Shown piece by piece: positions 1 to 64,000 of a stretch of DNA of 64,000 nt. The stretch comes from Rhizobacter sp. SG703. Lineage in GTDB: Bacteria; Pseudomonadota; Gammaproteobacteria; Burkholderiales; Burkholderiaceae_C. The DNA lies in assembly GCF_012275445.1 (NCBI RefSeq), contig NZ_JAAZQK010000009.1, forward strand, positions 1 to 64,000, in the 5' to 3' direction. The notes beneath the pieces were generated by a model. It saw nothing but the letters and a program-made list of their open reading frames with translations, was not told where the DNA came from and did not search any database. Position 1 is the first letter of the stretch; each line of letters starts with the position of its first letter. The translations under genes were made by a program, and so were the position numbers.

Positions 1-298
1 CGATTTGACCCGCAACTTGCAGGGTGCGCCCTGACTTCCAGACGACTGCTTTGCGGCAGTCAATCCAGTGCACTGAAGGACTGCAACGGGTCGATTGTGT
101 GAGTTCGCGGACGCGCGGAGCGGACGTTCGGCCGAGCTTGGTCGACGCGGAACGCGAGCTGCTGCTTAGCCGGCTTTGCCGACGACACCTCACATCGTCT
201 GCTTCATCGCAGCGAGCGGACATTCGAAGCTTCCGGCCGACCGGCAGCAACCGCTGCAAAGCGACCCTTCGGCCGGTCTCCTCGCATGCCGTCCGCGG
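1..298. other. Non-coding or decayed left edge
   Basis: No gene is supported here. An open frame on the plus strand crosses this stretch, but its translation is arginine- and serine-rich, has no recognisable domain, and runs antisense into the well-supported hydrolase on the minus strand. Two loosely similar segments (GAGCGGACRTTC followed a little later by GGCCGA, near 118-135 and 214-240) recur within it. They resemble degenerate intergenic sequence rather than a gene. Confidence 0.5.
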
Positions 299-1090
299 TC
301 AGCCGGTGCCTGTCGCTGACTTCGCCGCCTCAAGAATCAACCCCGCAATCTCCCGCGGATGGCTGATCAGCGACACGTGGCTCGACGCGATCTCGATCGT
401 CTTCGCCTTCATCCGCGCCGCGACGAAGCGCTGCAACTCGGGCGACGTGGTGCGGTCCTGCGTCGACACCGCGTACCAGCTCGGCTTGCTGCGCCACGCG
501 GCCGCCGTGGTGCGTGACGCGAAGAGCGTCTCCGAGATGCGCCCCTGCAGCGCGTACAGCACACGCGCCTTGTCGGCCGGCAAGTCCCCGGCGAAGTCGC
601 GCACGAAGGCCTCTTCGCTCAGCTGCGCAAACCCGCCCGACTTGACGAGCCCGGCGCTGGCCGGCGGTGTCGGGAACCTGGCGGCCAGCGCGCCGTAGTC
701 CTCGCCGGCATCGGGCGCCCGCGCGGCCACGTAGACCAGGCCGGCAACCTTCGGGTCGACGCCGGCCTCGCTGATCACCGTGCCGGCCCACGAATGGCCG
801 ACCAGCAGCGTCGGGCCGTCTTGCAGCGCGAGGATGCGCTGAGTCGCCGCGACGTCGTCGGCCAGCGAAGTCAATGGGTTCTGGACCGCGGTGGCGCGCA
901 GCCCGGCGTGCTGCAGCAGCGCGATCACGTCGGACCAGCACGACCCGTCGGCATACGCGCCGTGCACGAGCACGACGTTGCGCACGGCCGGTGCGGCGGC
1001 GGGCGCGGTGTCGGCGACGGCAAGGCGGGCGGCGGCAGCAAGGCCGATGGTGGCGGCAACACGGGTGGAGAACTGGCGGCGGGTGAACAT
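299..1090 (-). CDS. Exported alpha/beta hydrolase
   Basis: A 263-residue alpha/beta-hydrolase-fold protein, probably an esterase of the EstC/salicylate-esterase-like group; its substrate is unknown. The N-terminus has a twin-arginine motif (TRRQFST, residues 3-9) followed by an Ala-rich hydrophobic stretch ending near ADTAPA at about residue 27, so export by the Tat route is likely. The oxyanion segment LVHGAY lies near residue 41, and the nucleophile elbow GHSWAG places Ser100 as the catalytic serine. A C-terminal SSHVSLISHP segment supplies the histidine. The gene lies 70 bp downstream of an XRE regulator on the same strand, so the two may be cotranscribed. The fold is clear; the reaction is not. 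Confidence 0.85.
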   Translation of the reverse strand: MFTRRQFSTRVAATIGLAAAARLAVADTAPAAAPAVRNVVLVHGAYADGSCWSDVIALLQHAGLRATAVQNPLTSLADDVAATQRILALQDGPTLLVGHSWAGTVISEAGVDPKVAGLVYVAARAPDAGEDYGALAARFPTPPASAGLVKSGGFAQLSEEAFVRDFAGDLPADKARVLYALQGRISETLFASRTTAAAWRSKPSWYAVSTQDRTTSPELQRFVAARMKAKTIEIASSHVSLISHPREIAGLILEAAKSATGTG

Positions 1091-1160
1091 GCGGCGTCCC
1101 TGGAGTTGAATCCTGGTGCGTCGCAGGCAGGCTTCCGGTTCTTACACCGCTCGCACGCGC

Positions 1161-1415
1161 TCAGCCTTCGTCGAGGTCGGTGAACTTGTCGGGGTCGACC
1201 AGGTCGCGCAGCGGCACGCGCAGAGCGTCGGCGAGGCGGCCCATGTTGTCGATCGACACGTTGGTGGCCCCGCGCTCGAGGCTGCCCACATAAGGCCGAC
1301 TGACCCCGGCCTCGAGACTCAACGCCTCCTGCGTCGTCTCCCGCAGCCGCCGCGCGCGACGCAGGTTCCGCGCGAACACTTCGCGTGCGGACAACTTGGC
1401 GGGCTGTTTTTTCAT
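1161..1415 (-). CDS. XRE-family helix-turn-helix regulator
   Basis: A small DNA-binding protein of about 84 residues that consists almost entirely of one HTH_3/XRE domain. The segment FARNLRRARRLRETTQEALS, followed by SRPYVGSLERG and a DNMGRLADALRVPLRDL helix, is typical of phage-Cro/C-protein-like regulators. The start chosen is the ATG at 1415 (MKKQPAKL...). In-frame ATGs at 1427 and 1463 would add 4 or 16 residues, and no start has a convincing ribosome-binding site. It probably regulates itself and perhaps the hydrolase downstream. Its divergent neighbour is the DUF3892 gene. Confidence 0.85.
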   Translation of the reverse strand: MKKQPAKLSAREVFARNLRRARRLRETTQEALSLEAGVSRPYVGSLERGATNVSIDNMGRLADALRVPLRDLVDPDKFTDLDEG

Positions 1416-1573
1416 GCCCGCGAGCATCCGTGTTTGGACAACTTCTCTCCACACTCTATGCACAGTTAAAAGATAAGTTTGATATCCATTGTGAACGTCA
1501 TCGTTTCTATATGGGTGACGATTCGCAACGAATGGAGATCCTTCCGATACCGAGCGTCGCTCAAGGAGCCGAG
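1416..1573. promoter_or_regulatory. AT-rich divergent promoter region (xre / DUF3892)
   Basis: This gap is clearly richer in A+T than its surroundings (for example around 1465-1515) and separates two divergently read genes, so it must hold both promoters. An ATCGT / ACGAT pair of half-sites about 13 bp apart lies near 1499-1521. No -35/-10 pair with good spacing could be assigned with confidence. A clear AAGGAG ribosome-binding site at 1563-1568 serves the plus-strand gene. Confidence 0.45.
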
Positions 1574-1945
1574 ATGAGAGTCCTGGAAATCAACTGCATC
1601 ACCATGTCGACCCCCCCTCCCAGCCACGACCTGATCACCCACATCGGCCACAGCCAGCGGAAATGGCGCTTCGACGTCGCGCAGGCGGTCCGCTGCATCG
1701 AGCGGGGCATCGAGCGCTACTACGTGGCCGACGCGTGGGGCCAGCCTTGGCTGTACCTCGACGTCGTTCGCGAGCCCGGTCAGCAGTCCCATCTGCGGGC
1801 TCGCACCGCGCGCGGCCTGTGGGTCGACCAGCTGCTGGCCTTGCCGCGCTGCGGGCTCGACTGCGGCGCCCCACCGGGCCGACCTCATCGAGATCAGCAA
1901 GCTCACGCGCCGTGCTCCCGCTGTCCCTGTCGCCTCGGCCGTTGA
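1574..1945 (+). CDS. DUF3892 domain protein
   Basis: A 123-residue protein. After a short N-terminal strand (MRVLEINCITM) the segment FDVAQAVRCIERGIERYYV leads into a strand with WLYLDVV and ends in LLALPRC. This is the pattern of the DUF3892 family, in which residues before a final NLL-x-LP-x-C motif close a small beta-rich domain. The function is unknown; members often occur alone or in stress- or phage-associated contexts. The start at 1574 is set by a strong AAGGAG six bases upstream. About 28 arginine-, proline- and cysteine-rich residues follow the domain and look like a random C-terminal extension. It ends 24 bp before pip. Confidence 0.7.
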   Translation: MRVLEINCITMSTPPPSHDLITHIGHSQRKWRFDVAQAVRCIERGIERYYVADAWGQPWLYLDVVREPGQQSHLRARTARGLWVDQLLALPRCGLDCGAPPGRPHRDQQAHAPCSRCPCRLGR

Positions 1946-1956
1946 CGCTTTTCGCC

Positions 1957-1962
1957 TACAGT
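1957..1962 (+). promoter_or_regulatory. -10-like box directly before pip
   Basis: TACAGT lies seven bases before the ATG at 1970, which would put the transcription start on or beside the start codon. There is no Shine-Dalgarno sequence, and no clear -35 at 17 bp. The same arrangement recurs before three other genes in this window. Confidence 0.35.
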
Positions 1963-1969
1963 CGGTCGC

Positions 1970-2929
1970 ATGACCCTGCGCACCCACTACCCGCCCATCG
2001 AGCCGCTGGAATCGGGCTTCATGCCCGCCGGCAACCTGCACTCGCTCCATTGGGAACGCTGCGGCAATCCCGAGGGGATCCCGGTCATCTTCGTGCACGG
2101 CGGTCCCGGTGCCGGCACCTCGCCGAACGACCGGCGCTTCTTCGACCCCGCGCGCTACCACATCGTGCTGCTCGACCAGCGCGGCGCCGGCCAATCCACA
2201 CCGTCCGGCGAATGCCGCGAGAACACCACGCCGCTGCTGATCGCCGACCTGGAGCGCCTGCGCGAGCGGCTCGGCATCGACCAGTGGCTGGTGTTCGGCG
2301 GCTCGTGGGGTTCGACGCTGTCGCTCGCCTACGCGCAAGCCCATCCCGAACGCTGCCTCGGCCTGATCCTGCGCGGCATCTGGCTCGCCAGCACCGAAGA
2401 ACAGCAGTGGTGGCTGCACGGCATGCGGCAGTTCTTTCCGAAGGAGTGGGAGGCCTTCGCGCATGCCATCCCGCCGGCCGAGCGCGACGACCTGCTGGGC
2501 GCCTACCACCGCCGGCTCACCGATGCCGATCCGGTCGTCAGCGCCGCCGCGGCGCGGGCCTGGAGCCACTACGAAGGCGCCTGCCTGCGGCTGATCCCGT
2601 TGCCGGTCGAACCGCTGCGGCCCGACGATACGGTCTTCGAACTGAACCTCGCGCGGCTCGAAGCGCACTACTTCGTCAATGGCGCCTTCCTGACGCCGAA
2701 CCAGCTGATCGCCGGCGTGCCGCGCATCGCGCACCTGCCGTGCACCATCGTGCACGGCCGCTACGACGTGATCTGCCCGGTGCGCTATGCCTTCGCGCTG
2801 GCCGATGCGTGGCCGTCGGCGAAACTCGTCGTCGTGCCCGATGCCGGGCATTCGTCGATGGAGCCGGGCATCACGTCGGCGCTGGTCGCCGCGACCGATG
2901 CCTTCGCCGACAGCCATGGCCGCCGATGA
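1970..2929 (+). CDS. pip: Proline iminopeptidase
   Basis: A 319-residue S33-family serine peptidase that removes N-terminal proline from peptides, normally in the cytoplasm. The oxyanion motif HGGPG is at residues 43-47, and the nucleophile elbow GGSWGS places Ser112. The LDQRGAGQS segment typical of the family is at about residues 68-76. HGRYDVICPV and DAGHSSMEPG provide the Asp and His of the triad. Length and motifs match full, active family members. Its last 14 bp overlap the start of a methyltransferase gene, so the two are probably translated from one mRNA. With the peptide operon at 16-25 kb it adds to a strong peptide-degrading theme. Confidence 0.93.
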   Translation: MTLRTHYPPIEPLESGFMPAGNLHSLHWERCGNPEGIPVIFVHGGPGAGTSPNDRRFFDPARYHIVLLDQRGAGQSTPSGECRENTTPLLIADLERLRERLGIDQWLVFGGSWGSTLSLAYAQAHPERCLGLILRGIWLASTEEQQWWLHGMRQFFPKEWEAFAHAIPPAERDDLLGAYHRRLTDADPVVSAAAARAWSHYEGACLRLIPLPVEPLRPDDTVFELNLARLEAHYFVNGAFLTPNQLIAGVPRIAHLPCTIVHGRYDVICPVRYAFALADAWPSAKLVVVPDAGHSSMEPGITSALVAATDAFADSHGRR

Positions 2930-3641
2930 GCTGATCTGCGGCGACGAAGCCGTGCTGGCCATGCTCGACGGCTGGTTCGCCGGGCGCTCGGACGACTGGT
3001 GGGAAGGCTTCTATGCCGACCGCGACAAGCCGGTGCCGTTCTTCGGCGATGCGCCGGACGAATGCCTGGCGCAATGGGTCGACGAGCACGCCGCGGCCAG
3101 TGGGCGGGCCCTCGACATCGGCTGCGGCAACGGCCGCAACGCACGCTTTCTTGCCGCGCGAGGCTTCGACGTCGACGGCGTCGACTATGCGCAAGCCGCG
3201 ATCGACTGGGCCACGCAGCGCGCGGCGGAGCTCGGCGTGGCGGTGCGCTGGCACTGCCGTTCGGTGTTCGACCTCGACCTGCCGGTGGGCGGCTTCGATC
3301 TCGCCTACGACTCCGGCTGCTTCCATCACCTGGCTCCGCACCGGCGGCACACGTACGTGAAGCGGGTCCGCGAGGCCCTTCGCCCCGGCGGCTGGTTCGG
3401 GCTGGTCTGCTTCCGCCCCGAGGGCGGCAGCGGGCTGACCGACGAGCAGGTCTACGAGCGCCGCTCGGTCGGCGGCGGCCTCGGCTACACCGAGGCGCAG
3501 TTGCGCGCGATCTGGTCTACCGGGCTGGAGGTGCACAGCACGCGACGCATGCTGAAGCCGCCGCCGGGCGCCGACGTCTTCGGCGAGGAGTTCCTGTCGG
3601 TGTTGTGGGCGCGCAAGCCGGTGGACGCCGCCGGCCGTTGA
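2916..3641 (+). CDS. Class I SAM-dependent methyltransferase
   Basis: A 241-residue Rossmann-fold methyltransferase (Methyltransf_25/11 type). The SAM-binding glycine loop ALDIGCGNGRNARFLA lies at about residues 67-82, and the acidic residue after strand 2 is in GVDYAQAAIDWA. The motif-IV region FDLAYDSGCFHHLAP is followed by the LRPGGWFGLVCF post-motif. An N-terminal WWEGFYADRDKPVPFF segment is characteristic of the thiopurine-methyltransferase-like/TehB-like group, but the substrate cannot be named. The start codon ATG 2916 lies inside the end of pip, which favours translational coupling. Confidence 0.85.
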   Translation: MAADELICGDEAVLAMLDGWFAGRSDDWWEGFYADRDKPVPFFGDAPDECLAQWVDEHAAASGRALDIGCGNGRNARFLAARGFDVDGVDYAQAAIDWATQRAAELGVAVRWHCRSVFDLDLPVGGFDLAYDSGCFHHLAPHRRHTYVKRVREALRPGGWFGLVCFRPEGGSGLTDEQVYERRSVGGGLGYTEAQLRAIWSTGLEVHSTRRMLKPPPGADVFGEEFLSVLWARKPVDAAGR

Positions 3642-4469
3642 TCAGGCCCGCGCCGGCTTGCCGGCCGCGCGCTGCTTGCGCGCCAGCGCCAGGTTCGACG
3701 TGACCAGCGCCGCCGCCAGCGTGACCAGCCACGAGAAGTACACCCACAGCAGGAACACCGGGAACGCCGCGAAGCTGCCGTACACCGTCTTGTAGGTCGG
3801 CAACTTCAGCACGTAGGCCGCGAAGCCGCGCTTGCCGAGCTCGAACGCGATGCCGGCGATCAGCCCGCCGATGGCCGCATCGCGCTTGCGCACGCGGGTG
3901 TTCGGCATGGTGTGGAAGAGGGCGGCCATCGCGATCGAGCCAATCAGTGCCGGCCCGAGCGTCAGGCCGAACTTGGCCCACGGCGGCAGCGTCTCGATCA
4001 GGCCGGCCGACGCGCTCACTGCATACGACGTGGCCCACAGGCTCACGCCGAGCAGCGGCGGGCCGGCCGCGATCACCAACAGGTACAGGCCGACGCGCTT
4101 CAGGAACGGGCGGTTCTTCTTGACCTTCCAGATCTGGTTCAGCGCGTTCTCCACCGTCAGCAGCAGCGCGACCGCGGTGACGACGAGGAACAGCGAGCCG
4201 ACCAGCGTCAGCCCGCCGGCATTGGTCGCGAACTGCGCGAGGTAGCGCAACACAGTGCGCGAGATCTCGTCGGGCAGCAGGCTGCGCAGCAGGTGCTCCT
4301 CGATCGCGTCCTCGAGGCGCTTGAACATCGGGAAGCGGGTGAACAGCGCGAAGCACACCGCGAGGAAGGGCACGACCGACAGCACGGTCGTGAAGGTCAG
4401 GCTGCCGGCGATCTGCGGGATGCGCTCTGCGCGGGCGCGCTGGATCGTGAGGCGGGTGAGGGTGATCAT
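3642..4469 (-). CDS. YihY/BrkB-family inner membrane protein
   Basis: A 275-residue polytopic membrane protein of the YihY/UPF0761 family (once called ribonuclease BN). The conserved N-terminal pattern IPQIAGSLTFTTVLSVVPFLAV, with the SLTFTT-x-LS-x-VP core, is present. About six hydrophobic helices follow, with the family segments VENALNQIWKVKKNRPFLKR and FELGKRGFAAYVLKLPTYKTVYGSFAAFPVFLLWVYFSW. The biochemical role is unknown. The start is placed at ATG 4469 because the family begins close to the RLTIQRA helix; an upstream ATG at 4499 would add ten residues. The C-terminus is basic (RKQRAAGKPARA) and short. Confidence 0.88.
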   Translation of the reverse strand: MITLTRLTIQRARAERIPQIAGSLTFTTVLSVVPFLAVCFALFTRFPMFKRLEDAIEEHLLRSLLPDEISRTVLRYLAQFATNAGGLTLVGSLFLVVTAVALLLTVENALNQIWKVKKNRPFLKRVGLYLLVIAAGPPLLGVSLWATSYAVSASAGLIETLPPWAKFGLTLGPALIGSIAMAALFHTMPNTRVRKRDAAIGGLIAGIAFELGKRGFAAYVLKLPTYKTVYGSFAAFPVFLLWVYFSWLVTLAAALVTSNLALARKQRAAGKPARA

Positions 4470-4505
4470 CGGGCAGGCATTTTGCCTGCAGGACGGCACT
4501 CGGCC

Positions 4506-4569
4506 TCCGTTCGCACCGAGCCTGTCGAAGTGCTGCTCGCAGGCTTCGACAGGCTCAGCCCGAACGGAG
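4506..4569. repeat. REP-like palindrome, family A, copy 1
   Basis: Two arms of about 26 bases (4506-4530 and 4544-4569) are near-perfect inverted copies that share CTCCGTTCG and GAGCCTGTCGAAG, with about four mismatches and a short loop. A second member of the family is at 26469-26548. It lies between the divergently placed ends of yihY and ahpF. Palindromes with a GAGCCTGTCGAAG core are a frequent class of intergenic repeat in Burkholderiales. Confidence 0.75.
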
Positions 4570-4577
4570 CATGGGCG

Positions 4578-6155
4578 TCAGGCCGCCACCGGCGTGCGGA
4601 TCAGGTGATCGAACGCCGACAACGCCGCCTTCGCGCCATCGCCCGCGGCGATGATGATCTGCTTGAACGGCACCGTCGTCGCGTCGCCGGCCGCGAACAC
4701 GCCCGGCTGGTTGGTCGCGCCGCGTGCGTCGACGATGATCTCGCCGTGCTTGCTCAGCTCCAGCGTGCCCCTCAGGAACTCGGTGTTGGGCACCAGGCCG
4801 ATCTGAACGAACACGCCGGCCAGTTCCACGCGGTGCTCGGTGCCGGTCGCGCGGTCCTTGTAGACGAGGCCGTTCACCTTCTGCCCGTCGCCGGTGATCT
4901 CGGTGGTCTGCGCGTTGGTGTGCACCGTCACGTTCGGCAGGCTGTGCAGCTTCTTCACCAGCACCGCATCGGCCTTCAGCGCGTCGGCGAACTCGACCAC
5001 GGTGACGTGGGCCACCAGGCCGGCCAGGTCGATCGCCGCTTCGACGCCCGAGTTGCCGCCGCCGATCACCGCCACCGGCTTGCCCTTGAACAGCGGGCCG
5101 TCGCAGTGCGGGCAGTAGGCCACGCCCTTGTTCTTGTACTCGGCCTCGCCGGGCACGTTGACGTTGCGCCAGCGCGCGCCGGTCGACAGGATCACGCTGC
5201 GGCTCTTCAGCGCGGCGCCGTTCTCCAGCGTCACGGTGATCTCGCCGCCCGGTTGCGCGGCCGGCTCCAGCGCCGCGACGCGCTGGCCGTTCATGATGTC
5301 GACCTCGTAGACGCGGGCATGCGCTTCCAGAGCGGCCGCGAACTTCGGGCCTTGCGTCTCGAGGATCGACACGTAGTTCTCGATGCCCAGCGTGTCCAGC
5401 GTCTGGCCGCCGAAGCGCTCGGCGACGATGCCGGTGCGGATGCCCTTGCGCGCCGCATACACGGCCGCCGCCGCGCCGGCCGGGCCGCCGCCGACGATCA
5501 GCACGTCGAACGCATCCTTCTGGCCCAGCTTGGCCGCCACGCGCGCCGACGCGCCGGTGTCGACCTTGGTCAGGATCTCCGAGACCTCCATGCGGCCCGA
5601 GCCGAACACCTCGCCGTTCAGGTAGACGGTCGGCACGGCCATGATCTGGCGGCCTTCGACTTCGTCCTGGAACAGGCCACCGTCGATCGCGACGTGCTTG
5701 ATGCGCGGGTTCAGCACCGCCATCAGGTTCAGCGCCTGCACCACGTCGGGGCAGTTGTGGCAGGTCAGCGACATGTAGGTCTCGAACACGAAATCGCCGC
5801 CGTCTTCGCGGGTCAGCGACTTGATCTGCTCGATCACCTCGGCCTCGACCTTCGGCGGATGGCCGCCGGCCTGCAGCAGCGCCAGCACCAGCGAGGTGAA
5901 CTCGTGGCCCATCGGGATCGCGGCGAAGCGAACGCCCATGCCGGCACCGGCACGGCTGACGTTGAACGACGGACGGCGCGCATCGCTGCCGTCGAAGCGC
6001 ACGCTGACCAGCTCGCTCAGGCCGGCGATCTCCTGCAGCAGCTCGCGCATCTCGGCCGAGGCCGGGCGGTCATCGAGCGACGCCACCAGTTCGACCGGCT
6101 GCGTCAGGCGTTGCAGGTAGCCCTTGAGCTGGGCCTGGAGGGTGGCGTCCAACAT
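4578..6155 (-). CDS. ahpF: Alkyl hydroperoxide reductase subunit F
   Basis: A 525-residue flavoprotein disulfide reductase that passes electrons from NADH to AhpC for peroxide reduction in the cytoplasm. The N-terminal double-thioredoxin domain carries the CHNC pair (Cys132/Cys135). The FAD-binding motif [17 protein letters not shown] begins at about residue 221. The redox-active AYCPHCDGP follows at about residue 350, then the NADH-binding [13 protein letters not shown]. The C-terminal FAD motif is [16 protein letters not shown]. All catalytic cysteines are present and the length is normal (about 520). An AAGGA ribosome-binding site precedes ATG 6155. It follows ahpC by 103 bp on the same strand and is likely part of the same operon. 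Confidence 0.97.
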
Positions 6156-6258
6156 GTGATGGTCCTTCGCGTTGTTCGTGTTCGGGAAAAGCTCCGCCCG
6201 GGCGGCCCCGCCCGAAGGCGAGGCCGCAGGGCGGCCTGACAGGAGAAAGAGAGAAGTC

Positions 6259-6822
6259 TTAGATCTTGCCGACGAGGTCGAGCGACGGCGTCAGCGTGGC
6301 GGCGCCTTCGTTCCACTTGGCCGGGCAGACCTGGCCGGGGTTCTTCGCGACGTACTGCGCGGCCTTCAGCTTGCGCAGCGTTTCCTTCACGTCACGCGCG
6401 ATCGCGTTGTCGTGCACTTCGACGGTCTTGATGATGCCATCGGGGTTGATGACGAAGGTGCCGCGCAGTGCCAGGCCTTCTTCCTCGATGTGCACGCCGA
6501 ACGCGCGCGTCAGCTTGTGCGTCGGGTCGCCGATCAGCGGGAACTTGGCCTTGCCGACGGCCGGCGAGGTTTCGTGCCACACCTTGTGTGCGAAGTGGGT
6601 GTCGGTCGTGACGATGTAGACCTCGGTGCCCAGCTTCTGGAATTCGGCGTAGTTGTCGGCCGCGTCCTCGACTTCGGTCGGGCAGTTGAAGGTGAAGGCG
6701 GCCGGCATGAAGATCAGCGTCGACCACTTGCCCTTCAGGCTGGCTTCGGTGACCTCGATGAACTTGCCGTTGTGGAAAGCTTCAACCTTGAACGGCTGGA
6801 CTTGGGTGTTGATCAGCGACAT
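6259..6822 (-). CDS. ahpC: Alkyl hydroperoxide reductase subunit C (peroxiredoxin)
   Basis: A 187-residue typical 2-Cys peroxiredoxin, the usual length for AhpC. It reduces H2O2 and organic hydroperoxides and is recycled by AhpF. The peroxidatic cysteine lies in [11 protein letters not shown] (the usual text is FTFVCPTE, a single conservative change), and the resolving cysteine is in GQVCPAKW near the C-terminus. The start at ATG 6822 ([11 protein letters not shown]) is supported by AAGGA eight bases upstream; a longer frame to 6918 lacks a binding site. The 138-bp upstream gap probably contains an OxyR-type control region. Confidence 0.97.
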
Positions 6823-6960
6823 CGTGTGATTTCCTTGTGCTTGGTTGGAAGAAAAACGAACTGGCGAAACGCATTTTGGCCGCAGTGCAGCATTTGTGGG
6901 ATTAATTGGATAGATCAAGTCGATGGTAAAAAACTATCGATCGACAAGGGTCGTTGAAGC
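6823..6960 (-). promoter_or_regulatory. ahpC promoter region with candidate OxyR-type site
   Basis: This A+T-rich gap lies between the sliding-clamp gene and ahpC. On the minus strand the segment near 6909-6945 contains GATCGATAG and, about 20 bp further on, GATCTATCC. These are ATAG/CTAT half-sites like those bound by OxyR. A possible TTGATC -35 overlaps the second half. The match to the four-half-site OxyR consensus is partial, so this is a candidate only. AhpC/AhpF control by OxyR is established in other proteobacteria. Confidence 0.4.
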
Positions 6961-8085
6961 TCAGAGTCGCATCGGGCTGACGACGTACTTGAAGCCGTCG
7001 CGCTGCGCAAAGGTGAACAGCACGGCGGACGCGGCGTCCTGCAGCGCGATCGTCACCATCTCGGCGTCGGTCTCGGCCAGCATCTCGGTCAGGTAGGTCA
7101 CGTTGAAGCCGATCTCGATCGGCGCGCCGGCATAGTCGACGTCGAGGTCTTCGTCGGCTTCCTCGCGCTCGGCATTGGTCGACACGATGCGCATCGCGCC
7201 CGGCGCCACGCTGAGGCGGATGCCGCGGAACTTGTCGCTGGTCATCAGCGAGGCGCGCTGCAGGCTGTCGAGCAGCGCCGCGCGGCCGAGCGTGACGGCA
7301 TGCGGGTTGGCCTTCGGGATCGTGCGCTCGAAGTCGGGGAAGCGGGCCTCGATCAGCTTCGTGACGAAGCGGATGCCGTTCAGGTCGAAGCTCGCCTGCG
7401 CCGGTGCGAGGCGGATTCCCACGGTCGATGCCTCATCGCCGTCGGCTTCGCGTTCCCGCAGGTGGCGCTGCAGCTCGTGCACCGCCTTGCGCGGCACGAT
7501 CGCCTGCTGCGTCGGCAGGTCGGCGTCGACCGAGGCCTCGGCCAGCGCGAGCCGGTTGCCGTCGGTCGCGACGAGCCGGATGCGCCGCCCGTCGGTCGCG
7601 AGCAGCATGCCGTTGAAGAAGTAGCGGATGTCGTGCGTGGCCATCGCGAAGGCCACCTGGTCGACCAGCGACTTCAGCACCGCCTGCGGCAGGCGCAGCG
7701 TCGCGGTGGTGTGCGTGGCGCGCGCGACCAGCGGGAACTGCTCGGCCGGCAGCGTGTGCAGCATGAAGCGGCTGCGGCCGCCGTGCAGCCGCAGCCGGCC
7801 GGGTTCGGCGCTCATCGTGACGACCTGGTCCGCCGGCATCGCCCGCAGGATGTCGACCAGCTTGCGCGCCGACACCGTCGTCGCGAAGTCGCCGGCATCG
7901 CCTCCCAGCTCGACCTGGTGGCCGACCTCGATGTCGAGGTCCGACGTGGTGAGCGCGATCGACGTGCCGGTCTTGCGTATCAGCACGTTGGCGAGGATGG
8001 GCAGCGTGTGGCGCCGCTCGACGATGCCGCACACGGCCTGCAGCGCGGCCAGCAGCTTCGCCTGGGTGGCCTTCAGCACGATCAT
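6961..8085 (-). CDS. DNA polymerase III beta sliding clamp, second copy
   Basis: A 374-residue DnaN-type clamp that should form the ring tethering DNA polymerase III and other enzymes to DNA. The N-terminus MIVLKATQAKLLAALQAVCGIVERRHTLPILANVLIRK is close to chromosomal beta-proteobacterial DnaN. The third domain keeps SDKFRGIRL and IGFNVTYL, and the C-terminus FKYVVSPMRL matches the usual KYVVMPMRL end. The protein appears complete and functional. The context is wrong for the main dnaN: there is no dnaA, gyrB or recF nearby. Instead it follows a ribbon-helix-helix gene by 10 bp with a GAGGGG ribosome-binding site overlapping that gene's stop codon, so the two are translationally coupled. It is probably a paralogue; if the genome has no other dnaN this reading would be wrong. 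Confidence 0.88.
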   Translation of the reverse strand: MIVLKATQAKLLAALQAVCGIVERRHTLPILANVLIRKTGTSIALTTSDLDIEVGHQVELGGDAGDFATTVSARKLVDILRAMPADQVVTMSAEPGRLRLHGGRSRFMLHTLPAEQFPLVARATHTTATLRLPQAVLKSLVDQVAFAMATHDIRYFFNGMLLATDGRRIRLVATDGNRLALAEASVDADLPTQQAIVPRKAVHELQRHLREREADGDEASTVGIRLAPAQASFDLNGIRFVTKLIEARFPDFERTIPKANPHAVTLGRAALLDSLQRASLMTSDKFRGIRLSVAPGAMRIVSTNAEREEADEDLDVDYAGAPIEIGFNVTYLTEMLAETDAEMVTIALQDAASAVLFTFAQRDGFKYVVSPMRL

Positions 8086-8095
8086 CGGCCGCCCC

Positions 8096-8284
8096 TCACG
8101 GCTGCGCCGGCTTGGCTTGGCCGAACAGCTGCGCCTGTTCGGCGGAGTGCTTGGCGGCGAAGCTGCGCATGAAGTCGCGCAGCACTTCCGAGGCGGCCAG
8201 CCCCTGCGACTGGCAGGCCTGCACGAAGGCATCGCGCAGCTCGCGCTCGATGCGGATCCGCATCCCGGCGTCTTTGGTGTTCAT
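8096..8284 (-). CDS. Ribbon-helix-helix DNA-binding protein
   Basis: A 62-residue protein whose first half, MRIRIERELRDAFVQACQSQGLAASEVLRDFMRSF, has the strand-helix-helix pattern of CopG/Arc/ParD-type repressors. The tail is polar. The start is ATG 8284, six bases after a good GGAG site; two upstream ATGs are worse placed. A perfect 20-bp palindrome lies 17 bp upstream of the start codon and is the natural candidate operator for this dimeric repressor. No toxin gene is adjacent, so it is not an obvious antitoxin. The gene downstream encodes the sliding clamp, which suggests that this protein sets clamp-paralogue levels. Confidence 0.8.
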   Translation of the reverse strand: MNTKDAGMRIRIERELRDAFVQACQSQGLAASEVLRDFMRSFAAKHSAEQAQLFGQAKPAQP

Positions 8285-8300
8285 CGGCATCTCCGGATTT

Positions 8301-8320
8301 GGATACACATATGTGTATCC
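8301..8320. promoter_or_regulatory. Perfect 20-bp palindromic operator
   Basis: GGATACACATATGTGTATCC reads identically on both strands. It lies between the ParB-like gene and the ribbon-helix-helix gene. On the minus strand a TATAGT -10-like box (about 8332-8337) lies just upstream, so the palindrome would cover the first transcribed bases, a classical repressor position. Such symmetry is very unlikely by chance in 70% GC sequence. Confidence 0.75.
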
Positions 8321-8344
8321 ATCGTCCGGAAACTATACCGTGGA

Positions 8345-9175
8345 TCAGAACGGCGCGGTTTCGGCCTCGCCCGCGCCGGCCCGCAACTGGGCCTGCAGGT
8401 CGGCGACCTGCAGCCGCAAGGCCGCGTTCTCGGCGGTCAGCGCGGCCACGCGCTGGCGCAGTGCATCGGGCGTGTCGTCGTCGCCGGCCGGCGCGGGAAG
8501 CGCCGCCGGCTGCGGCGCGGCCGGCGCGTCGTCGGCCGGAGCCCTGCGGCGCGCATCGCGCGCCCGCTTGGCAGCCTGCTTCAGCTCGTCCTTGCCGGCG
8601 GCTGCGGCCGCCACCTGCTCTTCGGCCGGAAGGCTGGCCACCGCCGCCGCGGCGTTGATCGAGATCGTGCCGGCCTTGATCGCCTCGACCAGCTCGGGCG
8701 CCGCCTGCTTGCGGATCTTCTCGATCAGCACGACCTGGTTGCTGCTGATGCGCGCCGCCTTCGCGAGCGCCTCGCGGGTGTCGAGTGCCGCGGCGTTGCC
8801 CGCCGGCGCGGGCGACGCGGTCTCGGCCGGTTCGGCCAGGCGGCGCGCGCGCTGCCCGGCGACGATCTCGCGCTTGCGCAGCGCGAGCACGCCGCGCTGG
8901 TAGTCCGACAGGCTGCGCCGGCCGAGGTGCTGGTCGATCATCCACAGGTGCACGTCTTCCAGCGACTGGAAGCGCGTGCTCTGCACCGTCTGGAACGGCA
9001 GCCCGTGCTTGCGGCAGATGCCGTAGCGGTTGTGCCCGTCGACCAGCATGTCGCCCCACAGCACCAGCGCATCGCGGCAGCCTTCGGCGAGGATGCTGCG
9101 TTCCAGCGCGTCGTGTTCGTCGGGCGTCAACGGGTCGATGTAGGCTTTGAGTTCTTCGTTGACGACGAGGTCCAT
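8345..9175 (-). CDS. ParB-N domain protein with coiled-coil tail
   Basis: A 276-residue protein. Residues of about 1-85 form a ParB/Srx-type N-terminal domain, with DPLTPDEHDALERSILAEGCRDAL and LVDGHNRYGICRKHGLPF as the signature. A helical DNA-binding-like region follows (ALAKAARISSNQVVLIEKIRKQA). Next come an Ala/Pro-rich linker and a C-terminal leucine-heptad coiled coil (DALRQRVAALTAENAALRLQVADLQAQL). No parA is adjacent, so a normal chromosome-partition role is unlikely; proteins of this type occur on plasmids, phages and integrated elements. An alternative ATG at 9211 would add 12 residues. It heads the unit ParB-like, RHH, clamp. Confidence 0.8.
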   Translation of the reverse strand: MDLVVNEELKAYIDPLTPDEHDALERSILAEGCRDALVLWGDMLVDGHNRYGICRKHGLPFQTVQSTRFQSLEDVHLWMIDQHLGRRSLSDYQRGVLALRKREIVAGQRARRLAEPAETASPAPAGNAAALDTREALAKAARISSNQVVLIEKIRKQAAPELVEAIKAGTISINAAAAVASLPAEEQVAAAAAGKDELKQAAKRARDARRRAPADDAPAAPQPAALPAPAGDDDTPDALRQRVAALTAENAALRLQVADLQAQLRAGAGEAETAPF

Positions 9176-9224
9176 GGGCGCGGGTTCGATCTGCTGCAAA
9201 AGGGGGCGCATTGTAGAGAGCCGC

Positions 9225-9230
9225 GACAAT
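9225..9230 (+). promoter_or_regulatory. -10-like box directly before gloA2
   Basis: GACAAT lies six bases before ATG 9237, with no Shine-Dalgarno sequence between. The 61-bp gap also has to promote the divergent ParB-like gene. Confidence 0.35.
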
Positions 9231-9236
9231 CGCCCG

Positions 9237-9626
9237 ATGCTGCTCCGCATCCACCACGCCGCCATCATCTGCGCCGACTACCCGGTCTCGAAGCGCTTCT
9301 ACACCGAGACGCTCGGGCTCGCGGTGATCGCCGAACACTTCCGCGCACAGCGCAACTCGTACAAGCTCGACCTGGCGCTGCCCGACGGCTCGCAGGTCGA
9401 GCTGTTCTCGTTCGACGGCGCGCCGCCGCGCCCGTCGTACCCCGAGGCGCGCGGGCTGCGCCACCTGGCGTTCGAGGTCGGCGACGTCGCTCAGTGCAAG
9501 GCGGTGCTCGAAGCCAGGGGCGTGGCGGTGGAAGACATCCGCGTCGACGAGTACACCGGCCGGCGCTTCGTGTTCTTCGCCGATCCGGACGGGCTGCCGC
9601 TGGAGCTGTACGAAGCCGCCGCCTGA
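9237..9626 (+). CDS. gloA2: YaeR-type glyoxalase I-like metalloprotein
   Basis: A 129-residue VOC-superfamily protein of the same length as E. coli YaeR. The two beta-alpha-beta-beta-beta modules are complete. RIHHAAIICADYPVSKRFYTETLGL holds the first metal-ligand histidine. VELFSF supplies the glutamate of the first module, GLRHLAFEVGDV a second histidine, and FFADPDGLPLELYE the terminal glutamate. These four ligands suggest a divalent metal centre. Family members are called glyoxalase I-like, but the physiological substrate is not established. The start lacks a ribosome-binding site and is probably leaderless. Confidence 0.9.
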   Translation: MLLRIHHAAIICADYPVSKRFYTETLGLAVIAEHFRAQRNSYKLDLALPDGSQVELFSFDGAPPRPSYPEARGLRHLAFEVGDVAQCKAVLEARGVAVEDIRVDEYTGRRFVFFADPDGLPLELYEAAA

Positions 9627-9714
9627 GCTGCCCGCGGGTCGCCGCGAGTTGTGCGGCCCGGCCATTTCAGCGACAGTCCCGGATTACCCCATTTCCTATC
9701 GGAAGCCACTACCC

Positions 9715-11172
9715 GTGTCCACCTCCGCCACCCACGAGCGCGCCGCCAACGACCGCGCCTCACACGACCGCGCCTTCTTCGGCCACCCCGCCGGCCTCGG
9801 CTGGCTTGCCTTCTGCGAGCTCTGGGAACGTTTCTCGTACTACGGCATGCAGGCCCTGCTGGTGCTGTACCTCACCAACTACCTGTTCCTGCCGGAGAAC
9901 ATCGGCAACGTGGCCGGCATCGATGCGGTGCGCCACGCCATCGAAGGCGTCACCGGCCCGCGCTCGCCGCAGCAGCTCGCGTCGGCGGTATTCGGGCTCT
10001 ACGCCGGCTTCGTCTACCTGACACCGCTGTTCGGCGGCCTGCTCGCCGACCGCGTACTCGGCCGCACGAAAACCGTCGTGACCGGCGCGGTGCTGATGGC
10101 CACCGGCCACTTCCTGATGGCCTTCGAGGCCAGCTTCTTCATCGCGCTGCTGTGCCTGCTGGTCGGCGTCGGCTGCTTCAAGGGCAACATCGCGGCGCAG
10201 GTCGGCGACCTGTACGCACCGGGCGACAAGCGGCGTGCGAGCGCGTTCCAGATCTTCATGCTGGCGGTGCAGATCGCGGTGATCCTCGCGCCGATCGTCT
10301 GCGGCACGCTCGGCGAGAAGGTGGCCTGGCACTGGGGCTTCGGCGCCGCCGGCGTCGGCATGGTGATCGGCCTGTTCGTCTACCTGGCGGGACGGCGCTA
10401 CCTGCCGCCCGAGCCGCTGCGCGAGCGCCGTGCCGACAAGGCGGCTGCCGCGCCGCGCACCCCGATGACCGGTGCCGAGAAGGGGCGCCTCGTGCTGCTG
10501 ATCGCGCTGATCCCGGTGCTGATGGGCACGGTGGTCGGCAACCAGCAGTACAACAACGCGTTCCCGCTGTGGTCGCAGAAGTACATGGACCTGGTGCTGT
10601 TCGGCTGGCAGGTGCCGGTGACCTGGCTGCAGGCGGTCGATGCGATCGCGAGCACCGCGACGATGATCGCGTCGATCGCGTTCTGGCGCTGGTGGGCGAC
10701 GCGCCGCCGCGAGCCGGACGAGATCACGAAGATGGCTTTCGGCTCGCTGATCGCCGCGGCCGCGCCGGCGCTGCTGGTGATCGCCTCCGGCATCGTCGAC
10801 CACTCGCACGAGAAGATCGGCTTCGGCTGGGCGATCGGCTACACGCTGCTGAACGACATCGGCTTCGCCAACGTGATGCCGGTCGGCCTGGCGCTGTACT
10901 CGCGCACGGCCCCGCACAAGTTCGAGGGGCTGATGATGGGCACCTACTACCTGCACCTGTTCCTCGCGAACATCTTCGTCGGCTGGCTGGCGGGCTTCCT
11001 CGAGACGATGCCGGGCCAGCAGTTCTGGGGCCTGCATGCGGCGCTCGTCGGCGGCGCCGGCGCGCTGCTGCTGGTCGTGAAGCTGGTGTTCGGCAAGCTG
11101 CTGGCGCCGACGGCCGCCGACAACGGGCAGGGCGCGTCGCCGGCCTCGAGCGGCGCGGTGCCGGCTCACTGA
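9715..11172 (+). CDS. POT-family proton-dependent oligopeptide transporter
   Basis: A 485-residue 12-14-helix inner-membrane transporter of the PTR2/POT family, which imports di- and tripeptides with protons. The ExxER motif is intact (ELWERFSYYG, residues 35-44), as are the conserved lysine in helix 4 (GCFKGNIAAQVGDLY) and the GGLLADRVLGRTKT loop. The usual PTR2 signature (F-Y-x-x-I-N-x-G-S) reads FMLAVQIAVILAP at residues 181-193, so the conserved Asn and Ser are replaced. The start is taken as GTG 9715 with GGAAG upstream, because the frame to 9649 adds unrelated residues. The substrate is probably a peptide but may differ from family norms. Confidence 0.88.
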   Translation: MSTSATHERAANDRASHDRAFFGHPAGLGWLAFCELWERFSYYGMQALLVLYLTNYLFLPENIGNVAGIDAVRHAIEGVTGPRSPQQLASAVFGLYAGFVYLTPLFGGLLADRVLGRTKTVVTGAVLMATGHFLMAFEASFFIALLCLLVGVGCFKGNIAAQVGDLYAPGDKRRASAFQIFMLAVQIAVILAPIVCGTLGEKVAWHWGFGAAGVGMVIGLFVYLAGRRYLPPEPLRERRADKAAAAPRTPMTGAEKGRLVLLIALIPVLMGTVVGNQQYNNAFPLWSQKYMDLVLFGWQVPVTWLQAVDAIASTATMIASIAFWRWWATRRREPDEITKMAFGSLIAAAAPALLVIASGIVDHSHEKIGFGWAIGYTLLNDIGFANVMPVGLALYSRTAPHKFEGLMMGTYYLHLFLANIFVGWLAGFLETMPGQQFWGLHAALVGGAGALLLVVKLVFGKLLAPTAADNGQGASPASSGAVPAH

Positions 11173-12077
11173 GCCGGCGGTTCCATCTCGAAGGCCGGCA
11201 CCTGCCGGCCATCGATGTCGGTGAAGCCGTACTCCTGCGCCAGGTCGCCGACCCGCAGCACCTGGCCGCTGCGCCGCATCACCTGCGGGTCGCCTGCCAG
11301 CGCCGCGATCGCGCGGCCCAGGTAGCGCGGCGATTCGGTGCGCGCGAGGGCCGGCCGCTCGTGCCAGTGCGCCTCGTCGGTGTGGTGGCCGGCCAGCACG
11401 AACTCGGTGCGCATCCAGCCGGGCGACACCGCGACCGAGGCGACGCCATGCGGCCTCAGCTCCTCGGCGATGCCGAAGGCCAGCCGCGTCATGCCGGCCT
11501 TCGCGAGGTCGTAGAACAGGTTGCCGCGCAGGTAGCGGCCGCGGTCCCAGTAGGTGGTCGTGACGATCAGGCCGCGGCCTTGCCGCACCATCAGCGGCGC
11601 GGCATGCCGGCTCGACAGCAGGTGGTTGCGCACGCCGCGGTCGATCATCGAATCCCAGTGCGCGAGCGGGTGCGCCCAGAACGGCGCGTCGAACACGCCG
11701 TCGAAGCTCTCGTGGCCGCCCCAGGCGTTGTTGACCAGCAGGTCGATGCGGCCCTGCTCCTGCTGCACGCGGGCGAACAGCGCGGCCACCTCGCCGTCCT
11801 GCGTGTGGTCGCAGCGCATGGCAATGCCATGGCCGCCGAGCCGCGTCACCTCGTCGGCGGTGTCGTCGATGGAGCCGGGCAGCGCGCCCAGGTCCGACAG
11901 CCCGAGCAGCTGGCCGTAGGACTGCGCGGGTTGCGCGCGCGTGCTGCGCCCGGTCACGTAGACGGTGGCACCGGCGGCGCCCAGCTCGACCGCGCAGCCG
12001 CGCCCCGCACCGCGGCTCGCGCCGGTCACCACCGCCACGCGACCCTGCAGCGGGCGCGGGTTGCTGTCGTTCGTCAT
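11166..12077 (-). CDS. SDR-family oxidoreductase (DHRS1-like)
   Basis: A 303-residue short-chain dehydrogenase/reductase. The NAD(P)-binding loop VVTGASRGAGRG is at about residues 16-27, the NNAWGG structural motif at about residue 111, and the catalytic YDLAK (Tyr/Lys) follows TTTYWDRGRYLRGNLF. The usual catalytic serine position seems to be threonine (VTTTYW), as in the DHRS1-like group. The substrate is unknown. AGGAG precedes ATG 12077. It follows the AraC regulator by 41 bp on the same strand and is probably controlled by it. Its stop codon overlaps the end of the convergent POT gene by 7 bp. Confidence 0.87.
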   Translation of the reverse strand: MTNDSNPRPLQGRVAVVTGASRGAGRGCAVELGAAGATVYVTGRSTRAQPAQSYGQLLGLSDLGALPGSIDDTADEVTRLGGHGIAMRCDHTQDGEVAALFARVQQEQGRIDLLVNNAWGGHESFDGVFDAPFWAHPLAHWDSMIDRGVRNHLLSSRHAAPLMVRQGRGLIVTTTYWDRGRYLRGNLFYDLAKAGMTRLAFGIAEELRPHGVASVAVSPGWMRTEFVLAGHHTDEAHWHERPALARTESPRYLGRAIAALAGDPQVMRRSGQVLRVGDLAQEYGFTDIDGRQVPAFEMEPPAQ

Positions 12078-12118
12078 CGGGGTCTCCTGGTTGCGATGGC
12101 GCCGATCTTCGGCGGCGA

Positions 12119-12988
12119 TCACGCGGCGGTCTTGGAAGATTCCGAAACGGCAAGCCGTCGGTACTCGGCCGGCGTGCAGCCGCACAGCGCACGGAACTCG
12201 TTGGCCAGGTGCGACTGGTCGAAGAAGCCGCCGTCGAGCGCCACCTCGGCCCAGCTGCGCTGCGGCTGCGCACGCAGCTCGCGCAGGCAGCGGTGCAGGC
12301 GCGCGAGCCGGCTCCAGCGGCGCGGCGAGAGCCCGAACTGCGCGTCGAAGAGCTGCTGCAGCCGGCGCTCGCCGAGCCCCACCCCGGCGGCGAGCGCCGG
12401 CACCGGCAGCCGCCCGCCGGCCTGCATCAACCGCTGCAGCGCGTGCACCGCCTGGCGCGGTGCGGCGGCGCCGGCCTCGCGCAGCCGCTGCAGCAGCGCC
12501 TGCTGCACGAGGCGCACGCGGCTCGCGTCGTCTTCCAGGTCGGCGAGGGCGGCCAAGGCCTCGCCACCGGCGCGCGGCCACAGCGCTTGAAGCGGCAGCG
12601 CCAGCCCGGCGATCTCGCCGACCGGCAGCCCGAGCAGCGCGGCCGCCGCCCCGTGGCGCAGCGTGACCGCGAGCCCGGCCATGCGGCCCGACAGGCGCAG
12701 CACCGCCGGCGCCGTCGACGGGCCGATCGCGAGCAGCGTCCGGCGCGCATCGGGGCCGGCCGCCGGTGCATCGCCCCACTGCACGACGAGGCGCACCGCA
12801 CCGTCGGGAATCACGCGTTCGACGACCTCGGTGCCCGGCGCGAAGTGCTCGCGGTACAGCAGCATCTGGGCGACGAAGGGCCGCAGCGCGGGGGGCAGCG
12901 GCAGCGTGCGCAGGCTGGCCGCGGGCGTGCCGGATTCCGGGCCCTGGACGGGGTCTTCGTCGAGTCGAAGGAACAGGCGCTGGGCCAA
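12119..12988 (-). CDS. AraC-family transcriptional regulator
   Basis: A 289-residue regulator. Residues of about 25-150 form an N-terminal effector domain of the DUF6597/AraC-binding type (VERVIPDGAVRLVVQWG, LLAIGPST, VTLRHGAAAALLGLPVGEI). The C-terminal third is a double helix-turn-helix: LAAGVGLGERRLQQLFDAQFGLSPRRWSRLARLHRCL, then WAEVALDGGFFDQSHLANEFRALCGCTPAEYRRL. The start codon is TTG at 12988, chosen because a strong GGAGG lies six bases upstream and the reading frame ends shortly before. It probably activates the SDR gene downstream and may affect the divergent BON gene 64 bp away. Confidence 0.9.
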   Translation of the reverse strand: MAQRLFLRLDEDPVQGPESGTPAASLRTLPLPPALRPFVAQMLLYREHFAPGTEVVERVIPDGAVRLVVQWGDAPAAGPDARRTLLAIGPSTAPAVLRLSGRMAGLAVTLRHGAAAALLGLPVGEIAGLALPLQALWPRAGGEALAALADLEDDASRVRLVQQALLQRLREAGAAAPRQAVHALQRLMQAGGRLPVPALAAGVGLGERRLQQLFDAQFGLSPRRWSRLARLHRCLRELRAQPQRSWAEVALDGGFFDQSHLANEFRALCGCTPAEYRRLAVSESSKTAA

Positions 12989-13038
12989 CGGTCGCCTCCA
13001 TCACGGTGCGCAGCGTGCAGCATAGGGGCAACAGGGCC

Positions 13039-13044
13039 TACGAT
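13039..13044 (+). promoter_or_regulatory. -10-like box directly before the BON gene
   Basis: TACGAT lies seven bases before ATG 13052, with no ribosome-binding site between them. The spacing equals that seen before pip and the chorismatase gene. Confidence 0.35.
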
Positions 13045-13051
13045 TCGCCGC

Positions 13052-13582
13052 ATGGACCGCATCCCCCCGTCCCACCTGCAGGCACTCGCCGCCGCGCTGC
13101 TGCTCGCGCTCGGCAGCCCGGCGCGGTCGGCCGACGCGCTGCAGAACTGGTTCGACGACCCGTTCTTCCAGGTCAGCGCCGCGCTGCCCGACTGCCCGTT
13201 GCCGGCCGGCCCGTTCACCGACGAGGCCGACCGCCGGGTGCAGGCGCACCGCCGGCTCGAGAAGGGCACGACCTGCTGGCTCGCGAAGGAATGCGACCGG
13301 CCGAACGCCTACGCATACGACGCCGACATCGCCGCGGCGATCCGCGCGGCGTTCCAGCCGCCGGCCGGCGAACGCCCGCCGTTCCCCGACACGACGCTGT
13401 GGGTCACCGTGCAGGGGCGCGTCGTCTACCTCGAAGGCTGCGCGCGCGACGACGCCGACGCCGTCCGCCTCGAGACCTTCGTGCGCGCGCTGCCGCACGT
13501 GCAGCAGGCGACCGCGATCCTGCGCACCGATCCGGCGGCCCGCCCGCCGTACAAGACCCGGCCTGCGACACTCCCGCGTTGA
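13052..13582 (+). CDS. Exported BON-domain protein
   Basis: A 176-residue protein with an N-terminal signal peptide (hydrophobic AALLLALGSPARSADA, likely cut near residue 25). A Cys-containing middle segment reads PDCPLPAG...TTCWLAKECDRPNAY and may form disulfides. A C-terminal BON-like module follows (TLWVTVQGRVVYLEGCARDDADAVRLETFVRALPHVQQA). BON domains are thought to bind phospholipid or peptidoglycan, so the protein should act in the periplasm or at the outer membrane. It ends 4 bp before the helicase gene and is likely cotranscribed, an odd pairing of envelope and DNA functions. Confidence 0.75.
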   Translation: MDRIPPSHLQALAAALLLALGSPARSADALQNWFDDPFFQVSAALPDCPLPAGPFTDEADRRVQAHRRLEKGTTCWLAKECDRPNAYAYDADIAAAIRAAFQPPAGERPPFPDTTLWVTVQGRVVYLEGCARDDADAVRLETFVRALPHVQQATAILRTDPAARPPYKTRPATLPR

Positions 13583-13586
13583 CACC

Positions 13587-15905
13587 ATGAGCGCCGACGC
13601 CCCCACCTACACCATCGCCGTGCGCGAGCTGTGCGAGTTCACCGCCAAGCAGGGCGACCTCGACCTGCGCTTCACGCCCGGCCCGTCGGCGCAGGAGGGC
13701 ATCGCCGGGCATGCGATGGTGGCGTCGCGCCGCGGCGGGCGCTACCAGTCAGAGGTCAGCCTGAGCGGCACGCACGGTGCGCTGCGGGTGCGCGGCCGTG
13801 CCGACGGCTACGACCCCGACAAAGGCCTGGTCGAAGAGATCAAGACGCACCGCGGCGACCTGGCGCGTCAACCGGCCAACCACCGCCACCTGCACTGGGC
13901 GCAGGCGAAGATCTACGGTGCCTTGCTGTGCCAGCGCTTCGAGCTGCAGAAGCTGCGCGTCGCGCTCGTCTATTACGACGTCGCCACGCAGCAGGAAACG
14001 GTGTTCAGCGAAGCCTGCAGCGCGGCCGAGCTGCAGCAGTTCTTCGAGCAGCAGTGCGAGCGCTTCCTGGCCTGGGCCGCGCAGCAGCTGGCGCACCGCG
14101 GCGCGCGCGATGCGGCGCTGCAGACCCTGCGCTTCCCGCATGCCGATTTCCGCCTCGGCCAGCGCCCGCTGGCCGAGGCGGTGTACCGCGCGGCCAGCAG
14201 CGGCCGCTGCCTGCTCGCGCAGGCGCCGACCGGCATCGGCAAGACCATCGGCACGGTGTTCCCGCTGCTGAAGGCCAGCCCGGCGCAGCGGCTGGACAAG
14301 CTGTTCTTCCTCGCTGCCAAGACGCCCGGCCGCGGCCTGGCGCTGGAGGCGCTGCGGCGCCTCACCGGCGCCGCCGACGCACCGCCGCTGCGGGTGGTGG
14401 AACTGGTCGCACGCGACAAGGCCTGCGAGCACCCCGACAAGGCCTGCCACGGCGATTCGTGCCCGCTGGCGCGCGGTTTCTACGACCGGCTGCCGGCGGC
14501 GCGCAGCGCGGCGCTCGACACGACAGGCCTGCTCGACCAATCCCGCGTGCGCGAGGTCGCACTGGCCCACCAGGTCTGCCCCTACTACCTGAGCCAGGAG
14601 CTGGTGCGCTGGGCCGACGTGGTGGTCGGCGACTACAACTACTGGTTCGACCTCGGCGCGATGCTGCACGGCCTGACGCTCGCGAACGAATGGCGGGTCG
14701 GCGTGCTGGTCGACGAGGCGCACAACCTGCTGGAGCGCGGCCGCAAGATGTATTCGGCCGAGCTGCAGCAGGCCGACGTGGCCGCGCTGCGCAGCAAGGC
14801 GCCGCCCGCGGTGAAGCCGGCGCTCGATCGCCTGTACCGCGCATGGAGCGCGCTCAACAAGGCGCAGGAGGCCGATTTCGCGGTGCACGAGAAACCGCCC
14901 GCGGCCTGGCGCGACGCGCTGCAGAACGCGATCGCGGCGCTGGGCGAGCACTTCGCCGACGGCCAGTCGCCGAACGACACGCCGCTGCTGCGCTTCTACT
15001 TCGACGCGCTGCACGTGATGCGCGTGCTGGAGCTGCTGGACGACCACTCGCAAGTCGACCTGGCGATCACCGAACGCCGCGCCACCCGCACCCGCTCGAC
15101 GCTGTGCGTGCGCAACCTGATCCCGGCGCCGCACTTGCGCGGGCGCTTCGCGGCGGCGCACACCACGACGCTGTTCTCGGCCACGCTGACGCCGCCCGGT
15201 TTCCATGAAGACACGCTGGGGCTGCCGGAGCGCACCGCGTGGATCGATGTCGAATCGCCATTCGAGGCGCGGCAGTTGTCGGTGCGCATCGCGCGCCACA
15301 TCTCGACGCGCTGGCAGCAGCGGGCGCAGTCGCTCGCGCCCATCGTCGCGCTGATCGCGCGGCAGTACGCGCAGGCGCCGGGCAACTACATGGCGTTCTT
15401 CAGCAGCTTCGACTACCTGCAGCAGGTGGCCGAGCTGCTGCACGCGACGCACCCCGGCGTGCCGCAGTGGTCGCAGTCGCGCGCGATGGACGAGGCGTCG
15501 CGCCAACAGTTCCTCGCGCGCTTCACCGAGCACGGGCAGGGCATCGGCTTCGCGGTGCTGGGCGGTGCGTTCGCCGAAGGCATCGACCTGCCGGGGCGCC
15601 GCCTGATCGGCGCCTTCGTCGCGACGCTCGGGCTGCCGCAGGTGAACCCGGTGAACGAATGCCTGCGAGAGCGGATGGAGCAGCGCTTCGGGGCCGGCTA
15701 CGACTACGCGTACCTGTACCCGGGGCTGCAGAAGGTCGTGCAGGCGGCCGGGCGGGTGATCCGGACCACCAGCGACGAAGGCGTGGTGATCCTGATCGAC
15801 GACCGTTTCGCCAGGCCGCAGGTGCGCGGCCTGCTGCCGGCGTGGTGGCACGTCGGCGTCGATGCGGCTGCCCCGCCGCAGCGCGACGAGGCCGAGGTCT
15901 GCTGA
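13587..15905 (+). CDS. PD-(D/E)XK nuclease fused to XPD/DinG-type Fe-S helicase
   Basis: A 772-residue DNA repair-type enzyme. Residues of about 1-170 have the order of a RecB/Cas4-type nuclease: Asp73 in GRADGYDP, Glu84-x-Lys86 in VEEIKT, and QAKIY (QxxxY) at 106-110. The helicase core begins at about residue 190, with Walker A APTGIGKT (213-220) and DEAH (376-379). Between these motifs Cys280, Cys287, Cys292 and Cys331 are placed as the iron-sulphur cysteines of XPD/DinG helicases. The later motifs FSATLTPP, GGAFAEGIDLPG and QAAGRVIRT are present. The expected activity is ATP-driven 5'-3' unwinding with nucleolytic cleavage, but the DNA substrate is unknown. All key residues look intact. 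Confidence 0.9.
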   Translation: MSADAPTYTIAVRELCEFTAKQGDLDLRFTPGPSAQEGIAGHAMVASRRGGRYQSEVSLSGTHGALRVRGRADGYDPDKGLVEEIKTHRGDLARQPANHRHLHWAQAKIYGALLCQRFELQKLRVALVYYDVATQQETVFSEACSAAELQQFFEQQCERFLAWAAQQLAHRGARDAALQTLRFPHADFRLGQRPLAEAVYRAASSGRCLLAQAPTGIGKTIGTVFPLLKASPAQRLDKLFFLAAKTPGRGLALEALRRLTGAADAPPLRVVELVARDKACEHPDKACHGDSCPLARGFYDRLPAARSAALDTTGLLDQSRVREVALAHQVCPYYLSQELVRWADVVVGDYNYWFDLGAMLHGLTLANEWRVGVLVDEAHNLLERGRKMYSAELQQADVAALRSKAPPAVKPALDRLYRAWSALNKAQEADFAVHEKPPAAWRDALQNAIAALGEHFADGQSPNDTPLLRFYFDALHVMRVLELLDDHSQVDLAITERRATRTRSTLCVRNLIPAPHLRGRFAAAHTTTLFSATLTPPGFHEDTLGLPERTAWIDVESPFEARQLSVRIARHISTRWQQRAQSLAPIVALIARQYAQAPGNYMAFFSSFDYLQQVAELLHATHPGVPQWSQSRAMDEASRQQFLARFTEHGQGIGFAVLGGAFAEGIDLPGRRLIGAFVATLGLPQVNPVNECLRERMEQRFGAGYDYAYLYPGLQKVVQAAGRVIRTTSDEGVVILIDDRFARPQVRGLLPAWWHVGVDAAAPPQRDEAEVC

Positions 15906-15912
15906 ACCGCTC

Positions 15913-16164
15913 TTACTGAACCGTTTCCTTCGCCGCGGCCTTGGCCTTCTTGCCGTGGCTCTTCGCCTTGGCCTTGTGCACCTTCGCCTTGGTCTTGTGC
16001 ACCGTGCTCGACGGCTCGTCGGTCACGGCGCCCTTGACGTTCTCGGTGCCTTGCTTGGCGGTCTCGGCGGTCGCCTTGGCGCCTTCCTTGACGGCGGTGC
16101 CGGCCTGCGCGAACGCGGTGCCGGCAGCGAACAGCATCGCGAGGATGGATATGAGTTTCTTCAT
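15913..16164 (-). CDS. Small lysine/alanine-rich exported protein
   Basis: An 83-residue protein. MKKLISILAMLFAAGTAFAQA is a typical signal peptide with an AFA-QA cleavage site. The mature chain is low-complexity: TAVKEGAKATAETAKQGTENVKGA resembles LEA-like amphipathic repeats, and the C-terminal half (KTKAKVHKAKAKSHGKKAKAAAKE) is strongly basic, like histone-H1-type tails. A GGAGG lies seven bases before ATG 16164. The function is unknown; a periplasmic nucleic-acid- or polyanion-binding or stress-protective role is possible. It converges with the helicase gene, 7 bp apart. Confidence 0.7.
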   Translation of the reverse strand: MKKLISILAMLFAAGTAFAQAGTAVKEGAKATAETAKQGTENVKGAVTDEPSSTVHKTKAKVHKAKAKSHGKKAKAAAKETVQ

Positions 16165-16281
16165 CGGTGGCCTCCAGAGGTGGATGCGTATCATCGGCGC
16201 CCGCCGGCGACGGCCCTGTCGGACGCGTTCGCCTTGCGCTGTAGGACCACCGGCGTCCGGGATCACCCGGAACGCCAGGCC

Positions 16282-16328
16282 TGTAAGTTGCTTTACAGTC
16301 CGCGAAGTTTTCTGAAACCCAGTTTTCA
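16282..16328. promoter_or_regulatory. Paired palindromes upstream of rpiR
   Basis: Two 16-bp palindromes share the same layout: TGTAA-N6-TTACA at 16282-16297 and TGAAA-N6-TTTCA at 16313-16328. Their centres are 31 bp apart, about three helical turns, so both would face the same side of the DNA. The second overlaps the rpiR start codon. They are good candidate operators for autoregulation of the operon by its own RpiR protein. Confidence 0.5.
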
Positions 16329-17254
16329 TGACCGTGACGCCCCCCGCCGCCCGTTCCGATGCCCCTGCCTGGGCGGGCCGATTCGCCAGCCTGCCGGTGC
16401 TGCAGCAGGTCGCCGCCGGCCTGCCGGCGATGCCGGCCGCGATGCAACGCATGGGCCAGGCCGTGCTGGCGCACCCTTTCAGGGCGGCCACGCTCAACAT
16501 CGATGAATTCGCCGGCGAGGTCGCGGTGTCGATCGCGACCGCCAACCGCTTCGCCCGGGCGCTGAACTTCGCCGGCTACCCGCAATTCCGCGCCGAGCTG
16601 GCGCGCGGCTTCGAGGCCATCCTCGCGCCGGTCGAGAGCCTGCGCAGCAACCTGCGGCAGGCCACCGGCACGCAGCAGGCGATGGTGGCGTCGCTGCGCG
16701 AAACGCTGGCGAACCTCGAACACACGCTGCAGGCCTTGCAGCACCAGCCGTGCGAGCAGGCGGTGTCGCTGATCGCCGAGGCCGACCAGGTGCTGACGCT
16801 CGGCTGGGGCAGCAGCGCCTACCTGGCCGGCGTGCTGCAGCACGAGCTGGAGCCGCTGTGCTCGCGCGTCGGCAGCCTCGCGCAGGCCGGCGGGCCTTCG
16901 CATGCGGCGCGCCAGCTGGTCAAGCGCGGGCCGCGCGACCTGCTGATCGCGTTGGCCTTCCCGCGCTACGTCGAAGACACCATCGCGTTGACGCGGCTGG
17001 CGCGCGAGCGCGGCGTCAAGGTGCTCGCGCTGACCGACGAGCCGAGTTCGCCGCTGGTGCCGCTGGCCGACGTGACGCTGTATGCGCACGTCGACCGGCA
17101 GGTCGCGCCGACGTCCAATGCGACGGTGCTGGCATTGCTCGAAGCGCTGGTGGCCGCGCTCGCGCACCGCACCGAAGGCGCGGTGCAGCGCGCCGAGGAG
17201 ATGGCTCGCGGCGTGCTGCCGTGGCTGCAGGTCGACCCGGGGAGGGTGCGATGA
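16328..17254 (+). CDS. RpiR/MurR-family transcriptional regulator
   Basis: A 308-residue regulator. Residues of about 28-105 form the HTH_6 DNA-binding domain (LNIDEFAGEVAVSIATANRFARALNFAGYPQFRAEL). The C-terminal two thirds form a SIS domain (VLTLGWGSSAYLAGVLQHEL, LIALAFPRYVEDTIALTRLARERGVKVLALTDEPSSPL). SIS domains usually bind phosphosugars or amino-sugar derivatives; here the operon handles peptides, so the ligand may be a cell-wall peptide or sugar-peptide (inference). It is the first gene of the operon and overlaps iaaA by ATGA. Confidence 0.9.
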   Translation: MTVTPPAARSDAPAWAGRFASLPVLQQVAAGLPAMPAAMQRMGQAVLAHPFRAATLNIDEFAGEVAVSIATANRFARALNFAGYPQFRAELARGFEAILAPVESLRSNLRQATGTQQAMVASLRETLANLEHTLQALQHQPCEQAVSLIAEADQVLTLGWGSSAYLAGVLQHELEPLCSRVGSLAQAGGPSHAARQLVKRGPRDLLIALAFPRYVEDTIALTRLARERGVKVLALTDEPSSPLVPLADVTLYAHVDRQVAPTSNATVLALLEALVAALAHRTEGAVQRAEEMARGVLPWLQVDPGRVR

Positions 17255-18249
17255 GTTTCTCCGTGACATCGCCGGTGATCGCGATCCATGGCGGCGCCGG
17301 CACCTTGTCGCGCGCGTCGATCTCCACCGAGCAGCATGCGGCCTACCGCGCCGCGCTCGACGAGATCCTGCGCAGCGCCCAGGCGATGCTCGCCGGTGGT
17401 GCGCCGGCGATCGACGTCGTCACCGAAGCGGTGCGGCAGCTCGAGGAATGCCCGCTGTTCAACGCCGGCCGCGGCGCGGTCTACACCGCCGACGGCCGCC
17501 ACGAGCTCGACGCCTGCGTGATGCGCGGCAGCGACCTGGCCGCCGGCGCGGTGGCCGGCGTGCGCACGCTGCGCAACCCGATCCTCGCGGCGCGTGCGGT
17601 GATGGAGGCCGGCGGCCCGGTGCTGCTGATCGGCCCCGGGGCCGAGCAGTTCGCCGCCGAGCGCGGCTGCGAGACCGTCGCGCCCGAGTGGTTCGACACG
17701 CCGCACCGGCTGGCGCAGCTGCACGCGATGCAGGCCAGCGACCGCATCGCGCTGGACCACGACGTGCCAGGTCATGACGCACCCACCGTGCCCGCGCCGC
17801 TCGACGAACGCGACAAGTTCGGCACCGTCGGCGCTGTCGCGCTCGATGCGCACGGCCACCTGGCCGCGGCCACCTCGACCGGCGGCATGACCAACAAGCG
17901 CCCCGGCCGCGTCGGCGATTCGCCGCTGGTCGGCGCCGGCTGCTATGCCAACGACCGCACCGTCGCGGTGTCGTGCACCGGCGTCGGCGAGGCCTTCATG
18001 CGCGGGCTCGCGGCCTACGACGTGTCGGCGCTGGTCGAGTACGTCGGGCTGCCGCTGCGCTTTGCCGCACGCCGCGTCGTGATGGACAAGATGCCGCCGC
18101 TCGGCGGCCGCGGCGGGCTGATCGCCGTCGATGCGCGCGGCAACGTCGCGCTGCCGTTCAACACCGAAGGCATGTACCGCGGCTGGGCCCGGGTCGGCGA
18201 AGCGCCGGTGTCTGCCATCTATGCCGACGAAGCCGGCCCCGACCAATGA
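17251..18249 (+). CDS. iaaA: Isoaspartyl peptidase / L-asparaginase (Ntn hydrolase)
   Basis: A 332-residue proenzyme of the plant-type asparaginase family, which cleaves isoaspartyl dipeptides and L-asparagine. Autoproteolysis is expected between Gly191 and Thr192 in [12 protein letters not shown], making Thr192 the N-terminal nucleophile. The substrate-binding [23 protein letters not shown] and TGVGE-x-F segments follow. The N-terminal AIHGGAG and [14 protein letters not shown] motifs are complete. ATG 17251 overlaps the rpiR stop codon, and its own stop overlaps the gsiA start (both ATGA), so it is tightly coupled within the operon. The iaaA-gsiABCD order matches that known in E. coli. Confidence 0.95.
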
Positions 18250-20099
18250 CGACGACTCTTCCGCGCCGCGTGCTTGACGTGCGCAATCTCAGCGTCAGCT
18301 TCGCGATCGAAGGCGGGCGGCTGCAGGCGGTGCGCGCGCTCGATTTCCACGTCGATGCCGGCGAGACGCTGGCGATCGTCGGCGAATCGGGCTCCGGCAA
18401 ATCGGTGTCGTCGCTCGCGCTGATGCGCCTGGTCGAGCACGGCGGCGGCCGCATCGACAGCGGCGAGATGTGGCTGACGCGGCGCGACGGCGAACGCGTC
18501 GACCTGGCGCAGGCCAATGCGCGCCGCATGCGCAGCCTGCGCGGCGCCGACCTCGCGATGGTGTTCCAGGAGCCGATGACCTCGCTGAACCCGGTGTTCA
18601 CCGTCGGCCAGCAGGTGGCCGAGTCGATCCGCCTGCACCAGGGCCGCTCGCAGCGCGAGGCGATGGCCGAGGCGCTGCGCCTGTTCGACCTGGTGCGCAT
18701 CCCCGAGGCGCGCGAGGTGCTGGGCCGGCATCCGCACCAGCTGTCGGGTGGCATGCGCCAGCGCGTGATGATCGCGATGGCGCTGGCGTGCCGGCCGACG
18801 CTGCTGATCGCCGACGAGCCGACCACCGCGCTCGACGTGACGATCCAGGCGCAGATCCTCGCGCTGATCCAGCAACTGCAGCACGAGCTGTCGATGGGCG
18901 TGATCTTCATCACCCACGACATGGGCGTGGTGGCCGAGATCGCCGACCGCGTGCTGGTGATGCGCCGCGGCGACAAGATCGAAGAAGGCGACTGCCGCGC
19001 GCTGTTCGCGCAGCCGCGGCAGCCGTACACGAAGGCGCTGCTGGCCGCGGTGCCGCAGCTCGGCGCGATGCAGGGGCAGGACCGGCCGGCGCGCTTCGCG
19101 TTGCCGGGCGACGAGGTGGTCGCCGCGACCCACCAGGTGACGATGCCCGACAGCGTGCGCACCGACCTGCCGCCGGTGCTGACGGTGCAGGGCCTGGTCA
19201 CGCGCTTCCCGCTGCGCAGCGGCATCCTCGGCCGCGTGAAGCGCCAGGTGCATGCGGTCGAGCAGATCAGCTTCGAGCTGAAGGCCGGCGAGACGCTGGC
19301 GCTGGTCGGCGAATCGGGCTGCGGCAAGTCGACCACCGGCCGCTCGCTGGCGCGGCTGGTCGCGCCGCTGGCCGGCCGCGTCGAGGTGGCCGGGCGCGAC
19401 ATCGCGCCGCTCGAAGGCGCGGCCTTGCAGGCGCTGCGCCGCGACATCCAGTTCGTGTTCCAGGACCCGTACGCGTCGCTCGATCCGCGGTTGACCGTCG
19501 GCTACAGCGTGATGGAGCCGCTGCTGCTGCACAAGCTGATGCCGCGGGCCGATGCCGAGGCGCGCGTGCGCTGGCTGCTCGAGAAGGTCGGCCTGCCGGC
19601 CGAGGCGGCGAACCGCTACCCGCACGAATTCTCCGGCGGCCAGCGGCAGCGCATCGCGATCGCCCGCGCGCTGGCGCTGAACCCGAAGGTGGTGATCGCC
19701 GACGAGGCGGTGTCGGCGCTCGACGTCTCGATCCGCGCGCAGATCGTCAACCTGATGCTCGACCTGCAGCAGGAGTTCGGCATGGCCTACCTGTTCATCT
19801 CGCACGACATGGCGGTGGTGGAGCGCATCAGCCACCGCGTCGCGGTGATGTACCTCGGGCAGATCGTCGAGATCGGCCCGCGCCGCGAGGTGTTCGAGAA
19901 TCCGCAGCATGCCTACACCCGCCGGCTGATGGCCGCGGTGCCGGTGGCCGACCCGACGCGGCGCCGCCGCCGCGAGCTGCTGTCCGACGAGATCGCGAGC
20001 CCGGTGCGCGCGCTCGGCGACGCGCCGCAGGTCGCGCCGCTGCACCAGGTCGGCCCCGGCCACTTCGTCGCCCGCCATGCGGTCGGCGGTGCCTTTTGA
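18246..20099 (+). CDS. gsiA: Glutathione/dipeptide ABC transporter, dual ATPase
   Basis: A 617-residue fusion of two ABC ATPases, equivalent to DppD plus DppF, that powers peptide uptake through GsiC/GsiD. The first domain has Walker A GESGSGKS (about residue 49), signature [15 protein letters not shown] and Walker [13 protein letters not shown]. The second has GESGCGKST (about residue 356), [15 protein letters not shown] and [12 protein letters not shown]. Oligopeptide-transporter C-terminal extensions follow each domain ([11 protein letters not shown] and [14 protein letters not shown]). The start codon overlaps the iaaA stop. Its length is close to E. coli GsiA. The name follows operon order; substrates may be peptides other than glutathione. 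Confidence 0.95.
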
Positions 20100-20141
20100 A
20101 CTGCCTTTGAATCCCCCGTCGTACCAGCCAGGAGAACTCCG

Positions 20142-21689
20142 ATGACATCGCACCACCGTTCCGCTCTCTCGAGAATCGCCGTCGCGCTCGCCGTCAGCGG
20201 CACCGCGCTGGCCGCGCATGCCGCGAAGGACATCACCGTCGCGGTCGCGTCGACCTTCACGACGACCGACCCGTACGACGCCAACGACACGCTGTCGCAA
20301 GCGGTCGCGAAGTCGTTCTACCAGGGCCTGTACGGCTTCGACAAGGACATGAAGATGGTGCCGGTGCTGGCCGACAGCTACACCGCCAGCAAGGACGGCC
20401 TCGTCTACACCGTCAAGCTGAAGAGCGGCATCAAGTTCCATGACAACACGCCGTTCAACGCCGAGGCGGTCAAGGCCACCTTCGACCGCGTGACGAATCC
20501 CGACAACAAGCTCAAGCGCTACAACCTCTACAAGAACATCGCGAAGACCGAGGCGGTCGATGCCACCACGGTGCGCTTCACGCTGAAGGAGCCGTTCTCG
20601 CCGTTCATCAACACGCTGGCGCACCCGTCGGGCGTGATCATCTCGCCGGCGGCGCTGGCGCAATACGGCAGCAAGGGCATCGCGCAGCATCCGGTAGGCA
20701 CCGGCCCGTTCAAGTTCGTCGAGTGGAAAGCCACCGACTACCTGAAGGTCGAGAAGTTCGACGGCTACTGGAAGAAGGGCTGGCCGAAGGTCGACAGCAT
20801 CACCTGGCGGCCGGTGGTCGACAACAACACGCGCGCCGCGGTGATGCAGACCAACGAGGCGCACTTCGCGTTCCCGGTGCCGCCGGAAGCGGTCGAGACG
20901 CTGTCGAAGAAGCCGAGCCTGGAGATCACCGCGTCGCCGTCGATCATCCAGCGCTACCTGTCGATGAACACGCAGCAGAAGCCGTTCGACAACCCGAAGG
21001 TGCGCGAGGCGATCAACTACGCGATCAACAAGGACGCTCTGATCAAGGTGGCGTTCTCCGGCTATGCGATTCCCGCGGAGGGCGTGCTGCCGCACGGCGT
21101 GGAATACGCCGCCAAGCTCGGCCCGTGGCCCTACGACCCGGCCAAGGCGCGCGCGCTGCTGAAGGAAGCCGGCTACCCGAACGGCTTCGAGACGACGCTG
21201 TGGTCGGCCTACAACCACACGACCGCGCAGAAGGTGATCCAGTTCGTGCAGCAGCAGCTGGCACAGGTGGGCATCAAGCTGCAGGTGCAGGCACTCGAAG
21301 CCGGCCAGCGCGTCGAGCGCGTCGAGAGCGCGCAGGACCCGGCGACCGCGCCGGTGCGCATGTACTACGTCGGCTGGTCGTCGTCGACCGGCGAGGCCGA
21401 TTGGGCGATGCGCCCGCTGCTGGCGTCGGAGTCGTTCCCGCCGAAGCTGTTCAACACCGCGTACTACAAGAACGAGGTGGTCGACAGCGCGATCGCGAAG
21501 TCGCTGGTGACGACCGACAAGGCCGAGAAGGCGCGGCTGTACACCGACGCGCAGAAGCAGATCTGGAAGGACGCGCCCTGGGCCTTCCTGGTGACCGAGC
21601 GGCTGGTGTCGGTGCGGGCGAAGAACCTGTCGGGCTTCTACGTCATTCCCGATGGCAGCTTCAACTTCGACGATGTGGAACTGAAGTGA
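20142..21689 (+). CDS. gsiB: Periplasmic peptide/glutathione-binding protein
   Basis: A 515-residue class-C solute-binding protein (SBP_bac_5). The signal peptide [21 protein letters not shown] is cut near residue 28. The family pattern is clear: [65 protein letters not shown]-x-[35 protein letters not shown] and a closing [24 protein letters not shown]. It captures peptides for GsiACD. A strong AGGAGAA precedes ATG 20142. A stable hairpin (21705-21722) follows its stop codon. Confidence 0.95.
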
Positions 21690-21704
21690 ATCGTCCGGAA
21701 GAAT

Positions 21705-21726
21705 CCCGGATCGGCATCCGGGCTAC
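21705..21726. repeat. CCCGGAT hairpin, repeat family B, copy 1
   Basis: CCCGGAT (21705-21711) and ATCCGGG (21716-21722) form a perfect seven-base stem with a four-base loop, followed by CTAC. It lies 15 bp after the gsiB stop and 8 bp before the gsiC start, which itself has no Shine-Dalgarno sequence. Related copies are at 60041 and 63775. Confidence 0.75.
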
Positions 21727-21730
21727 CTGA

Positions 21731-22651
21731 ATGGCCGTCTACCTGCTCAAGCGGTTGCTGGGGCTGCTGCCGACGCTGCTGATCGTCGCGGTGCTGGTGT
21801 TCGCGTTCGTCCACCTGCTGCCCGGCGATCCGGCGCGGCTGGCGGCGGGCGTCGATGCCGGGCCCGAGACGGTCGAGCTGGTGCGGCGCGACCTCGGGCT
21901 CGACCTGCCGCTGCCGCAACAGTTCGTGCGCTTCTTCAGCCATGCGCTGCAGGGCGACTTCGGGCTGTCGATCCGCAGCAAGCGGCCGGTGTCGACCGAG
22001 ATCGCCGAGCGCTTCGGCCCGACCTTCTTCCTGACGATCGCGGCGATGGGCTGGTCGGTGCTGCTCGGCCTGGTGCTGGGCGTGGCGTCGGCCGTCTGGC
22101 GCAACCGCTGGCCCGACCGGCTGGGCATGACGTTCGCGATCTCGGGCATCTCGTTCCCGTCGTTCGCGCTCGGCATGGTGCTGATGCAGCTGTTCTCGGT
22201 GCAGCTCGGCTGGCTGCCCACCGTCGGCGCCGACACCTGGAAGCACTACATCCTGCCGTCGCTGACGCTCGGCGCCGGCGTGGCCGCGGTGATGGCGCGC
22301 TTCACGCGCAGCTCGTTCATCGACATCCTGAAGGAAGACTACGTGCGCACCGCGCGGGCCAAGGGCCTGGGCGAGCTGCCGGTGGTGTTCAAGCACGGGC
22401 TGCGCAACGCACTGATCCCGGTCGTCACGATGATGGGCCTGCAGTTCGGCTTCCTGCTGGGCGGATCGATCGTCGTCGAGGTCGTCTTCAACTGGCCCGG
22501 CATGGGCCGGCTGCTGGTCGACGCGGTCGAGATGCGCGACTACCCGCTGATCCAGGCGCTGGTGCTGCTGTTCTCGCTCGAGTTCATCCTGATCAACCTG
22601 CTGGTCGACGTGCTCTACGCCGTGATCAACCCGACCATCCGCTTCCAGTGA
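21731..22651 (+). CDS. gsiC: Glutathione/dipeptide ABC transporter permease
   Basis: A 306-residue inner-membrane permease with six predicted helices. The N-terminal TM helix is preceded by [19 protein letters not shown], as in DppB/GsiC. The conserved long segment [38 protein letters not shown] is present. The coupling EAA loop is [47 protein letters not shown]. It forms the channel with GsiD. Translation may be weak: the start codon has no ribosome-binding site and follows a hairpin. Its stop lies in a 14-bp tandem duplication shared with the start of gsiD. Confidence 0.95.
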
Positions 22652-22672
22652 ACACACGCCAGTGAACACACC
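22645..22672. repeat. 14-bp tandem duplication at the gsiC/gsiD junction
   Basis: CCAGTGAACACAC occurs twice in a row with a 14-bp period (22645-22658 and 22659-22672, differing only at the last base). In the first copy TGA is the gsiC stop; in the second copy GTG is the gsiD start. A single copy would give a GTGA stop/start overlap, as at other junctions in this operon. Confidence 0.8.
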
Positions 22673-23555
22673 CGCCCCCGTCACTCCCGCGCCCACCGCC
22701 GATGCCGTGCGCACGCCGGCCTCCGAGTTCTGGCGCAAGTTCAAGCGCCAGAAGGTCGCGCTGGTGGCCGGCGTGTTCGTGCTGCTGCTGGTGCTGGTCG
22801 CGGCGCTCGCGCCGTGGATCGTGCCCTTCGATGCCGAGAACTTCTTCGACTACGACGCGCTGAACACGCCGCCGTCGGCGAAGCACTGGTTCGGCGTCGA
22901 CTCGCTCGGGCGCGACATCTTCAGCCGCATCCTGATAGGAGCGCGCATCTCGCTGGCCGCCGGCTTCATCTCGGTGGCCGCCGGCGCGGTGATCGGCACG
23001 CTGCTCGGGCTGCTGGCCGGCTACTACCAGGGCTGGTGGGACCGCATCGTGATGCGCATGGCCGACGTGCTGTTCGCATTCCCCGGCATCCTGCTGGCCA
23101 TCGGCATCGTCGCGATCCTCGGCAACGGCATGGTCAACGTGATCCTCGCGGTCGCGGTGTTCAGCGTGCCGGCCTTCGCGCGGCTGGTGCGCGGCAACGT
23201 GCTGTCGCTGAAGCACCAGACCTACATCGAGGCGGTGCGCTCCATCGGCGCATCGGACACCGTGATCATGGTGCGCCACCTGCTGCCCGGCACCGTGGCG
23301 TCGGTGGTGGTGTACCTGACGATGCGCATCGGCACGTCGATCATCACCGCGGCGAGCCTGTCCTTCCTCGGTCTCGGCGCGCAGCCGCCGACGCCGGAGT
23401 GGGGCGCGATGCTGAACGAAGCGCGCGCCGACATGCTGAACGCGCCGCACGTCGCGCTGTTCCCGAGCCTCGCGATCTTCGTCACCGTGCTGGCGTTCAA
23501 CCTGCTGGGCGACGGCCTGCGCGACGCGCTGGACCCGAAACTGGACAAGTTCTGA
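22662..23555 (+). CDS. gsiD: Glutathione/dipeptide ABC transporter permease
   Basis: A 297-residue permease, partner of GsiC. After a cytoplasmic N-terminus ([17 protein letters not shown]) there are about six membrane helices. The DppC/GsiD landmarks are [29 protein letters not shown], the EAA loop [31 protein letters not shown], and [60 protein letters not shown]. The start is GTG 22662, placed by the tandem duplication and by homology of the N-terminus. Its stop overlaps the next start by one base (TGATG). Confidence 0.95.
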
Positions 23556-24640
23556 TGCGGCTGTCAGCGCTCGGCGCACCGCGCGTCGGCACGCTGCCTG
23601 CCGGGGCGCTCGATGCGATCACCGACGTGGCCGGCGTCGCGCTCGGCCATTGCACGCTGGACGGCGGCGCGACGCAGACCGGCGCCACCGTGCTGCTGCC
23701 GCAACCGGGCAACCTGTTCCTGCACAAGCTGCCGGCGGGGCTGGCGGTGATCAACGGCTTCGGCAAGAGCATCGGGCTGATGCAGGTGCAGGAGCTCGGC
23801 ACGCTCGAATCGCCGATCGCGCTGGTCAGCACGCTGGCGGTCGGCACCGCGGCGACGGCGCTGGTGCGCGATGCGCTGGCGCGCAACGCCGAACTGGCGC
23901 GCAGCCTGCCGACGCTGAACCCGCTGGTGTTCGAATGCAACGACGGCTGGCTGAACGATGCGCGCACGCTGGCGCTGCAGGAGTCGCATGTGGCGCAGGC
24001 GCTGGCAGCGGCGCACGCGGCGCAGCAGGCCGGGCAGGGGAGCTTCGAACAAGGCAGTGTCGGCGCCGGGCGCGGCATGTCGTGCCATGGGTTGAAGGGC
24101 GGCATCGGCAGCGCGTCGCGCCGGGTGGCGTGGCAAGGGCGCGAGTCGACGGTGGGCGCGCTGGTGCTCGCGAACCACGGGCGGCCCGAGGCGCTGACGA
24201 TCGCCGGCCGCCGCATCGGCGCGCCGTTGCAGGCGCGAATGGTTGCCGAAGCCGACGCCGGACCGGAGCGCGGCTCGATCATCGTGCTGCTCGCGACCGA
24301 CGCACCGTTGGATGCGCGGCAACTGGGCCGCGTCGCGCGCCGCGCAGCGGCTGGCCTCGCGCGCACCGGCTCCGACTACGGGCATGGCAGCGGCGACATC
24401 GCGCTCGCGTTCAGCACCGCGTGGCGCGTGCCGCAACAAGCCGACGAGCCGATGCCGGCCGTCGCGATGCTGCACGAAGCGGCGCTCGACGGCGTGTTCC
24501 AGGCCGCGGCCGAAGCCACCGAGCAGGCCATCGTGCATGCGCTGTTCGCGGCCACCACGGTGCGCGGCCGCGATGGCCGCACGCGCCACGCATTGACCGA
24601 ACTCGCGCCGGACTGGCCGGCGCTGATGGAGCAGACATGA
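23555..24640 (+). CDS. P1-family (DmpA-like) autoprocessing aminopeptidase
   Basis: A 361-residue DmpA/BapA-type Ntn-like hydrolase that releases N-terminal residues, in characterised members including D- or beta-amino acids. The N-terminal ITDVAGVALGHCTL and the FECNDGWLND, GAGRGMSCHGLKGGIGSASR and VGALVLANHG segments match the family. The cleavage site is Gly240-Ser241 in ERGSIIVLLATDAPLD, making Ser241 the nucleophile. The GLARTGSDYGHGSGDIALAFST segment closes the active site. No signal peptide is present, so it should work in the cytoplasm on imported peptides. It is the sixth gene after rpiR in the operon and overlaps dppA by ATGA. Confidence 0.92.
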   Translation: MRLSALGAPRVGTLPAGALDAITDVAGVALGHCTLDGGATQTGATVLLPQPGNLFLHKLPAGLAVINGFGKSIGLMQVQELGTLESPIALVSTLAVGTAATALVRDALARNAELARSLPTLNPLVFECNDGWLNDARTLALQESHVAQALAAAHAAQQAGQGSFEQGSVGAGRGMSCHGLKGGIGSASRRVAWQGRESTVGALVLANHGRPEALTIAGRRIGAPLQARMVAEADAGPERGSIIVLLATDAPLDARQLGRVARRAAAGLARTGSDYGHGSGDIALAFSTAWRVPQQADEPMPAVAMLHEAALDGVFQAAAEATEQAIVHALFAATTVRGRDGRTRHALTELAPDWPALMEQT

Positions 24641-25470
24641 AGACCCCGACGATCCTGGTGGCCGTGGACATCGAAGGCGTGGCCGGCGTGTGGCGGCCCG
24701 AGCAGACGCAGGCCGGCAACGGCGACTACGAACGCGCCCGGCGCTGGATGACGCAGGAGGCCGACGCGGCGGTGCGCGGCGCCTTCGCCGGCGGTGCCGG
24801 CACGGTGCTGGTGAACGATTCGCATGGCCATTTCGGCAACCTGCTGGCCGACGAGATCGACCCGCGGGCGCAGCTGATCCAGGGCAAGCCGCGCCAGCTC
24901 GGCATGATGGCCGGCGTCGACCAGGGCGTCGACGGCGTGCTGATGATCGGCTGGCATTCGCGCGCGAAGAGCCGCGGCGTGCTGGCCCACACGACGAGCA
25001 GCTTCGCGTTCGCGCGGGTCTGGCTGGGAGGATTGGAGCTTGGCGAGATCGGGCTGTATGCAGCCCTGGCCGGCGAGTTCGGCGTGCCGGTGCTGATGGC
25101 CAGCGGTTGCGACGTGATGGCGGCCGAGGCCGCCGCGCTGCTGCCCGGCACCGCCGCCACCGTCGTCAAGTGGTCCGAGGGTGCGCGCAGCGGCCGTTCG
25201 CTGTCGCCGGCGCAGTCGCGCGCGGCGATCGAAGCGGCTTCGCGCGAGGCGGTGCAGTCGCTGGCCACGAAGCCGCCTGCGCCGTGGCGGCTGCCGGGCG
25301 CGCCGACCTTGCGCGTGCAATGCCAGACGCCGGCGCTGGCCGATGCCTTCGCGCTGTGGCCCGCGGTGCGGCGCGAGGATGCCGAGACGATCTCGGTGGC
25401 CTGCGGCACGGTGCACGAGGCGGTGCGCAGCCTCAACGCGTTGTCGGTGATGGGGAACGCGCTGCGCTGA
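24637..25470 (+). CDS. dppA: D-aminopeptidase DppA (M55 family)
   Basis: A 277-residue zinc aminopeptidase of the M55 family, whose characterised member (B. subtilis DppA) removes N-terminal D-Ala from short peptides. Zinc-binding segments are visible: VAVDIEGVAGV near the N-terminus, VLVNDSHGHFGNLLADEID, and MIGWHSRAKSRGVLAHTTSS. The GEIGLYAALAGEFGVPVLMASGCD region is also typical. The last gene of the operon, it overlaps the P1 peptidase stop codon. Together with IaaA and the DmpA-like enzyme it implies use of peptides with isoaspartyl, D- or otherwise atypical bonds, such as peptidoglycan or aged-protein fragments (inference). Confidence 0.93.
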   Translation: MKTPTILVAVDIEGVAGVWRPEQTQAGNGDYERARRWMTQEADAAVRGAFAGGAGTVLVNDSHGHFGNLLADEIDPRAQLIQGKPRQLGMMAGVDQGVDGVLMIGWHSRAKSRGVLAHTTSSFAFARVWLGGLELGEIGLYAALAGEFGVPVLMASGCDVMAAEAAALLPGTAATVVKWSEGARSGRSLSPAQSRAAIEAASREAVQSLATKPPAPWRLPGAPTLRVQCQTPALADAFALWPAVRREDAETISVACGTVHEAVRSLNALSVMGNALR

Positions 25471-25497
25471 GCACGCCGGGGCCCGGCCGGTGCCGGG

Positions 25498-25526
25498 TTG
25501 ACAGGCGGCGGACTGGTCTTTATATT
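25498..25526 (+). promoter_or_regulatory. Strong sigma-70-type promoter for the arsR gene
   Basis: TTGACA (25498-25503), a 17-bp spacer and TATATT (25521-25526) make a near-consensus promoter, unusually good for this GC-rich DNA. The start of transcription would fall near 25533. The -10 is covered by the left arm of an inverted repeat described separately. Confidence 0.75.
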
Positions 25527-25547
25527 TCCATTCGGTTATATAAAGAC
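25516..25547. promoter_or_regulatory. ArsR-type operator, 10-bp inverted repeat
   Basis: GTCTTTATAT (25516-25525) and ATATAAAGAC (25538-25547) are perfect inverted copies separated by 12 bp. The left arm overlaps the -10 box and the right arm ends 11 bp before the arsR start codon. The position fits autorepression by the adjacent ArsR-type protein. Confidence 0.75.
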
Positions 25548-25558
25548 AAGGCTATGCG

Positions 25559-25960
25559 ATGGGTTCTTCGACGGGTTCGGCGGCGGTTTCCGATTCGCTC
25601 GACCTGACCTTTGCCGCGCTGGCCGACCCGACGCGCCGCGCGATGCTGGCGCGGCTGGCGTCGGGCGAGGCAACCGTCAACGAACTGGCCGAGCCGTTCG
25701 CGCTGTCGCAGCCGGCGATCTCGAAGCACCTGAAGGTGCTGGAGCGCGCCGGGCTGATCAGCCGCAGCCGTGCCGCGCAGACACGGCCATGCCGGCTCGA
25801 AGCGGCACGGCTGCATGACGTCGCGCAGTGGGTCGCCAGCTACCGCTCGCTGTGGGAGGCAAGCTTCGACCGGCTCGATGCCTTGCTGCAGGCCACTGCA
25901 ACACGTACCTCCACCCCGACACCCTCACCGAAAGGAAAACGCCATGTCCGCAAACCCTGA
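25559..25960 (+). CDS. ArsR-family winged-helix repressor
   Basis: A 133-residue regulator. The winged helix-turn-helix is typical: FAALADPTRRAMLARLASGEATVNELAEPFALSQPAISKHLKVLERAGLISRSR. The metal-binding ELCVCDL motif of true ArsR proteins is absent; the recognition-helix region instead reads ATVNELAEPFALS. It therefore belongs to the non-metal group paired with SRPBCC proteins. AAGG precedes ATG 25559. Its end overlaps the SRPBCC gene by 17 bp. It probably represses both genes by binding the inverted repeat at 25516-25547. Confidence 0.92.
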   Translation: MGSSTGSAAVSDSLDLTFAALADPTRRAMLARLASGEATVNELAEPFALSQPAISKHLKVLERAGLISRSRAAQTRPCRLEAARLHDVAQWVASYRSLWEASFDRLDALLQATATRTSTPTPSPKGKRHVRKP

Positions 25961-26441
25961 CACGAGGAGCTTCGTGATCACCCGCGAGTTCCGCCAGCCG
26001 CGCGCCGCCGTCTGGAAGGCCTGGAGCGAGCAGGCGCAACTGCAGCAGTGGTGGGGTCCCGCCGGCTGCAGGATCGAGGTGTTCCGCTTCGAATTCAGGC
26101 CGGGCGGCTTCTTCCACTACGCGATGAATTTCGACGGCGCGCCGACGATGTGGGGCCGCTTCAACTACCGCGAGATCGTCGCCGGCGAGCGCCTGGTGTG
26201 GCTCAACTCGTTTGCGAACGCGCACGGCGGCATTGCGCGCGCACCGTTCAGCGCGGACTGTCCGATGGAGATCGAGAACGCGGTGACGTTCTCGGAGCAG
26301 GACGGCACCACGACCGTGCGCCTGCGGGCCACGCCATTCGGCGAGGAAGCGGCGGAGCGCCGGTTCTTCGACGAGCTGCGGCCATCGATGGAACAGGGCT
26401 ATGGCGGCACGTTCGACCAGTTGGCGGCGCACCTGGGCTGA
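25944..26441 (+). CDS. SRPBCC / AHSA1-type ligand-binding protein
   Basis: A 165-residue START-fold protein of the AHSA1 (activator of Hsp90 ATPase-like) group. ITREFRQPRAAVWKAWSEQAQLQQWWGPAGCR opens the fold, with the helix and the WWGP loop characteristic of the group. The strands FEFRPGGFFHYAMNFDGAP and WGRFNYREIVAGERLVW and the terminal helix MEQGYGGTFDQLAAHL complete it. Such proteins bind hydrophobic ligands and commonly pair with ArsR regulators; the ligand is unknown. AAGGA precedes ATG 25944, inside the end of the regulator gene, so the two are translationally coupled. Confidence 0.9.
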   Translation: MSANPDTRSFVITREFRQPRAAVWKAWSEQAQLQQWWGPAGCRIEVFRFEFRPGGFFHYAMNFDGAPTMWGRFNYREIVAGERLVWLNSFANAHGGIARAPFSADCPMEIENAVTFSEQDGTTTVRLRATPFGEEAAERRFFDELRPSMEQGYGGTFDQLAAHLG

Positions 26442-26468
26442 TCGGAGAGCGTGGCGCGGGGCACGATT

Positions 26469-26548
26469 CCCCTCCCGTTCGGGCTGAGCCTGTCGAAGCC
26501 GGCGAGCCGCACGGCGTCTCGACAGGCTCAACGCGAACGGAAAGGGGG
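26469..26548. repeat. REP-like palindrome, family A, copy 2
   Basis: CCCCTCCCGTTCGGGCTGAG followed by CCTGTCGA is mirrored after a 20-base loop by CTCGACAGGCTCA and CGCGAACGGAAAGGGG. The core matches the palindrome at 4506-4569. It lies between the SRPBCC gene and the M16 protease and may also act as a transcription barrier. Confidence 0.75.
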
Positions 26549-26616
26549 TGCATCGCACCAAGCCCTTGCTCGCGCCGATCCCCCGATCTCCCGATGCGGC
26601 ATCATGCCAACCCAGC

Positions 26617-27903
26617 ATGAACCCCACCGCCCCCACCCCCCAGCTCGCCACCCTGCCCAACGGCCTGCGCGCCATCGCGATCCCGATGCCGTGGCGGCAG
26701 ACGGTCAGCCTGAGCGTCTTCATCCGCACCGGCAGCCTGCACGAATCGCGGCAGCTCAACGGCATCAGCCACGTCGTCGAGCACATGGCTTTCAAGGGCA
26801 CGCAGTCGCGCGACTGCCAGCGCATCAACCTCGACGCCGAACGCCTCGGGGCCGAGGTCAATGCCCACACCGACAAGGACCACACCGCCTTCCACATCGA
26901 AGGCCTGCCGCGCGACGTGCCGGCCTTCGTCGGCCTGCTCGCCGACATCGTGCTGCACAGCACCTTCCCGGCCGACGAGCTGGAGCGCGAGCGCCAGGTC
27001 ATCGAGCACGAGTTCACCGAGTTCGAGGAAGACCCGGCCGCGATGGCTTTCCAGCTGTTCGACCGCGCCTGCTACGGCATGCACCCGGCCGGCCAGCCGG
27101 TGATCGGCAACCGTGCCAACCTGAAGCGCTTCAGCCGCGACGACCTGCTGTCCTATGTGCAGCGCCAGTACACCGCGGCCAACGTGATCGTCGCCGCGGC
27201 CGGGCCGGTCGACGTCGATGCCTTCGTGCGCGCGGTCGATGCCGCATTTGCCGCGATGCCCGCCGGCGAGCCGAACGCGGTGCCGCATCCGGACTGGCAC
27301 GGCGGCCTGAAGCTGCGCCGCATGTCGGGCAGCGCCCAGTGCCACACGGTGCTCGGCTTCGAGGCCCCGGCGCTCGCCGACGACAGCCATGTCGACAGCG
27401 TGCTGGCCGCCGCGCTGCTCGGCGAGGGCATGAGCTCGCCGCTGCTCGACGAGATCCGCGAGCGTCGCAGCCTGGCGTACTTCGCGTCCTGCTCGGCCGA
27501 CATCCTGCCGTCGTCCGGCCAGTTCGTCATCGAGGCCGCGACCGCGCCGGCCCAGGCCGACGAGTTCCTCGAGGCCGTCGCCGACCTGCTGCGCCGCCAG
27601 GCCGACGGCACCGATGCGGTCGGCCTGGAGCGCGCCCGCAACCAGATCGCGGTGCGCACGCTGCGCGCGCTCGACCAGCCGACGCGCCGCATCGAATCGG
27701 CGGTGCAGGACGTCTTCACGTTCGGCCGGCTGCGCGACAGCGGCGAGTGGCTCGCCCGGCTGCAGGCCGCGTCGGCGCACGACGTGCGCGAGGTGTTCGC
27801 CCGCCTGCTGCGCGGCACCGCCGCCATCGCACTCGCCGGCAGCGTGCCGGTGCGCGCGCGCGAGCGGGCCAGCGCGCTGTTCAACCGCGAGACCGCGCAC
27901 TGA
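26617..27903 (+). CDS. M16-family zinc metalloprotease (insulinase-like)
   Basis: A 428-residue peptidase of the mitochondrial-processing-peptidase/PqqL type. The inverted zinc motif HxxEH is seen as HVVEH at about residues 52-56 (NGISHVVEHMAFKGT), and the third ligand glutamate lies in VIEHEFTEFEEDP about 75 residues later. The second, non-catalytic half has the R/Y pair region LLDEIRERRSLAYFASC. There is no signal peptide, so it is a cytoplasmic single-gene M16A member. It probably degrades peptides. No ribosome-binding site is evident at ATG 26617, which was chosen because the family begins just before QLATLPNGLR. Confidence 0.9.
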   Translation: MNPTAPTPQLATLPNGLRAIAIPMPWRQTVSLSVFIRTGSLHESRQLNGISHVVEHMAFKGTQSRDCQRINLDAERLGAEVNAHTDKDHTAFHIEGLPRDVPAFVGLLADIVLHSTFPADELERERQVIEHEFTEFEEDPAAMAFQLFDRACYGMHPAGQPVIGNRANLKRFSRDDLLSYVQRQYTAANVIVAAAGPVDVDAFVRAVDAAFAAMPAGEPNAVPHPDWHGGLKLRRMSGSAQCHTVLGFEAPALADDSHVDSVLAAALLGEGMSSPLLDEIRERRSLAYFASCSADILPSSGQFVIEAATAPAQADEFLEAVADLLRRQADGTDAVGLERARNQIAVRTLRALDQPTRRIESAVQDVFTFGRLRDSGEWLARLQAASAHDVREVFARLLRGTAAIALAGSVPVRARERASALFNRETAH

Positions 27904-28342
27904 CGACGGTCGCGACCGGCTCGAAGCCGACCTCCAGCACGCGGCAGCCGTTCCACGCGCACAGGTCCCCGCTGCGGGCAGACTGCAACGCGAGCTTCTG
28001 CCCGGTGTCGTCGGCCACCAGGTGCCGGCCCTCGCGCGTGAAGCCGCTCGCGTTCGCCCAGCTGTAGAAGCCGATGCAGGCATCGGCACTGACCGCCATG
28101 TAGCGCGGGATGTCGCTCGCAGGCCGAGGGGCCCCGCACCAGCTCGTCGCCCGGTAATAGACGGCGCCGTTGTACGGGCAGGCCTGCAGCAGCAAGGCGC
28201 GCCGGATGTCGGGCACCAGCATGGCCCATTCGGAGGCGCTTTCGCCCAGCCATCCGACGTGCGCGCCGTCGCACCACAGCGACAGCCGGAACACCGTCGC
28301 GGTGGTCGGCACGGGCGCGGGCGGGTGCGTGTCGTGGGACAT
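27881..28342 (-). CDS. Hypothetical protein
   Basis: A 153-residue protein not matched to any family. It begins with a Pro/Thr-rich stretch (HDTHPPAPVPTTATVF). A domain with several Trp and Cys residues follows: LSLWCDGAHVGWLGESASEWAML, LLLQACPYNGAVYYRATSWCGAPRP, ACIGFYSWANASGF, DLCAWNGCRVLEVGFEPV. No signal peptide or membrane helix is seen. Its 3' end overlaps the convergent M16 gene by 23 bp. Codon use and composition look normal, and the translation has a protein-like mix of residues, which supports a real gene. Confidence 0.55.
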   Translation of the reverse strand: MSHDTHPPAPVPTTATVFRLSLWCDGAHVGWLGESASEWAMLVPDIRRALLLQACPYNGAVYYRATSWCGAPRPASDIPRYMAVSADACIGFYSWANASGFTREGRHLVADDTGQKLALQSARSGDLCAWNGCRVLEVGFEPVATVVSARSRG

Positions 28343-28419
28343 GTCGAGCACTGTGGTCGATTCGCCGGGGGGTGCGCTGAATTTGCGGCTGAATTGTCCT
28401 GAAACGCTCTGAAACGGCC

Positions 28420-28446
28420 TCAGGCCTGCCAATGCAGTGCCGATAA
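28420..28446 (+). promoter_or_regulatory. Candidate sigma-28 (FliA) promoter for the chemoreceptor
   Basis: GCCGATAA at 28439-28446 is a perfect sigma-28 -10 element. With the standard 11-bp spacing the -35 is TCAGGCCT (consensus TAAAGTTT or TCAAG), a partial match. It lies 80 bp upstream of a methyl-accepting chemotaxis protein, a common member of FliA regulons. Confidence 0.55.
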
Positions 28447-28525
28447 CCGGGACGCAATTCACACGAATTGCGCCGCAAACGTTTCAACACCATTGAGACA
28501 TCCACTCAATGATCAGGGAGTAAAA

Positions 28526-30067
28526 ATGAATCTGTCGAACCTCCGCATCGGTTCGCGTCTCGCGCTGGCTTTCTCGGTCGTCATCGCGCTGCTGCTGGTC
28601 ATCCTCGCGGTGGCCACCTCGGTCCTCAACGGGCTGAGTTCGGTGATGGACAGCGTGGTCGACGACCGCTACGCGCAGATCGCCCTCGCCAACAAGATCA
28701 AGACGGTGGGCGACCACGGCGCCGTGACGATCGGCCGCATCCTGCTGGCCGGCAATCCCGACCAATTGAAGAAGTACATGGACGAGTACGCCTCGATCCG
28801 TGCGGCGAACACGCAGAACCTCGCCGACTTCGAGAAGCTGCTGCACACCGACGAGGACAAGGCGCAATTCGAGGAGCAATCGAAGGCGCGCAAGGAGTAC
28901 GGCGTGGTCGTGCGCAAGGTCTTCGATCTGATGGCTGCCGGCAAGCGCGACGACGCGATGGCCGTCTACCAGGACGAGATGGCCGCCCCGCAGGCGCGCT
29001 ATTACGCGCTGATCGACAAGATGGTGGCCCGCCAGTCGCAGAGCATGCTCGACGACGTGGCGACCGCCAAGGGCAGCTCGCGCACCGCGAAGCTGCAGAT
29101 GATCGGCGCCTCGATCCTGGCCGTGCTGCTCGGCCTGGGCACCGCCTGGACCATCACCCGCTCCATCACCCACCCTATCCAGAGGGCGATCGACCTCGCC
29201 GAATCGGTCGCCGCGGGCAACCTGACCTACCAGGTCGGGGTCCAGAGCAAGGATGAGGTGGGTCGGCTGATCACCGCGCTGCAGCACATGGTCGACAGCC
29301 TGCACCGCATCGTCTCCGAAGTGCGCACCGGCGCCGACACCATCTCGACCGCGGCGCACGAGGTGTCGCAGGGCAACACCGACCTGTCGGCCCGCACCGA
29401 GCAGCAGGCGAGCGCGCTGGAGCAGACGGCGTCGGCGATGGAGCAGCTCACGTCCGCCGTGAAGCTGAGCGCCGACAACGCGAGCCAGGCCAACCAGTCG
29501 GCGGTGTCGGCGTCGAGCGTCGCGACGCAGGGCGGCCAGGTGGTCGGCCAGGTCATCGACACGATGAGCACGATCTCGACCTCGTCGAAGAAGATCGCCG
29601 ACATCATCGGCGTGATCGACGGCATCGCGTTCCAGACCAACATCCTCGCGCTGAACGCCGCGGTGGAAGCGGCGCGGGCCGGCGAGCAGGGCCGCGGCTT
29701 CGCGGTGGTGGCCAGCGAGGTGCGCAGCCTCGCGCAGCGCAGCGCGACGGCCGCCAAGGAGATCAAGTCGCTGATCGACGCGTCGGTGAGCCAGGTCGAC
29801 GAAGGCAGCAAGATGGTCGAGCAGGCCGGCGTCACGATGAAGCAGGTCGTCAGCAGCATCAAGCGCGTCAGCGAGATCGTGGCCGAGATCAGTGCGTCGG
29901 CCCGCGAGCAGAGCATGGGCATCGAGCAGGTCAACAGCGCGATCCTGCAGATGGACGATTCCACGCAGCGCAATGCCGCGATGGTCGAGCAGGGCACGGC
30001 ATCGGCCCGCGCGCTGCAGGACCAGGCGAAGCAACTGACGGACGTGGTCCGCTCGTTCGCCCTCTGA
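28526..30067 (+). CDS. Methyl-accepting chemotaxis protein
   Basis: A 513-residue inner-membrane chemoreceptor. TM1 is at about residues 11-32. A periplasmic four-helix-bundle (4HB_MCP) sensor spans about 35-190, TM2 about 190-213, and a HAMP domain follows (TRSITHPIQRAIDLAESVAAGNLTYQV). The signalling domain carries the highly conserved hairpin tip AFQTNILALNAAVEAARAGEQGRGFAVVASEVRSLAQRS at about residues 368-406. There is no C-terminal NWETF-type CheR tether (the end is DVVRSFAL). AGGGAG precedes ATG 28526. The ligand cannot be predicted. No other chemotaxis gene is in the window. Confidence 0.96.
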   Translation: MNLSNLRIGSRLALAFSVVIALLLVILAVATSVLNGLSSVMDSVVDDRYAQIALANKIKTVGDHGAVTIGRILLAGNPDQLKKYMDEYASIRAANTQNLADFEKLLHTDEDKAQFEEQSKARKEYGVVVRKVFDLMAAGKRDDAMAVYQDEMAAPQARYYALIDKMVARQSQSMLDDVATAKGSSRTAKLQMIGASILAVLLGLGTAWTITRSITHPIQRAIDLAESVAAGNLTYQVGVQSKDEVGRLITALQHMVDSLHRIVSEVRTGADTISTAAHEVSQGNTDLSARTEQQASALEQTASAMEQLTSAVKLSADNASQANQSAVSASSVATQGGQVVGQVIDTMSTISTSSKKIADIIGVIDGIAFQTNILALNAAVEAARAGEQGRGFAVVASEVRSLAQRSATAAKEIKSLIDASVSQVDEGSKMVEQAGVTMKQVVSSIKRVSEIVAEISASAREQSMGIEQVNSAILQMDDSTQRNAAMVEQGTASARALQDQAKQLTDVVRSFAL

Positions 30068-30094
30068 CGGTCCGACGTTCCGGGATGTGCGAGA

Positions 30095-30114
30095 CCGTGC
30101 CGCACGCGGCACGG
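30095..30114 (+). terminator. Hairpin after the chemoreceptor gene
   Basis: CCGTGCCGC and GCGGCACGG flank AC, giving a perfect nine-base stem (less in practice, to allow a loop) 27 bp after the stop codon. No T-run follows, so it is a weak intrinsic terminator at best, or an mRNA-stabilising structure. Confidence 0.5.
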
Positions 30115-30229
30115 GGGTGAGAGGAGACAGTCGATCGGACGGCAGGCGCCACCAGAGCGCCAACCCGTCCGCGTTCGCGCAGTTCACTCCATGGATCACT
30201 TCACCGCAGTTTCTGTCAGGGAGGACGGA

Positions 30230-32782
30230 ATGTTGACCACTTCGCTTCACGAGGACGCACGCCTGCGTCCGGCCCGGCTCACGCCGGACATCCACCGCTT
30301 CGTCGAGGCGCACCGCGCGCACGGGCACCGCCATGCGGCGCTCGACCCGCTCGGCGTGTCGCGGCCGCTCGACGCGCGGGGCCTGTCGCTGCAGCGCTTC
30401 GGGCTGTCGCCGGCCGACGCGTTGACGCCCGATGGCACGCCGTGGCTGGGCGCGCGCGATGCACGCGAGCTCGACCAGCGCCTGAAGGCCGCGTACTGCG
30501 GGCCGCTCGCGCTCGACGCTTCGGCGGTGCGCGACGACGCGCGCCGCGCGTGGCTGCAGGCGCAGATGGAGGCCGTGCCGGTGCCTGTGCCGCCTGGCAC
30601 CGGGCTGCTCGACCGGCTGATCCGGGTGCAGGCCTGGGAACACCACCTCGCGCGGCGCTTTCCGCATGCCAAGCGCTTCTCGCTCGAAGGCTGCGAGGCG
30701 CTGCTGCCGCTGCTCGACGCGCTGCTCGAACGCGCCGCGTCGCACGGCGTCGGCGAGGTGTTCATGGGCATGCCGCATCGCGGCCGCGTCAACGTGCTGG
30801 TCAACCTGCTGGGCTTGCCGGCCGCCGAGGCGATGGGCTACCTCGATCCGCAGGCGCGCGATCCGGAGCAGCACCTGGACCTGGTCTACCACCTGGGCGG
30901 CCGCCGCCGCATCGCGACGCGGCACGGCGAGATCGGGCTGACGCTCGCGCACAACCCGTCGCACCTGCAGAGCGTGTACCCGGTGGTGGCCGGCATGGCG
31001 CGCGCGAGCCAGGCGCGCCATGGCGACCGCCACGCGATGGCGATCGTGATGCACGGCGATGCCGCGTTCGCGGGGCAGGGCGTCGTGATGGAGACGCTGG
31101 CGCTGACGCAGAAGCACGGCTATTCGACCGGCGGGCTGGTGCACGTGATCATCAACAACCAGCTCGGCTTCACCGAACCGAACGCGATGGATGCGCAGGC
31201 CGCGCGCTACTGCACCGACGTGACGCGCATGGTCGATGCGCCGGTGCTGCGCGTGAATGCCGAGGCGCCGGAGCAGCTGCTGCGGGCTGCGCAGATCGCA
31301 CTCGCGTACCGCGCTCAGTTCGGCGCCGACATCGTGATCGACCTGATCGGCTACCGCCGGCTCGGCCATTCGGAGCACGACGTGCCGGCGCTGACCAGCC
31401 CGGGCGTGTACCCGCTCGCCGAGCTGAAGCCGTCGGTCGTCGAGGTGCACGCTGCCGCGCTGGTGGCGGCCGGCATCGCGAGCGAGGCGGAGCTCGCGTC
31501 GCACATCGCCGCCGGGCGTGCCGTGGCGATCGAGGCGTTCTCCGGCAAGGCGCCTTCGGGCAGCACGCCCGCGGACCCGGCCCTGCGGGCTGCCGCAGCG
31601 CCGTCGCGCGCAGCCTGGTCGCGCGAGCGCCTGCAGGCCGCCGTGACCGCGATGACGACGCTCCCGGCGGGCTTCCAGCTGCATCCGGTGATCCACACGC
31701 TGGTGCAGAAGTGGTCGCATGCGGCGCTCGACGACGCGGCCCGCGTCGACTGGTGCTTCGCCGAGAACATGGCCTATGCCTCGCTGCTGGACGCCGGCAC
31801 CGACGTGCGCGTGTCGGGCCTGGACGTGCGCCGCGGCACCTTCATGCACCGCCAGGCCGTCTGGCACAACCAGGCGGCGACCGGCCCCGGCACCTTCACG
31901 CCGCTGCAGCAGATCGATGCCGGTGGAGCGCGCTTCGATGTCGTCAACTCGGTGCTGTCGGAAGAGGCCGTGCTCGGCTTCGAGTACGGCTACAGCGTTC
32001 AGGATGCGGGCCGCGGGCTGACGATCTGGGAGGCGCAGTTCGGCGACTTCGTCAACGGCGCGCAGGTATACGTCGACCAATACATCAGCGCCGGCGAAGC
32101 GAAGTGGGGCTGCCGTTCGGCACTCGCGCTGCTGCTGCCGCACGGCTACGAAGGCGTCGGGCCGGAGCATTCGAACGCCTTCCTCGGCCGCTTCCTGCAG
32201 CTGTGCGGCGGCGACAACCTGCGGGTGGCCTGCCCGTCGACCTCGGCGCAATGGTTCCACCTGCTGCGCCGGCAGGCACTCGACGAACAGCCCAAGCCGC
32301 TGGTCGCGATGACGCCGAAGGCGGTGCTGTACGGCGAATCGGCGTCGCACTCGACGGTCGGCGAGCTGCTGTCCGGCGGCTTCGAGCCGGTGCTCGACGA
32401 TGCGGAATGCGTCGATGCATCGCGGGTGACGCGGGTGCTGGTCTGCAGCGGCAAGCTGTACTACGACCTGCATTGCGCGCGCGTGGCGCAAGGCCTGGCC
32501 GACGTGGCGATCGTGCGGCTCGAGCAGCTGTACCCGTTCCCGCAGGCCGGGCTGCGCGCCGTGCTGCAGCGCTACCCGCAGCTGCGCGACCTCGTATGGG
32601 CGCAGGAAGAGACGCGCAACCAGGGCGCCTGGGCCTTCGTGCGCGACGACCTGGCCGAGGCCTGCCCGCCGGGCGTGGCCTTGCGCGAGGTGTCGCGCGC
32701 GGTGACGGCGGCGGGCGCGGTGTCGTCGCAGGCGGTGCACCATCGGCAGCAGCAGGCGCTGGTGGAGCGCGCGCTGGGGTAG
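30230..32782 (+). CDS. 2-oxoglutarate dehydrogenase E1-type protein, stand-alone
   Basis: An 850-residue thiamine-diphosphate enzyme of the SucA family, which decarboxylates 2-oxoglutarate in the citrate cycle complex. Core motifs are intact: GMPHRGRVNVLVNLLG, VMHGDAAFAGQGVVMETL, HVIINNQLGFTEP, YRRLGHSEHD, and later GFEYGYSVQDAGRGLTIWEAQFGDFVNGAQVYVDQY and HGYEGVGPEHSNAFLGRFLQLC. It is about 90 residues shorter than normal SucA, and the sucB (E2) and lpd (E3) genes are absent nearby. The start is ATG 30230, set by a strong AGGGAGG five bases upstream; an ATG at 30191 has none. It is probably a SucA paralogue with a different partner or substrate. Confidence 0.85.
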   Translation: MLTTSLHEDARLRPARLTPDIHRFVEAHRAHGHRHAALDPLGVSRPLDARGLSLQRFGLSPADALTPDGTPWLGARDARELDQRLKAAYCGPLALDASAVRDDARRAWLQAQMEAVPVPVPPGTGLLDRLIRVQAWEHHLARRFPHAKRFSLEGCEALLPLLDALLERAASHGVGEVFMGMPHRGRVNVLVNLLGLPAAEAMGYLDPQARDPEQHLDLVYHLGGRRRIATRHGEIGLTLAHNPSHLQSVYPVVAGMARASQARHGDRHAMAIVMHGDAAFAGQGVVMETLALTQKHGYSTGGLVHVIINNQLGFTEPNAMDAQAARYCTDVTRMVDAPVLRVNAEAPEQLLRAAQIALAYRAQFGADIVIDLIGYRRLGHSEHDVPALTSPGVYPLAELKPSVVEVHAAALVAAGIASEAELASHIAAGRAVAIEAFSGKAPSGSTPADPALRAAAAPSRAAWSRERLQAAVTAMTTLPAGFQLHPVIHTLVQKWSHAALDDAARVDWCFAENMAYASLLDAGTDVRVSGLDVRRGTFMHRQAVWHNQAATGPGTFTPLQQIDAGGARFDVVNSVLSEEAVLGFEYGYSVQDAGRGLTIWEAQFGDFVNGAQVYVDQYISAGEAKWGCRSALALLLPHGYEGVGPEHSNAFLGRFLQLCGGDNLRVACPSTSAQWFHLLRRQALDEQPKPLVAMTPKAVLYGESASHSTVGELLSGGFEPVLDDAECVDASRVTRVLVCSGKLYYDLHCARVAQGLADVAIVRLEQLYPFPQAGLRAVLQRYPQLRDLVWAQEETRNQGAWAFVRDDLAEACPPGVALREVSRAVTAAGAVSSQAVHHRQQQALVERALG

Positions 32783-32826
32783 CGGCACGCGTTACCCTGG
32801 GGGCTCCTCCACGAGCCCTGCGTCCC

Positions 32827-33495
32827 ATGACCCCCTCGCTGCCGTACGCCGATCGACACTTCGCCGCCTTCCTGTTCGACATGGACGGCACGATCCTCAG
32901 TTCGATCGCGGCGGCCGAACGGGTCTGGGCCGCGTGGGCGGCACGGCACGGGCTCGATGTCGCCGCGTTCCTGCCGACCATCCATGGCCGGCGCGCGGTC
33001 GAGACGATCCGCCAGCTCGCGCTGCCCGGCGTCGACGTGCAGGCCGAGGCCGACGAGATCACGCGCCGGGAGATCGACGACGTGGCCGGCATCGAGGCGA
33101 TCGCCGGCGCTGCCCGGTTCCTGGGCCGGCTGCCGCCCGACCGCTGGGCCATCGTCACGTCGGCCCCCCGCGCGCTCGCGCGGCGCCGCATCGAGGCCGC
33201 CGGCCTGCCGCTGCCGGCGGTGCTGGTCGCTTCCGAAGACGTGGCGAACGGCAAGCCGGCGCCCGATGCCTTCCGGCTCGCGGCCCAACGGCTGGGCGTG
33301 GCAGCCGTTGACTGCCTCGTCTTCGAGGACGCCCCCGCCGGCATCGCCGCGGCCGAGGCGGCGGGCGCCGCCATCGTCGTGATCACGGCCACGCACTCGC
33401 ATCCAATCGAAACACCGCATCCGCGGCTTGCGGACTACGACGCGGTCACCACGACGCCCGGAGCAAGCGGCGCGATGCGTCTGGCGGCGCGCTGA
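32827..33495 (+). CDS. HAD-family sugar-phosphate phosphatase
   Basis: A 222-residue HAD subfamily IA phosphatase. Motif I is FLFDMDGTILSS (nucleophile and acid aspartates, residues 18 and 20). Motif II is the SAPRAL serine, motif III the lysine of NGKPAPDAF, and motif IV the acidic pair in VFEDAPAG. The alpha-helical cap lies between motifs I and II. The nearest functional group is glycerol-3-phosphatase / 2-deoxyglucose-6-phosphatase; the substrate is uncertain. It begins 44 bp after the E1-type gene and may be cotranscribed with it. Confidence 0.88.
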   Translation: MTPSLPYADRHFAAFLFDMDGTILSSIAAAERVWAAWAARHGLDVAAFLPTIHGRRAVETIRQLALPGVDVQAEADEITRREIDDVAGIEAIAGAARFLGRLPPDRWAIVTSAPRALARRRIEAAGLPLPAVLVASEDVANGKPAPDAFRLAAQRLGVAAVDCLVFEDAPAGIAAAEAAGAAIVVITATHSHPIETPHPRLADYDAVTTTPGASGAMRLAAR

Positions 33496-33594
33496 CGCCA
33501 CGCCGACCCGCCGTTGCAGGCGGTGACAACCCCGGCGCCCGATCCAGGGTTTACCCGCAAATGACGCGCGCCGCATACCCCAAGAATCACGGAC

Positions 33595-33608
33595 TGGAAC
33601 CGTTTCCA
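33595..33608. promoter_or_regulatory. LacI-type operator upstream of the GH5 gene
   Basis: TGGAACCGTTTCCA has perfect TGGAA/TTCCA arms around a central CG, the pattern bound by many LacI-family repressors. It ends 21 bp before ATG 33630. A weak promoter (TTTACC, 18 bp, CATACC) just upstream would place the operator at about +8. No lacI-type gene is in the window. Confidence 0.55.
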
Positions 33609-33629
33609 CTTCTACACCCCAGTCCGACC

Positions 33630-35765
33630 ATGAAACTCCTTTCACGCTTTGCCCTGCTGCCGCTCGCGGCCCTCGTGCTGGCCGGCACTGCCGCCGCCCA
33701 CAGCAGTTTCCTGAAGGTCGACGGCCGCCTGGTGCGCAACCAGAACGGCACCGGCGACCCGGTCTACCTGCGCGGCGTGAACCTCGGCGGCTGGCAGGTG
33801 CACGAGACCTGGATGTCGCCGCTGGCCGGCGCGAGCGACGACTACACGATGCGCAAGACGCTGAGCCAGCGCTTCGGCGATGCGGGCCGCGACGCGTTGA
33901 TCAACGCCTACCAGGACAGCTACCTGCAGGAGAAGGACTTCAAGCTGCTGGGCGAGCTCGGCATGAGCGCGGTGCGCCTGCCGATCTACTACCTGAACCA
34001 CATGAACGAGGACGGCAGCTGGAAGCGCGATGCCGCCGGCAAGATCGATTTCCGCCGCATCGAATGGGTGGTCGCGATGGCGAAGAAGTACCGTCTGTAC
34101 GTGATCCTCGACCTGCACGGCGCGCCGGGCTCGCAGAACGGGGCCGACCACAGCGGACGCATCGGCGGCTCGGGCCAGCTGTGGAACAACACCAGCTTCC
34201 AGAACCAGTCGCTGGCGTTCTGGCGCGAGCTGGCCACGCGCTTTCGCAACGAGCCGACGGTGGCCGGCTACGACCTGCTGAACGAGCCGTCGCTGAACTA
34301 CCCGAGCCCGGCGACGCGCCCGGTGCTCGACATGTACAACCGCTTCTACAACGAGATCCGCGCGGTCGACCCGAACCACATCGTGATCATGGAGGGCATC
34401 TGGGACTGGACCGCGATCACCCGGCCGTCGGACTACGGCTGGACCAACGTGATCTACGAGTTCCACTACTACAACTGGGGCAACGATTCGAACTACCAGG
34501 CGCAGGCGAGCTTCACCGACGGCAAGGTCGCGCAGGAGAAGCAGTACCTGTCGTACAACGTGCCGCACTACGTCGGCGAGTTCATGCTGTTCAACCTGCA
34601 GAGCAGCTGGGAGTACGCGCTGGGCAAGTACAACGCGGCCGGCTGGCACTGGACGAGCTGGACCTACAAGGGCACCAACGTCGGCAACTGGGCGCTCTAC
34701 AACAGCACCGATGCCGGCGCCAACACGCCGAACGTCGCGACCGATTCGTACGCGACGATCGAATCGAAGTGGCGCAGCTGGGACGTCGAGAAGAACATGG
34801 CGCCCAACACGATGCTGACCGGCGTGTTCAAGGCCGCGCTGACCGGCAGGAACAGCCTGATCCGCAACCTGCCGTACGAAGGCAACTGGCGCGCGATCGA
34901 CAAGCTCGAAGCCGAGCATTTCTATGCGCAGAGCGGCGTCAGCTTCGACGCGGCCGGCGTCGGCAGCTTCGATGCCGGCGACTGGCTGCGCTACATCGAC
35001 GTCGACTTCGGCAGCGGCGTCGACCGGCTGAAGCTGCGGCTGGCGGTGGACGCGGCCTATGCCGGCAAGCAGATCGAGCTGCACCTCGACAGCCCGACCG
35101 GCGCGCAGGTCGGCACCGTCACGGTGCCGAACACCGGCGGCTGGACCACGTTCCAGGAGCTCACGACGCCGATCCAGCGCAGCAGCGGCGTGCACGACGT
35201 CTACCTGGTGGCGAAGGGCGGCGCCGGCGTCGCGAACCTCGACTGGCTGCAGTTCGAGGATTCGACGGGCACGAACACGCCCACCAACCCGCCGACGAAT
35301 CCGCCAACGAACCCCCCGACCAACCCCACGACGGGCCCGGTCTCCGGCCAGACCTATGCGATCGTCGCGAAGCACAGCGGCCGCGCGCTCGATGTGCGCG
35401 ACCGCGCAACCACCGATGGCGCGTTGCTGCAGCAGTGGAGCTACGGCGGCGGCAGCAACCAGCAGTGGGTCGTACAGAACAACGGCAATGGGCTGTGGCA
35501 GCTGCGCTCGGTGGCGAGCGGCAAGTGCGTCGACATCACCGGCGTCAGCACCGCGAACGGCGCGGCGGTGCAGCAATGGGCCTGCACGGGCGGTGCGAAC
35601 CAGCTGTTCAAGCTCGAAGACCAGGGCGGCGGCTACTTCTACCTGCGCGCATCGCACAGCAACAAGTGCCTGGACGTGACGAACGTGTCGACGCTGGACG
35701 GCGCCGCGATCCAGCAGTGGGATTGCGGCGGGGACAACGCCCGCTGGACGTTCCGCCAGCCCTGA
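33630..35765 (+). CDS. Secreted GH5 glucanase with CBM6 and ricin-B modules
   Basis: A 711-residue secreted polysaccharide hydrolase. The signal peptide MKLLSRFALLPLAALVLAGTAAAHS is followed by a GH5 (exo-1,3-beta-glucanase/cellulase-type) domain to about residue 420. It has LRGVNLGGWQVHETWM, the catalytic acid in GYDLLNEPSLN and the nucleophile in YVGEFMLFN. A CBM6-like carbohydrate-binding module spans about 430-548 (KLEAEHFYAQSGVSFD...DWLRYIDVDFGSGVDRLKLRL...NLDWLQFE). Next is a short Pro-Thr-Asn repeat linker. A C-terminal ricin-B/CBM13 trefoil follows with repeated QQW motifs (LLQQWSYGG, AVQQWACTGG, AIQQWDCGG). The likely substrate is a beta-glucan. The CBM13 cysteines appear paired for disulfides. 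Confidence 0.93.
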   Translation: MKLLSRFALLPLAALVLAGTAAAHSSFLKVDGRLVRNQNGTGDPVYLRGVNLGGWQVHETWMSPLAGASDDYTMRKTLSQRFGDAGRDALINAYQDSYLQEKDFKLLGELGMSAVRLPIYYLNHMNEDGSWKRDAAGKIDFRRIEWVVAMAKKYRLYVILDLHGAPGSQNGADHSGRIGGSGQLWNNTSFQNQSLAFWRELATRFRNEPTVAGYDLLNEPSLNYPSPATRPVLDMYNRFYNEIRAVDPNHIVIMEGIWDWTAITRPSDYGWTNVIYEFHYYNWGNDSNYQAQASFTDGKVAQEKQYLSYNVPHYVGEFMLFNLQSSWEYALGKYNAAGWHWTSWTYKGTNVGNWALYNSTDAGANTPNVATDSYATIESKWRSWDVEKNMAPNTMLTGVFKAALTGRNSLIRNLPYEGNWRAIDKLEAEHFYAQSGVSFDAAGVGSFDAGDWLRYIDVDFGSGVDRLKLRLAVDAAYAGKQIELHLDSPTGAQVGTVTVPNTGGWTTFQELTTPIQRSSGVHDVYLVAKGGAGVANLDWLQFEDSTGTNTPTNPPTNPPTNPPTNPTTGPVSGQTYAIVAKHSGRALDVRDRATTDGALLQQWSYGGGSNQQWVVQNNGNGLWQLRSVASGKCVDITGVSTANGAAVQQWACTGGANQLFKLEDQGGGYFYLRASHSNKCLDVTNVSTLDGAAIQQWDCGGDNARWTFRQP

Positions 35766-35766
35766 A

Positions 35767-35823
35767 CCGGCTTTGCCGGGCCGCTGGGAGGCGCCCCTTG
35801 GGGGCGAAGCGACTGGGGGCCCT
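35767..35823. repeat. GC-rich intergenic repeat, family C, short form
   Basis: This 57-bp sequence begins CCGGCTTTGCCGGGCCGCTG and ends GAAGCGACTGGGGGCCC. Its reverse complement matches both ends of the longer element at 44205-44348, but without that copy's central insert. It lies between the convergent GH5 and regA genes, and its internal GGCGCCCC/GGGGGC inverted segments may stop transcription. Confidence 0.7.
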
Positions 35824-36361
35824 ATTTCACCTGCTGCTTGCCGAGCTTGCGCGCCAGGGTCCGCCGGTGCATGCCCAGCCGCCGCGCGGTCTCGGAGATG
35901 TTGAAGCCGGTCTCCGCCAGCGTCTCGTGGATGCGTTCCCACTCCAGCGTCTTGATCGAGCTGGAGCGGTTCGTCAGCTCGACCTCGGTGGTGCCGGCCG
36001 CGCGGCCGAACGCGGCTTCGATGTCGTCGGTGTTCGACGGCTTCGCGAGGTAGTGGCACGCCCCGAGCTTGATCGCCTCGACCGCGGTGCCGATGCTCGC
36101 GAAACCGGTCAGCACGACGATCAGCATCTTCGGGTCGTGCGCATGCAGCGCCTGCACGCAGGCCAGGCCCGAGGCCTCGCCGTTGAGCTTCAGGTCGACG
36201 ATCGCGAAGCCGGGCGATTCGGTCTGCAGCACGGTGCTCACGTCGGCCAGGCTCGCGGCGAGCGTGACGCGGTAGTCGCGCCGCTCGAACGAGCGGCCGA
36301 GCGTGCGCGCGAACGAGGCGTCGTCCTCGACGATCAGCAGTCGGCGTTCAGCGTTGTCCAT
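35822..36361 (-). CDS. regA: RegA/PrrA/RoxR-type response regulator
   Basis: A 179-residue two-component regulator. The receiver domain has LLIVEDDASFARTL, phospho-acceptor Asp56 in GFAIVDLKLNGEASG, the conserved Thr in VVLTGFAS, and Lys in CHYLAKPSN. A short linker leads to a Fis-type helix-turn-helix (LEWERIHETLAETGFNISETARRLGMHRRTLARKLGK), the very conserved RegA DNA-binding domain. In relatives RegA controls oxidases, carbon fixation and nitrogen genes in response to redox state. The gene overlaps regB by 14 bp and is last in the cyo unit. Confidence 0.93.
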   Translation of the reverse strand: MDNAERRLLIVEDDASFARTLGRSFERRDYRVTLAASLADVSTVLQTESPGFAIVDLKLNGEASGLACVQALHAHDPKMLIVVLTGFASIGTAVEAIKLGACHYLAKPSNTDDIEAAFGRAAGTTEVELTNRSSSIKTLEWERIHETLAETGFNISETARRLGMHRRTLARKLGKQQVK

Positions 36362-37757
36362 GGCGTTCGGTCGGGTCCTCGTCATCTTGCGCATCGTCGT
36401 CGGTGGCGTCGGTCTCTTCTTCCGGCTCCAGCACGATCGCCGACAACGGCAGCGTGATCTTCACCATCGCGCCGCCTTCCGGCCGATTCGCCGCCTCCAC
36501 CGTGCCGCCGATCGTGCGCGCGACGTTGACCACCAGGAACAGCCCGAGCCCGCTGCCGGGCCGCCCCTTGGTCGAGCGGTAGGGCTGGCCCAGCGTCTCC
36601 AGCAAGCCCGGCGCGAAGCCCTTGCCGGCATCGGTGACCGTCAGGCTCAGCGCGTCGCCGGCGCGCTCGACGTCGAGCCGCAGCCACTGCGGCGAGGCTT
36701 CGAGCGCGTTGTCGAGCACGTTGCAGATCATCTGCTGGATCGCCGAGTCGGACACCATCGGCAGGTCGTCGCCGAAGCGGTTCTCGTACGCGAAGGCCTT
36801 GACCGGCCGGGTGCGGCGCCAGTCGTCCACCAGCTCGTCGAGGAAGGTCGCGAGCGTCGTCGCTTCGGACGATTCGCCGCGCGCCTCGCCGGCCGTCAGC
36901 AGGATGCCGCTGACGATCGCCTTGCAGCGCTCCAACTGGGTCTGCATCTCGACCACCTCTTCGAGCAGCTCCGGGTCGGAACTGAAGTGCGGCAGCCGGC
37001 GCCAGTCGCCGAGGATCACCGCCAGCGTCGCGAGCGGCGTGCCCAGCTCATGCGCCGCGCCCGACGCGAGCAGGCCCATGCGCACGATGTGCTCCTCTTC
37101 GGCGGCGCGCTGGCGCAGGTCGGCCAGCCGCGCATCGCGGGCGCGCAGGTTGCGCTGGATGCGGGTGATGAAGGTGACCAGCAGCGCGGCGTTCAGCGCG
37201 AAGCACAGCAGCAGCCCCAGCACGAACGGGCTCGACAGGCCGCTCACATGGTCGAGCGGGATGTCCAGCGGCCGGTAGTACAGCCCGAGCCCGGCGAAGC
37301 ACAGGCAGGTGACGACCACCAGCACCCAGGTGTAACGCGGCTTCAGCAGCACCGCGCCGAGGATCACCTGCAGCAGGTACAGGAAGGCGAACGGGTTGGT
37401 CGCGCCGCCGCTCAGGTACAGCTGCGAGGTCAGCATGCCGACGTCGACCAGCAGCGCCACCAGCAGCTCCACATGCAGCACCGGCCGCCGGTTGCGCAGC
37501 CGCAGCACGCTGACCAGGTTGAACGCGACCAGGCAGTACAGCACCGCGAGCATGTGCTCCAGCGGCAGCCGGATGCCAAAGCCGAAATGGACGATCGCGA
37601 CGGTGACGACCTGCCCGACCACCGCGATCCAGCGCAGCTGGATCAGCTGCTGCATGTTCTTCAGCCCGGCGTCGGCGACGCCCACGGTGCCGGCCCAGGT
37701 GGTGGGCGGACCGATGGTCGTGTGCTGCAGCGGCAGGGTGTCAGCCGTGGGGGGCAT
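36348..37757 (-). CDS. regB: RegB/PrrB/RoxS-type redox sensor histidine kinase
   Basis: A 469-residue membrane histidine kinase. About six membrane helices lie in residues 38-198. The heptapeptide GGATNPF (117-123) is the quinone-interacting GGxxNPF motif of RegB. The phospho-acceptor His236 is in GAAHELGTPLAT, and Cys278 in QLERCKAIVSG corresponds to the redox-active cysteine region of RegB. The ATP-binding domain has CNVLDNALEASP, VTDAGKGF and GSGLGLFLV. A 30-residue acidic tail (EPEEETDATDDDAQDDEDP) is unusual. ATG 37757 overlaps the end of the SURF1 gene by 17 bp, coupling the sensor to the oxidase operon. Confidence 0.93.
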   Translation of the reverse strand: MPPTADTLPLQHTTIGPPTTWAGTVGVADAGLKNMQQLIQLRWIAVVGQVVTVAIVHFGFGIRLPLEHMLAVLYCLVAFNLVSVLRLRNRRPVLHVELLVALLVDVGMLTSQLYLSGGATNPFAFLYLLQVILGAVLLKPRYTWVLVVVTCLCFAGLGLYYRPLDIPLDHVSGLSSPFVLGLLLCFALNAALLVTFITRIQRNLRARDARLADLRQRAAEEEHIVRMGLLASGAAHELGTPLATLAVILGDWRRLPHFSSDPELLEEVVEMQTQLERCKAIVSGILLTAGEARGESSEATTLATFLDELVDDWRRTRPVKAFAYENRFGDDLPMVSDSAIQQMICNVLDNALEASPQWLRLDVERAGDALSLTVTDAGKGFAPGLLETLGQPYRSTKGRPGSGLGLFLVVNVARTIGGTVEAANRPEGGAMVKITLPLSAIVLEPEEETDATDDDAQDDEDPTERHGQR

Positions 37758-38502
37758 CGGGGCGGATTGCACAGGCGGGGGTCGGGGAGGGCGCATTCTC
37801 CCTCGACCAGCGACCGCCCGGTCGCAGCATCCACGCCACCCCTGCCACCATTGCGGCCAGGCCGAACCAGGTGAGGGCGTAGACGAGGTGGTTGTTGTGG
37901 AAGCTGACCACCGTGAGGCCGGCGACGGGCCAGGGGTCGGCGGAGGCATCGGCGTCGACGAAATAGGGCGCAACATCCGCCAGCCCGCGCGCCGCGGCGA
38001 TGGCCTGCACGTCGCGCGAGAACCAGCGGTTGGCGGCGGGATCGTTGCGGCGCAGGAAGCCGCCATGCGGCTCGCTCAGGCGCAGCAGGCCGGTGACGGC
38101 GAGCTCTCCGTCGGGGCGCGCGGCCAGCGCCTTGGAGCCGGTGGTGACGAAGCCGCGGTTCACCAGCACGCTGCGCCCGTCGGCCTGCTGCAGCGGGGTC
38201 ACCAGCCACCAGCCGGGACCCTGCTCGGTGACGGCCTGCACCAGCGTCTCGTGCGCATGCAGGAAGCGGCCGCGCAGCACGACGTGACGGTATTCGTCGG
38301 TCGCTGCGGCGACGGGGCCGGTGGGCGCCTCGACCGGAGCGGCACGGACCCGCTGCTCGACCCGTTCGATCAAATCGAGCTTCCAGAACAGCCGCTGCAC
38401 CTGCCAGCAGCCGAGCGCGACGAAGCCCGCCAACAGCAACGCCGCCGACGCGACCAGCGCGAGGCGGGTCGCCGTCGAGCGGCGTGGCAGCGGGGTGTTC
38501 AC
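37741..38502 (-). CDS. SURF1-family oxidase assembly protein
   Basis: A 253-residue inner-membrane protein with two helices (TM1 about residues 13-32, TM2 about 213-232) and a periplasmic loop. The family signatures GCWQVQRLFWKLDLIERVEQRV, EYRHVVLRGRFLHAHE, GWWLVTPLQQADGRSVLVNRGFV and the closing NNHLVYALTWFGLAAM are present. SURF1 assists haem a insertion into cytochrome c oxidase; here it sits in a quinol-oxidase operon. The start codon is GTG 38502. The gene lies 10 bp after cyoD. Confidence 0.92.
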   Translation of the reverse strand: MNTPLPRRSTATRLALVASAALLLAGFVALGCWQVQRLFWKLDLIERVEQRVRAAPVEAPTGPVAAATDEYRHVVLRGRFLHAHETLVQAVTEQGPGWWLVTPLQQADGRSVLVNRGFVTTGSKALAARPDGELAVTGLLRLSEPHGGFLRRNDPAANRWFSRDVQAIAAARGLADVAPYFVDADASADPWPVAGLTVVSFHNNHLVYALTWFGLAAMVAGVAWMLRPGGRWSRENAPSPTPACAIRPDAPHG

Positions 38503-38512
38503 CGTCCGCTGG

Positions 38513-38914
38513 TCAGGGCCGAACCTTCATCTCGTGCATCGTCGGCATCATGTTGCTGTTCATGTGGAACATCACCCACAACGAACCGCTCAGCGTGATC
38601 ACCACCAGCACCAGCGTGAAGATCAGCGCCAGCATCGTCCAGCCGCCTTCGGAGCGGGCGTTCATGTGCAGGAAGTACACCATGTGCACGACGATCTGCA
38701 CCGCGGCGAAGCCGAGGATCACCAGCGCGGTGGTGCTGGAGTTGTTGAAGGCCTTGCCCATCACCAGCCAGAACGGGATCGCCGTCAGGATCACCGACAG
38801 GATGAAGCCGGTGGCGTAGCCCTTCAGCGTGCTCGGCGCGTGGCCGCCGTCGTGGTGATCGTGGTCGTCATGGCCGTGGCCATGGTCGTCGTGGTTCATC
38901 TCATGCGCGCTCAC
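38513..38914 (-). CDS. cyoD: Quinol oxidase subunit IV
   Basis: A 133-residue membrane subunit of the cytochrome bo-type quinol oxidase. Three membrane helices match Cyo[47 protein letters not shown] and [34 protein letters not shown]. The first 27 residues are strikingly rich in His and Asp ([18 protein letters not shown]), a likely metal-binding tail not needed for the fold. The start is GTG 38914, overlapping the cyoC stop (GTGA), with GGGAG seven bases upstream; the next ATG (38899) would remove five residues. Confidence 0.93.
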
Positions 38915-39549
38915 GGCAGCACTCCCATCAGGTACACGAACGTGAAGACGCCGATCCAGACGACGTCCAGGAAGTGCCAGAACATCGACAGGCACATCAC
39001 GCGGCGGCGGTTCGGCGCGGTCAACCCGTGCCTGCCGAGCTGGAACATCAGCGTGACCAGCCAGACGATGCCGAAGGTGACGTGCAGCCCGTGCGTGCCG
39101 ACCAGCGTGAAGAACGACGACAGGAACGCGCTGCGCTGCGGGCCGGCGCCTTCGTGGATCAGGTGCGCGAACTCGTACAGCTCCAGACTCAGGAAGCCCA
39201 GCCCGAACAGGCCGGTGACGCCCAGCCACACCAGCGTCGCGCGCAGGTGCTTGCGCTGCATCTCGAGCACCGCGAAGCCGTAGGTGATCGACGACAGCAG
39301 CAGCAGCGAGGTGTTCACCGCGACCAGCGGCAGGTCGAACAGGTCGGCGCCCGACGGGCCGGCCGCATAGCTGCGGCCCAGCACGCCGTACACCGCGAAC
39401 AGGCAGGCGAAGACCAGGCAGTCGCTCATCAGGTAGAGCCAGAACCCGAGCAGGGTGCCGTTCTCCGGATGGTGTTCGTCGCGCAGGTAGTAGCGCGGCG
39501 CGTCAGCGCCGGCCGTGGGGTTCAGGGTCAGTTCAGGAGGCATGGACAT
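38911..39549 (-). CDS. cyoC: Quinol oxidase subunit III
   Basis: A 212-residue subunit with five membrane helices. It belongs to the haem-copper oxidase subunit III family: [79 protein letters not shown] and the closing [21 protein letters not shown] conserved Glu/His pair lies in the [10 protein letters not shown] helix. The start ATG 39549 lies inside the end of cyoB (17-bp overlap); ATG 39543 is an alternative. No Shine-Dalgarno sequence is evident, so reinitiation from cyoB is likely. Confidence 0.94.
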
Positions 39550-41548
39550 GGGGGGCGGCCAGCAGCTGGGTGCGTGCGTTCTCGGTGCGGACGACTTCGT
39601 CGGCGCCGATGTGGAAGTCACGCTTGTAGTTGAAGGTGTGGACGATGATCGCGGCCATCATCGCGACGAAGCCGAGGACGGCCGGCAGCCACATCTGCCA
39701 GATCATCGCGAAGCCCATCGCCGCCGCGAGGCCGGCGATGATGAAGCCGGCGCCGGTGTTCTTCGGCATGTGGATCGGGATGAAGCCGTCGGTCGGGCGC
39801 TCGAACTTGTTGGCCTTCATGTCGTACCAGGCGTCGTTGTCGTGCACCACCGGCGTGAACGCGAAGTTGTAGGCCGGCGGCGGCGACGCGGTCGACCATT
39901 CGAGCGTGCGGCCGTCCCATGGGTCGCCGGTCACGTCGCGCAGCTGCTCGCGGCGCATGAAGCTGACCACCAGCTGGATCAGGAAACTGCCGATGCCCAG
40001 CGCGATCAGGAACGCACCGAACGCGGCGATCACGAACCAGACCTGCAGCGACGGGTCCTCGAAGTGGCTCAGCCGGCGCGTGACGCCCATCAGGCCCAGC
40101 ACGTACAGCGGCATGAACGCGAAGAAGAAGCCGATCTGCCAGAACCAGAACGAGCACTTGCCCCAGAACGGATCGAGCTTGTAGCCGAAGGCCTTCGGGA
40201 ACCAGTAGGTGATGCCGGCCATCAGCCCGAACAGCACGCCGCCGATGATCACGTTGTGGAAGTGCGCGATCAGGAACAGGCTGTTGTGCAGCACGAAGTC
40301 GGCCGGCGGCACCGCCAGCAGCACGCCGGTCATGCCGCCGATCACGAAGGTGATCATGAAGCCGACCGTCCACAGCATCGGCACCTCGAAGCGGATGCGG
40401 CCGCGGTACATCGTGAAGAGCCAGTTGAAGATCTTCGCGCCGGTCGGGATCGAGATGATCATCGTCGTGATGCCGAAGAACGAGTTGACGCTCGCCCCGG
40501 ACCCCATCGTGAAGAAGTGGTGGAGCCACACCAGGTACGACAGGATGGTGATCACGACCGTGGCGTACACCATCGACGCGTAGCCGAACAGGCGCTTGCC
40601 GCTGAAGGTGGAGACCACCTCGGAGAAGATGCCGAAGGCCGGCAGCACCAGGATGTAGACCTCGGGGTGGCCCCAGATCCAGATCAGGTTCACGTACATC
40701 ATCGCGTTGCCGCCGAGGTCGTTCGTGAAGAAGTTGGTGCCGGCGTAGCGGTCGAGCGAGAGCAGCACCAGCACCGCCGTCAGCACCGGGAAGGCGGCGA
40801 CGATCAGGATGTTGGTGCACAGCGAGGTCCACGTGAAGACCGGCATCTTCATCATCGACATGCCGGGCGCGCGCATCTTGACGATGGTGGCGATCAGGTT
40901 CACGCCCGACAGCAGCGTGCCGACCCCCGCGATCTGCAAGGACCAGATGTAGTAGTCGACCCCCACGTCGGGGCTGTACGCGATGCCCGACAGCGGCGGG
41001 TAGGCGAGCCATCCGGTGCGCGCGAATTCGCCGACGAACAGCGAGGCCATCACCAGCCCGGCGCCGAAGGTGGTCATCCAGAAGCTGAAGTTGTTCAGGA
41101 ACGGGAAGGCCACGTCGCGCGCGCCGATCTGCAGCGGCACGACGAAGTTCATCAGCCCGGTGACCAGCGGCATCGCGACGAAGAAGATCATGATCACGCC
41201 GTGGGCGGTGAAGATCTGGTCGTAATGGTGCGGCGGCAGGTAGCCGAGGTTCTCGCCGAACGACACGGCCTGCTGGGCCCGCATCATCACCGCGTCGGCG
41301 AAGCCGCGCAGCAGCATCACCAGGCCGAGGATCACGTACATGATCCCGATCTTCTTGTGGTCGATGCTGGTGAACCATTCGCGCCACAGGTAGCCCCACA
41401 GGCGGTAGCGGGTCAGCAGCGCCACCATGCCGAGGCCGCCGAGGCAGACGGCGACGAAGGTGACGAGCAGGATGGGCTCATGGAGCGGGATCGCGTTCCA
41501 TGACAGGCGGCCGAAGACGAGCTTCGTCAAATCGAGGTGATCGAGCAT
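39533..41548 (-). CDS. cyoB: Quinol oxidase subunit I
   Basis: A 671-residue catalytic subunit of the haem-copper quinol oxidase, with about 15 membrane helices. Ligand motifs are intact: the low-spin-haem histidine in [12 protein letters not shown], the CuB/Tyr crosslink segment [18 protein letters not shown], the HH pair in [10 protein letters not shown], and the haem histidines in [12 protein letters not shown]. The K-channel lysine region ([11 protein letters not shown]) and the D-channel entry ([16 protein letters not shown]) are present. It reduces O2 to water and pumps protons. It begins 9 bp downstream of cyoA. Confidence 0.97.
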
Positions 41549-41557
41549 CGGTGCGAC

Positions 41558-42679
41558 TCAGTTCTGCGCGGTGGCGTTTTGCGCGGTGTTTTGCATGTCG
41601 TTCTGCGCGGCGCGCAGCACGGGCTGCGTGCCGGTGGGATCGGCGACGGTGCACAGCGCCGCGGCGACGTAGTACGTGCGCGGCGTGGCGCCGTTGGCGT
41701 CGGAGGTGTGGCCGTCCTTCTCCTTGACGCCGTCGATGCCCTGGCGGCCCAAGCCGCCGCCGGCGTCGATCGCCATCATTTCCGACATGCACATCTTCGA
41801 GCTGTCGACGCAGCGGTTCAGGATGGCGTCGTACAGGCCGGGCGCGAAGCTCGCGTAGCGGCGCACCGGTTCGCGCTCGCTGGGCTTCTCGAGCTGCAGG
41901 TAGTCGGCGCGGGTCAGCTCCTTCGCATCGGCCTTGGCCGCCTGCACCCACTGGTCGAAGCCGGCACGGTCCAGGCCGTGGAAGCGGAAGCGCATGTGCG
42001 AGAAGCCGGCGCCGCTGTAGTTGGACGAGAAGCCCTCGTAGTCGCCCGGCTTGTTGATGACCGCGTGCAGCTGGGTCTGCATGCCCGGCATCGCGTAGAT
42101 CATGCCGGCCAGCTCGGGGATGTAGAACGCGTTCATCACCGACGACGCGGTGATCTTGAACTGGATCGGCCGGTCGACCGGCGCGGCCAGCTCGTTGACG
42201 ACGGCGATGCCTTGTTCCGGGTAGATGAAGAGCCACTTCCAGTCGAGTGCCACCACCTCGACGACCAGCGGCTTCACGTCGGCGGTGACCGGGCGCTTGT
42301 CGTCGATGCGGCTCAGCGGGCGGTACGGGTCCAGCGTGTGGGTGCTGATCCAGGTGATCGCGCCGAGCGCGATGATGATCAGCAGCGGCGCCGCCCAGAT
42401 CACCAGCTCGAGCTGCGTGGAGTGGTCCCAGTCGGGTTCGTAGCGGGCCGCGCGGTTGGAGGCGCGGTACTTCCATGCGAAGGTCAGCGTCAGCGCGATC
42501 ACCGGCACGATGATCAGCAGCATCAGCCAGGTGCTGACGACGATCAGCTTGCCTTGCTGCGCGGCGATGTCGCCCGACGGGTTCAGCAGCACGGTGTTGC
42601 AGCCGGCCAGCAGCCCCGAGAGGAGCAGCGCGGGGGCCAGCAGGAGCGGTCGGCTCAGGGGCTTGTGAAGGGGTGGCAT
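41558..42679 (-). CDS. cyoA: Quinol oxidase subunit II
   Basis: A 373-residue lipoprotein subunit. The signal peptide ends in the lipobox LLAGC (Cys near residue 26). Two membrane helices follow (WLMLLIIVPVIALTLTFAW and LELVIWAAPLLIIIALGAITWISTH), then a periplasmic cupredoxin-fold domain (VEVVALDWKWLFIYPEQGIAVVNELAAPVDRPIQFKITASSVMNAFYIP). The CuA ligands of cytochrome c oxidases are absent, marking a quinol oxidase. The C-terminal extension after about residue 285 is long and holds three cysteines. ATG 42679 is used; the frame continues upstream without support. First gene of the cyo-SURF1-regBA unit. Confidence 0.95.
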   Translation of the reverse strand: MPPLHKPLSRPLLLAPALLLSGLLAGCNTVLLNPSGDIAAQQGKLIVVSTWLMLLIIVPVIALTLTFAWKYRASNRAARYEPDWDHSTQLELVIWAAPLLIIIALGAITWISTHTLDPYRPLSRIDDKRPVTADVKPLVVEVVALDWKWLFIYPEQGIAVVNELAAPVDRPIQFKITASSVMNAFYIPELAGMIYAMPGMQTQLHAVINKPGDYEGFSSNYSGAGFSHMRFRFHGLDRAGFDQWVQAAKADAKELTRADYLQLEKPSEREPVRRYASFAPGLYDAILNRCVDSSKMCMSEMMAIDAGGGLGRQGIDGVKEKDGHTSDANGATPRTYYVAAALCTVADPTGTQPVLRAAQNDMQNTAQNATAQN

Positions 42680-42845
42680 GCCAGGTCTGTGTAGGAGGGG
42701 CGCGCAAAATGCTTCCAACCGGCGCCCGATGGGCAGAGAATCTACGTTCAACGGCCCGGTTCGGGGATTGGACGTTTTGTCCTATCGCCTCCAGCGCCGG
42801 CCCGTGGGAACCTCCAAATTGCTCACGACAGCAGACTGAAGCTTC
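42680..42845. promoter_or_regulatory. Divergent promoter region, cyoA / MFS gene
   Basis: This 166-bp gap must hold promoters for cyoA (leftward) and the MFS gene (rightward). A GGAC-N5-GTCC inverted repeat at 42770-42782, inside TTGGACGTTTTGTCCTA, is the clearest structured element and could be an operator. On the minus strand TACACA lies eight bases before the cyoA ATG. No complete -35/-10 pair is convincing. Confidence 0.4.
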
Positions 42846-44204
42846 ATGCCGACCTCCTCCCTGGACCCGAAACACCCGCATCCGACGACCGAAGACATCG
42901 GTCGCGACACCCGCAGGCTGCATGCCGCCCACGACGCGAAGGTCGCGCCCGGCGAGATCGCCATCGGCGTGATCATCGGGCGGTCATCCGAGTATTTTGA
43001 CTTCTTCGTGTTCGGCATCGCGGCAGTGCTCGTGTTCCCGGCAGTGTTTTTCCCGTTCGAAAAAGGCCTCGAAGGCACGCTGTGGGCCTTCACGATCTTC
43101 TCGTTCGCGTTCATCGCGCGCCCGATCGGCAGCATCATCTTCATGGCGATCCAGAAGCGCTACGGCCGCGAGGCCAAGCTGACGATCGCGCTGTTCCTGC
43201 TCGGCTCGTCGACCGCCGGCATGGCCTTCGTGCCGGGCTTCCAGAGCATCGGCTTCACGTCGATCGTGCTGCTGTCGATCTTCCGCGTCGGCCAGGGGCT
43301 GGCGCTCGGCGGCGCCTGGGACGGCCTGCCGTCGCTGCTGGCGTTGAACGCGCCGAGCAACCGCCGCGGCTGGTACGCGATGCTCGGCCAGCTGGGCGCG
43401 CCGATCGGCTTCACGCTCGCGAGCGGGCTGTTCGCATTCCTGTACGCAAGCCTGAGCTCCGAAGACTTCCTGTCGTGGGGCTGGCGCTACCCGTTCTACG
43501 TGGCCTTCGCGATCAACGTGGTCGCGCTGTTCGCGCGGCTGCGCCTGGTGGCCACCAACGAATACGCGAAGCTGCTCGACGCGCACGAGCTCGAGCCGAC
43601 CCCGGTCGGCGAACTGGCCCGCACGCAGGGCTCGACGGTGGTGATCGGCGCGTTCGCGGCGCTCGCGAGCTATGCGCTGTTCCACATCGTCACGGTGTTC
43701 CCGCTGTCGTGGATCAAGCTGTATTCCACGCAGTCGATCAGCGAGTTCCTCGCGGTGCAGATGGTCGGTGCCGGCATTGCCGCGCTGGGCATCATCGCGT
43801 CGGGCCGCATCGCCGACACCTTCGGGCGCCGCACCACGCTCGGCACGCTGGCCGCCGCGATCGGGGTGTTCAGCGGCTTCGCGCCGACGCTGCTGGGCGG
43901 CGGGCCGCTCGGGCAGGACGTGTTCATCCTGGTCGGCTTCGCGCTGCTCGGCTTGTCGTACGGCCAGGCGTCCGGCGCGGTGACGTCGAACTTCGAGACG
44001 CAGCACCGCTACACCGGTGCCGCGCTGACCTCCGACCTGGCCTGGCTGGTCGGCGCGGCCTTCGCACCGCTGGTGGCGCTGGGGCTGTCGGCCCACTTCG
44101 GGCTGGCCTACGTCAGCGTCTACCTGCTGTCGGGCGCGGCGGCCACGCTGATCGCGCTCAGCGTGAACAAGGCGATGGAGATCAAGGACTCCGCGGCAGG
44201 CTGA
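42846..44204 (+). CDS. MFS transporter, metabolite:H+ symporter (MHS) type
   Basis: A 452-residue 12-helix major facilitator. The MHS-family features are GVIIGRSSEYFDFFVFGIAAVLVFPAVFFP at helix 1, the FIARPIGSIIFMAIQKRYGREAKL loop between helices 2 and 3, and the second-half loop GRIADTFGRRTTL. Relatives import carboxylates such as citrate, alpha-ketoglutarate, shikimate or proline/betaine. The first 35 residues are hydrophilic with many His and Asp (HPHPTTEDIGRDTRRLHAAHDAK). The substrate cannot be named from the sequence. A family C repeat begins directly after its stop codon. Confidence 0.9.
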   Translation: MPTSSLDPKHPHPTTEDIGRDTRRLHAAHDAKVAPGEIAIGVIIGRSSEYFDFFVFGIAAVLVFPAVFFPFEKGLEGTLWAFTIFSFAFIARPIGSIIFMAIQKRYGREAKLTIALFLLGSSTAGMAFVPGFQSIGFTSIVLLSIFRVGQGLALGGAWDGLPSLLALNAPSNRRGWYAMLGQLGAPIGFTLASGLFAFLYASLSSEDFLSWGWRYPFYVAFAINVVALFARLRLVATNEYAKLLDAHELEPTPVGELARTQGSTVVIGAFAALASYALFHIVTVFPLSWIKLYSTQSISEFLAVQMVGAGIAALGIIASGRIADTFGRRTTLGTLAAAIGVFSGFAPTLLGGGPLGQDVFILVGFALLGLSYGQASGAVTSNFETQHRYTGAALTSDLAWLVGAAFAPLVALGLSAHFGLAYVSVYLLSGAAATLIALSVNKAMEIKDSAAG

Positions 44205-44348
44205 GGCCCCCAAGTCGCTTCGCTCCTGCCTTGCAGGCCGCGCTGGGCCAGGGGCCCAGCTCCTCGCCAGGCATAAACAGTCCTCAGGACTGTTTATGTC
44301 CGGGCTCGGCCCCCAAGGGGCGCCACCCAGGGGCCCGGCAAAGCCGGA
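44205..44348. repeat. GC-rich intergenic repeat, family C, long form
   Basis: The element begins immediately after the MFS stop with GGCCCCCAAGTCGCTTCGCT and ends with CCCAGGGGCCCGGCAAAGCC. The same two ends are joined directly in the short form at 35767-35823 (opposite orientation). Here they are split by about 90 bp of extra sequence that includes a 27-bp perfect palindrome. It lies between convergent genes, the usual place for such elements. Confidence 0.7.
44272..44298. repeat. Perfect 27-bp palindrome inside the family C element
   Basis: CATAAACAGTCCT and AGGACTGTTTATG are perfect 13-base inverted copies about a single central C. It is A+T-rich relative to its surroundings, and in RNA would fold into a strong stem. 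It could act as a bidirectional terminator for the convergent MFS and C13-protease genes, or be a recognition site for an enzyme that moves or processes the repeat. Confidence 0.75.
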
Positions 44349-44374
44349 TCCCCGGGCGTTGCTTGAAGGAGCCG

Positions 44375-45901
44375 CTACGGGTGGGCTGCCGCCGCGCGCT
44401 GCTTCGCCAGCGCCGCCAACGTCTCGCGCATCCGCTCGCCCACCGCGATCTGCGGGTTCGAGTAGCCGTCGGTCTTGCCGGCTTCCTTCTCGCGCTGCTC
44501 GATCACCTTTCGCGCGGCGGCATGCGCTTCCTCGAACGACCAGGTCGTGCGCATGCCTTCGTCGTACATCGCGCGGCCGAAGAAGGTCAGCGGCGAACGG
44601 CGGCCGCAGCCGTACGAGGTGTGGTCGGCATCGGCCGCGGTCATCACGAGCGTGTCGGGGTCGGACAGCGGCGCGATCCAGCTGCCCGAGTAGCAGGCCG
44701 ACACCGAGATCACGCGGTGGCGGATGCCGGCGGCGTCGAGCCAGCCCTTCAGCATCGCCGGCGTGACCGATTCGACCTCCAGCGGCCAGAACGACGACGC
44801 GAGCTGCCCGTCGCGCGCGCCGTGCGACGTGAGGTGCAGGAACAGCACGTCTTCGTCGCGGTCCATCAGCGCGGCCATGCGCGCGATGGCACGCTGCAGG
44901 TTGACCGGCGTGGCCCACGCGAACGAGGCCGGGTCGTCATGGTGGCTGACCAGCTGCAGCGCGCGGCCGGCGCCGTCGAAGCGGGTCGTCATCACGTCGG
45001 CCACCATCGCGCTCTCGCGGCGGAACACCTCTTCTTCGGCGTTCGGCGCGAAGGTCAGCGTGTAGACGTCGATCGTGCCCTTGCGCTGCGGCGCGAGCGC
45101 CTGCAGCCGGGTCCGCAGCAGCTGTGATTGCTGCTCGACGAGTTCCTGCGTCAGCTTGAAGCGCGGCGCGGCATCGTCGTCGCCCTCGGCCGTCTCGCCA
45201 CGTGCGGGGTACCAGTGCGCGCCGCGGTTCAGCCACTGGTTGGTCAGCAGCGTCGCCGCAACCAGCAGCAGTGCGCCCAGCCTCGGCACGAAGCGCGTTC
45301 CGGCGCGCCACAGCAGCGCGGCCTGCGCGAGGAACAACCAGCCCATCGCGATCCACCAGGTGCCCCAGGCCGCCCAGCCTCCTTCGCCACCGCTGCCGTA
45401 CAGCCCGTTGCGGGCCATCGGCACGAACAGCAGCGACAGCATCACCAGCGTCGGCAGGCCTTGCGCGCACAGCATCGCGAACAGCGCTGCCGCATCGGGC
45501 ACGCTCTTGTCGCCATCGCCGCGGCCGTGCCCCGGCGCGCGAACCAGCAGCCAGCAGGCCCAGATCAGCAGCACCAGTCCCATCCAGCGCGAGGTCAGCA
45601 GCGTTGGCCAGTAGAAGGTCGCGGCGCCGACGATGAAGAGCCGCTCGATCCCCACGCCGATGGCAAGCGGCACCAGGAACAGGCAGGCGGTGAGGGCCGG
45701 CGTGGCCTGCAGGCCGGTCCAGTCGGCGCGCATCAGCAGCGCGGTGCGAAAGCCTTGCAGCCACCAGGCGCCGAGCGCGCCGCGCGGCAGTTGCCGGGGC
45801 AGCGGGTCGGATGAGGGCGGCGTGGTGGCGGCCGTCGCCTCAGGGACGGCGGAAATCGGTTGAAGCGGGTCGATCGAGTCGTTCGGTCCGTTGTCGGTCA
45901 T
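44375..45901 (-). CDS. Membrane-anchored C13-family (caspase-fold) cysteine protease
   Basis: A 508-residue protein. Residues of about 70-222 contain five hydrophobic helices (near 70-90, 105-121, 141-160, 178-198 and 205-222). A soluble domain from about 275 to the end belongs to peptidase family C13 (legumain/GPI-transamidase-like). Strand DVLFLHLTSHGARDG gives catalytic His360 and VISVSACYSGSW gives catalytic Cys403, the usual clan CD order. ADADHTSYGCGRRSPLTFFGRAM follows, as in other bacterial C13 members. The target is unknown; Asn- or Asp-directed cleavage at the periplasmic or cytoplasmic face is inferred. It starts 39 bp after the LysR gene on the same strand. Confidence 0.87.
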   Translation of the reverse strand: MTDNGPNDSIDPLQPISAVPEATAATTPPSSDPLPRQLPRGALGAWWLQGFRTALLMRADWTGLQATPALTACLFLVPLAIGVGIERLFIVGAATFYWPTLLTSRWMGLVLLIWACWLLVRAPGHGRGDGDKSVPDAAALFAMLCAQGLPTLVMLSLLFVPMARNGLYGSGGEGGWAAWGTWWIAMGWLFLAQAALLWRAGTRFVPRLGALLLVAATLLTNQWLNRGAHWYPARGETAEGDDDAAPRFKLTQELVEQQSQLLRTRLQALAPQRKGTIDVYTLTFAPNAEEEVFRRESAMVADVMTTRFDGAGRALQLVSHHDDPASFAWATPVNLQRAIARMAALMDRDEDVLFLHLTSHGARDGQLASSFWPLEVESVTPAMLKGWLDAAGIRHRVISVSACYSGSWIAPLSDPDTLVMTAADADHTSYGCGRRSPLTFFGRAMYDEGMRTTWSFEEAHAAARKVIEQREKEAGKTDGYSNPQIAVGERMRETLAALAKQRAAAAHP

Positions 45902-45940
45902 GTGATGGTGTTCTCCCAGGCGGGCGAATCTACCAAACCA

Positions 45941-46831
45941 TCACGACGGATCCGCCAGCGCTGCCGCGATGAACTCGCCCAAGGCGCGGGCCGACGGCTT
46001 CGCGGCCCGGCCGGCCGGGAACACCGCATGCAGTTCGGTCGCACCCAGGTCCCACGCCGGCAGCACCTGCTGCAGCCGACCGGCGTCGAGCTCGGCGCGA
46101 CAGCCCCAGTGGCCGCTCATCGCGATGCCGAGACCGGCCACCGCGGCGGCGGTCGCGCCTTCGTTGACGGTCACCGTCAGCCGGCTCTGCACGCGCACGA
46201 CGAGCGTGCGGTCGTCGTGCGTCATCGCGATGCCGCGCGGCCCCGGCCCGATCGGCCCGGCGATGAAGCGGTGGTCGGCCAGGTCGGCCGGCTGCTGCGG
46301 CACGCCGGCGCGCGCCAGGTAGTCGGGCGACGCGACCAGCAGCCGCCGCGTCGCGCCGAGCCGGCGCGCGGTCGCGACCGAATCGGCCAACTCGCCGAAG
46401 CGCAGCGCCACGTCGACGCCGTCGTGCACCAGGTCCTGCCGCTGGTCGCTCATCAGCAGTTCGATGCGCAGTGCCGGGTGACGGTCGGCGAAGGCCGGCA
46501 GGCGGGGGATCACCTCTCGCACGCCGAAGCTGGCCGCCAGGCCGACCCGCAGCACGCCGCGCAGCTCGCCGCTGCCGCGCGCCGCATGGTCGGCCTCGTC
46601 GAGCGCGTCGAGGATGGCCTCGGTGCGTGCCAGGTAGTCCGCACCGGCCTCGGTGAGCGTCACGGCGCGGGTGGTGCGCATCAGCAGCGCGGCGCCGACC
46701 TCGCGCTCGAGTTCGCTGACGATGCGCGAGGCCGACGGCTGCGAGAACCCCAGCTCGCGCCCGGCACGCGAGAAGCTGCCGCTGCGGGCGACGCGGACGA
46801 ACAAGCGCAGGGCGACGAGGCGGTCGGTCAT
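45941..46831 (-). CDS. LysR-family transcriptional regulator
   Basis: A 296-residue regulator. The N-terminal HTH (LVALRLFVRVARSGSFSRAGRELGFSQPSASRIVSELEREVGAALLMRTTRAVTLTEAG) is standard for LysR. The effector-binding domain of the CrgA/YhcS-like group follows (VLRVGLAASFGVREVIPRLPAFADRHPALRIELLMSD, VDVALRFGELADS, VFPAGRAAKPSARALGEFIAA). The divergent SDR gene 109 bp away is the probable target. It may be cotranscribed with the C13 protease gene downstream. The inducer is unknown. Confidence 0.94.
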   Translation of the reverse strand: MTDRLVALRLFVRVARSGSFSRAGRELGFSQPSASRIVSELEREVGAALLMRTTRAVTLTEAGADYLARTEAILDALDEADHAARGSGELRGVLRVGLAASFGVREVIPRLPAFADRHPALRIELLMSDQRQDLVHDGVDVALRFGELADSVATARRLGATRRLLVASPDYLARAGVPQQPADLADHRFIAGPIGPGPRGIAMTHDDRTLVVRVQSRLTVTVNEGATAAAVAGLGIAMSGHWGCRAELDAGRLQQVLPAWDLGATELHAVFPAGRAAKPSARALGEFIAAALADPS

Positions 46832-46940
46832 TTGGCTGGCGAATATAACTTAGCCGATGGCGACGGCTACCGCGCGCCAAGCGAATCAAACACCATTCGT
46901 TCCGACGCCAAGCAGGCGCCAGCAACCACAGGACATTTCC
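46832..46940. promoter_or_regulatory. LysR/SDR divergent promoter region
   Basis: The segment GAATATAACTTAGCC (about 46841-46855) is the only A+T-rich patch and probably holds the overlapping promoter elements; on the minus strand TATATT lies ten bases before the lysR start. AGGA lies seven bases before the SDR start. A definite T-N11-A LysR box was not assigned. Confidence 0.4.
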
Positions 46941-47693
46941 ATGAGCAAGCTGAACAACAAGGTGGCCGTCGTGACCGGCGGCTCCAAGGGCATCGGGGCC
47001 GGCATCGCGCTCGCACTGGCCGGCGCCGGTGCCGCGGTGGTCGTCAACTACGCGAGCAGCAAGGCCGGCGCCGAGGCGGTGGTCGCGCAGATCGTCAAGC
47101 AGGGTGGCCGCGCGATCGTCGCGCAGGGCGACATGTCGAAGCCGGCCGACGTGAAGCGGGTGTTCGCCGATGCGAAGCGCGTGTTCGGCGGCGTCGACGT
47201 GCTGGTCAACAACGCCGGCGTGTACCGCTTCGGCCCGCTCGACGCGGTGACGGAAGACGACTACCGCGCGCAGTTCGACACCAACGTGCTGGGCACGCTG
47301 CTGGCGTCGCAGGAGGCGGCGCGGCATTTCGGTGCGGGTGGCGGCAGCATCGTCAACATCGGCTCGATCGCGAGCACCGCGCGCATGCCGAATGCGTCGG
47401 TCTACTCGGCGACCAAGGGCGCGGTCGACGCGATCACGCGGGCACTGGCGATCGAGCTGGCGGGTCGCAACATCCGCGTCAACACCATCGCTCCGGGCGC
47501 GACCGCGACCGAAGGCCTGCAGGCGATGGGCGTGACCGACGGCTCCGACATGCACAAGGCGATGCTCGCCGCAATCCCCGCCGGGCGCTTCGGCCGGCCC
47601 GACGACATCGGCGACCTCGCGGTGTTCCTCGCGAGCGATGACGCACGCTGGATCAACGGCGACCGCATCACCGCGTCGGGCGGGCAGTACTGA
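46941..47693 (+). CDS. SDR-family oxidoreductase (FabG-like)
   Basis: A 250-residue classical short-chain dehydrogenase/reductase. The cofactor loop VVTGGSKGIGAGIA is at about residues 11-24 and NNAGVYRFG at about 88. The catalytic serine is in IVNIGSIASTA, with Tyr and Lys in YSATKGAV. VNTIAPGATATEG and the C-terminal NGDRITASGGQY complete the pattern. The residue after strand 2 (VVVNYASSK) suggests NADP(H) preference. It is similar to 3-oxoacyl-ACP reductase and glucose-dehydrogenase-type paralogues, and the substrate is unknown. Divergent from a LysR regulator that probably controls it. Confidence 0.92.
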   Translation: MSKLNNKVAVVTGGSKGIGAGIALALAGAGAAVVVNYASSKAGAEAVVAQIVKQGGRAIVAQGDMSKPADVKRVFADAKRVFGGVDVLVNNAGVYRFGPLDAVTEDDYRAQFDTNVLGTLLASQEAARHFGAGGGSIVNIGSIASTARMPNASVYSATKGAVDAITRALAIELAGRNIRVNTIAPGATATEGLQAMGVTDGSDMHKAMLAAIPAGRFGRPDDIGDLAVFLASDDARWINGDRITASGGQY

Positions 47694-47755
47694 TCGGCGG
47701 CACGCCGGTGCCGCGCGGGGGACAATGCGGGCCCTTTCCGCCGTGTCCCCTGCCC

Positions 47756-49012
47756 ATGCCTGCCATCGCCCCCGCTTCGAATGTCGTGATCGTCGGTGGA
47801 GGACCGGCCGGCCTGATGGCGGCCGAACGGCTGGCCGCCGGCGGCGTGCAGGTCGACCTGTACGACGCGATGCCGTCGGTCGGCCGCAAGTTCCTGCTGG
47901 CCGGCAAGGGCGGGCTGAACCTGACGCACAGCGAGCCGCTGCCGGCCTTCGTCGGCCGCTACGGCGCGCAGCGCGAGCAGGTGGCCGGCTGGCTCGACGC
48001 ATTCGGCCCGCAACAGCTGCGCGAATGGGTCGGTGCGCTCGGCATCGACACCTTCGTCGGCAGCTCCGGCCGCGTGTTCCCGACCGACATGAAGGCCGCG
48101 CCGCTGCTGCGCGCGTGGCTGCAGCGGCTGCGTGCGGCCGGCGTGCGCTTCCACATGCGGCAGCGCTGGCTCGGCTGGGCCGACGACGGCACGCTGCGCT
48201 TCGCGTCGCCCACCGGCGAGCATGGCGTGCGTGCCGATGCGGTGCTGCTGGCGCTGGGCGGCGCGAGCTGGTCGCGGCTCGGCTCCGATGGCGCGTGGGT
48301 GCCGTGGCTCGCGCAGCGCGCGGTCGACGTGGCGCCGCTGCGGCCGTCGAACTGCGGCTTCGACGTGACGCCGGGCTGGAGCGCGCATTTCAGCAGCCGC
48401 TTCGCCGGCGAGCCGCTGAAGTCGGTCGCGATCGCGCTCGACGACGGCTGGCGGCAGGCGGGCGAGTTCGTCGTCACGCAGACCGGTGTCGAAGGCAGCC
48501 TGGTGTATGCCGCGTCGGCGCGGCTGCGCGACGGCATCGAGGCGGCGGGCCAGGCGAGCTTCGCGCTCGACCTGCTGCCGGCGCGCACGCTGGACTGGGT
48601 GGCCGCCGAGCTCGCGCACCCGCGCGGGCCGCGCTCGCTGTCGACGCACCTGAAGTCGCGCCTCGGGCTGCATGGCGTCAAGGCGAGCCTGCTGCACGAG
48701 CTGGTGCCGAAGCCCGACCTGGCGGACCCGCAGCGCCTGGCCGCACACATCAAGGGGCTGCGCATCGCCGTGGGCGCGACGCGGCCGATCGACGAGGCGA
48801 TCAGCAGCGCCGGCGGCGTGCGCGCTGCGGCGCTGGATGGCGCGCTGATGCTGCGGGCCGTGCCCGGCGTGTTCGTCGCCGGCGAGATGCTCGACTGGGA
48901 AGCGCCGACCGGCGGCTACCTGCTGACGGCCACGCTGGCGAGCGCGCGCGTGGCGGCGCAGGGCGCGCTCGACTGGCTGGCGAACGCGCGCCCGGCCTCG
49001 GCCGGCGTCTGA
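47756..49012 (+). CDS. HI0933-type NAD(P)/FAD-dependent oxidoreductase
   Basis: A 418-residue flavoprotein of the HI0933/YhiN family (TIGR03862 type, PP_4765-like). The FAD-binding Rossmann motif [17 protein letters not shown] is at residues 9-25. Family segments PSVGRKFLLAGKGGLNLTHSEP, GSSGRVFPTDMKAAPLLRAWL and ALGGASWSRLGSDG are present, and the C-terminal FVAGEMLDWEAPTGGYLLTATLASARVAA closes the FAD site. The enzyme's physiological substrate is not established. Start ATG 47756 has no ribosome-binding site; a GACAAT -10-like box lies 30 bp upstream. Confidence 0.92.
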   Translation: MPAIAPASNVVIVGGGPAGLMAAERLAAGGVQVDLYDAMPSVGRKFLLAGKGGLNLTHSEPLPAFVGRYGAQREQVAGWLDAFGPQQLREWVGALGIDTFVGSSGRVFPTDMKAAPLLRAWLQRLRAAGVRFHMRQRWLGWADDGTLRFASPTGEHGVRADAVLLALGGASWSRLGSDGAWVPWLAQRAVDVAPLRPSNCGFDVTPGWSAHFSSRFAGEPLKSVAIALDDGWRQAGEFVVTQTGVEGSLVYAASARLRDGIEAAGQASFALDLLPARTLDWVAAELAHPRGPRSLSTHLKSRLGLHGVKASLLHELVPKPDLADPQRLAAHIKGLRIAVGATRPIDEAISSAGGVRAAALDGALMLRAVPGVFVAGEMLDWEAPTGGYLLTATLASARVAAQGALDWLANARPASAGV

Positions 49013-49030
49013 CGACAGCCGATCAGCCGA

Positions 49031-50083
49031 TCAGCGAAGCGCGGCCGGCACGCCGGCGGCGCCCGCCAGGCGCGCCTGCGCCTCCCAGCGCCGGGCCGCG
49101 TCCAGCACCGCCGCGAAGGCCTCGCCATCTTCCAGCAGCGCCCGCTTGGTCGTCGCGTCCAGCGGGTTCTCGATGCCGGTCTCGTCGCGCGGCATGCGGT
49201 CTTCGCGCACCGCCTTCAGCAGCCGCTCGATCTCGCCGGCGGCATGCGCGGGCGTCTGCAGCAGCACCAGGCGCTTGCTCTTGTCCGGGTTGCTCGGCAC
49301 GTGGCACGAATCGCACTCGCCCTGGCGCAGGCGCAGCGCGAGCTGCTTGTATGCGCCTTCGAGCCGGCCCAGCCACGGGTTGTCGCGGCGGTACAGGCCG
49401 TCGAAGAGCGACGCCTTCGGCTGCGTCTGCCCCTGCGCATCGGTCCACATCCACTGCCCGCCGAAGCCCGCCGGTGCGGGCACCTGGCCGACCACGGCAA
49501 TCGGCGGCTGCGTGCCATGCACCGTGAACTGCGCGACCTTCACGCGCCCGCGCATCGGCTCCCACCACAGCAGCACCTCGGTCGCGCCCTGGTACATCGC
49601 CCACTTCTCGGCGTCGTGCCAGAACGGGTACGGGAACTGCCCCGGCGCGAGCCGGTTGCGGAAGGCGGTCGCGAAGCGCAGCTGGAACAGCCCTTCGGAC
49701 GCGACGTAGCGCACGCTGTGCTGCCCGTCGAACATGAACAGCGGCAGGTAGAGCCCGGTCAGTACGTCCGGCGCGAACTGCGTCAGCGAGCTCGCCTGCA
49801 GCGACAGCGCCGGGTCGCGCTGGCGGCCCCACAGCACGACGGCGTCCAGCGCATCGCGCACGGCCGCGTCGCCGAACAGCCCGCGCTTGCACTGCTCGAA
49901 GGCCGGCTGGTCGCCGGGGCCGGCCACCGGGCAGTGACGCGCCAGCGCGGCGGCGATGTCGGCGGCCGTGGCGCGCGCCTCGGCCCACTGCGGCGGGCTC
50001 GGCTCGCTGCCGGCCGCCCATGCCGGCAGGCCGGCGAACCACAACGCGAGCCAGGCCAGCCCGCGCGTCCAGGATGCAGCCAT
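49031..50083 (-). CDS. Periplasmic monohaem c-type protein
   Basis: A 350-residue exported protein. The signal peptide TRGLAWLALWFAGLPAWAAG is cut near residue 25. One haem c-binding motif, CDSCH (Cys257, Cys260, His261), lies in the C-terminal third, with a possible axial Met in REDRMPRDE. The large preceding region (WWEPMRGRVKVAQFTVHGTQPP, FPYPFWHDAEKWAMYQG) matches no domain I can name. Another Cys pair (Cys51, Cys65) could form a disulfide. GAGGGAGGA precedes ATG 50083. It follows two solute-binding-protein genes on the same strand by 18 bp, so a shared periplasmic redox or sensing role is likely. Confidence 0.7.
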   Translation of the reverse strand: MAASWTRGLAWLALWFAGLPAWAAGSEPSPPQWAEARATAADIAAALARHCPVAGPGDQPAFEQCKRGLFGDAAVRDALDAVVLWGRQRDPALSLQASSLTQFAPDVLTGLYLPLFMFDGQHSVRYVASEGLFQLRFATAFRNRLAPGQFPYPFWHDAEKWAMYQGATEVLLWWEPMRGRVKVAQFTVHGTQPPIAVVGQVPAPAGFGGQWMWTDAQGQTQPKASLFDGLYRRDNPWLGRLEGAYKQLALRLRQGECDSCHVPSNPDKSKRLVLLQTPAHAAGEIERLLKAVREDRMPRDETGIENPLDATTKRALLEDGEAFAAVLDAARRWEAQARLAGAAGVPAALR

Positions 50084-50101
50084 GAGGTCCTCCCTCGGTG
50101 T

Positions 50102-51220
50102 TCAGCCGACGATGCGGCCGTAGCGGTCGATCACCACCGTTTCCACGTACTGCGAGCCATGCGGGTTGTCGGGCGCATAGGCGACGCGGTAGCCGCCCAG
50201 GTCGGTGCGCAGCGTCGCCAGCGCGTCGCGCATCCGGCTGCGCGTCGCGCCGCCGCCCTTGACGGCGGTGCGCACCGCCTCGACCGCGACGCGGCCGGCG
50301 ATGTAGCCTTCCAGCGTCGTGACGCCGAGCGCGGCAGTACCGCCGAGTGCGGCCAGGTCGCCCTTGCATTGGCCGACCACGCCGACGCCCAGCGCCGATG
50401 GCCGCGGCACCACCAGGCTCATCACCACGCTGCGCCGCGTCGCGACCACGCCGTCGATCAGGTCCTGGCCGGCGAACGACGACGAGAAGTGCATGCCCGG
50501 GTAGGCGCCGGTGTGCATGTGCTCGATGATCGACAGCACCGGCGCGGCGTTGGTGGTGAACATCACGCAATCGAGACGCAGGTCGAGCAGCTGCTGCGCC
50601 ACCGGCAGCAGCGAGCCGGCGTTGCGGTCGATCGGCACCACCGCGACGGGTTGCACCCCGAGCCGGCTCAGCGCGTCCTCCATCGCCAGCAGGTTGGCCT
50701 TCGAGGTGTCCTTCAGGTGCACGTAGCCGACGCGCTTGAACCCGAACTCCTTCGCGTAGCCGACCATGCGCCGGTACTCCACGTCGTAGCCGGCGCGCAC
50801 GTGCACCGCGCCGGACGAGGCCGCGCTGCGGATGCCCATGTTGCCGCTGGCGGTGCCGATCAGCGCGATCTGGTTCTTCTCGACCAGCGGCATGCAGGCC
50901 TCTGCCGCCGCGCCGCTGGTCAGGCCGACCAGCGCCGCGGCGCCGTCGCCGATCAGCTGCTGCACGTTGGCGATGCAGCGGTCCTTGTTGCCGCCGTCGT
51001 CGTACACCTGCAGCTCGAAGCGCGGGCCCTTGGGGTCGGCCCGGTTGGCGGCAGCGAACGCGGCGAGGATGCCGTCGCGCACGTCGGCGCCATAGCGTGC
51101 CTGGGCGCCGGTCAGCGAGGCGCTCTGGCCCAGCGTGACGACGGTGTTGGAAGCGAATGCAAGGCGCGGGAAGCCCGCGCAGGCGACAGCGCCGCCCAGC
51201 AGAAGGTCGCGGCGTTTCAT
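50102..51220 (-). CDS. ABC-type solute-binding protein (Peripla_BP_6), copy 2
   Basis: A 372-residue periplasmic binding protein of the branched-chain amino acid (LivJ-like) class. The Tat/Sec-like signal MKRRDLLLGGAVACAGFPRLAFAS is cut near residue 24. TLGQSASLTGAQARYGADVRDGILAAFAAAN, QVYDDGGNKDRCIANVQQLIGDGAAALVGLTSGAAAEACMPLVEK and VHVRAGYDVEYRRMVGYAKEFG define the fold. Two cysteines in the CIANVQ and EACMP segments are conserved with its neighbour and may form a disulfide. No permease or ATPase gene is near. It lies 11 bp downstream of its paralogue. Confidence 0.88.
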   Translation of the reverse strand: MKRRDLLLGGAVACAGFPRLAFASNTVVTLGQSASLTGAQARYGADVRDGILAAFAAANRADPKGPRFELQVYDDGGNKDRCIANVQQLIGDGAAALVGLTSGAAAEACMPLVEKNQIALIGTASGNMGIRSAASSGAVHVRAGYDVEYRRMVGYAKEFGFKRVGYVHLKDTSKANLLAMEDALSRLGVQPVAVVPIDRNAGSLLPVAQQLLDLRLDCVMFTTNAAPVLSIIEHMHTGAYPGMHFSSSFAGQDLIDGVVATRRSVVMSLVVPRPSALGVGVVGQCKGDLAALGGTAALGVTTLEGYIAGRVAVEAVRTAVKGGGATRSRMRDALATLRTDLGGYRVAYAPDNPHGSQYVETVVIDRYGRIVG

Positions 51221-51231
51221 GCGCTGCCCGT

Positions 51232-52362
51232 TCAGCCGACGAGACGGCCGTAGCGGTCGATCGCGATCAGGTCGACATAGCGCGAGCCGTGCGGGGTGCC
51301 GGCGAACTCGACCTTGTAGCCGCCCAGGTCGCTGCGCAGCCCGGCCAGCGAATCCTTCATGCGCGCGCGGTTCAGCGTGCCGGCCTTCGCGGCGGCCAGC
51401 GCCGCCTCGACCGCGATGCGCCCGCTGATGTAGCCCTCGAGCGTCGTGATGCCCAGCCGGGCGCCGTTGTTCAGCAGCGCCAGGTCGCGCTGGCATTGGG
51501 CGACCACGTTGACGCCCATCTGCGTCGGGCGCGGCACCACCATGCTCATCACGCAGCTCTGCTTGCGCGAGGTCAGCGTGTCGATCAGGTCCTGCCCGGC
51601 GAACGACGACGCGTAGAACAGCCCGGCGTACTTGCCGCGCACCAGGTGGTCGATGATCTTGCCGACCGGCCCGGCGTTGGCGGTGAACAGCACGCAGTCG
51701 AGGCGCGCGGCCAGCAGCTCGTTGGCGATGCCGTCGAACGACGCGGCGTTGCGGTCGATGCCGATCGACACCTTGGGCTGGATCGACAGCGCCGACAGCG
51801 CGGCGTTCATCGCCTCCATGTTGGCCTTCGAGGTGTCGTTCAGGTAGACGACGCCGATGCGCTGCATGCCGAAGTCCTTCACGTAGCCGACCATGCGCTT
51901 GTATTCGGCGTCGTAGCCGGCACGCACGTGGAAGGCCCCGCTGACGTTGCTGCCGCGGATGCCCATGTTGCCGCTGGCGGTGCCGAGCATCGCGATCTGC
52001 GCGTCCTCGATCACCGGCACGCAGGCTTCGGCGCCGGCGCCGCTGGTCAGGCCGATCAGCGCGGTCGAGCCGTTCTCGACCAGCTGCATCACGTTCTTCA
52101 TGCAGCGGCTGCGCACGCCGCCGTCGTCGAGCGTCTGCAGGTCGAAGTGAAGGCCGCTGGCGGCTTCGTTGGCGTTCGCCGCGGCGAAGGCGGCGGCGAT
52201 GCCGTTCTGCACGTCGCGGCCGTAGCTGGCCTGGCCACCGGTCAGCGAGGCCGACTGGCCGAAGCTGATGGTGCGGGCGCCGGCGGCGCGCGACGGCGCC
52301 AGCGGCAGGAGGCTCACGCCGGCAGCCCCGGAGGCGGCCAGCAACAGGTTTCTGCGCTTCAT
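51232..52362 (-). CDS. ABC-type solute-binding protein (Peripla_BP_6), copy 1
   Basis: A 376-residue paralogue of the next gene, alignable from end to end by eye: MKRRNLLLAASGAAGVSLLPLAPSRAAG signal, SFGQSASLTGGQASYGRDVQNGIAAAFAAANAN, TLDDGGVRSRCMKNVMQLVENGSTALIGLTSGAGAEACVPVIED, AFHVRAGYDAEYKRMVGYVKDFG, and the same C-terminal LIAIDRYGRLVG. The pair therefore arose by tandem duplication. AGGGAG lies 9 bp before ATG 52362; an ATG at 52368 is also possible. It heads a three-gene unit with its copy and the monohaem protein. The ligand is unknown. Confidence 0.88.
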   Translation of the reverse strand: MKRRNLLLAASGAAGVSLLPLAPSRAAGARTISFGQSASLTGGQASYGRDVQNGIAAAFAAANANEAASGLHFDLQTLDDGGVRSRCMKNVMQLVENGSTALIGLTSGAGAEACVPVIEDAQIAMLGTASGNMGIRGSNVSGAFHVRAGYDAEYKRMVGYVKDFGMQRIGVVYLNDTSKANMEAMNAALSALSIQPKVSIGIDRNAASFDGIANELLAARLDCVLFTANAGPVGKIIDHLVRGKYAGLFYASSFAGQDLIDTLTSRKQSCVMSMVVPRPTQMGVNVVAQCQRDLALLNNGARLGITTLEGYISGRIAVEAALAAAKAGTLNRARMKDSLAGLRSDLGGYKVEFAGTPHGSRYVDLIAIDRYGRLVG

Positions 52363-52381
52363 CTTCATCTCTCCCTGAGAC

Positions 52382-52398
52382 CACGTCATGGCGACGTG
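52382..52398. promoter_or_regulatory. Inverted repeat upstream of the tandem binding-protein genes
   Basis: CACGTC and GACGTG are perfect six-base inverted copies around ATGGC, 20 bp upstream of the first binding-protein start. The position fits an operator for this unit. No regulator gene is adjacent. Confidence 0.4.
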
Positions 52399-52539
52399 AT
52401 CGGGTTTCGACAAGCTGAAGCGGTGGCTGAAGCGGGCGTTGCCGGGGCTTACGTCGGTAGCACTTGGTTTCGCGCCGCTAGGTGAAAGCGAGCTTGAAAG
52501 TTCGCAAGGAGCTGACGTGAGCGCCTCTGCGTGGCACGT

Positions 52540-52818
52540 TCAACCGCCGGTGGCAATCGGTGCCTTCGTTTCGCGATCCGGTTCGGCGCGCTTCGGGCTG
52601 CGCTCGGCGGTGCGGGTGCTGGCGGAGGCCGGCGCGTCGTGGCGCATCGTGCCGGCGAACTCGCCGCCCATCGGCAGCGTGCCCTGGGCGCGGGCCTCGA
52701 TCAGTTCGGCGCGGACTTGTGCGCGGGTCTTCGGCGCGGCGGCGTCCTGGGCCATCGCGGCGGCGCTGCCGACGGCGAGGGCGACGGTGACGAAATAGGT
52801 GAGGGCGGTGCGGTTCAT
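52540..52818 (-). CDS. Exported DUF4148 protein
   Basis: A 92-residue protein. The signal peptide NRTALTYFVTVALAVGSAAAMAQD is cut near residue 24. It is followed by the DUF4148 core KTRAQVRAELIEARAQGTLPMGGEFAG, a short amphipathic segment very common in Burkholderiales exported proteins of unknown function. The remaining 35 residues are polar and probably disordered (RTAERSPKRAEPDRETKAP). GGAG lies seven bases before ATG 52818. Stand-alone gene. Confidence 0.88.
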   Translation of the reverse strand: MNRTALTYFVTVALAVGSAAAMAQDAAAPKTRAQVRAELIEARAQGTLPMGGEFAGTMRHDAPASASTRTAERSPKRAEPDRETKAPIATGG

Positions 52819-52973
52819 GGTTCACTCCATCGGGTCGGTTCGACGGCGACCTGTCGTCGATGGGGTGGACTGTGGCGATGCGCCGGCGCCAGCGACACCA
52901 CGATGCGACGAAGGGATCGCCGCGGTCGCGAAGCGTCGCCGGCACGACGCGAACGGTGGGCCTCAGCCACCCA

Positions 52974-54143
52974 TCAAGGCACCAGCGGCCCCAGCTGCTT
53001 CGCGAACGGGTAGCCCTGCAGCGCGTCGTTGTTGATCTGCCAGTCGAAGGCTCCGCGCACCTTCGGGTAGCGTGCCTTGATCTGTGTCCACACGCTGACC
53101 GCCGTCTCGATGGTTTCGTAGTTGTAGGCCTGCGGGTCGACGCCGAAGCCGATCACCACGTGCTCCGGGCCGAGCAGCGTCATCCACAGGTCCACGTTCG
53201 GCAGGATCCAGTTCGGGTCCGCGAGGTTCGGGCCGTCGTAGTACTGCGGCGCGCAGTAGTCCAGCGCGCCGGCGTCCAGCATGGCCTTGCAGAAGGCCTG
53301 GTCGACCTGGTTCCACGGGGCCGGCGGCGCCGAGATGATGAAGCCCGGGTGGCGGCGCTTCAGTTCCTTCGCGATCCAGATCATCTCGCCGGTGTCGGGC
53401 GACTGCGAACCCTCGAAGGTGTTGAAGTCCAGCCCGTCGAAGCCCTGCCACTGCGTGTACAGCGCATCGATGCTGTCGACGAAGGTGGTCGACTTGGCGC
53501 GGTCGGGGAAGGACATGCCGAAGCCGGCCCCGCCGACCGACAGGATGATCTTGCGCTTCTGCACGCTGCGCGCGTACTGCATGTCCTCGACCCAGTGCGT
53601 CCACGCACCGTTGCCGTCGGCCGGAGCCTGCCAGCGCACGTTGCCCGAGGTGTCGCCACCCGGCGGCGTCGCGGCGAACAGGTAGACGAGGTTGAAGTGC
53701 GGATCGATGTCGCGCAGCCGGATCGGCGAGCCGACCCACCACGGGTAGTAGCCGCCGACGATGGCGTTCGCTGCGGGCGCAGGTGCGGGGGCCGGTGCCG
53801 GAGAGGGCGCCGGAGCCGGTGCGGGGGCCGGCGCAGGCGCAGGGGCAGGCGCGGGTGCAGGCGAAGGCGCCGGTGCGTTGCCGCACGGCCCGTCGGTCAC
53901 CCACGGCTGCCCGCTGCCCGGCGGCCCGCTGTGCGGGTTCGGGTTCTCGTCGATCGTGCGGTAGGCCGCTGTGTAGTTGGTCAGGTTCTGGCTGGCGTGG
54001 CTGCCGCCGGCGTACGAGGTGCTGCGGTCCCACGCGGGCGCGCACACCGGGTTCGCGGCCGCCGCGGCGCCGGCGGCGAAGATCGCGCTGGCCGCGAGCA
54101 CCAGGTCGAACACGCGCGAACGTTGGAGGGAAGTCGAACTCAT
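52974..54143 (-). CDS. Secreted GH18 protein with chitin-binding module
   Basis: A 389-residue modular protein. A signal peptide (FDLVLAASAIFAAGAAAAAN, about residues 12-31) precedes a CBM5/12-like chitin-binding module at 32-88 (WDRSTSYAGGSHASQNLTNYTAAYRT...QPWVTDGPC). An Ala-Pro repeat linker (90-124) follows, then a GH18 barrel. The barrel has GYYPWWVG, IILSVGGAGFG and the active-site strand FDGLDFNTFE. The usual DGxDxDxE reads D236-G-L-D239-F-N241-T-F-E244, so the third acid is Asn and the Glu is displaced by one residue. APQYYD (298-303) supplies the substrate-contact Tyr/Asp. It probably acts on chitin or a related glycan, or may only bind it. Confidence 0.87.
   Translation of the reverse strand: MSSTSLQRSRVFDLVLAASAIFAAGAAAAANPVCAPAWDRSTSYAGGSHASQNLTNYTAAYRTIDENPNPHSGPPGSGQPWVTDGPCGNAPAPSPAPAPAPAPAPAPAPAPAPSPAPAPAPAPAANAIVGGYYPWWVGSPIRLRDIDPHFNLVYLFAATPPGGDTSGNVRWQAPADGNGAWTHWVEDMQYARSVQKRKIILSVGGAGFGMSFPDRAKSTTFVDSIDALYTQWQGFDGLDFNTFEGSQSPDTGEMIWIAKELKRRHPGFIISAPPAPWNQVDQAFCKAMLDAGALDYCAPQYYDGPNLADPNWILPNVDLWMTLLGPEHVVIGFGVDPQAYNYETIETAVSVWTQIKARYPKVRGAFDWQINNDALQGYPFAKQLGPLVP
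53764..53878. repeat. Ala-Pro-coding repeat (linker of the GH18 protein)
   Basis: On the coding (minus) strand this tract repeats GCNCCN-type hexamers that encode about 17 Ala-Pro units, interrupted twice by Ser. It forms an extended linker between the chitin-binding module and the barrel. Such tracts change length easily, so strain variation and assembly errors are likely here. Confidence 0.8.
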
Positions 54144-54376
54144 CGTTTTTCCTTTCAAACTGCAAAAGCGGTTGTCGGAAAAGCACGAGTCACGACATCG
54201 ACTGCAGCAGCGCCATGACCCGTGCTCAGGGCCGAGAAAGCAGACTGCCTTTCGATCGGAAAATCGATCGTATAACCATTTAAATACCAATAAGTTCCAA
54301 TTGGCTACCACGTGCAACGGCATCGTGGCGGACGCAGCAGGGAGACACGCTGCGTCCGCCACCGCTCACGAGGCGC
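54144..54376. promoter_or_regulatory. A+T-rich region between the receptor and GH18 genes
   Basis: A 233-bp gap with no gene. The segment 54240-54310 is unusually A+T-rich and holds two CGATCG hexamers six bases apart (54254-54271). On the minus strand TTGGAA and TTATAC near 54276-54300 could be a promoter for the GH18 gene, although the spacing is 19 bp. The end next to the receptor gene contains GCTGCGTCCGCC-like inverted segments (54325-54362: GTGGCGGACGCAGC and GCTGCGTCCGCCAC) that form a long stem suited to a terminator for the receptor gene. Confidence 0.5.
54323..54364 (-). terminator. Strong inverted repeat after the TonB-receptor gene
   Basis: GTGGCGGACGCAGC and GCTGCGTCCGCCAC are perfect 14-base inverted copies separated by about 12 bases. 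The element lies directly downstream of the receptor stop codon on the minus strand. A long GC-rich stem in this place is a probable transcription terminator, although no clear T-run follows within a few bases. Confidence 0.65.
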
Positions 54377-56491
54377 TCAGAAGCTGACGCGCACGCCCGT
54401 CTTGATCGACCGCCCCGGCAGCGGCGACAGGTCCCGCACCGTCTGCACCGTCGATGCGCTGTAGGCCAGCTTGTCGCCCAGGTTGCCGAGCTTCAGGAAC
54501 CACAGCGCATCGCTGGTGCCGATCGCGAAATGCCGCGCGAGCGAGGCGTTGACCAGCGTGTAGCCGCCGGTCGGCACGTCGGTCGACGGCACGCGGTCCT
54601 GCTTCGCGGCGCCGTCCACCTCCAGGCGCGCGCTCCACGGCCCGCTGTCGATGTCCAGCCCGACCAGCGCCCGCAGTGGCGCCACGCGCGGCAGCGCCTC
54701 GCCGGTGTCGAGGTTGGTCGCCCGCGTGTAGTCGAGCTTGCCGTCCAGGCCCAGCGTCCAGCCGTCCTGCCGCAGCAGGCGGTGCTTGCCGTTGATCTCG
54801 ATGCCGTTCAGCCGTGCGCGCACCGCGCGGAACGCGTATTCGGGGAACGACTCGGGGCCGTCGTCGCCGTCGGCCTCGATCTGCTGCCCGGTCGCCTCCA
54901 GCGAAATGAAGCGCGAGAAGCGCGTGCTGAAGGCGCCCAGGCGCAGCTCGTTGCCGTCGTCCTTCCACGCGAGCGCGACGTCGATGTTGTTGCCGCGCTC
55001 GACGCCCAGGTTCGCGTCGCCGCGCTCGAACGCGCCGGTCGCCGCATGCACGCCGTTCGCATACAGCTCGAACGAGGTCGGCGCGCGTTCGGTGTAGCTC
55101 AGCGATCCGCTCAGCGACCAGGTCGGCGTCAGCTTGTAGACGTTCGCGAGCGACGCGCTGCGCACCGGAAAACTCCGCGCATCGGCCGCCCCGAACTTCG
55201 GCTCGGCCGCATCGGCGGCGTCGCCGTCCGATGTGATGCGCGCATGCTCCACGCGCAACCCTGCGGTCAGCGTGCCGCCGCTCCAGCTCAGGTCCTCGAG
55301 CGCGAACAGTGCCTGCCGCTTGGTGCGCGTGCTCGGCACGAAGGCCTCGTCGCCGAGGGCCGAGAAATCGAAGTCCTCGACCTGCACACCGACCACGCCT
55401 TGCACCGGGCCGATCGCCGCGTGCGTGGCTTCCACCCGCAGCTCGTCGCCCGAGGTCTTGAAGGTCGTGCCCACCGCGCCGGTGCCGGTGTCGACCTCCT
55501 GGTGCTGGTAGCGGGTGTGGTTGAAGCTCGCGCGCAGGCCGGTGAACGGGCCGTCCAGCCGCTTCACTTCGCCGGCCAGGCCGACGTGGTCGCGCTTCAT
55601 GTCGATGTCGACGTCCGGCTCGGCGACCGCGCCGTAGGTGCTGCGGTAGGTGTCGACCGACAGGCCGACGTAGCCCTGGTCGAAGAACAGCGAGCCGCCG
55701 ACCGCGCCGCCATGCGTGTCGCTCGCCGACGCGCGCACGCGCTTCGTCTCCGGCTGGTCCTCGCCGTCGGCGCGCGGCGTGAAGCGCGGCACGTGCAGGT
55801 CCGAGGTCTTGCGGCCGAAGGCATCGACATGCAGCCCGAACTGGCCGTTGCCGGTCTCCAGCAGCGCCGCGCCGCCGCGCTCGGCATCGGCGCCGCCGAC
55901 CCGCACTTCGGCCGAGCCGCCCAGCGCGGTCAGCGGGCTCGACGGAATGCGGTTGTCCAGCGTGTTGACGACGCCGCCGACGGCGCTGCCGCCATACAGC
56001 AGCGCGCCGGGGCCGCGCAGCACCTCGATGCGGTCGGCGATCAGCGGATCGATCGGCACCGCATGGTCGAAGCTCAGGCTCGACGCGTCGAGCGAACCGC
56101 CGGCATTGCTGAGCATGCGCACGCGGTCGCCATCCAGACCGCGGATCACCGGCCGGTTGGCGTTCGGGCCGAAGTAGGTGGACGACACGCCGGGCGTGCC
56201 GTTCAGCGTCTCGCCGATCGAGCTGCCGCGGCGCAGCGTCAGTTCATCGCCGGTCAGCACCGAGACCGGCACGGCGACCTCGCTGCGGCCGAGCGGGTTG
56301 CCGGTGATCACCACCTTGTCGAGCCGGGTGGGGGCGCTGGCCGCGGCGGCGGGCGCGACAGCCGCCGCCGCGGTCGATGCGGCGGGTGCGGCATCGGCAT
56401 CGGAGGAGGTGGACTGCGCGAACGCGACGGACGAGAAGGCGAGGGAGATGGCCACGGACACGGCGTGGCGCTTCGAGACGAGCGAATTCAT
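54377..56491 (-). CDS. TonB-dependent outer-membrane receptor (ZnuD-like)
   Basis: A 704-residue receptor. The signal peptide VSVAISLAFSSVAFAQS is followed by an Ala-rich spacer. A TonB-box-like KVVITGN leads into the plug domain (about residues 58-180), with IGETLNGTPGVSSTYFGPNANRPVIRGLDGDRVRML and RIEVLRGPGALLYGGSAVGGVVN. A 22-strand beta-barrel fills the rest and ends in the outer-membrane signature phenylalanine (GVRVSF). The plug text resembles the zinc receptor ZnuD, so a metal ligand is plausible but not proved. GGAAG precedes ATG 56491. It is the second gene after a small His-containing membrane protein. Confidence 0.9.
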   Translation of the reverse strand: MNSLVSKRHAVSVAISLAFSSVAFAQSTSSDADAAPAASTAAAAVAPAAAASAPTRLDKVVITGNPLGRSEVAVPVSVLTGDELTLRRGSSIGETLNGTPGVSSTYFGPNANRPVIRGLDGDRVRMLSNAGGSLDASSLSFDHAVPIDPLIADRIEVLRGPGALLYGGSAVGGVVNTLDNRIPSSPLTALGGSAEVRVGGADAERGGAALLETGNGQFGLHVDAFGRKTSDLHVPRFTPRADGEDQPETKRVRASASDTHGGAVGGSLFFDQGYVGLSVDTYRSTYGAVAEPDVDIDMKRDHVGLAGEVKRLDGPFTGLRASFNHTRYQHQEVDTGTGAVGTTFKTSGDELRVEATHAAIGPVQGVVGVQVEDFDFSALGDEAFVPSTRTKRQALFALEDLSWSGGTLTAGLRVEHARITSDGDAADAAEPKFGAADARSFPVRSASLANVYKLTPTWSLSGSLSYTERAPTSFELYANGVHAATGAFERGDANLGVERGNNIDVALAWKDDGNELRLGAFSTRFSRFISLEATGQQIEADGDDGPESFPEYAFRAVRARLNGIEINGKHRLLRQDGWTLGLDGKLDYTRATNLDTGEALPRVAPLRALVGLDIDSGPWSARLEVDGAAKQDRVPSTDVPTGGYTLVNASLARHFAIGTSDALWFLKLGNLGDKLAYSASTVQTVRDLSPLPGRSIKTGVRVSF

Positions 56492-56578
56492 GGGGAAACT
56501 TCCGGCAAAGCTGATGAAGCCGGGGCCGGCGCGCGCACGATGCGCAGCCGGGCCCGGTGACGAACCTCGAAAGGCGGA

Positions 56579-56962
56579 TCAGCTCAGGGAAGGGGGCCCG
56601 CGGGCAAGAAAGCCCGAGGATTGCGTGGCGATGTGCCAGCCGCGGTGCAGCGCCACCGGCGCCTGCGCGAACTCGACGGCCGCGAACACCGGTGCCATCG
56701 CGTGCAGCGCATCGCCATGGGTCAACTGGTCGTAGACGTCGCAGTCGCCGCCGTGCTGGTGGCCGGCGAACAGCTTGGCCACCCAGCCGGCATCGGCCGC
56801 CTTCGCCAGCGTGGCGGTCGACGCCGTGCCCGGTGCATGCCGCATGTGCGCGATGCCGTGCATCAGACCCAGCGCCTGCGCGAGCACGAGCGACACGAGC
56901 AGCACGGCCGCGAAGGCGATGCGGCGCGAGGCACGGGTGAGGGCGAAGGCGGGGTGGGACAT
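56579..56962 (-). CDS. Small membrane protein upstream of the TonB receptor
   Basis: A 127-residue protein. One N-terminal hydrophobic helix ([26 protein letters not shown]) may be an anchor or an uncleaved signal. A segment rich in His, Asp and Cys ([31 protein letters not shown]) follows and could bind a metal ion. A short C-terminal tail reads [16 protein letters not shown]. Small proteins of this design often precede TonB-dependent receptors in beta-proteobacteria. The gap to the receptor gene is 87 bp on the same strand. The role in metal uptake is inference from context. Confidence 0.65.
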
Positions 56963-57036
56963 CAGGGACGGATGGCGCGAAGGCCGCGAGCATAGCAAAC
57001 GGTGACAAATCCGCCCGGTGGCCGGCCGATGACCGT

Positions 57037-59445
<2,409 letters not shown>

Positions 59446-59503
59446 GCCGCGGCCGGCGAATCAAGGCACCATGCGGTCCGACACTCCACTGAGGAACCCA
59501 GCG

Positions 59504-60037
59504 ATGAACACACGTCTTCGACCCCTCGCGCTCGCCCTGATGCTCGGCAGCGCCGCGCTGCTCGGCGCCTGCGCCCATGCGCCCGGCCCGAGCGCCACGG
59601 CGACCCTGCTGCCCACCACCGGCAATGCCGCGGTCGGCGTCGTCACCTTCCAGATGGTCGACGACCGGGTGCTCGTCAAGGGCAAGGTGCGCGGCCTGAA
59701 GCCGAACCAGGACCACGGCTTCCATGCGCACGAGAAGGGCGATTGCTCCAGCGGCGACGGCATGAGCACCGGCGGCCACTTCAACCCGACCGGCAAGCCG
59801 CACGGCTCGCCGCTGGGTGACCACCATGCCGGCGACATGCCGGCGATCACCGCCGACGCGAACGGCGTCGCCGACTTCGAGTTCATGCTGAGCGGCGTGA
59901 CCATCGGCTCCGGCCCGACCGACCTGGTCGGCCATGGCTTGATCGTGCATGCCAGCCAGGACGACTACGCGACGCAGCCGACCGGCAACTCCGGCGCCCG
60001 CATCGCCTGCGGCGTCATCAAACAAGACCCGCACTGA
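59504..60037 (+). CDS. sodC: Cu,Zn superoxide dismutase, lipoprotein
   Basis: A 177-residue periplasmic superoxide dismutase. The N-terminus (LALALMLGSAALLGACAH) ends in a lipobox, so Cys23 should be lipidated and the enzyme membrane-anchored. Metal ligands are all visible: GFHAHEKGDCSS (Cu histidines and the disulfide Cys), GGHFNPTGKPHG, HHAGDMP (zinc Asp), and GHGLIVHASQDDY. The second disulfide Cys is in GARIACGVI. It removes superoxide outside the cytoplasm and complements AhpCF. GAGGAA precedes ATG 59504. A family B hairpin follows four bases after the stop. Confidence 0.95.
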   Translation: MNTRLRPLALALMLGSAALLGACAHAPGPSATATLLPTTGNAAVGVVTFQMVDDRVLVKGKVRGLKPNQDHGFHAHEKGDCSSGDGMSTGGHFNPTGKPHGSPLGDHHAGDMPAITADANGVADFEFMLSGVTIGSGPTDLVGHGLIVHASQDDYATQPTGNSGARIACGVIKQDPH

Positions 60038-60040
60038 CCG

Positions 60041-60061
60041 TAGCCCGGACGCCAATCCGGG
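60041..60061. repeat. CCCGGA hairpin, repeat family B, copy 2
   Basis: TAGCCCGGACGCCAATCCGG plus one G forms a CCCGGA/TCCGGG stem with a short loop directly after sodC. Shares the TAGCCCGGA start with the copy at 63775. Confidence 0.7.
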
Positions 60062-60083
60062 TTTCGCGGCTGAACGACGCCCG

Positions 60084-61145
60084 ATGAAAGCCCTGCTCGT
60101 CGCTGCCGGCCCGAAAGCGCGCGAACACCTGCGCCGCGACGGGCTGCGCCCGCAAGACGTGCGCGCGATCCCGGCGGCGGCCGGCGGCCCCAAGGGCCTG
60201 GCGCTGAACCACCTCGACCGCTTCCTGTTCGGCGACTGGCTGCCGCGCAGCGACCACACGGTGCACCTGCTCGGCGCGTCGATCGGCGCGTGGCGCATGG
60301 CGACCGGCTGCCTCGACGACCCGGCGCGCGAACTGGCGCAGATGGCGGCCGACTACATCGGCCAGCAGTACGAACACGCACCCGGCAAGCAGCCGACCGC
60401 CACACACGTGAGCCAGGTGTTCGCCGACAACCTGGTGCGCCAGTTCGGCGCGCGCGAGGCGCAGGTGCTGCAGCATCGGCGCTTCCGGCTGCATGTGTTC
60501 ACCAGCCGCGGCCGGCATGTGCTGGGCCGGCAGGGACGGCTGCGCACGCCCGTCGGCTACCTGGGCGCGTTCGCGGCCAATGCGCTGAGCCGCCGTGCGA
60601 TGGGGGGCTGGCTGGAGCGCGTGGTGTTTTCCGACCCGCGCGATGCGTTGCCGCTGTCGCTCACCGACTATCGCACGCACACCGCCGCGCTCGATGCGTC
60701 GAACCTGCGCGCGAGCATCCTCGCGAGCTGCTCGATCCCGTTCTGGCTCGACGCGGTGAACGACATCCCCGGCGGCCCGGCCGGCGCCTACTGGGACGGC
60801 GGCATCACCGACTACCACCTGCACCTCGACTACGCGTCGATGCACGACGGGCTGGCGCTGTACCCGCACTTCCAGAAGACGGTGGTGCCGGGCTGGCTCG
60901 ACAAGGGCTTCAAGCGCCGCCACCGCGCCAGCGCGAAGCTCGACAACCTGATCGTGCTGTACCCGAACCCGGCCTGGATCGCGACGCTGCCGAACGGCAA
61001 GCTGCCCGACCGGGCCGACTTCAAGGCCTGGGGCGACGACGTGGCCGGGCGGCAGGCGGCCTGGACCCGTGCGGTGCACGAAAGCGAACGCCTGCGTGAC
61101 GATTTCGAGAAATGGCTGGACCGCCCCGAGGCCGACCCGCTGTAG
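60084..61145 (+). CDS. Patatin-like phospholipase
   Basis: A 353-residue cytoplasmic protein of the patatin family. The nucleophile motif GASIGAWR (GxSxG, Ser66) follows the glycine-rich oxyanion segment AAAGGPKGLAL (31-41). The catalytic dyad aspartate is in AYWDGGITDYHL (the DGG motif). RASILASCSIPFW and the substrate-pocket segment are typical. There is no signal peptide. The expected activity is acyl-ester hydrolysis of phospholipids or related lipids. The start ATG 60084 has no Shine-Dalgarno sequence; an open frame extends upstream across the sodC end but is not protein-like. Confidence 0.88.
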   Translation: MKALLVAAGPKAREHLRRDGLRPQDVRAIPAAAGGPKGLALNHLDRFLFGDWLPRSDHTVHLLGASIGAWRMATGCLDDPARELAQMAADYIGQQYEHAPGKQPTATHVSQVFADNLVRQFGAREAQVLQHRRFRLHVFTSRGRHVLGRQGRLRTPVGYLGAFAANALSRRAMGGWLERVVFSDPRDALPLSLTDYRTHTAALDASNLRASILASCSIPFWLDAVNDIPGGPAGAYWDGGITDYHLHLDYASMHDGLALYPHFQKTVVPGWLDKGFKRRHRASAKLDNLIVLYPNPAWIATLPNGKLPDRADFKAWGDDVAGRQAAWTRAVHESERLRDDFEKWLDRPEADPL

Positions 61146-61195
61146 GACGTTGTACCGGGCGGGAAACCCGGCCCGGAAACGCCACTGCGCTCCCC

Positions 61196-61201
61196 TAAAA
61201 T
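61196..61201 (+). promoter_or_regulatory. -10-like box directly before the chorismatase gene
   Basis: TAAAAT lies seven bases before ATG 61209 and there is no ribosome-binding site. The best local match to a -10 element in the intergenic gap; no good -35 is seen. Confidence 0.4.
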
Positions 61202-61208
61202 TCGGCCG

Positions 61209-62252
61209 ATGCGCGACCTGTCGTTGTCCTCTCCGCCGCTTCCCCTGTCGTCCCCGCTGCAGTTCCGTCGCGCCTTCGAACCGACCGACACGGCGCCGGC
61301 GCTCGACCGCCGCATCCACACCGCCGACGAGCCGCGCGACATCGCGTCGCCCGCGTTGCTGTACCCCGCGGGACCCGTCACCGAGACCTGGAGCGTGCCC
61401 GGCAGGCTGCACGAGCAGCGCCGCGGCATCGCGCGTTTCGCGAGCGACGGCCACTGGCTGATGGGCACGCTGTGCATCGACGACGCGACGCTGCCGGGCG
61501 GCATCGGCGCCGCGGCGCGGCAGGTCTACGACGCGCTGTTCCAGCTACTGCAAGACGAAGGCTTCCCGCACCTGCTGCGGCTGTGGAACTACGTGGCCGA
61601 CATCAACGGCGCCGATGCCGGCGGCGACCCGCTGGAGCGCTACCGGCAGTTCAACATCGGCCGCCAGGATGCCTTCCTGGCCGCACGGCGCAGCGCTTTC
61701 GACGGCGCGCCGGCCGCCTGCGCGCTGGGCACCACGCGCGGTCCGCTGACGGTGCACTTCCTCGCGGGGCGCGAGGCGCCGCGGGCAGTCGAGAACCCGC
61801 GCCAGGTCAGCGCCTACCGCTACCCGTCGCAGTACGGCCCGCGCGCGCCGACCTTCTCGCGCGGTGCGCTGGCATCGATCGGCGGCGGGCGCGAGGCGCT
61901 GTTCCTGTCGGGCACCGCCAGCATCGTCGGGCACCAGACGCTGCACCCGGGCGACGTGGCCCGGCAGACCGAGGAGACGCTCGCCAACGTGGCCGCGGTG
62001 GTCGATGCGGCCAATGCGCTGAGCACGATCGGGCCGCGCGCGCACCGCGTCGACACGCTCGAGTGCACCGTCTACGTCCGCCATGCGCAGGACCTGCCGA
62101 CGGTGCGCGAGGTGCTGGCGCGGCGGCTCGGTGCCGATGCGCCGGCGCTGCGCAACGCGATCTACCTGCGCGCCGACGTGTGCCGCGCCGACCTGCTGGT
62201 CGAGATCGAGGCGCATGGCATCGCGTCGGCTGCCACGCTGTCGCCCACATGA
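61209..62252 (+). CDS. Chorismatase-type enzyme (FkbO/Hyg5/XanB2 family)
   Basis: A 347-residue enzyme of the chorismate-hydrolysing family, which yields hydroxybenzoates or dihydrodihydroxybenzoate from chorismate. Characteristic segments are HLLRLWNYVADINGADAGGDPLERYRQFNIGRQDAF, VHFLAGREAPRAVENPRQVSAYRYPSQYGPRAPTFSRGAL, and FLSGTASIVGHQTLHPGDVARQTEETLANV; the last gives the RidA-like half of the fold. In Xanthomonas the relative XanB2 makes 3- and 4-hydroxybenzoate for xanthomonadin and ubiquinone. Here it overlaps an acyltransferase gene by ATGA and starts a three-gene set. Confidence 0.87.
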   Translation: MRDLSLSSPPLPLSSPLQFRRAFEPTDTAPALDRRIHTADEPRDIASPALLYPAGPVTETWSVPGRLHEQRRGIARFASDGHWLMGTLCIDDATLPGGIGAAARQVYDALFQLLQDEGFPHLLRLWNYVADINGADAGGDPLERYRQFNIGRQDAFLAARRSAFDGAPAACALGTTRGPLTVHFLAGREAPRAVENPRQVSAYRYPSQYGPRAPTFSRGALASIGGGREALFLSGTASIVGHQTLHPGDVARQTEETLANVAAVVDAANALSTIGPRAHRVDTLECTVYVRHAQDLPTVREVLARRLGADAPALRNAIYLRADVCRADLLVEIEAHGIASAATLSPT

Positions 62253-63007
62253 TCCGGCGCGCCTGGCAGCTCGCGTGTTTCTACCTGCTGCTGCTCGGGT
62301 TGGGCCTGGCATCGCTCGCCTGGAACCTGGTCGCCGCGCTGATGCTGCCGGTGGTGCCGCGCCGGCGCGCGCAGGCCATCGGCCGGCATGTGGTCGCGAG
62401 TTCGTACCGCGCGTTCTGGAACCTCGCGGCCGGCTTCGGGCTGATGGAGGTCGACAGCCAGGCGCTCGACCGGCTCAATGACGGCGCGACCGGGCTGGTC
62501 GTGGTGGCCAACCACCCGAGCATGGTCGATGCGCTGCTGATCGTCGCGCGGTTGCGGCGCGGCGTGTGCATCATGAAGGGCGACCTGATGCGCAACGTGT
62601 TCCTCGGCGCCGGCGCGCGGATCGCGCGCTACATCCCGAACGATTCGCCGCGCACGATGCTGCGGCATGCGATCGCGACCCTGCGCGAAGGTGCGCAGCT
62701 GGTGATGTTTCCCGAGGGCACGCGCACCGAGGCCGGCGCGATGCTGAACCGCTTCCGCCCCGGCGTGACGGCGATCGCGCACAAGGCCGGCGTGCCGATC
62801 CAGACGGTGTTCATCGAGACCGATTCGCCGTACCTGCGCAAGGGCTGGCCGATCTGGCGCGTGCCGCCGTTCCCGATGGCGTTCACGCTGCGGCTGGGCG
62901 AGCGCTTCGAGCCGCGCGAGGGCGCTGCGCTGCCGCTGGACGAACTGGAGGCGTATTTTCGCAATGAGCTGTGCAAGAAGGAACTGGCCTTGAAAGAGCG
63001 GACGTGA
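62249..63007 (+). CDS. 1-acyl-glycerol-3-phosphate acyltransferase-like (PlsC) protein
   Basis: A 252-residue membrane-associated acyltransferase. One N-terminal hydrophobic segment (ACFYLLLLGLGLASLAWNLVAALMLPVVP) anchors it. The HX4D motif is in VVANHPSMVDALL, and the FPEGTR motif in VMFPEGTRTEAGAML. The intermediate RNVFLGAGARIARYIPNDSP block is also family-like. Such enzymes appear in aryl-polyene and xanthomonadin gene sets, where they may attach the pigment to a lipid. The start overlaps the chorismatase stop, and its own stop overlaps the glycosyltransferase start (GTGA). Confidence 0.88.
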   Translation: MIRRAWQLACFYLLLLGLGLASLAWNLVAALMLPVVPRRRAQAIGRHVVASSYRAFWNLAAGFGLMEVDSQALDRLNDGATGLVVVANHPSMVDALLIVARLRRGVCIMKGDLMRNVFLGAGARIARYIPNDSPRTMLRHAIATLREGAQLVMFPEGTRTEAGAMLNRFRPGVTAIAHKAGVPIQTVFIETDSPYLRKGWPIWRVPPFPMAFTLRLGERFEPREGAALPLDELEAYFRNELCKKELALKERT

Positions 63008-63777
63008 GCGCGATCCGCCAGGCGGTGCTGATCCCGAGCTACGACACCGGCGCAACGGTGTACGACACCGTGCGTGCCGCACGCGCGCAGTGGTCGCCGG
63101 TGTGGGTGGTGGTCGACGGCAGCACCGACGGCACGGCCGAGGGGCTGCAGCGGATGGCCGAGGCCGATGCGCAACTGCACGTGATCGTGCTGCCGCACAA
63201 CCAGGGCAAGGGCGCGGCGGTGCTGACCGGGCTGCAGGCGGCGCAGGCGGCGGGCTTCACGCACGTGCTGACGATGGATTCGGACGGGCAGCACCCGGCC
63301 GGGCTGATCCCGCAGTTCATGGCGACCTCGCAGCAGCACCCTGATGCGATGGTGCTGGGCAAGCCGGTGTTCGACGCATCGGCGCCGCTGCTGCGCGTGC
63401 GCGGGCGGCGCATCTCGAACGGCTGGACCGACCTGGAGACGCTGGGTGCCGGCATCGGCGATTCGCTGTACGGCTTTCGCGTGTACCCGGTCGGGCCGCT
63501 GATCGCGGTGATGCGCCGCCAGCCGTGGATGCGGCGCTTCGATTTCGACACCGAAGCGGTGGTGCGGCTCGCGTGGCGCGGCATCGCACCGATCAACCTG
63601 CCGGCACCGGTGAAGTACCTGACGGCGGAGGAGGGCGGCGTCTCGCACTTCCGCTACGGGCGCGACAACGTGCTGCTGACGTGGATGCACGCGCGCTTGA
63701 TGGTGGAGTTTCTGCTGCGGCTGCCGGTGCTGGCGTGGCGGCGCCTGTTGAAGAAACCGCCGTTCCAATACAAGTAG
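63004..63777 (+). CDS. Family 2 glycosyltransferase
   Basis: A 257-residue GT-A-fold glycosyltransferase. QAVLIPSYDTGATVYDTV opens the nucleotide-binding domain, VWVVVDGSTDGTAEGL supplies the first acidic site, and HVLTMDSDGQHPAGLIPQF the DxD-type metal-binding motif. The GDSLYGFRVYPVGPL and FDFDTEAVVRLAWRG segments resemble dolichyl-phosphate-mannose-synthase-like enzymes of aryl-polyene clusters. The C-terminus has one hydrophobic helix (ARLMVEFLLRLPVLAWRRLL). Start GTG 63004 overlaps the acyltransferase stop. Its TAG stop is also the first three bases of a family B repeat. Confidence 0.9.
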   Translation: MSAIRQAVLIPSYDTGATVYDTVRAARAQWSPVWVVVDGSTDGTAEGLQRMAEADAQLHVIVLPHNQGKGAAVLTGLQAAQAAGFTHVLTMDSDGQHPAGLIPQFMATSQQHPDAMVLGKPVFDASAPLLRVRGRRISNGWTDLETLGAGIGDSLYGFRVYPVGPLIAVMRRQPWMRRFDFDTEAVVRLAWRGIAPINLPAPVKYLTAEEGGVSHFRYGRDNVLLTWMHARLMVEFLLRLPVLAWRRLLKKPPFQYK

Positions 63778-63796
63778 CCCGGATTGGCATCCGGGC
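63775..63796. repeat. CCCGGAT hairpin, repeat family B, copy 3
   Basis: CCCGGAT (63778-63784) and ATCCGGG (63789-63795) form a seven-base stem with a four-base loop. The element begins with the glycosyltransferase stop codon and lies between convergent genes, so it can serve as a bidirectional barrier. Confidence 0.75.
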
Positions 63797-63802
63797 GACG
63801 GC

Positions 63803-64000
63803 TCAGCACTCGACGATGTTCACCGCCAACCCGCCCCGCGCTGTTTCCTTGTACTTCGTCATCATGTCCGCGCCGGTGTCGCGCATCGTCTTGATGACCT
63901 TGTCGAGGCTCACGTGGTGCGTGCCGTCGCCGCGCATCGCCATGCGGGCCGCGTTGATCGCCTTCACCGACGCGATCGCGTTGCGCTCGATGCACGGGAT
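63803..64000 (-). CDS. sdaA: L-serine ammonia-lyase, C-terminal end (partial)
   Basis: The last 65 codons of a minus-strand gene that continues past the window edge. The translation contains [20 protein letters not shown], then [42 protein letters not shown]. This is the characteristic C-terminus of iron-sulphur L-serine dehydratase (SdaA/TdcG), including the CIERNA cysteine that contacts the 4Fe-4S cluster and the TSRGGLA-like end. It deaminates serine to pyruvate and ammonia. The stop codon is at 63803-63805. It is convergent with the glycosyltransferase gene. The rest of the gene is not visible. Confidence 0.9.

Follow-up and report, generated by a model that had tools for sequence, protein, structure and literature searches.

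Genes for two paralogous substrate-binding proteins (SBPs) and for a putative periplasmic c-type haem protein lie side by side in the genome of a Rhizobacter relative, and the linkage between SBP and haem genes is conserved and operon-like. That a single haem family should have duplicated SBPs from two different families as partners is the real surprise. Because some relatives carry the same haem family between an SBP pair of unrelated kind, we suggest that these genes specify an undescribed module coupling ligand binding to redox chemistry. Our preferred reading, to which we assign a probability of about 0.45, is a soluble periplasmic module composed of two paralogous SBPs and one monohaem c-type redox protein. 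SBP-B, and SBP-A as well, would capture a small periplasmic ligand; the loaded SBP would dock on the haem protein, and either ligand delivery to an NTF2-like pocket or docking alone would drive or gate electron transfer via the haem, electrons being exchanged with other periplasmic redox carriers. The covalent attachment of the haem, the docking between SBP and haem protein, the identity of the ligand, the flow and direction of the electrons, and the joint action of SBP-A with SBP-B are the parts of this scheme that we infer.

The locus and its binding proteins

The window, as we call the whole 64,000-nucleotide stretch analysed, carries the three genes on its minus strand in the order SBP-A, SBP-B, haem gene. 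SBP-A (51232..52368, 378 aa) has the Tat-like start MKMKRRNLLL and an alternative ATG at 52362; SBP-B (50102..51220, 372 aa) has the Tat-like start MKRRDLLL; and the haem gene (49031..50083) encodes a protein of 350 aa with an N-terminus that resembles, by eye, a signal peptide. The preliminary description of two duplicated binding proteins followed by a CDSCH protein is borne out: the SBPs share 58% identity across 379 columns, both match Peripla_BP_6 (78 and 93 bits, above the curated cut-off of 31.7) and the third protein contains a single CXXCH. A scan for consensus promoters found none, where 0.1 was expected, and the three terminator-like sites (1.3 expected) are all located on the strand opposite to the genes.

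At E <= 1, the SBPs matched only two NCBIfam models, that of the LivJ subfamily, whose best score of 22.5 bits is far under its cut-off of 477, and one of a hypothetical protein; the models of PQQ-associated SBPs that NCBIfam includes were not matched. Their closest solved structures are 3lop and 4kv7. Invariant motifs in 13 aligned SBPs, TSG and SGNMGIR among them, may line the ligand pocket. The preliminary description had also drawn attention to two cysteines conserved between the duplicates. In fact four pairs align, C89/C82, C116/C109, C225/C218 and C292/C285 (SBP-A/SBP-B, residue 1 being the M in MKMKRR and in MKRRD, respectively), present in 23, 18, 19 and 22 of 27 close SBPs. The weight given to them is unsupported, and a disulfide or cysteine-relay role was dropped because none is invariant. 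The underlying alignment comprised 36 SBP rows, the nine left out of the close set being seven distant copies from the window's own genome, G589 and G701; the tree took in four of these nine, namely G589, G701 and two own-genome copies.

The haem protein

The third protein belongs to a well-conserved family, and it has no family match in Pfam or NCBIfam. Its C-terminal helical haem domain (residues 231-343, 49055..49393, minus strand) contains the CDSCH attachment motif (residues 257-261, 49301..49315), to which haem would be covalently bound. All 19 members of the family retain CXXCH, H280 and M297, a pattern consistent with a redox haem; H280 and M297 (49193..49195, within an MPxD motif also found in 19 of 19) are both candidate distal ligands. 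When 17 members were compared with cytochrome family models at E <= 10, the matches were weak: Paired_CXXCH_1 in six (best E 0.01) and Cytochrome_CBB3 in two (best E 0.13). DUF3365 was absent from the 12 Pfam families listed for these 17 members at the same threshold. A haem-less model of residues 231-350 alone, built from a shallow alignment, reached a mean pLDDT of 72, and no cytochrome appeared among the Foldseek/VIA-align matches shown for it.

In the predicted model, the N-terminal domain (residues 30-190, 49514..49996, minus strand) looks NTF2-like. The match is weak: the best Foldseek E value was 0.029, with none under 0.001, and the best Z was 8.2 (rmsd 3.5, 104 aligned residues), close to the 7 to 8 usual for models that lack a clear match. 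By sequence, the haem protein had no solved homologue at E <= 10. A mobile or plasmid origin was rejected, as the protein matched none of 72,556 plasmid records and had no relative in viral contigs.

Conservation of the gene linkage

The 19 members of the haem family that were found all fall inside the order of the window's genome. Counting that genome, members turned up in 1 genome out of 369 drawn from the class, in 14 out of 399 from the family and in 4 out of 340 from the order, as well as in 6 of 149 relatives; all these draws are samples in which only some candidates per genome were scored, so that misses are possible. Scanning of genome contigs gave seven haem loci, and a haem-domain profile recovered the known gene in 16 of 19 genomes, along with two further matches that were weak (E 0.06 and 0.10).

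In 12 of the 19 loci the haem gene is immediately preceded, on its own strand, by the gene of an orphan-looking Peripla_BP_6 SBP, SBP-B being one of these 12 copies; the gaps between the two genes range from -4 to 139 bases (102 in G076). Among 399 genomes of the family, haem and SBP genes occur together in 10, the SBP alone in 5, the haem gene alone in 4 and neither in 380 (SBP threshold E <= 1e-50, both searches taken as one draw), corresponding to a Fisher p of about 1e-13 with kinship ignored. The four haem-only genomes are those that carry PhnD-like SBPs. The preliminary description held that it would fail if there were no conserved link with the haem protein; the link is conserved, with Peripla_BP_6 SBPs in 12 of 19 loci and paired PhnD-like SBPs in 4 of 19. 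Only six of the 12 loci have SBP-A in tandem with SBP-B, and SBP-A is also encoded without any haem gene in G001, G003 and G724; it would presumably act together with SBP-B.

The haem protein could instead be an independent periplasmic protein whose neighbours were inherited by chance. Such an account fits the three members that have no SBP neighbour (G146, G909 and G1042), and also the origin of the 16 SBP-linked members, as far as labelled, from one bacterial family, so that the loci do not count as independent; two changes are needed for the Peripla_BP_6 rows on the haem tree, and these rows may have had one origin. We nevertheless hold it to be highly improbable, since the SBP-haem pair is kept while most other neighbours change between genera, being common mainly within a genus or to few genomes, and since one clade has a different SBP pair at this position. 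Beside the module, the 17 loci compared showed no other gene that is shared widely.

Binding proteins of a second family

In 4 of the 19 loci, the haem gene lies between two paralogous PhnD-like SBP genes. Seven of the eight flanking genes were scanned and all seven match PF12974; the eighth shares 70-78% identity with the remaining downstream copies. The two proteins of one genome are 52-55% identical to each other. None shows similarity above chance to the Peripla_BP_6 SBPs (best E 0.24), and a PhnD-like SBP had no solved homologue at E <= 0.001. At E <= 1e-30, 3 of 309 genomes contained this PhnD subfamily, and all six places flank the haem gene. Among the loci of PhnD type, those of G633 and G825 adjoin purine-degradation genes or genes that, in our own reading, look glyoxylate-type. 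Purine catabolism was rejected as the function: by eye, the PhnD-type loci of G597 and G631 do not adjoin such genes.

We entertain, as a doubtful extension of the scheme, that the paralogous SBPs would serve a single haem effector as interchangeable subunits for ligand recognition and that an unrelated SBP family could replace the pair. The paralogues might divide between them the two redox forms of a single ligand (substrate and product). If true, this would be a periplasmic system of a kind not described before, in which the effector stays constant while the recognition pair is swapped.

Import, sensing or redox chemistry

Binding proteins devoid of an importer are common and mostly unexplained, and the proposed module gives them a concrete, testable partner. 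The earlier observation that no permease or ATPase is near holds: no LIV-type permease was seen, all 50 BPD_transp_2 matches of the genome being on other contigs, and the nearest listed ABC ATPase match, with 150 of 267 candidates scored, is a frame of two domains at a distance of about 30 kb (C9:18333-19712). Dedicated LivHMGF genes had been named as evidence that would speak against the preliminary description, and no dedicated importer was seen. The SBPs may feed a Liv-type importer encoded elsewhere, the haem protein modifying the ligand before uptake or serving as a redox helper; the BPD_transp_2 matches off this contig and the invariant, putatively pocket-lining SBP motifs agree with this. 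We consider it unlikely, given the LivJ score (22.5 against 477 bits) and the sharing of one haem family by two SBP families, which would call for two different importers.

At least 5 of 17 loci have a signalling gene no more than two genes away from the haem gene, part of the neighbours having been scanned. These signalling genes comprise a response regulator in RJY3 with a homologue in G659 of the same genus, a regulator-kinase fusion in G007, a hybrid kinase in G630 and, in G146, a chemoreceptor-like gene whose 34.5 bits fall barely short of the cut-off of 34.6. A second tandem Peripla_BP_6 pair in the window's genome adjoins a hybrid kinase. By analogy with AioX-AioS, loaded SBP and haem protein could form a sensory module through which a histidine kinase or chemoreceptor encoded elsewhere is informed of the ligand and of redox state or a gas. 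An orphan SBP as first component of a signalling system is known from AioX, and a c-type haem in a periplasmic sensor domain from sCache_heme (PMC5908839 and PMC12889525). We regard this possibility as somewhat unlikely, because the nearby signalling genes differ in type, the RJY3/G659 pair excepted, four of the five are on the strand opposite to the haem gene, and no signalling gene is among the families widely shared over the 17 loci.

Redox genes are also found near some members: a vanadium-haloperoxidase-like gene immediately 5' of the haem gene in G909, cytochrome c' and b561 genes in G631 and BP42, and a molybdopterin oxidoreductase gene in b91. They are not conserved, and signalling genes are about equally frequent. 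No quinoprotein (PQQ) dehydrogenase was detected among the scanned window neighbours, nor any conserved dehydrogenase beside the module in 17 loci, part of the relatives' neighbours having been scanned. The redox module is favoured by the SBP gene directly upstream in 12 of 19 loci, by the presence of the same haem family between a PhnD-like pair in four more, by these redox neighbours and by the precedent of XoxJ, MxaJ and PedG. It is weakened by the three members without an SBP neighbour, SBP-A without a haem gene or outside a tandem with SBP-B, the lack of a conserved dehydrogenase, the weak NTF2 match and the haem-less model of the haem domain, for which no cytochrome fold was among the matches shown. 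The preliminary view of a sensing or redox system rather than a transporter is partly supported, by the conserved link and by the finding of no dedicated importer; either sensing or redox chemistry may apply, and delivery to an importer encoded elsewhere is conceivable.

Comparison with known systems

As the preliminary description had stated, no described system has this makeup in the literature searched, judged by the titles listed. The SBPs are Peripla_BP_6 proteins like LivJ and LivK; unlike in LIV-type ABC importers, cognate permease genes are not nearby. AioX, a periplasmic SBP with a PhnD fold, serves signalling rather than import and is thought to report arsenite to AioS (PMC5908839). 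The SBPs of 4 of the 19 relatives are likewise PhnD-like, whereas no kinase or regulator gene is conserved here, unlike with AioX, ArxX and ArrX, and a haem protein is encoded instead. sCache_heme (DUF3365/Tll0287) combines a periplasmic c-type haem with a small ligand-binding-type domain (PMC12889525), as predicted here; the present protein differs in having no Pfam match to that family, an N-terminal domain that weakly resembles NTF2 rather than Cache, and no fused signalling domain.

XoxJ, MxaJ and PedG are SBP-like proteins encoded beside the monohaem cytochromes XoxG, MxaG and PedF; PedG is annotated as a PAAT amino-acid type, and no transporter that goes with it has been identified (PMC7391723, PMC12997753). 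Here too, the gene of an SBP-like periplasmic protein adjoins that of a putative monohaem c-type protein. The SBPs are of the Peripla_BP_6 or PhnD-like kind, unlike PedG, and the haem protein, unlike XoxG, MxaG and PedF, matches no cytochrome family above a cut-off and carries an extra domain that may be NTF2-like. No PQQ dehydrogenase occurs among the scanned window neighbours, in contrast to PQQ alcohol dehydrogenase clusters. As no dehydrogenase is conserved beside the module, the parallel with XoxJ is one without the central enzyme, and the SBP-cytochrome pairing of PQQ alcohol oxidation would extend to a setting without a conserved dehydrogenase.

The three-gene locus

Three successive genes on the minus strand of the window encode the tandem binding proteins SBP-A (51232-52368) and SBP-B (50102-51220) and then a haem protein (49031-50083), with intergenic gaps of 11 bases between SBP-A and SBP-B and 18 bases between SBP-B and the haem gene. 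Both binding proteins exceed the Pfam cut-off for Peripla_BP_6, share 58% identity and belong to a set of close SBPs that all carry a Tat-like RRxhh motif at the N-terminus (27/27). The genome is of the Rhizobacter type, a genus of the Burkholderiales: identities of the three gene products to their counterparts in Rhizobacter sp. Root1238 and OV335 are 91-98%. Elsewhere in the window, 44375-45901 encodes a bacterial protein with a C-terminal peptidase C13 domain and an N-terminal half that looks hydrophobic by eye, and 61209-62252 a chorismatase FkbO/Hyg5-like protein.

The haem protein family

The window haem protein begins with a signal-peptide-like stretch, as judged by eye, and carries one CDSCH; searches of Pfam and NCBIfam returned no match of note. 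Nineteen members of its family were collected: the window, Root1238, OV335, b91, BP42, Albitalea, RJY3, Ideonella livida and 11 others (G007, G076, G630, G659, G597, G631, G633, G825, G146, G909 and G1042). Root1238, OV335, b91, BP42, Albitalea and RJY3 each appeared twice, once under a contig name and once under a genome handle, whereas Ideonella livida appeared under its contig name alone; G002/L013, G008/L014, G532/L017, G540/L016, G576/L019 and G703/L015 were taken as identical contigs on the basis of matching lengths and places. C257, C260, H261, H280 and M297 are invariant in a 17-row alignment, where the block FRNRLxPGxFPYPFWH is largely invariant too, and CXXCH, the H280 context and an MPxD motif occur in 19/19 members, G1042 being represented by the longer of its two frame fragments. 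That gene (L073:8271-9363) is split over two overlapping frames, through either sequencing error or breakage. The conserved His and Met C-terminal to CXXCH are consistent with a six-coordinate redox haem.

The predicted model of the haem protein has a mean pLDDT of 68. For its N-domain, the best Foldseek E was 0.029, with no match under 0.001, and VIA-align reached a best Z of 8.2 (104 residues at 3.5 A), values of 7-8 being typical without a clear match. Many of the structural matches are titled NTF2-like, SnoaL-like, ketosteroid-isomerase, cystatin-fold or designed proteins, which is suggestive, but not proof, of an NTF2-like N-domain. Modelled separately, without haem and from a shallow alignment, the haem domain gave no cytochrome among the Foldseek or VIA-align matches listed.

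Linkage to two families of binding proteins

A Peripla_BP_6-type SBP of the subfamily found in the window lies directly upstream of the haem gene, on the same strand, in 12/19 members (gaps of -4 to 139 bases). In four others (G597, G631, G633 and G825) the haem gene is flanked on both sides by PhnD-like SBPs. All labelled members with either type of SBP come from a single bacterial family, so that the loci are not independent. PF12974 was matched by all seven of the eight flanking PhnD-like genes that were scanned. These proteins show no significant similarity to the window SBPs; the two types match different Pfam families and do not align with each other, and Peripla_BP_6 and PhnD-like proteins differ in binding-protein fold. 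PhnD-like SBPs are 61-78% identical between genomes at the same position and 51-55% identical across positions, and are thus likewise an old duplicate pair. A search with one of them (E <= 1e-30) found six places in 3/309 genomes, all flanking the haem gene. An adjacent SBP is absent in G146, G909 and G1042 (3/19). Absences are soft throughout, since the searches sampled genomes and scored only part of the candidates in each.

In a comparison of 17 loci, which took in at most six genes per side as called by an in-house script, just three families recurred in more than three loci: that of the haem gene, the Peripla_BP_6 SBPs (in 12) and the PhnD-like SBPs (in four). The remaining families were common to two or three loci, mostly within the trio of closest Rhizobacter strains, within the genus of RJY3 and G659, among BP42, Albitalea and G630, or between two PhnD-type genomes.

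In the window's own genome, Peripla_BP_6 is matched 34 times (30 above the cut-off) and BPD_transp_2 50 times, with none of the BPD_transp_2 matches on the window's contig. Among the matches listed for that contig (150 of 267 candidates scored), the closest ABC ATPase frame, with two ATPase matches, is about 30 kb away. That one haem family accompanies two SBP families, each duplicated, argues more for a loaded SBP as partner of the haem protein than for an importer common to the SBPs. Two more tandem Peripla_BP_6-type pairs lie on contig C4 of the same genome (L023:3622-5973 and 14988-17298), one adjoined by a hybrid histidine kinase gene, the other by a molybdopterin oxidoreductase gene.

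History of the module

A tree of 31 SBPs places SBP-A with its relatives in a group of 15 rows (99/97); the 12 haem-adjacent copies fall outside this group and are not resolved as a single clade. SBP-A is in tandem with SBP-B in 6/12 loci. Of the other six, all but Ideonella livida were covered for SBP-A: it lies three genes upstream on the opposite strand in G007 and at a separate genomic site in G076, G532 and G630, and was not seen in G540 (genome 76% complete). SBP-A is also present in G001, G003 and G724, where searches for the haem gene and haem domain found none. From this distribution, we take SBP-B and the haem protein as the core, which SBP-A often accompanies. The haem tree unites the PhnD-type rows in a single group (99/100). 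Two changes are needed to explain the Peripla_BP_6 rows, which may nonetheless have had a single origin, and the deep order is weakly supported.

A stand-alone SBP-A heads a similarly laid-out cluster in two genomes (L051:7512-13431 and L054:7263-12688), followed by two large proteins and a second Peripla_BP_6-like SBP. The large proteins of L051, whose genes were scanned, are FAD-NAD(P)-binding and MFS_4 respectively; the L054 genes were all assigned from size and order.

Function and comparison with known systems

A loaded SBP would partner the haem protein, and our best reading of the locus is a ligand-dependent periplasmic redox module. Redox genes lie nearby in at least 4/19 haem-family loci. 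The main rival is a sensing role, for which signalling genes occur no more than two genes away in at least 5/17 loci, mostly differing in kind between loci.

Several neighbours may be recorded individually. A vanadium-haloperoxidase-like gene directly precedes the haem gene in G909 (L072:9145-10335), and two loci, one per SBP type, have a cytochrome c' and cytochrome b561 pair close to the module (L058:6262-7381 and L016:4356-5527). The PhnD-type module of G633 adjoins a purine-degradation cluster (L059:1-7294) containing Urate_ox_N, XdhC, HIUase and OHCU decarboxylase.

Since no quinoprotein gene was seen among the neighbours scanned, we do not class the putative redox module with the SBP-cytochrome pairs that belong to PQQ alcohol oxidation. 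Those pairs, XoxJ/XoxG and PedG/PedF, nevertheless offer a working likeness to the proposed SBP-haem module (PMC7391723, PMC12997753).
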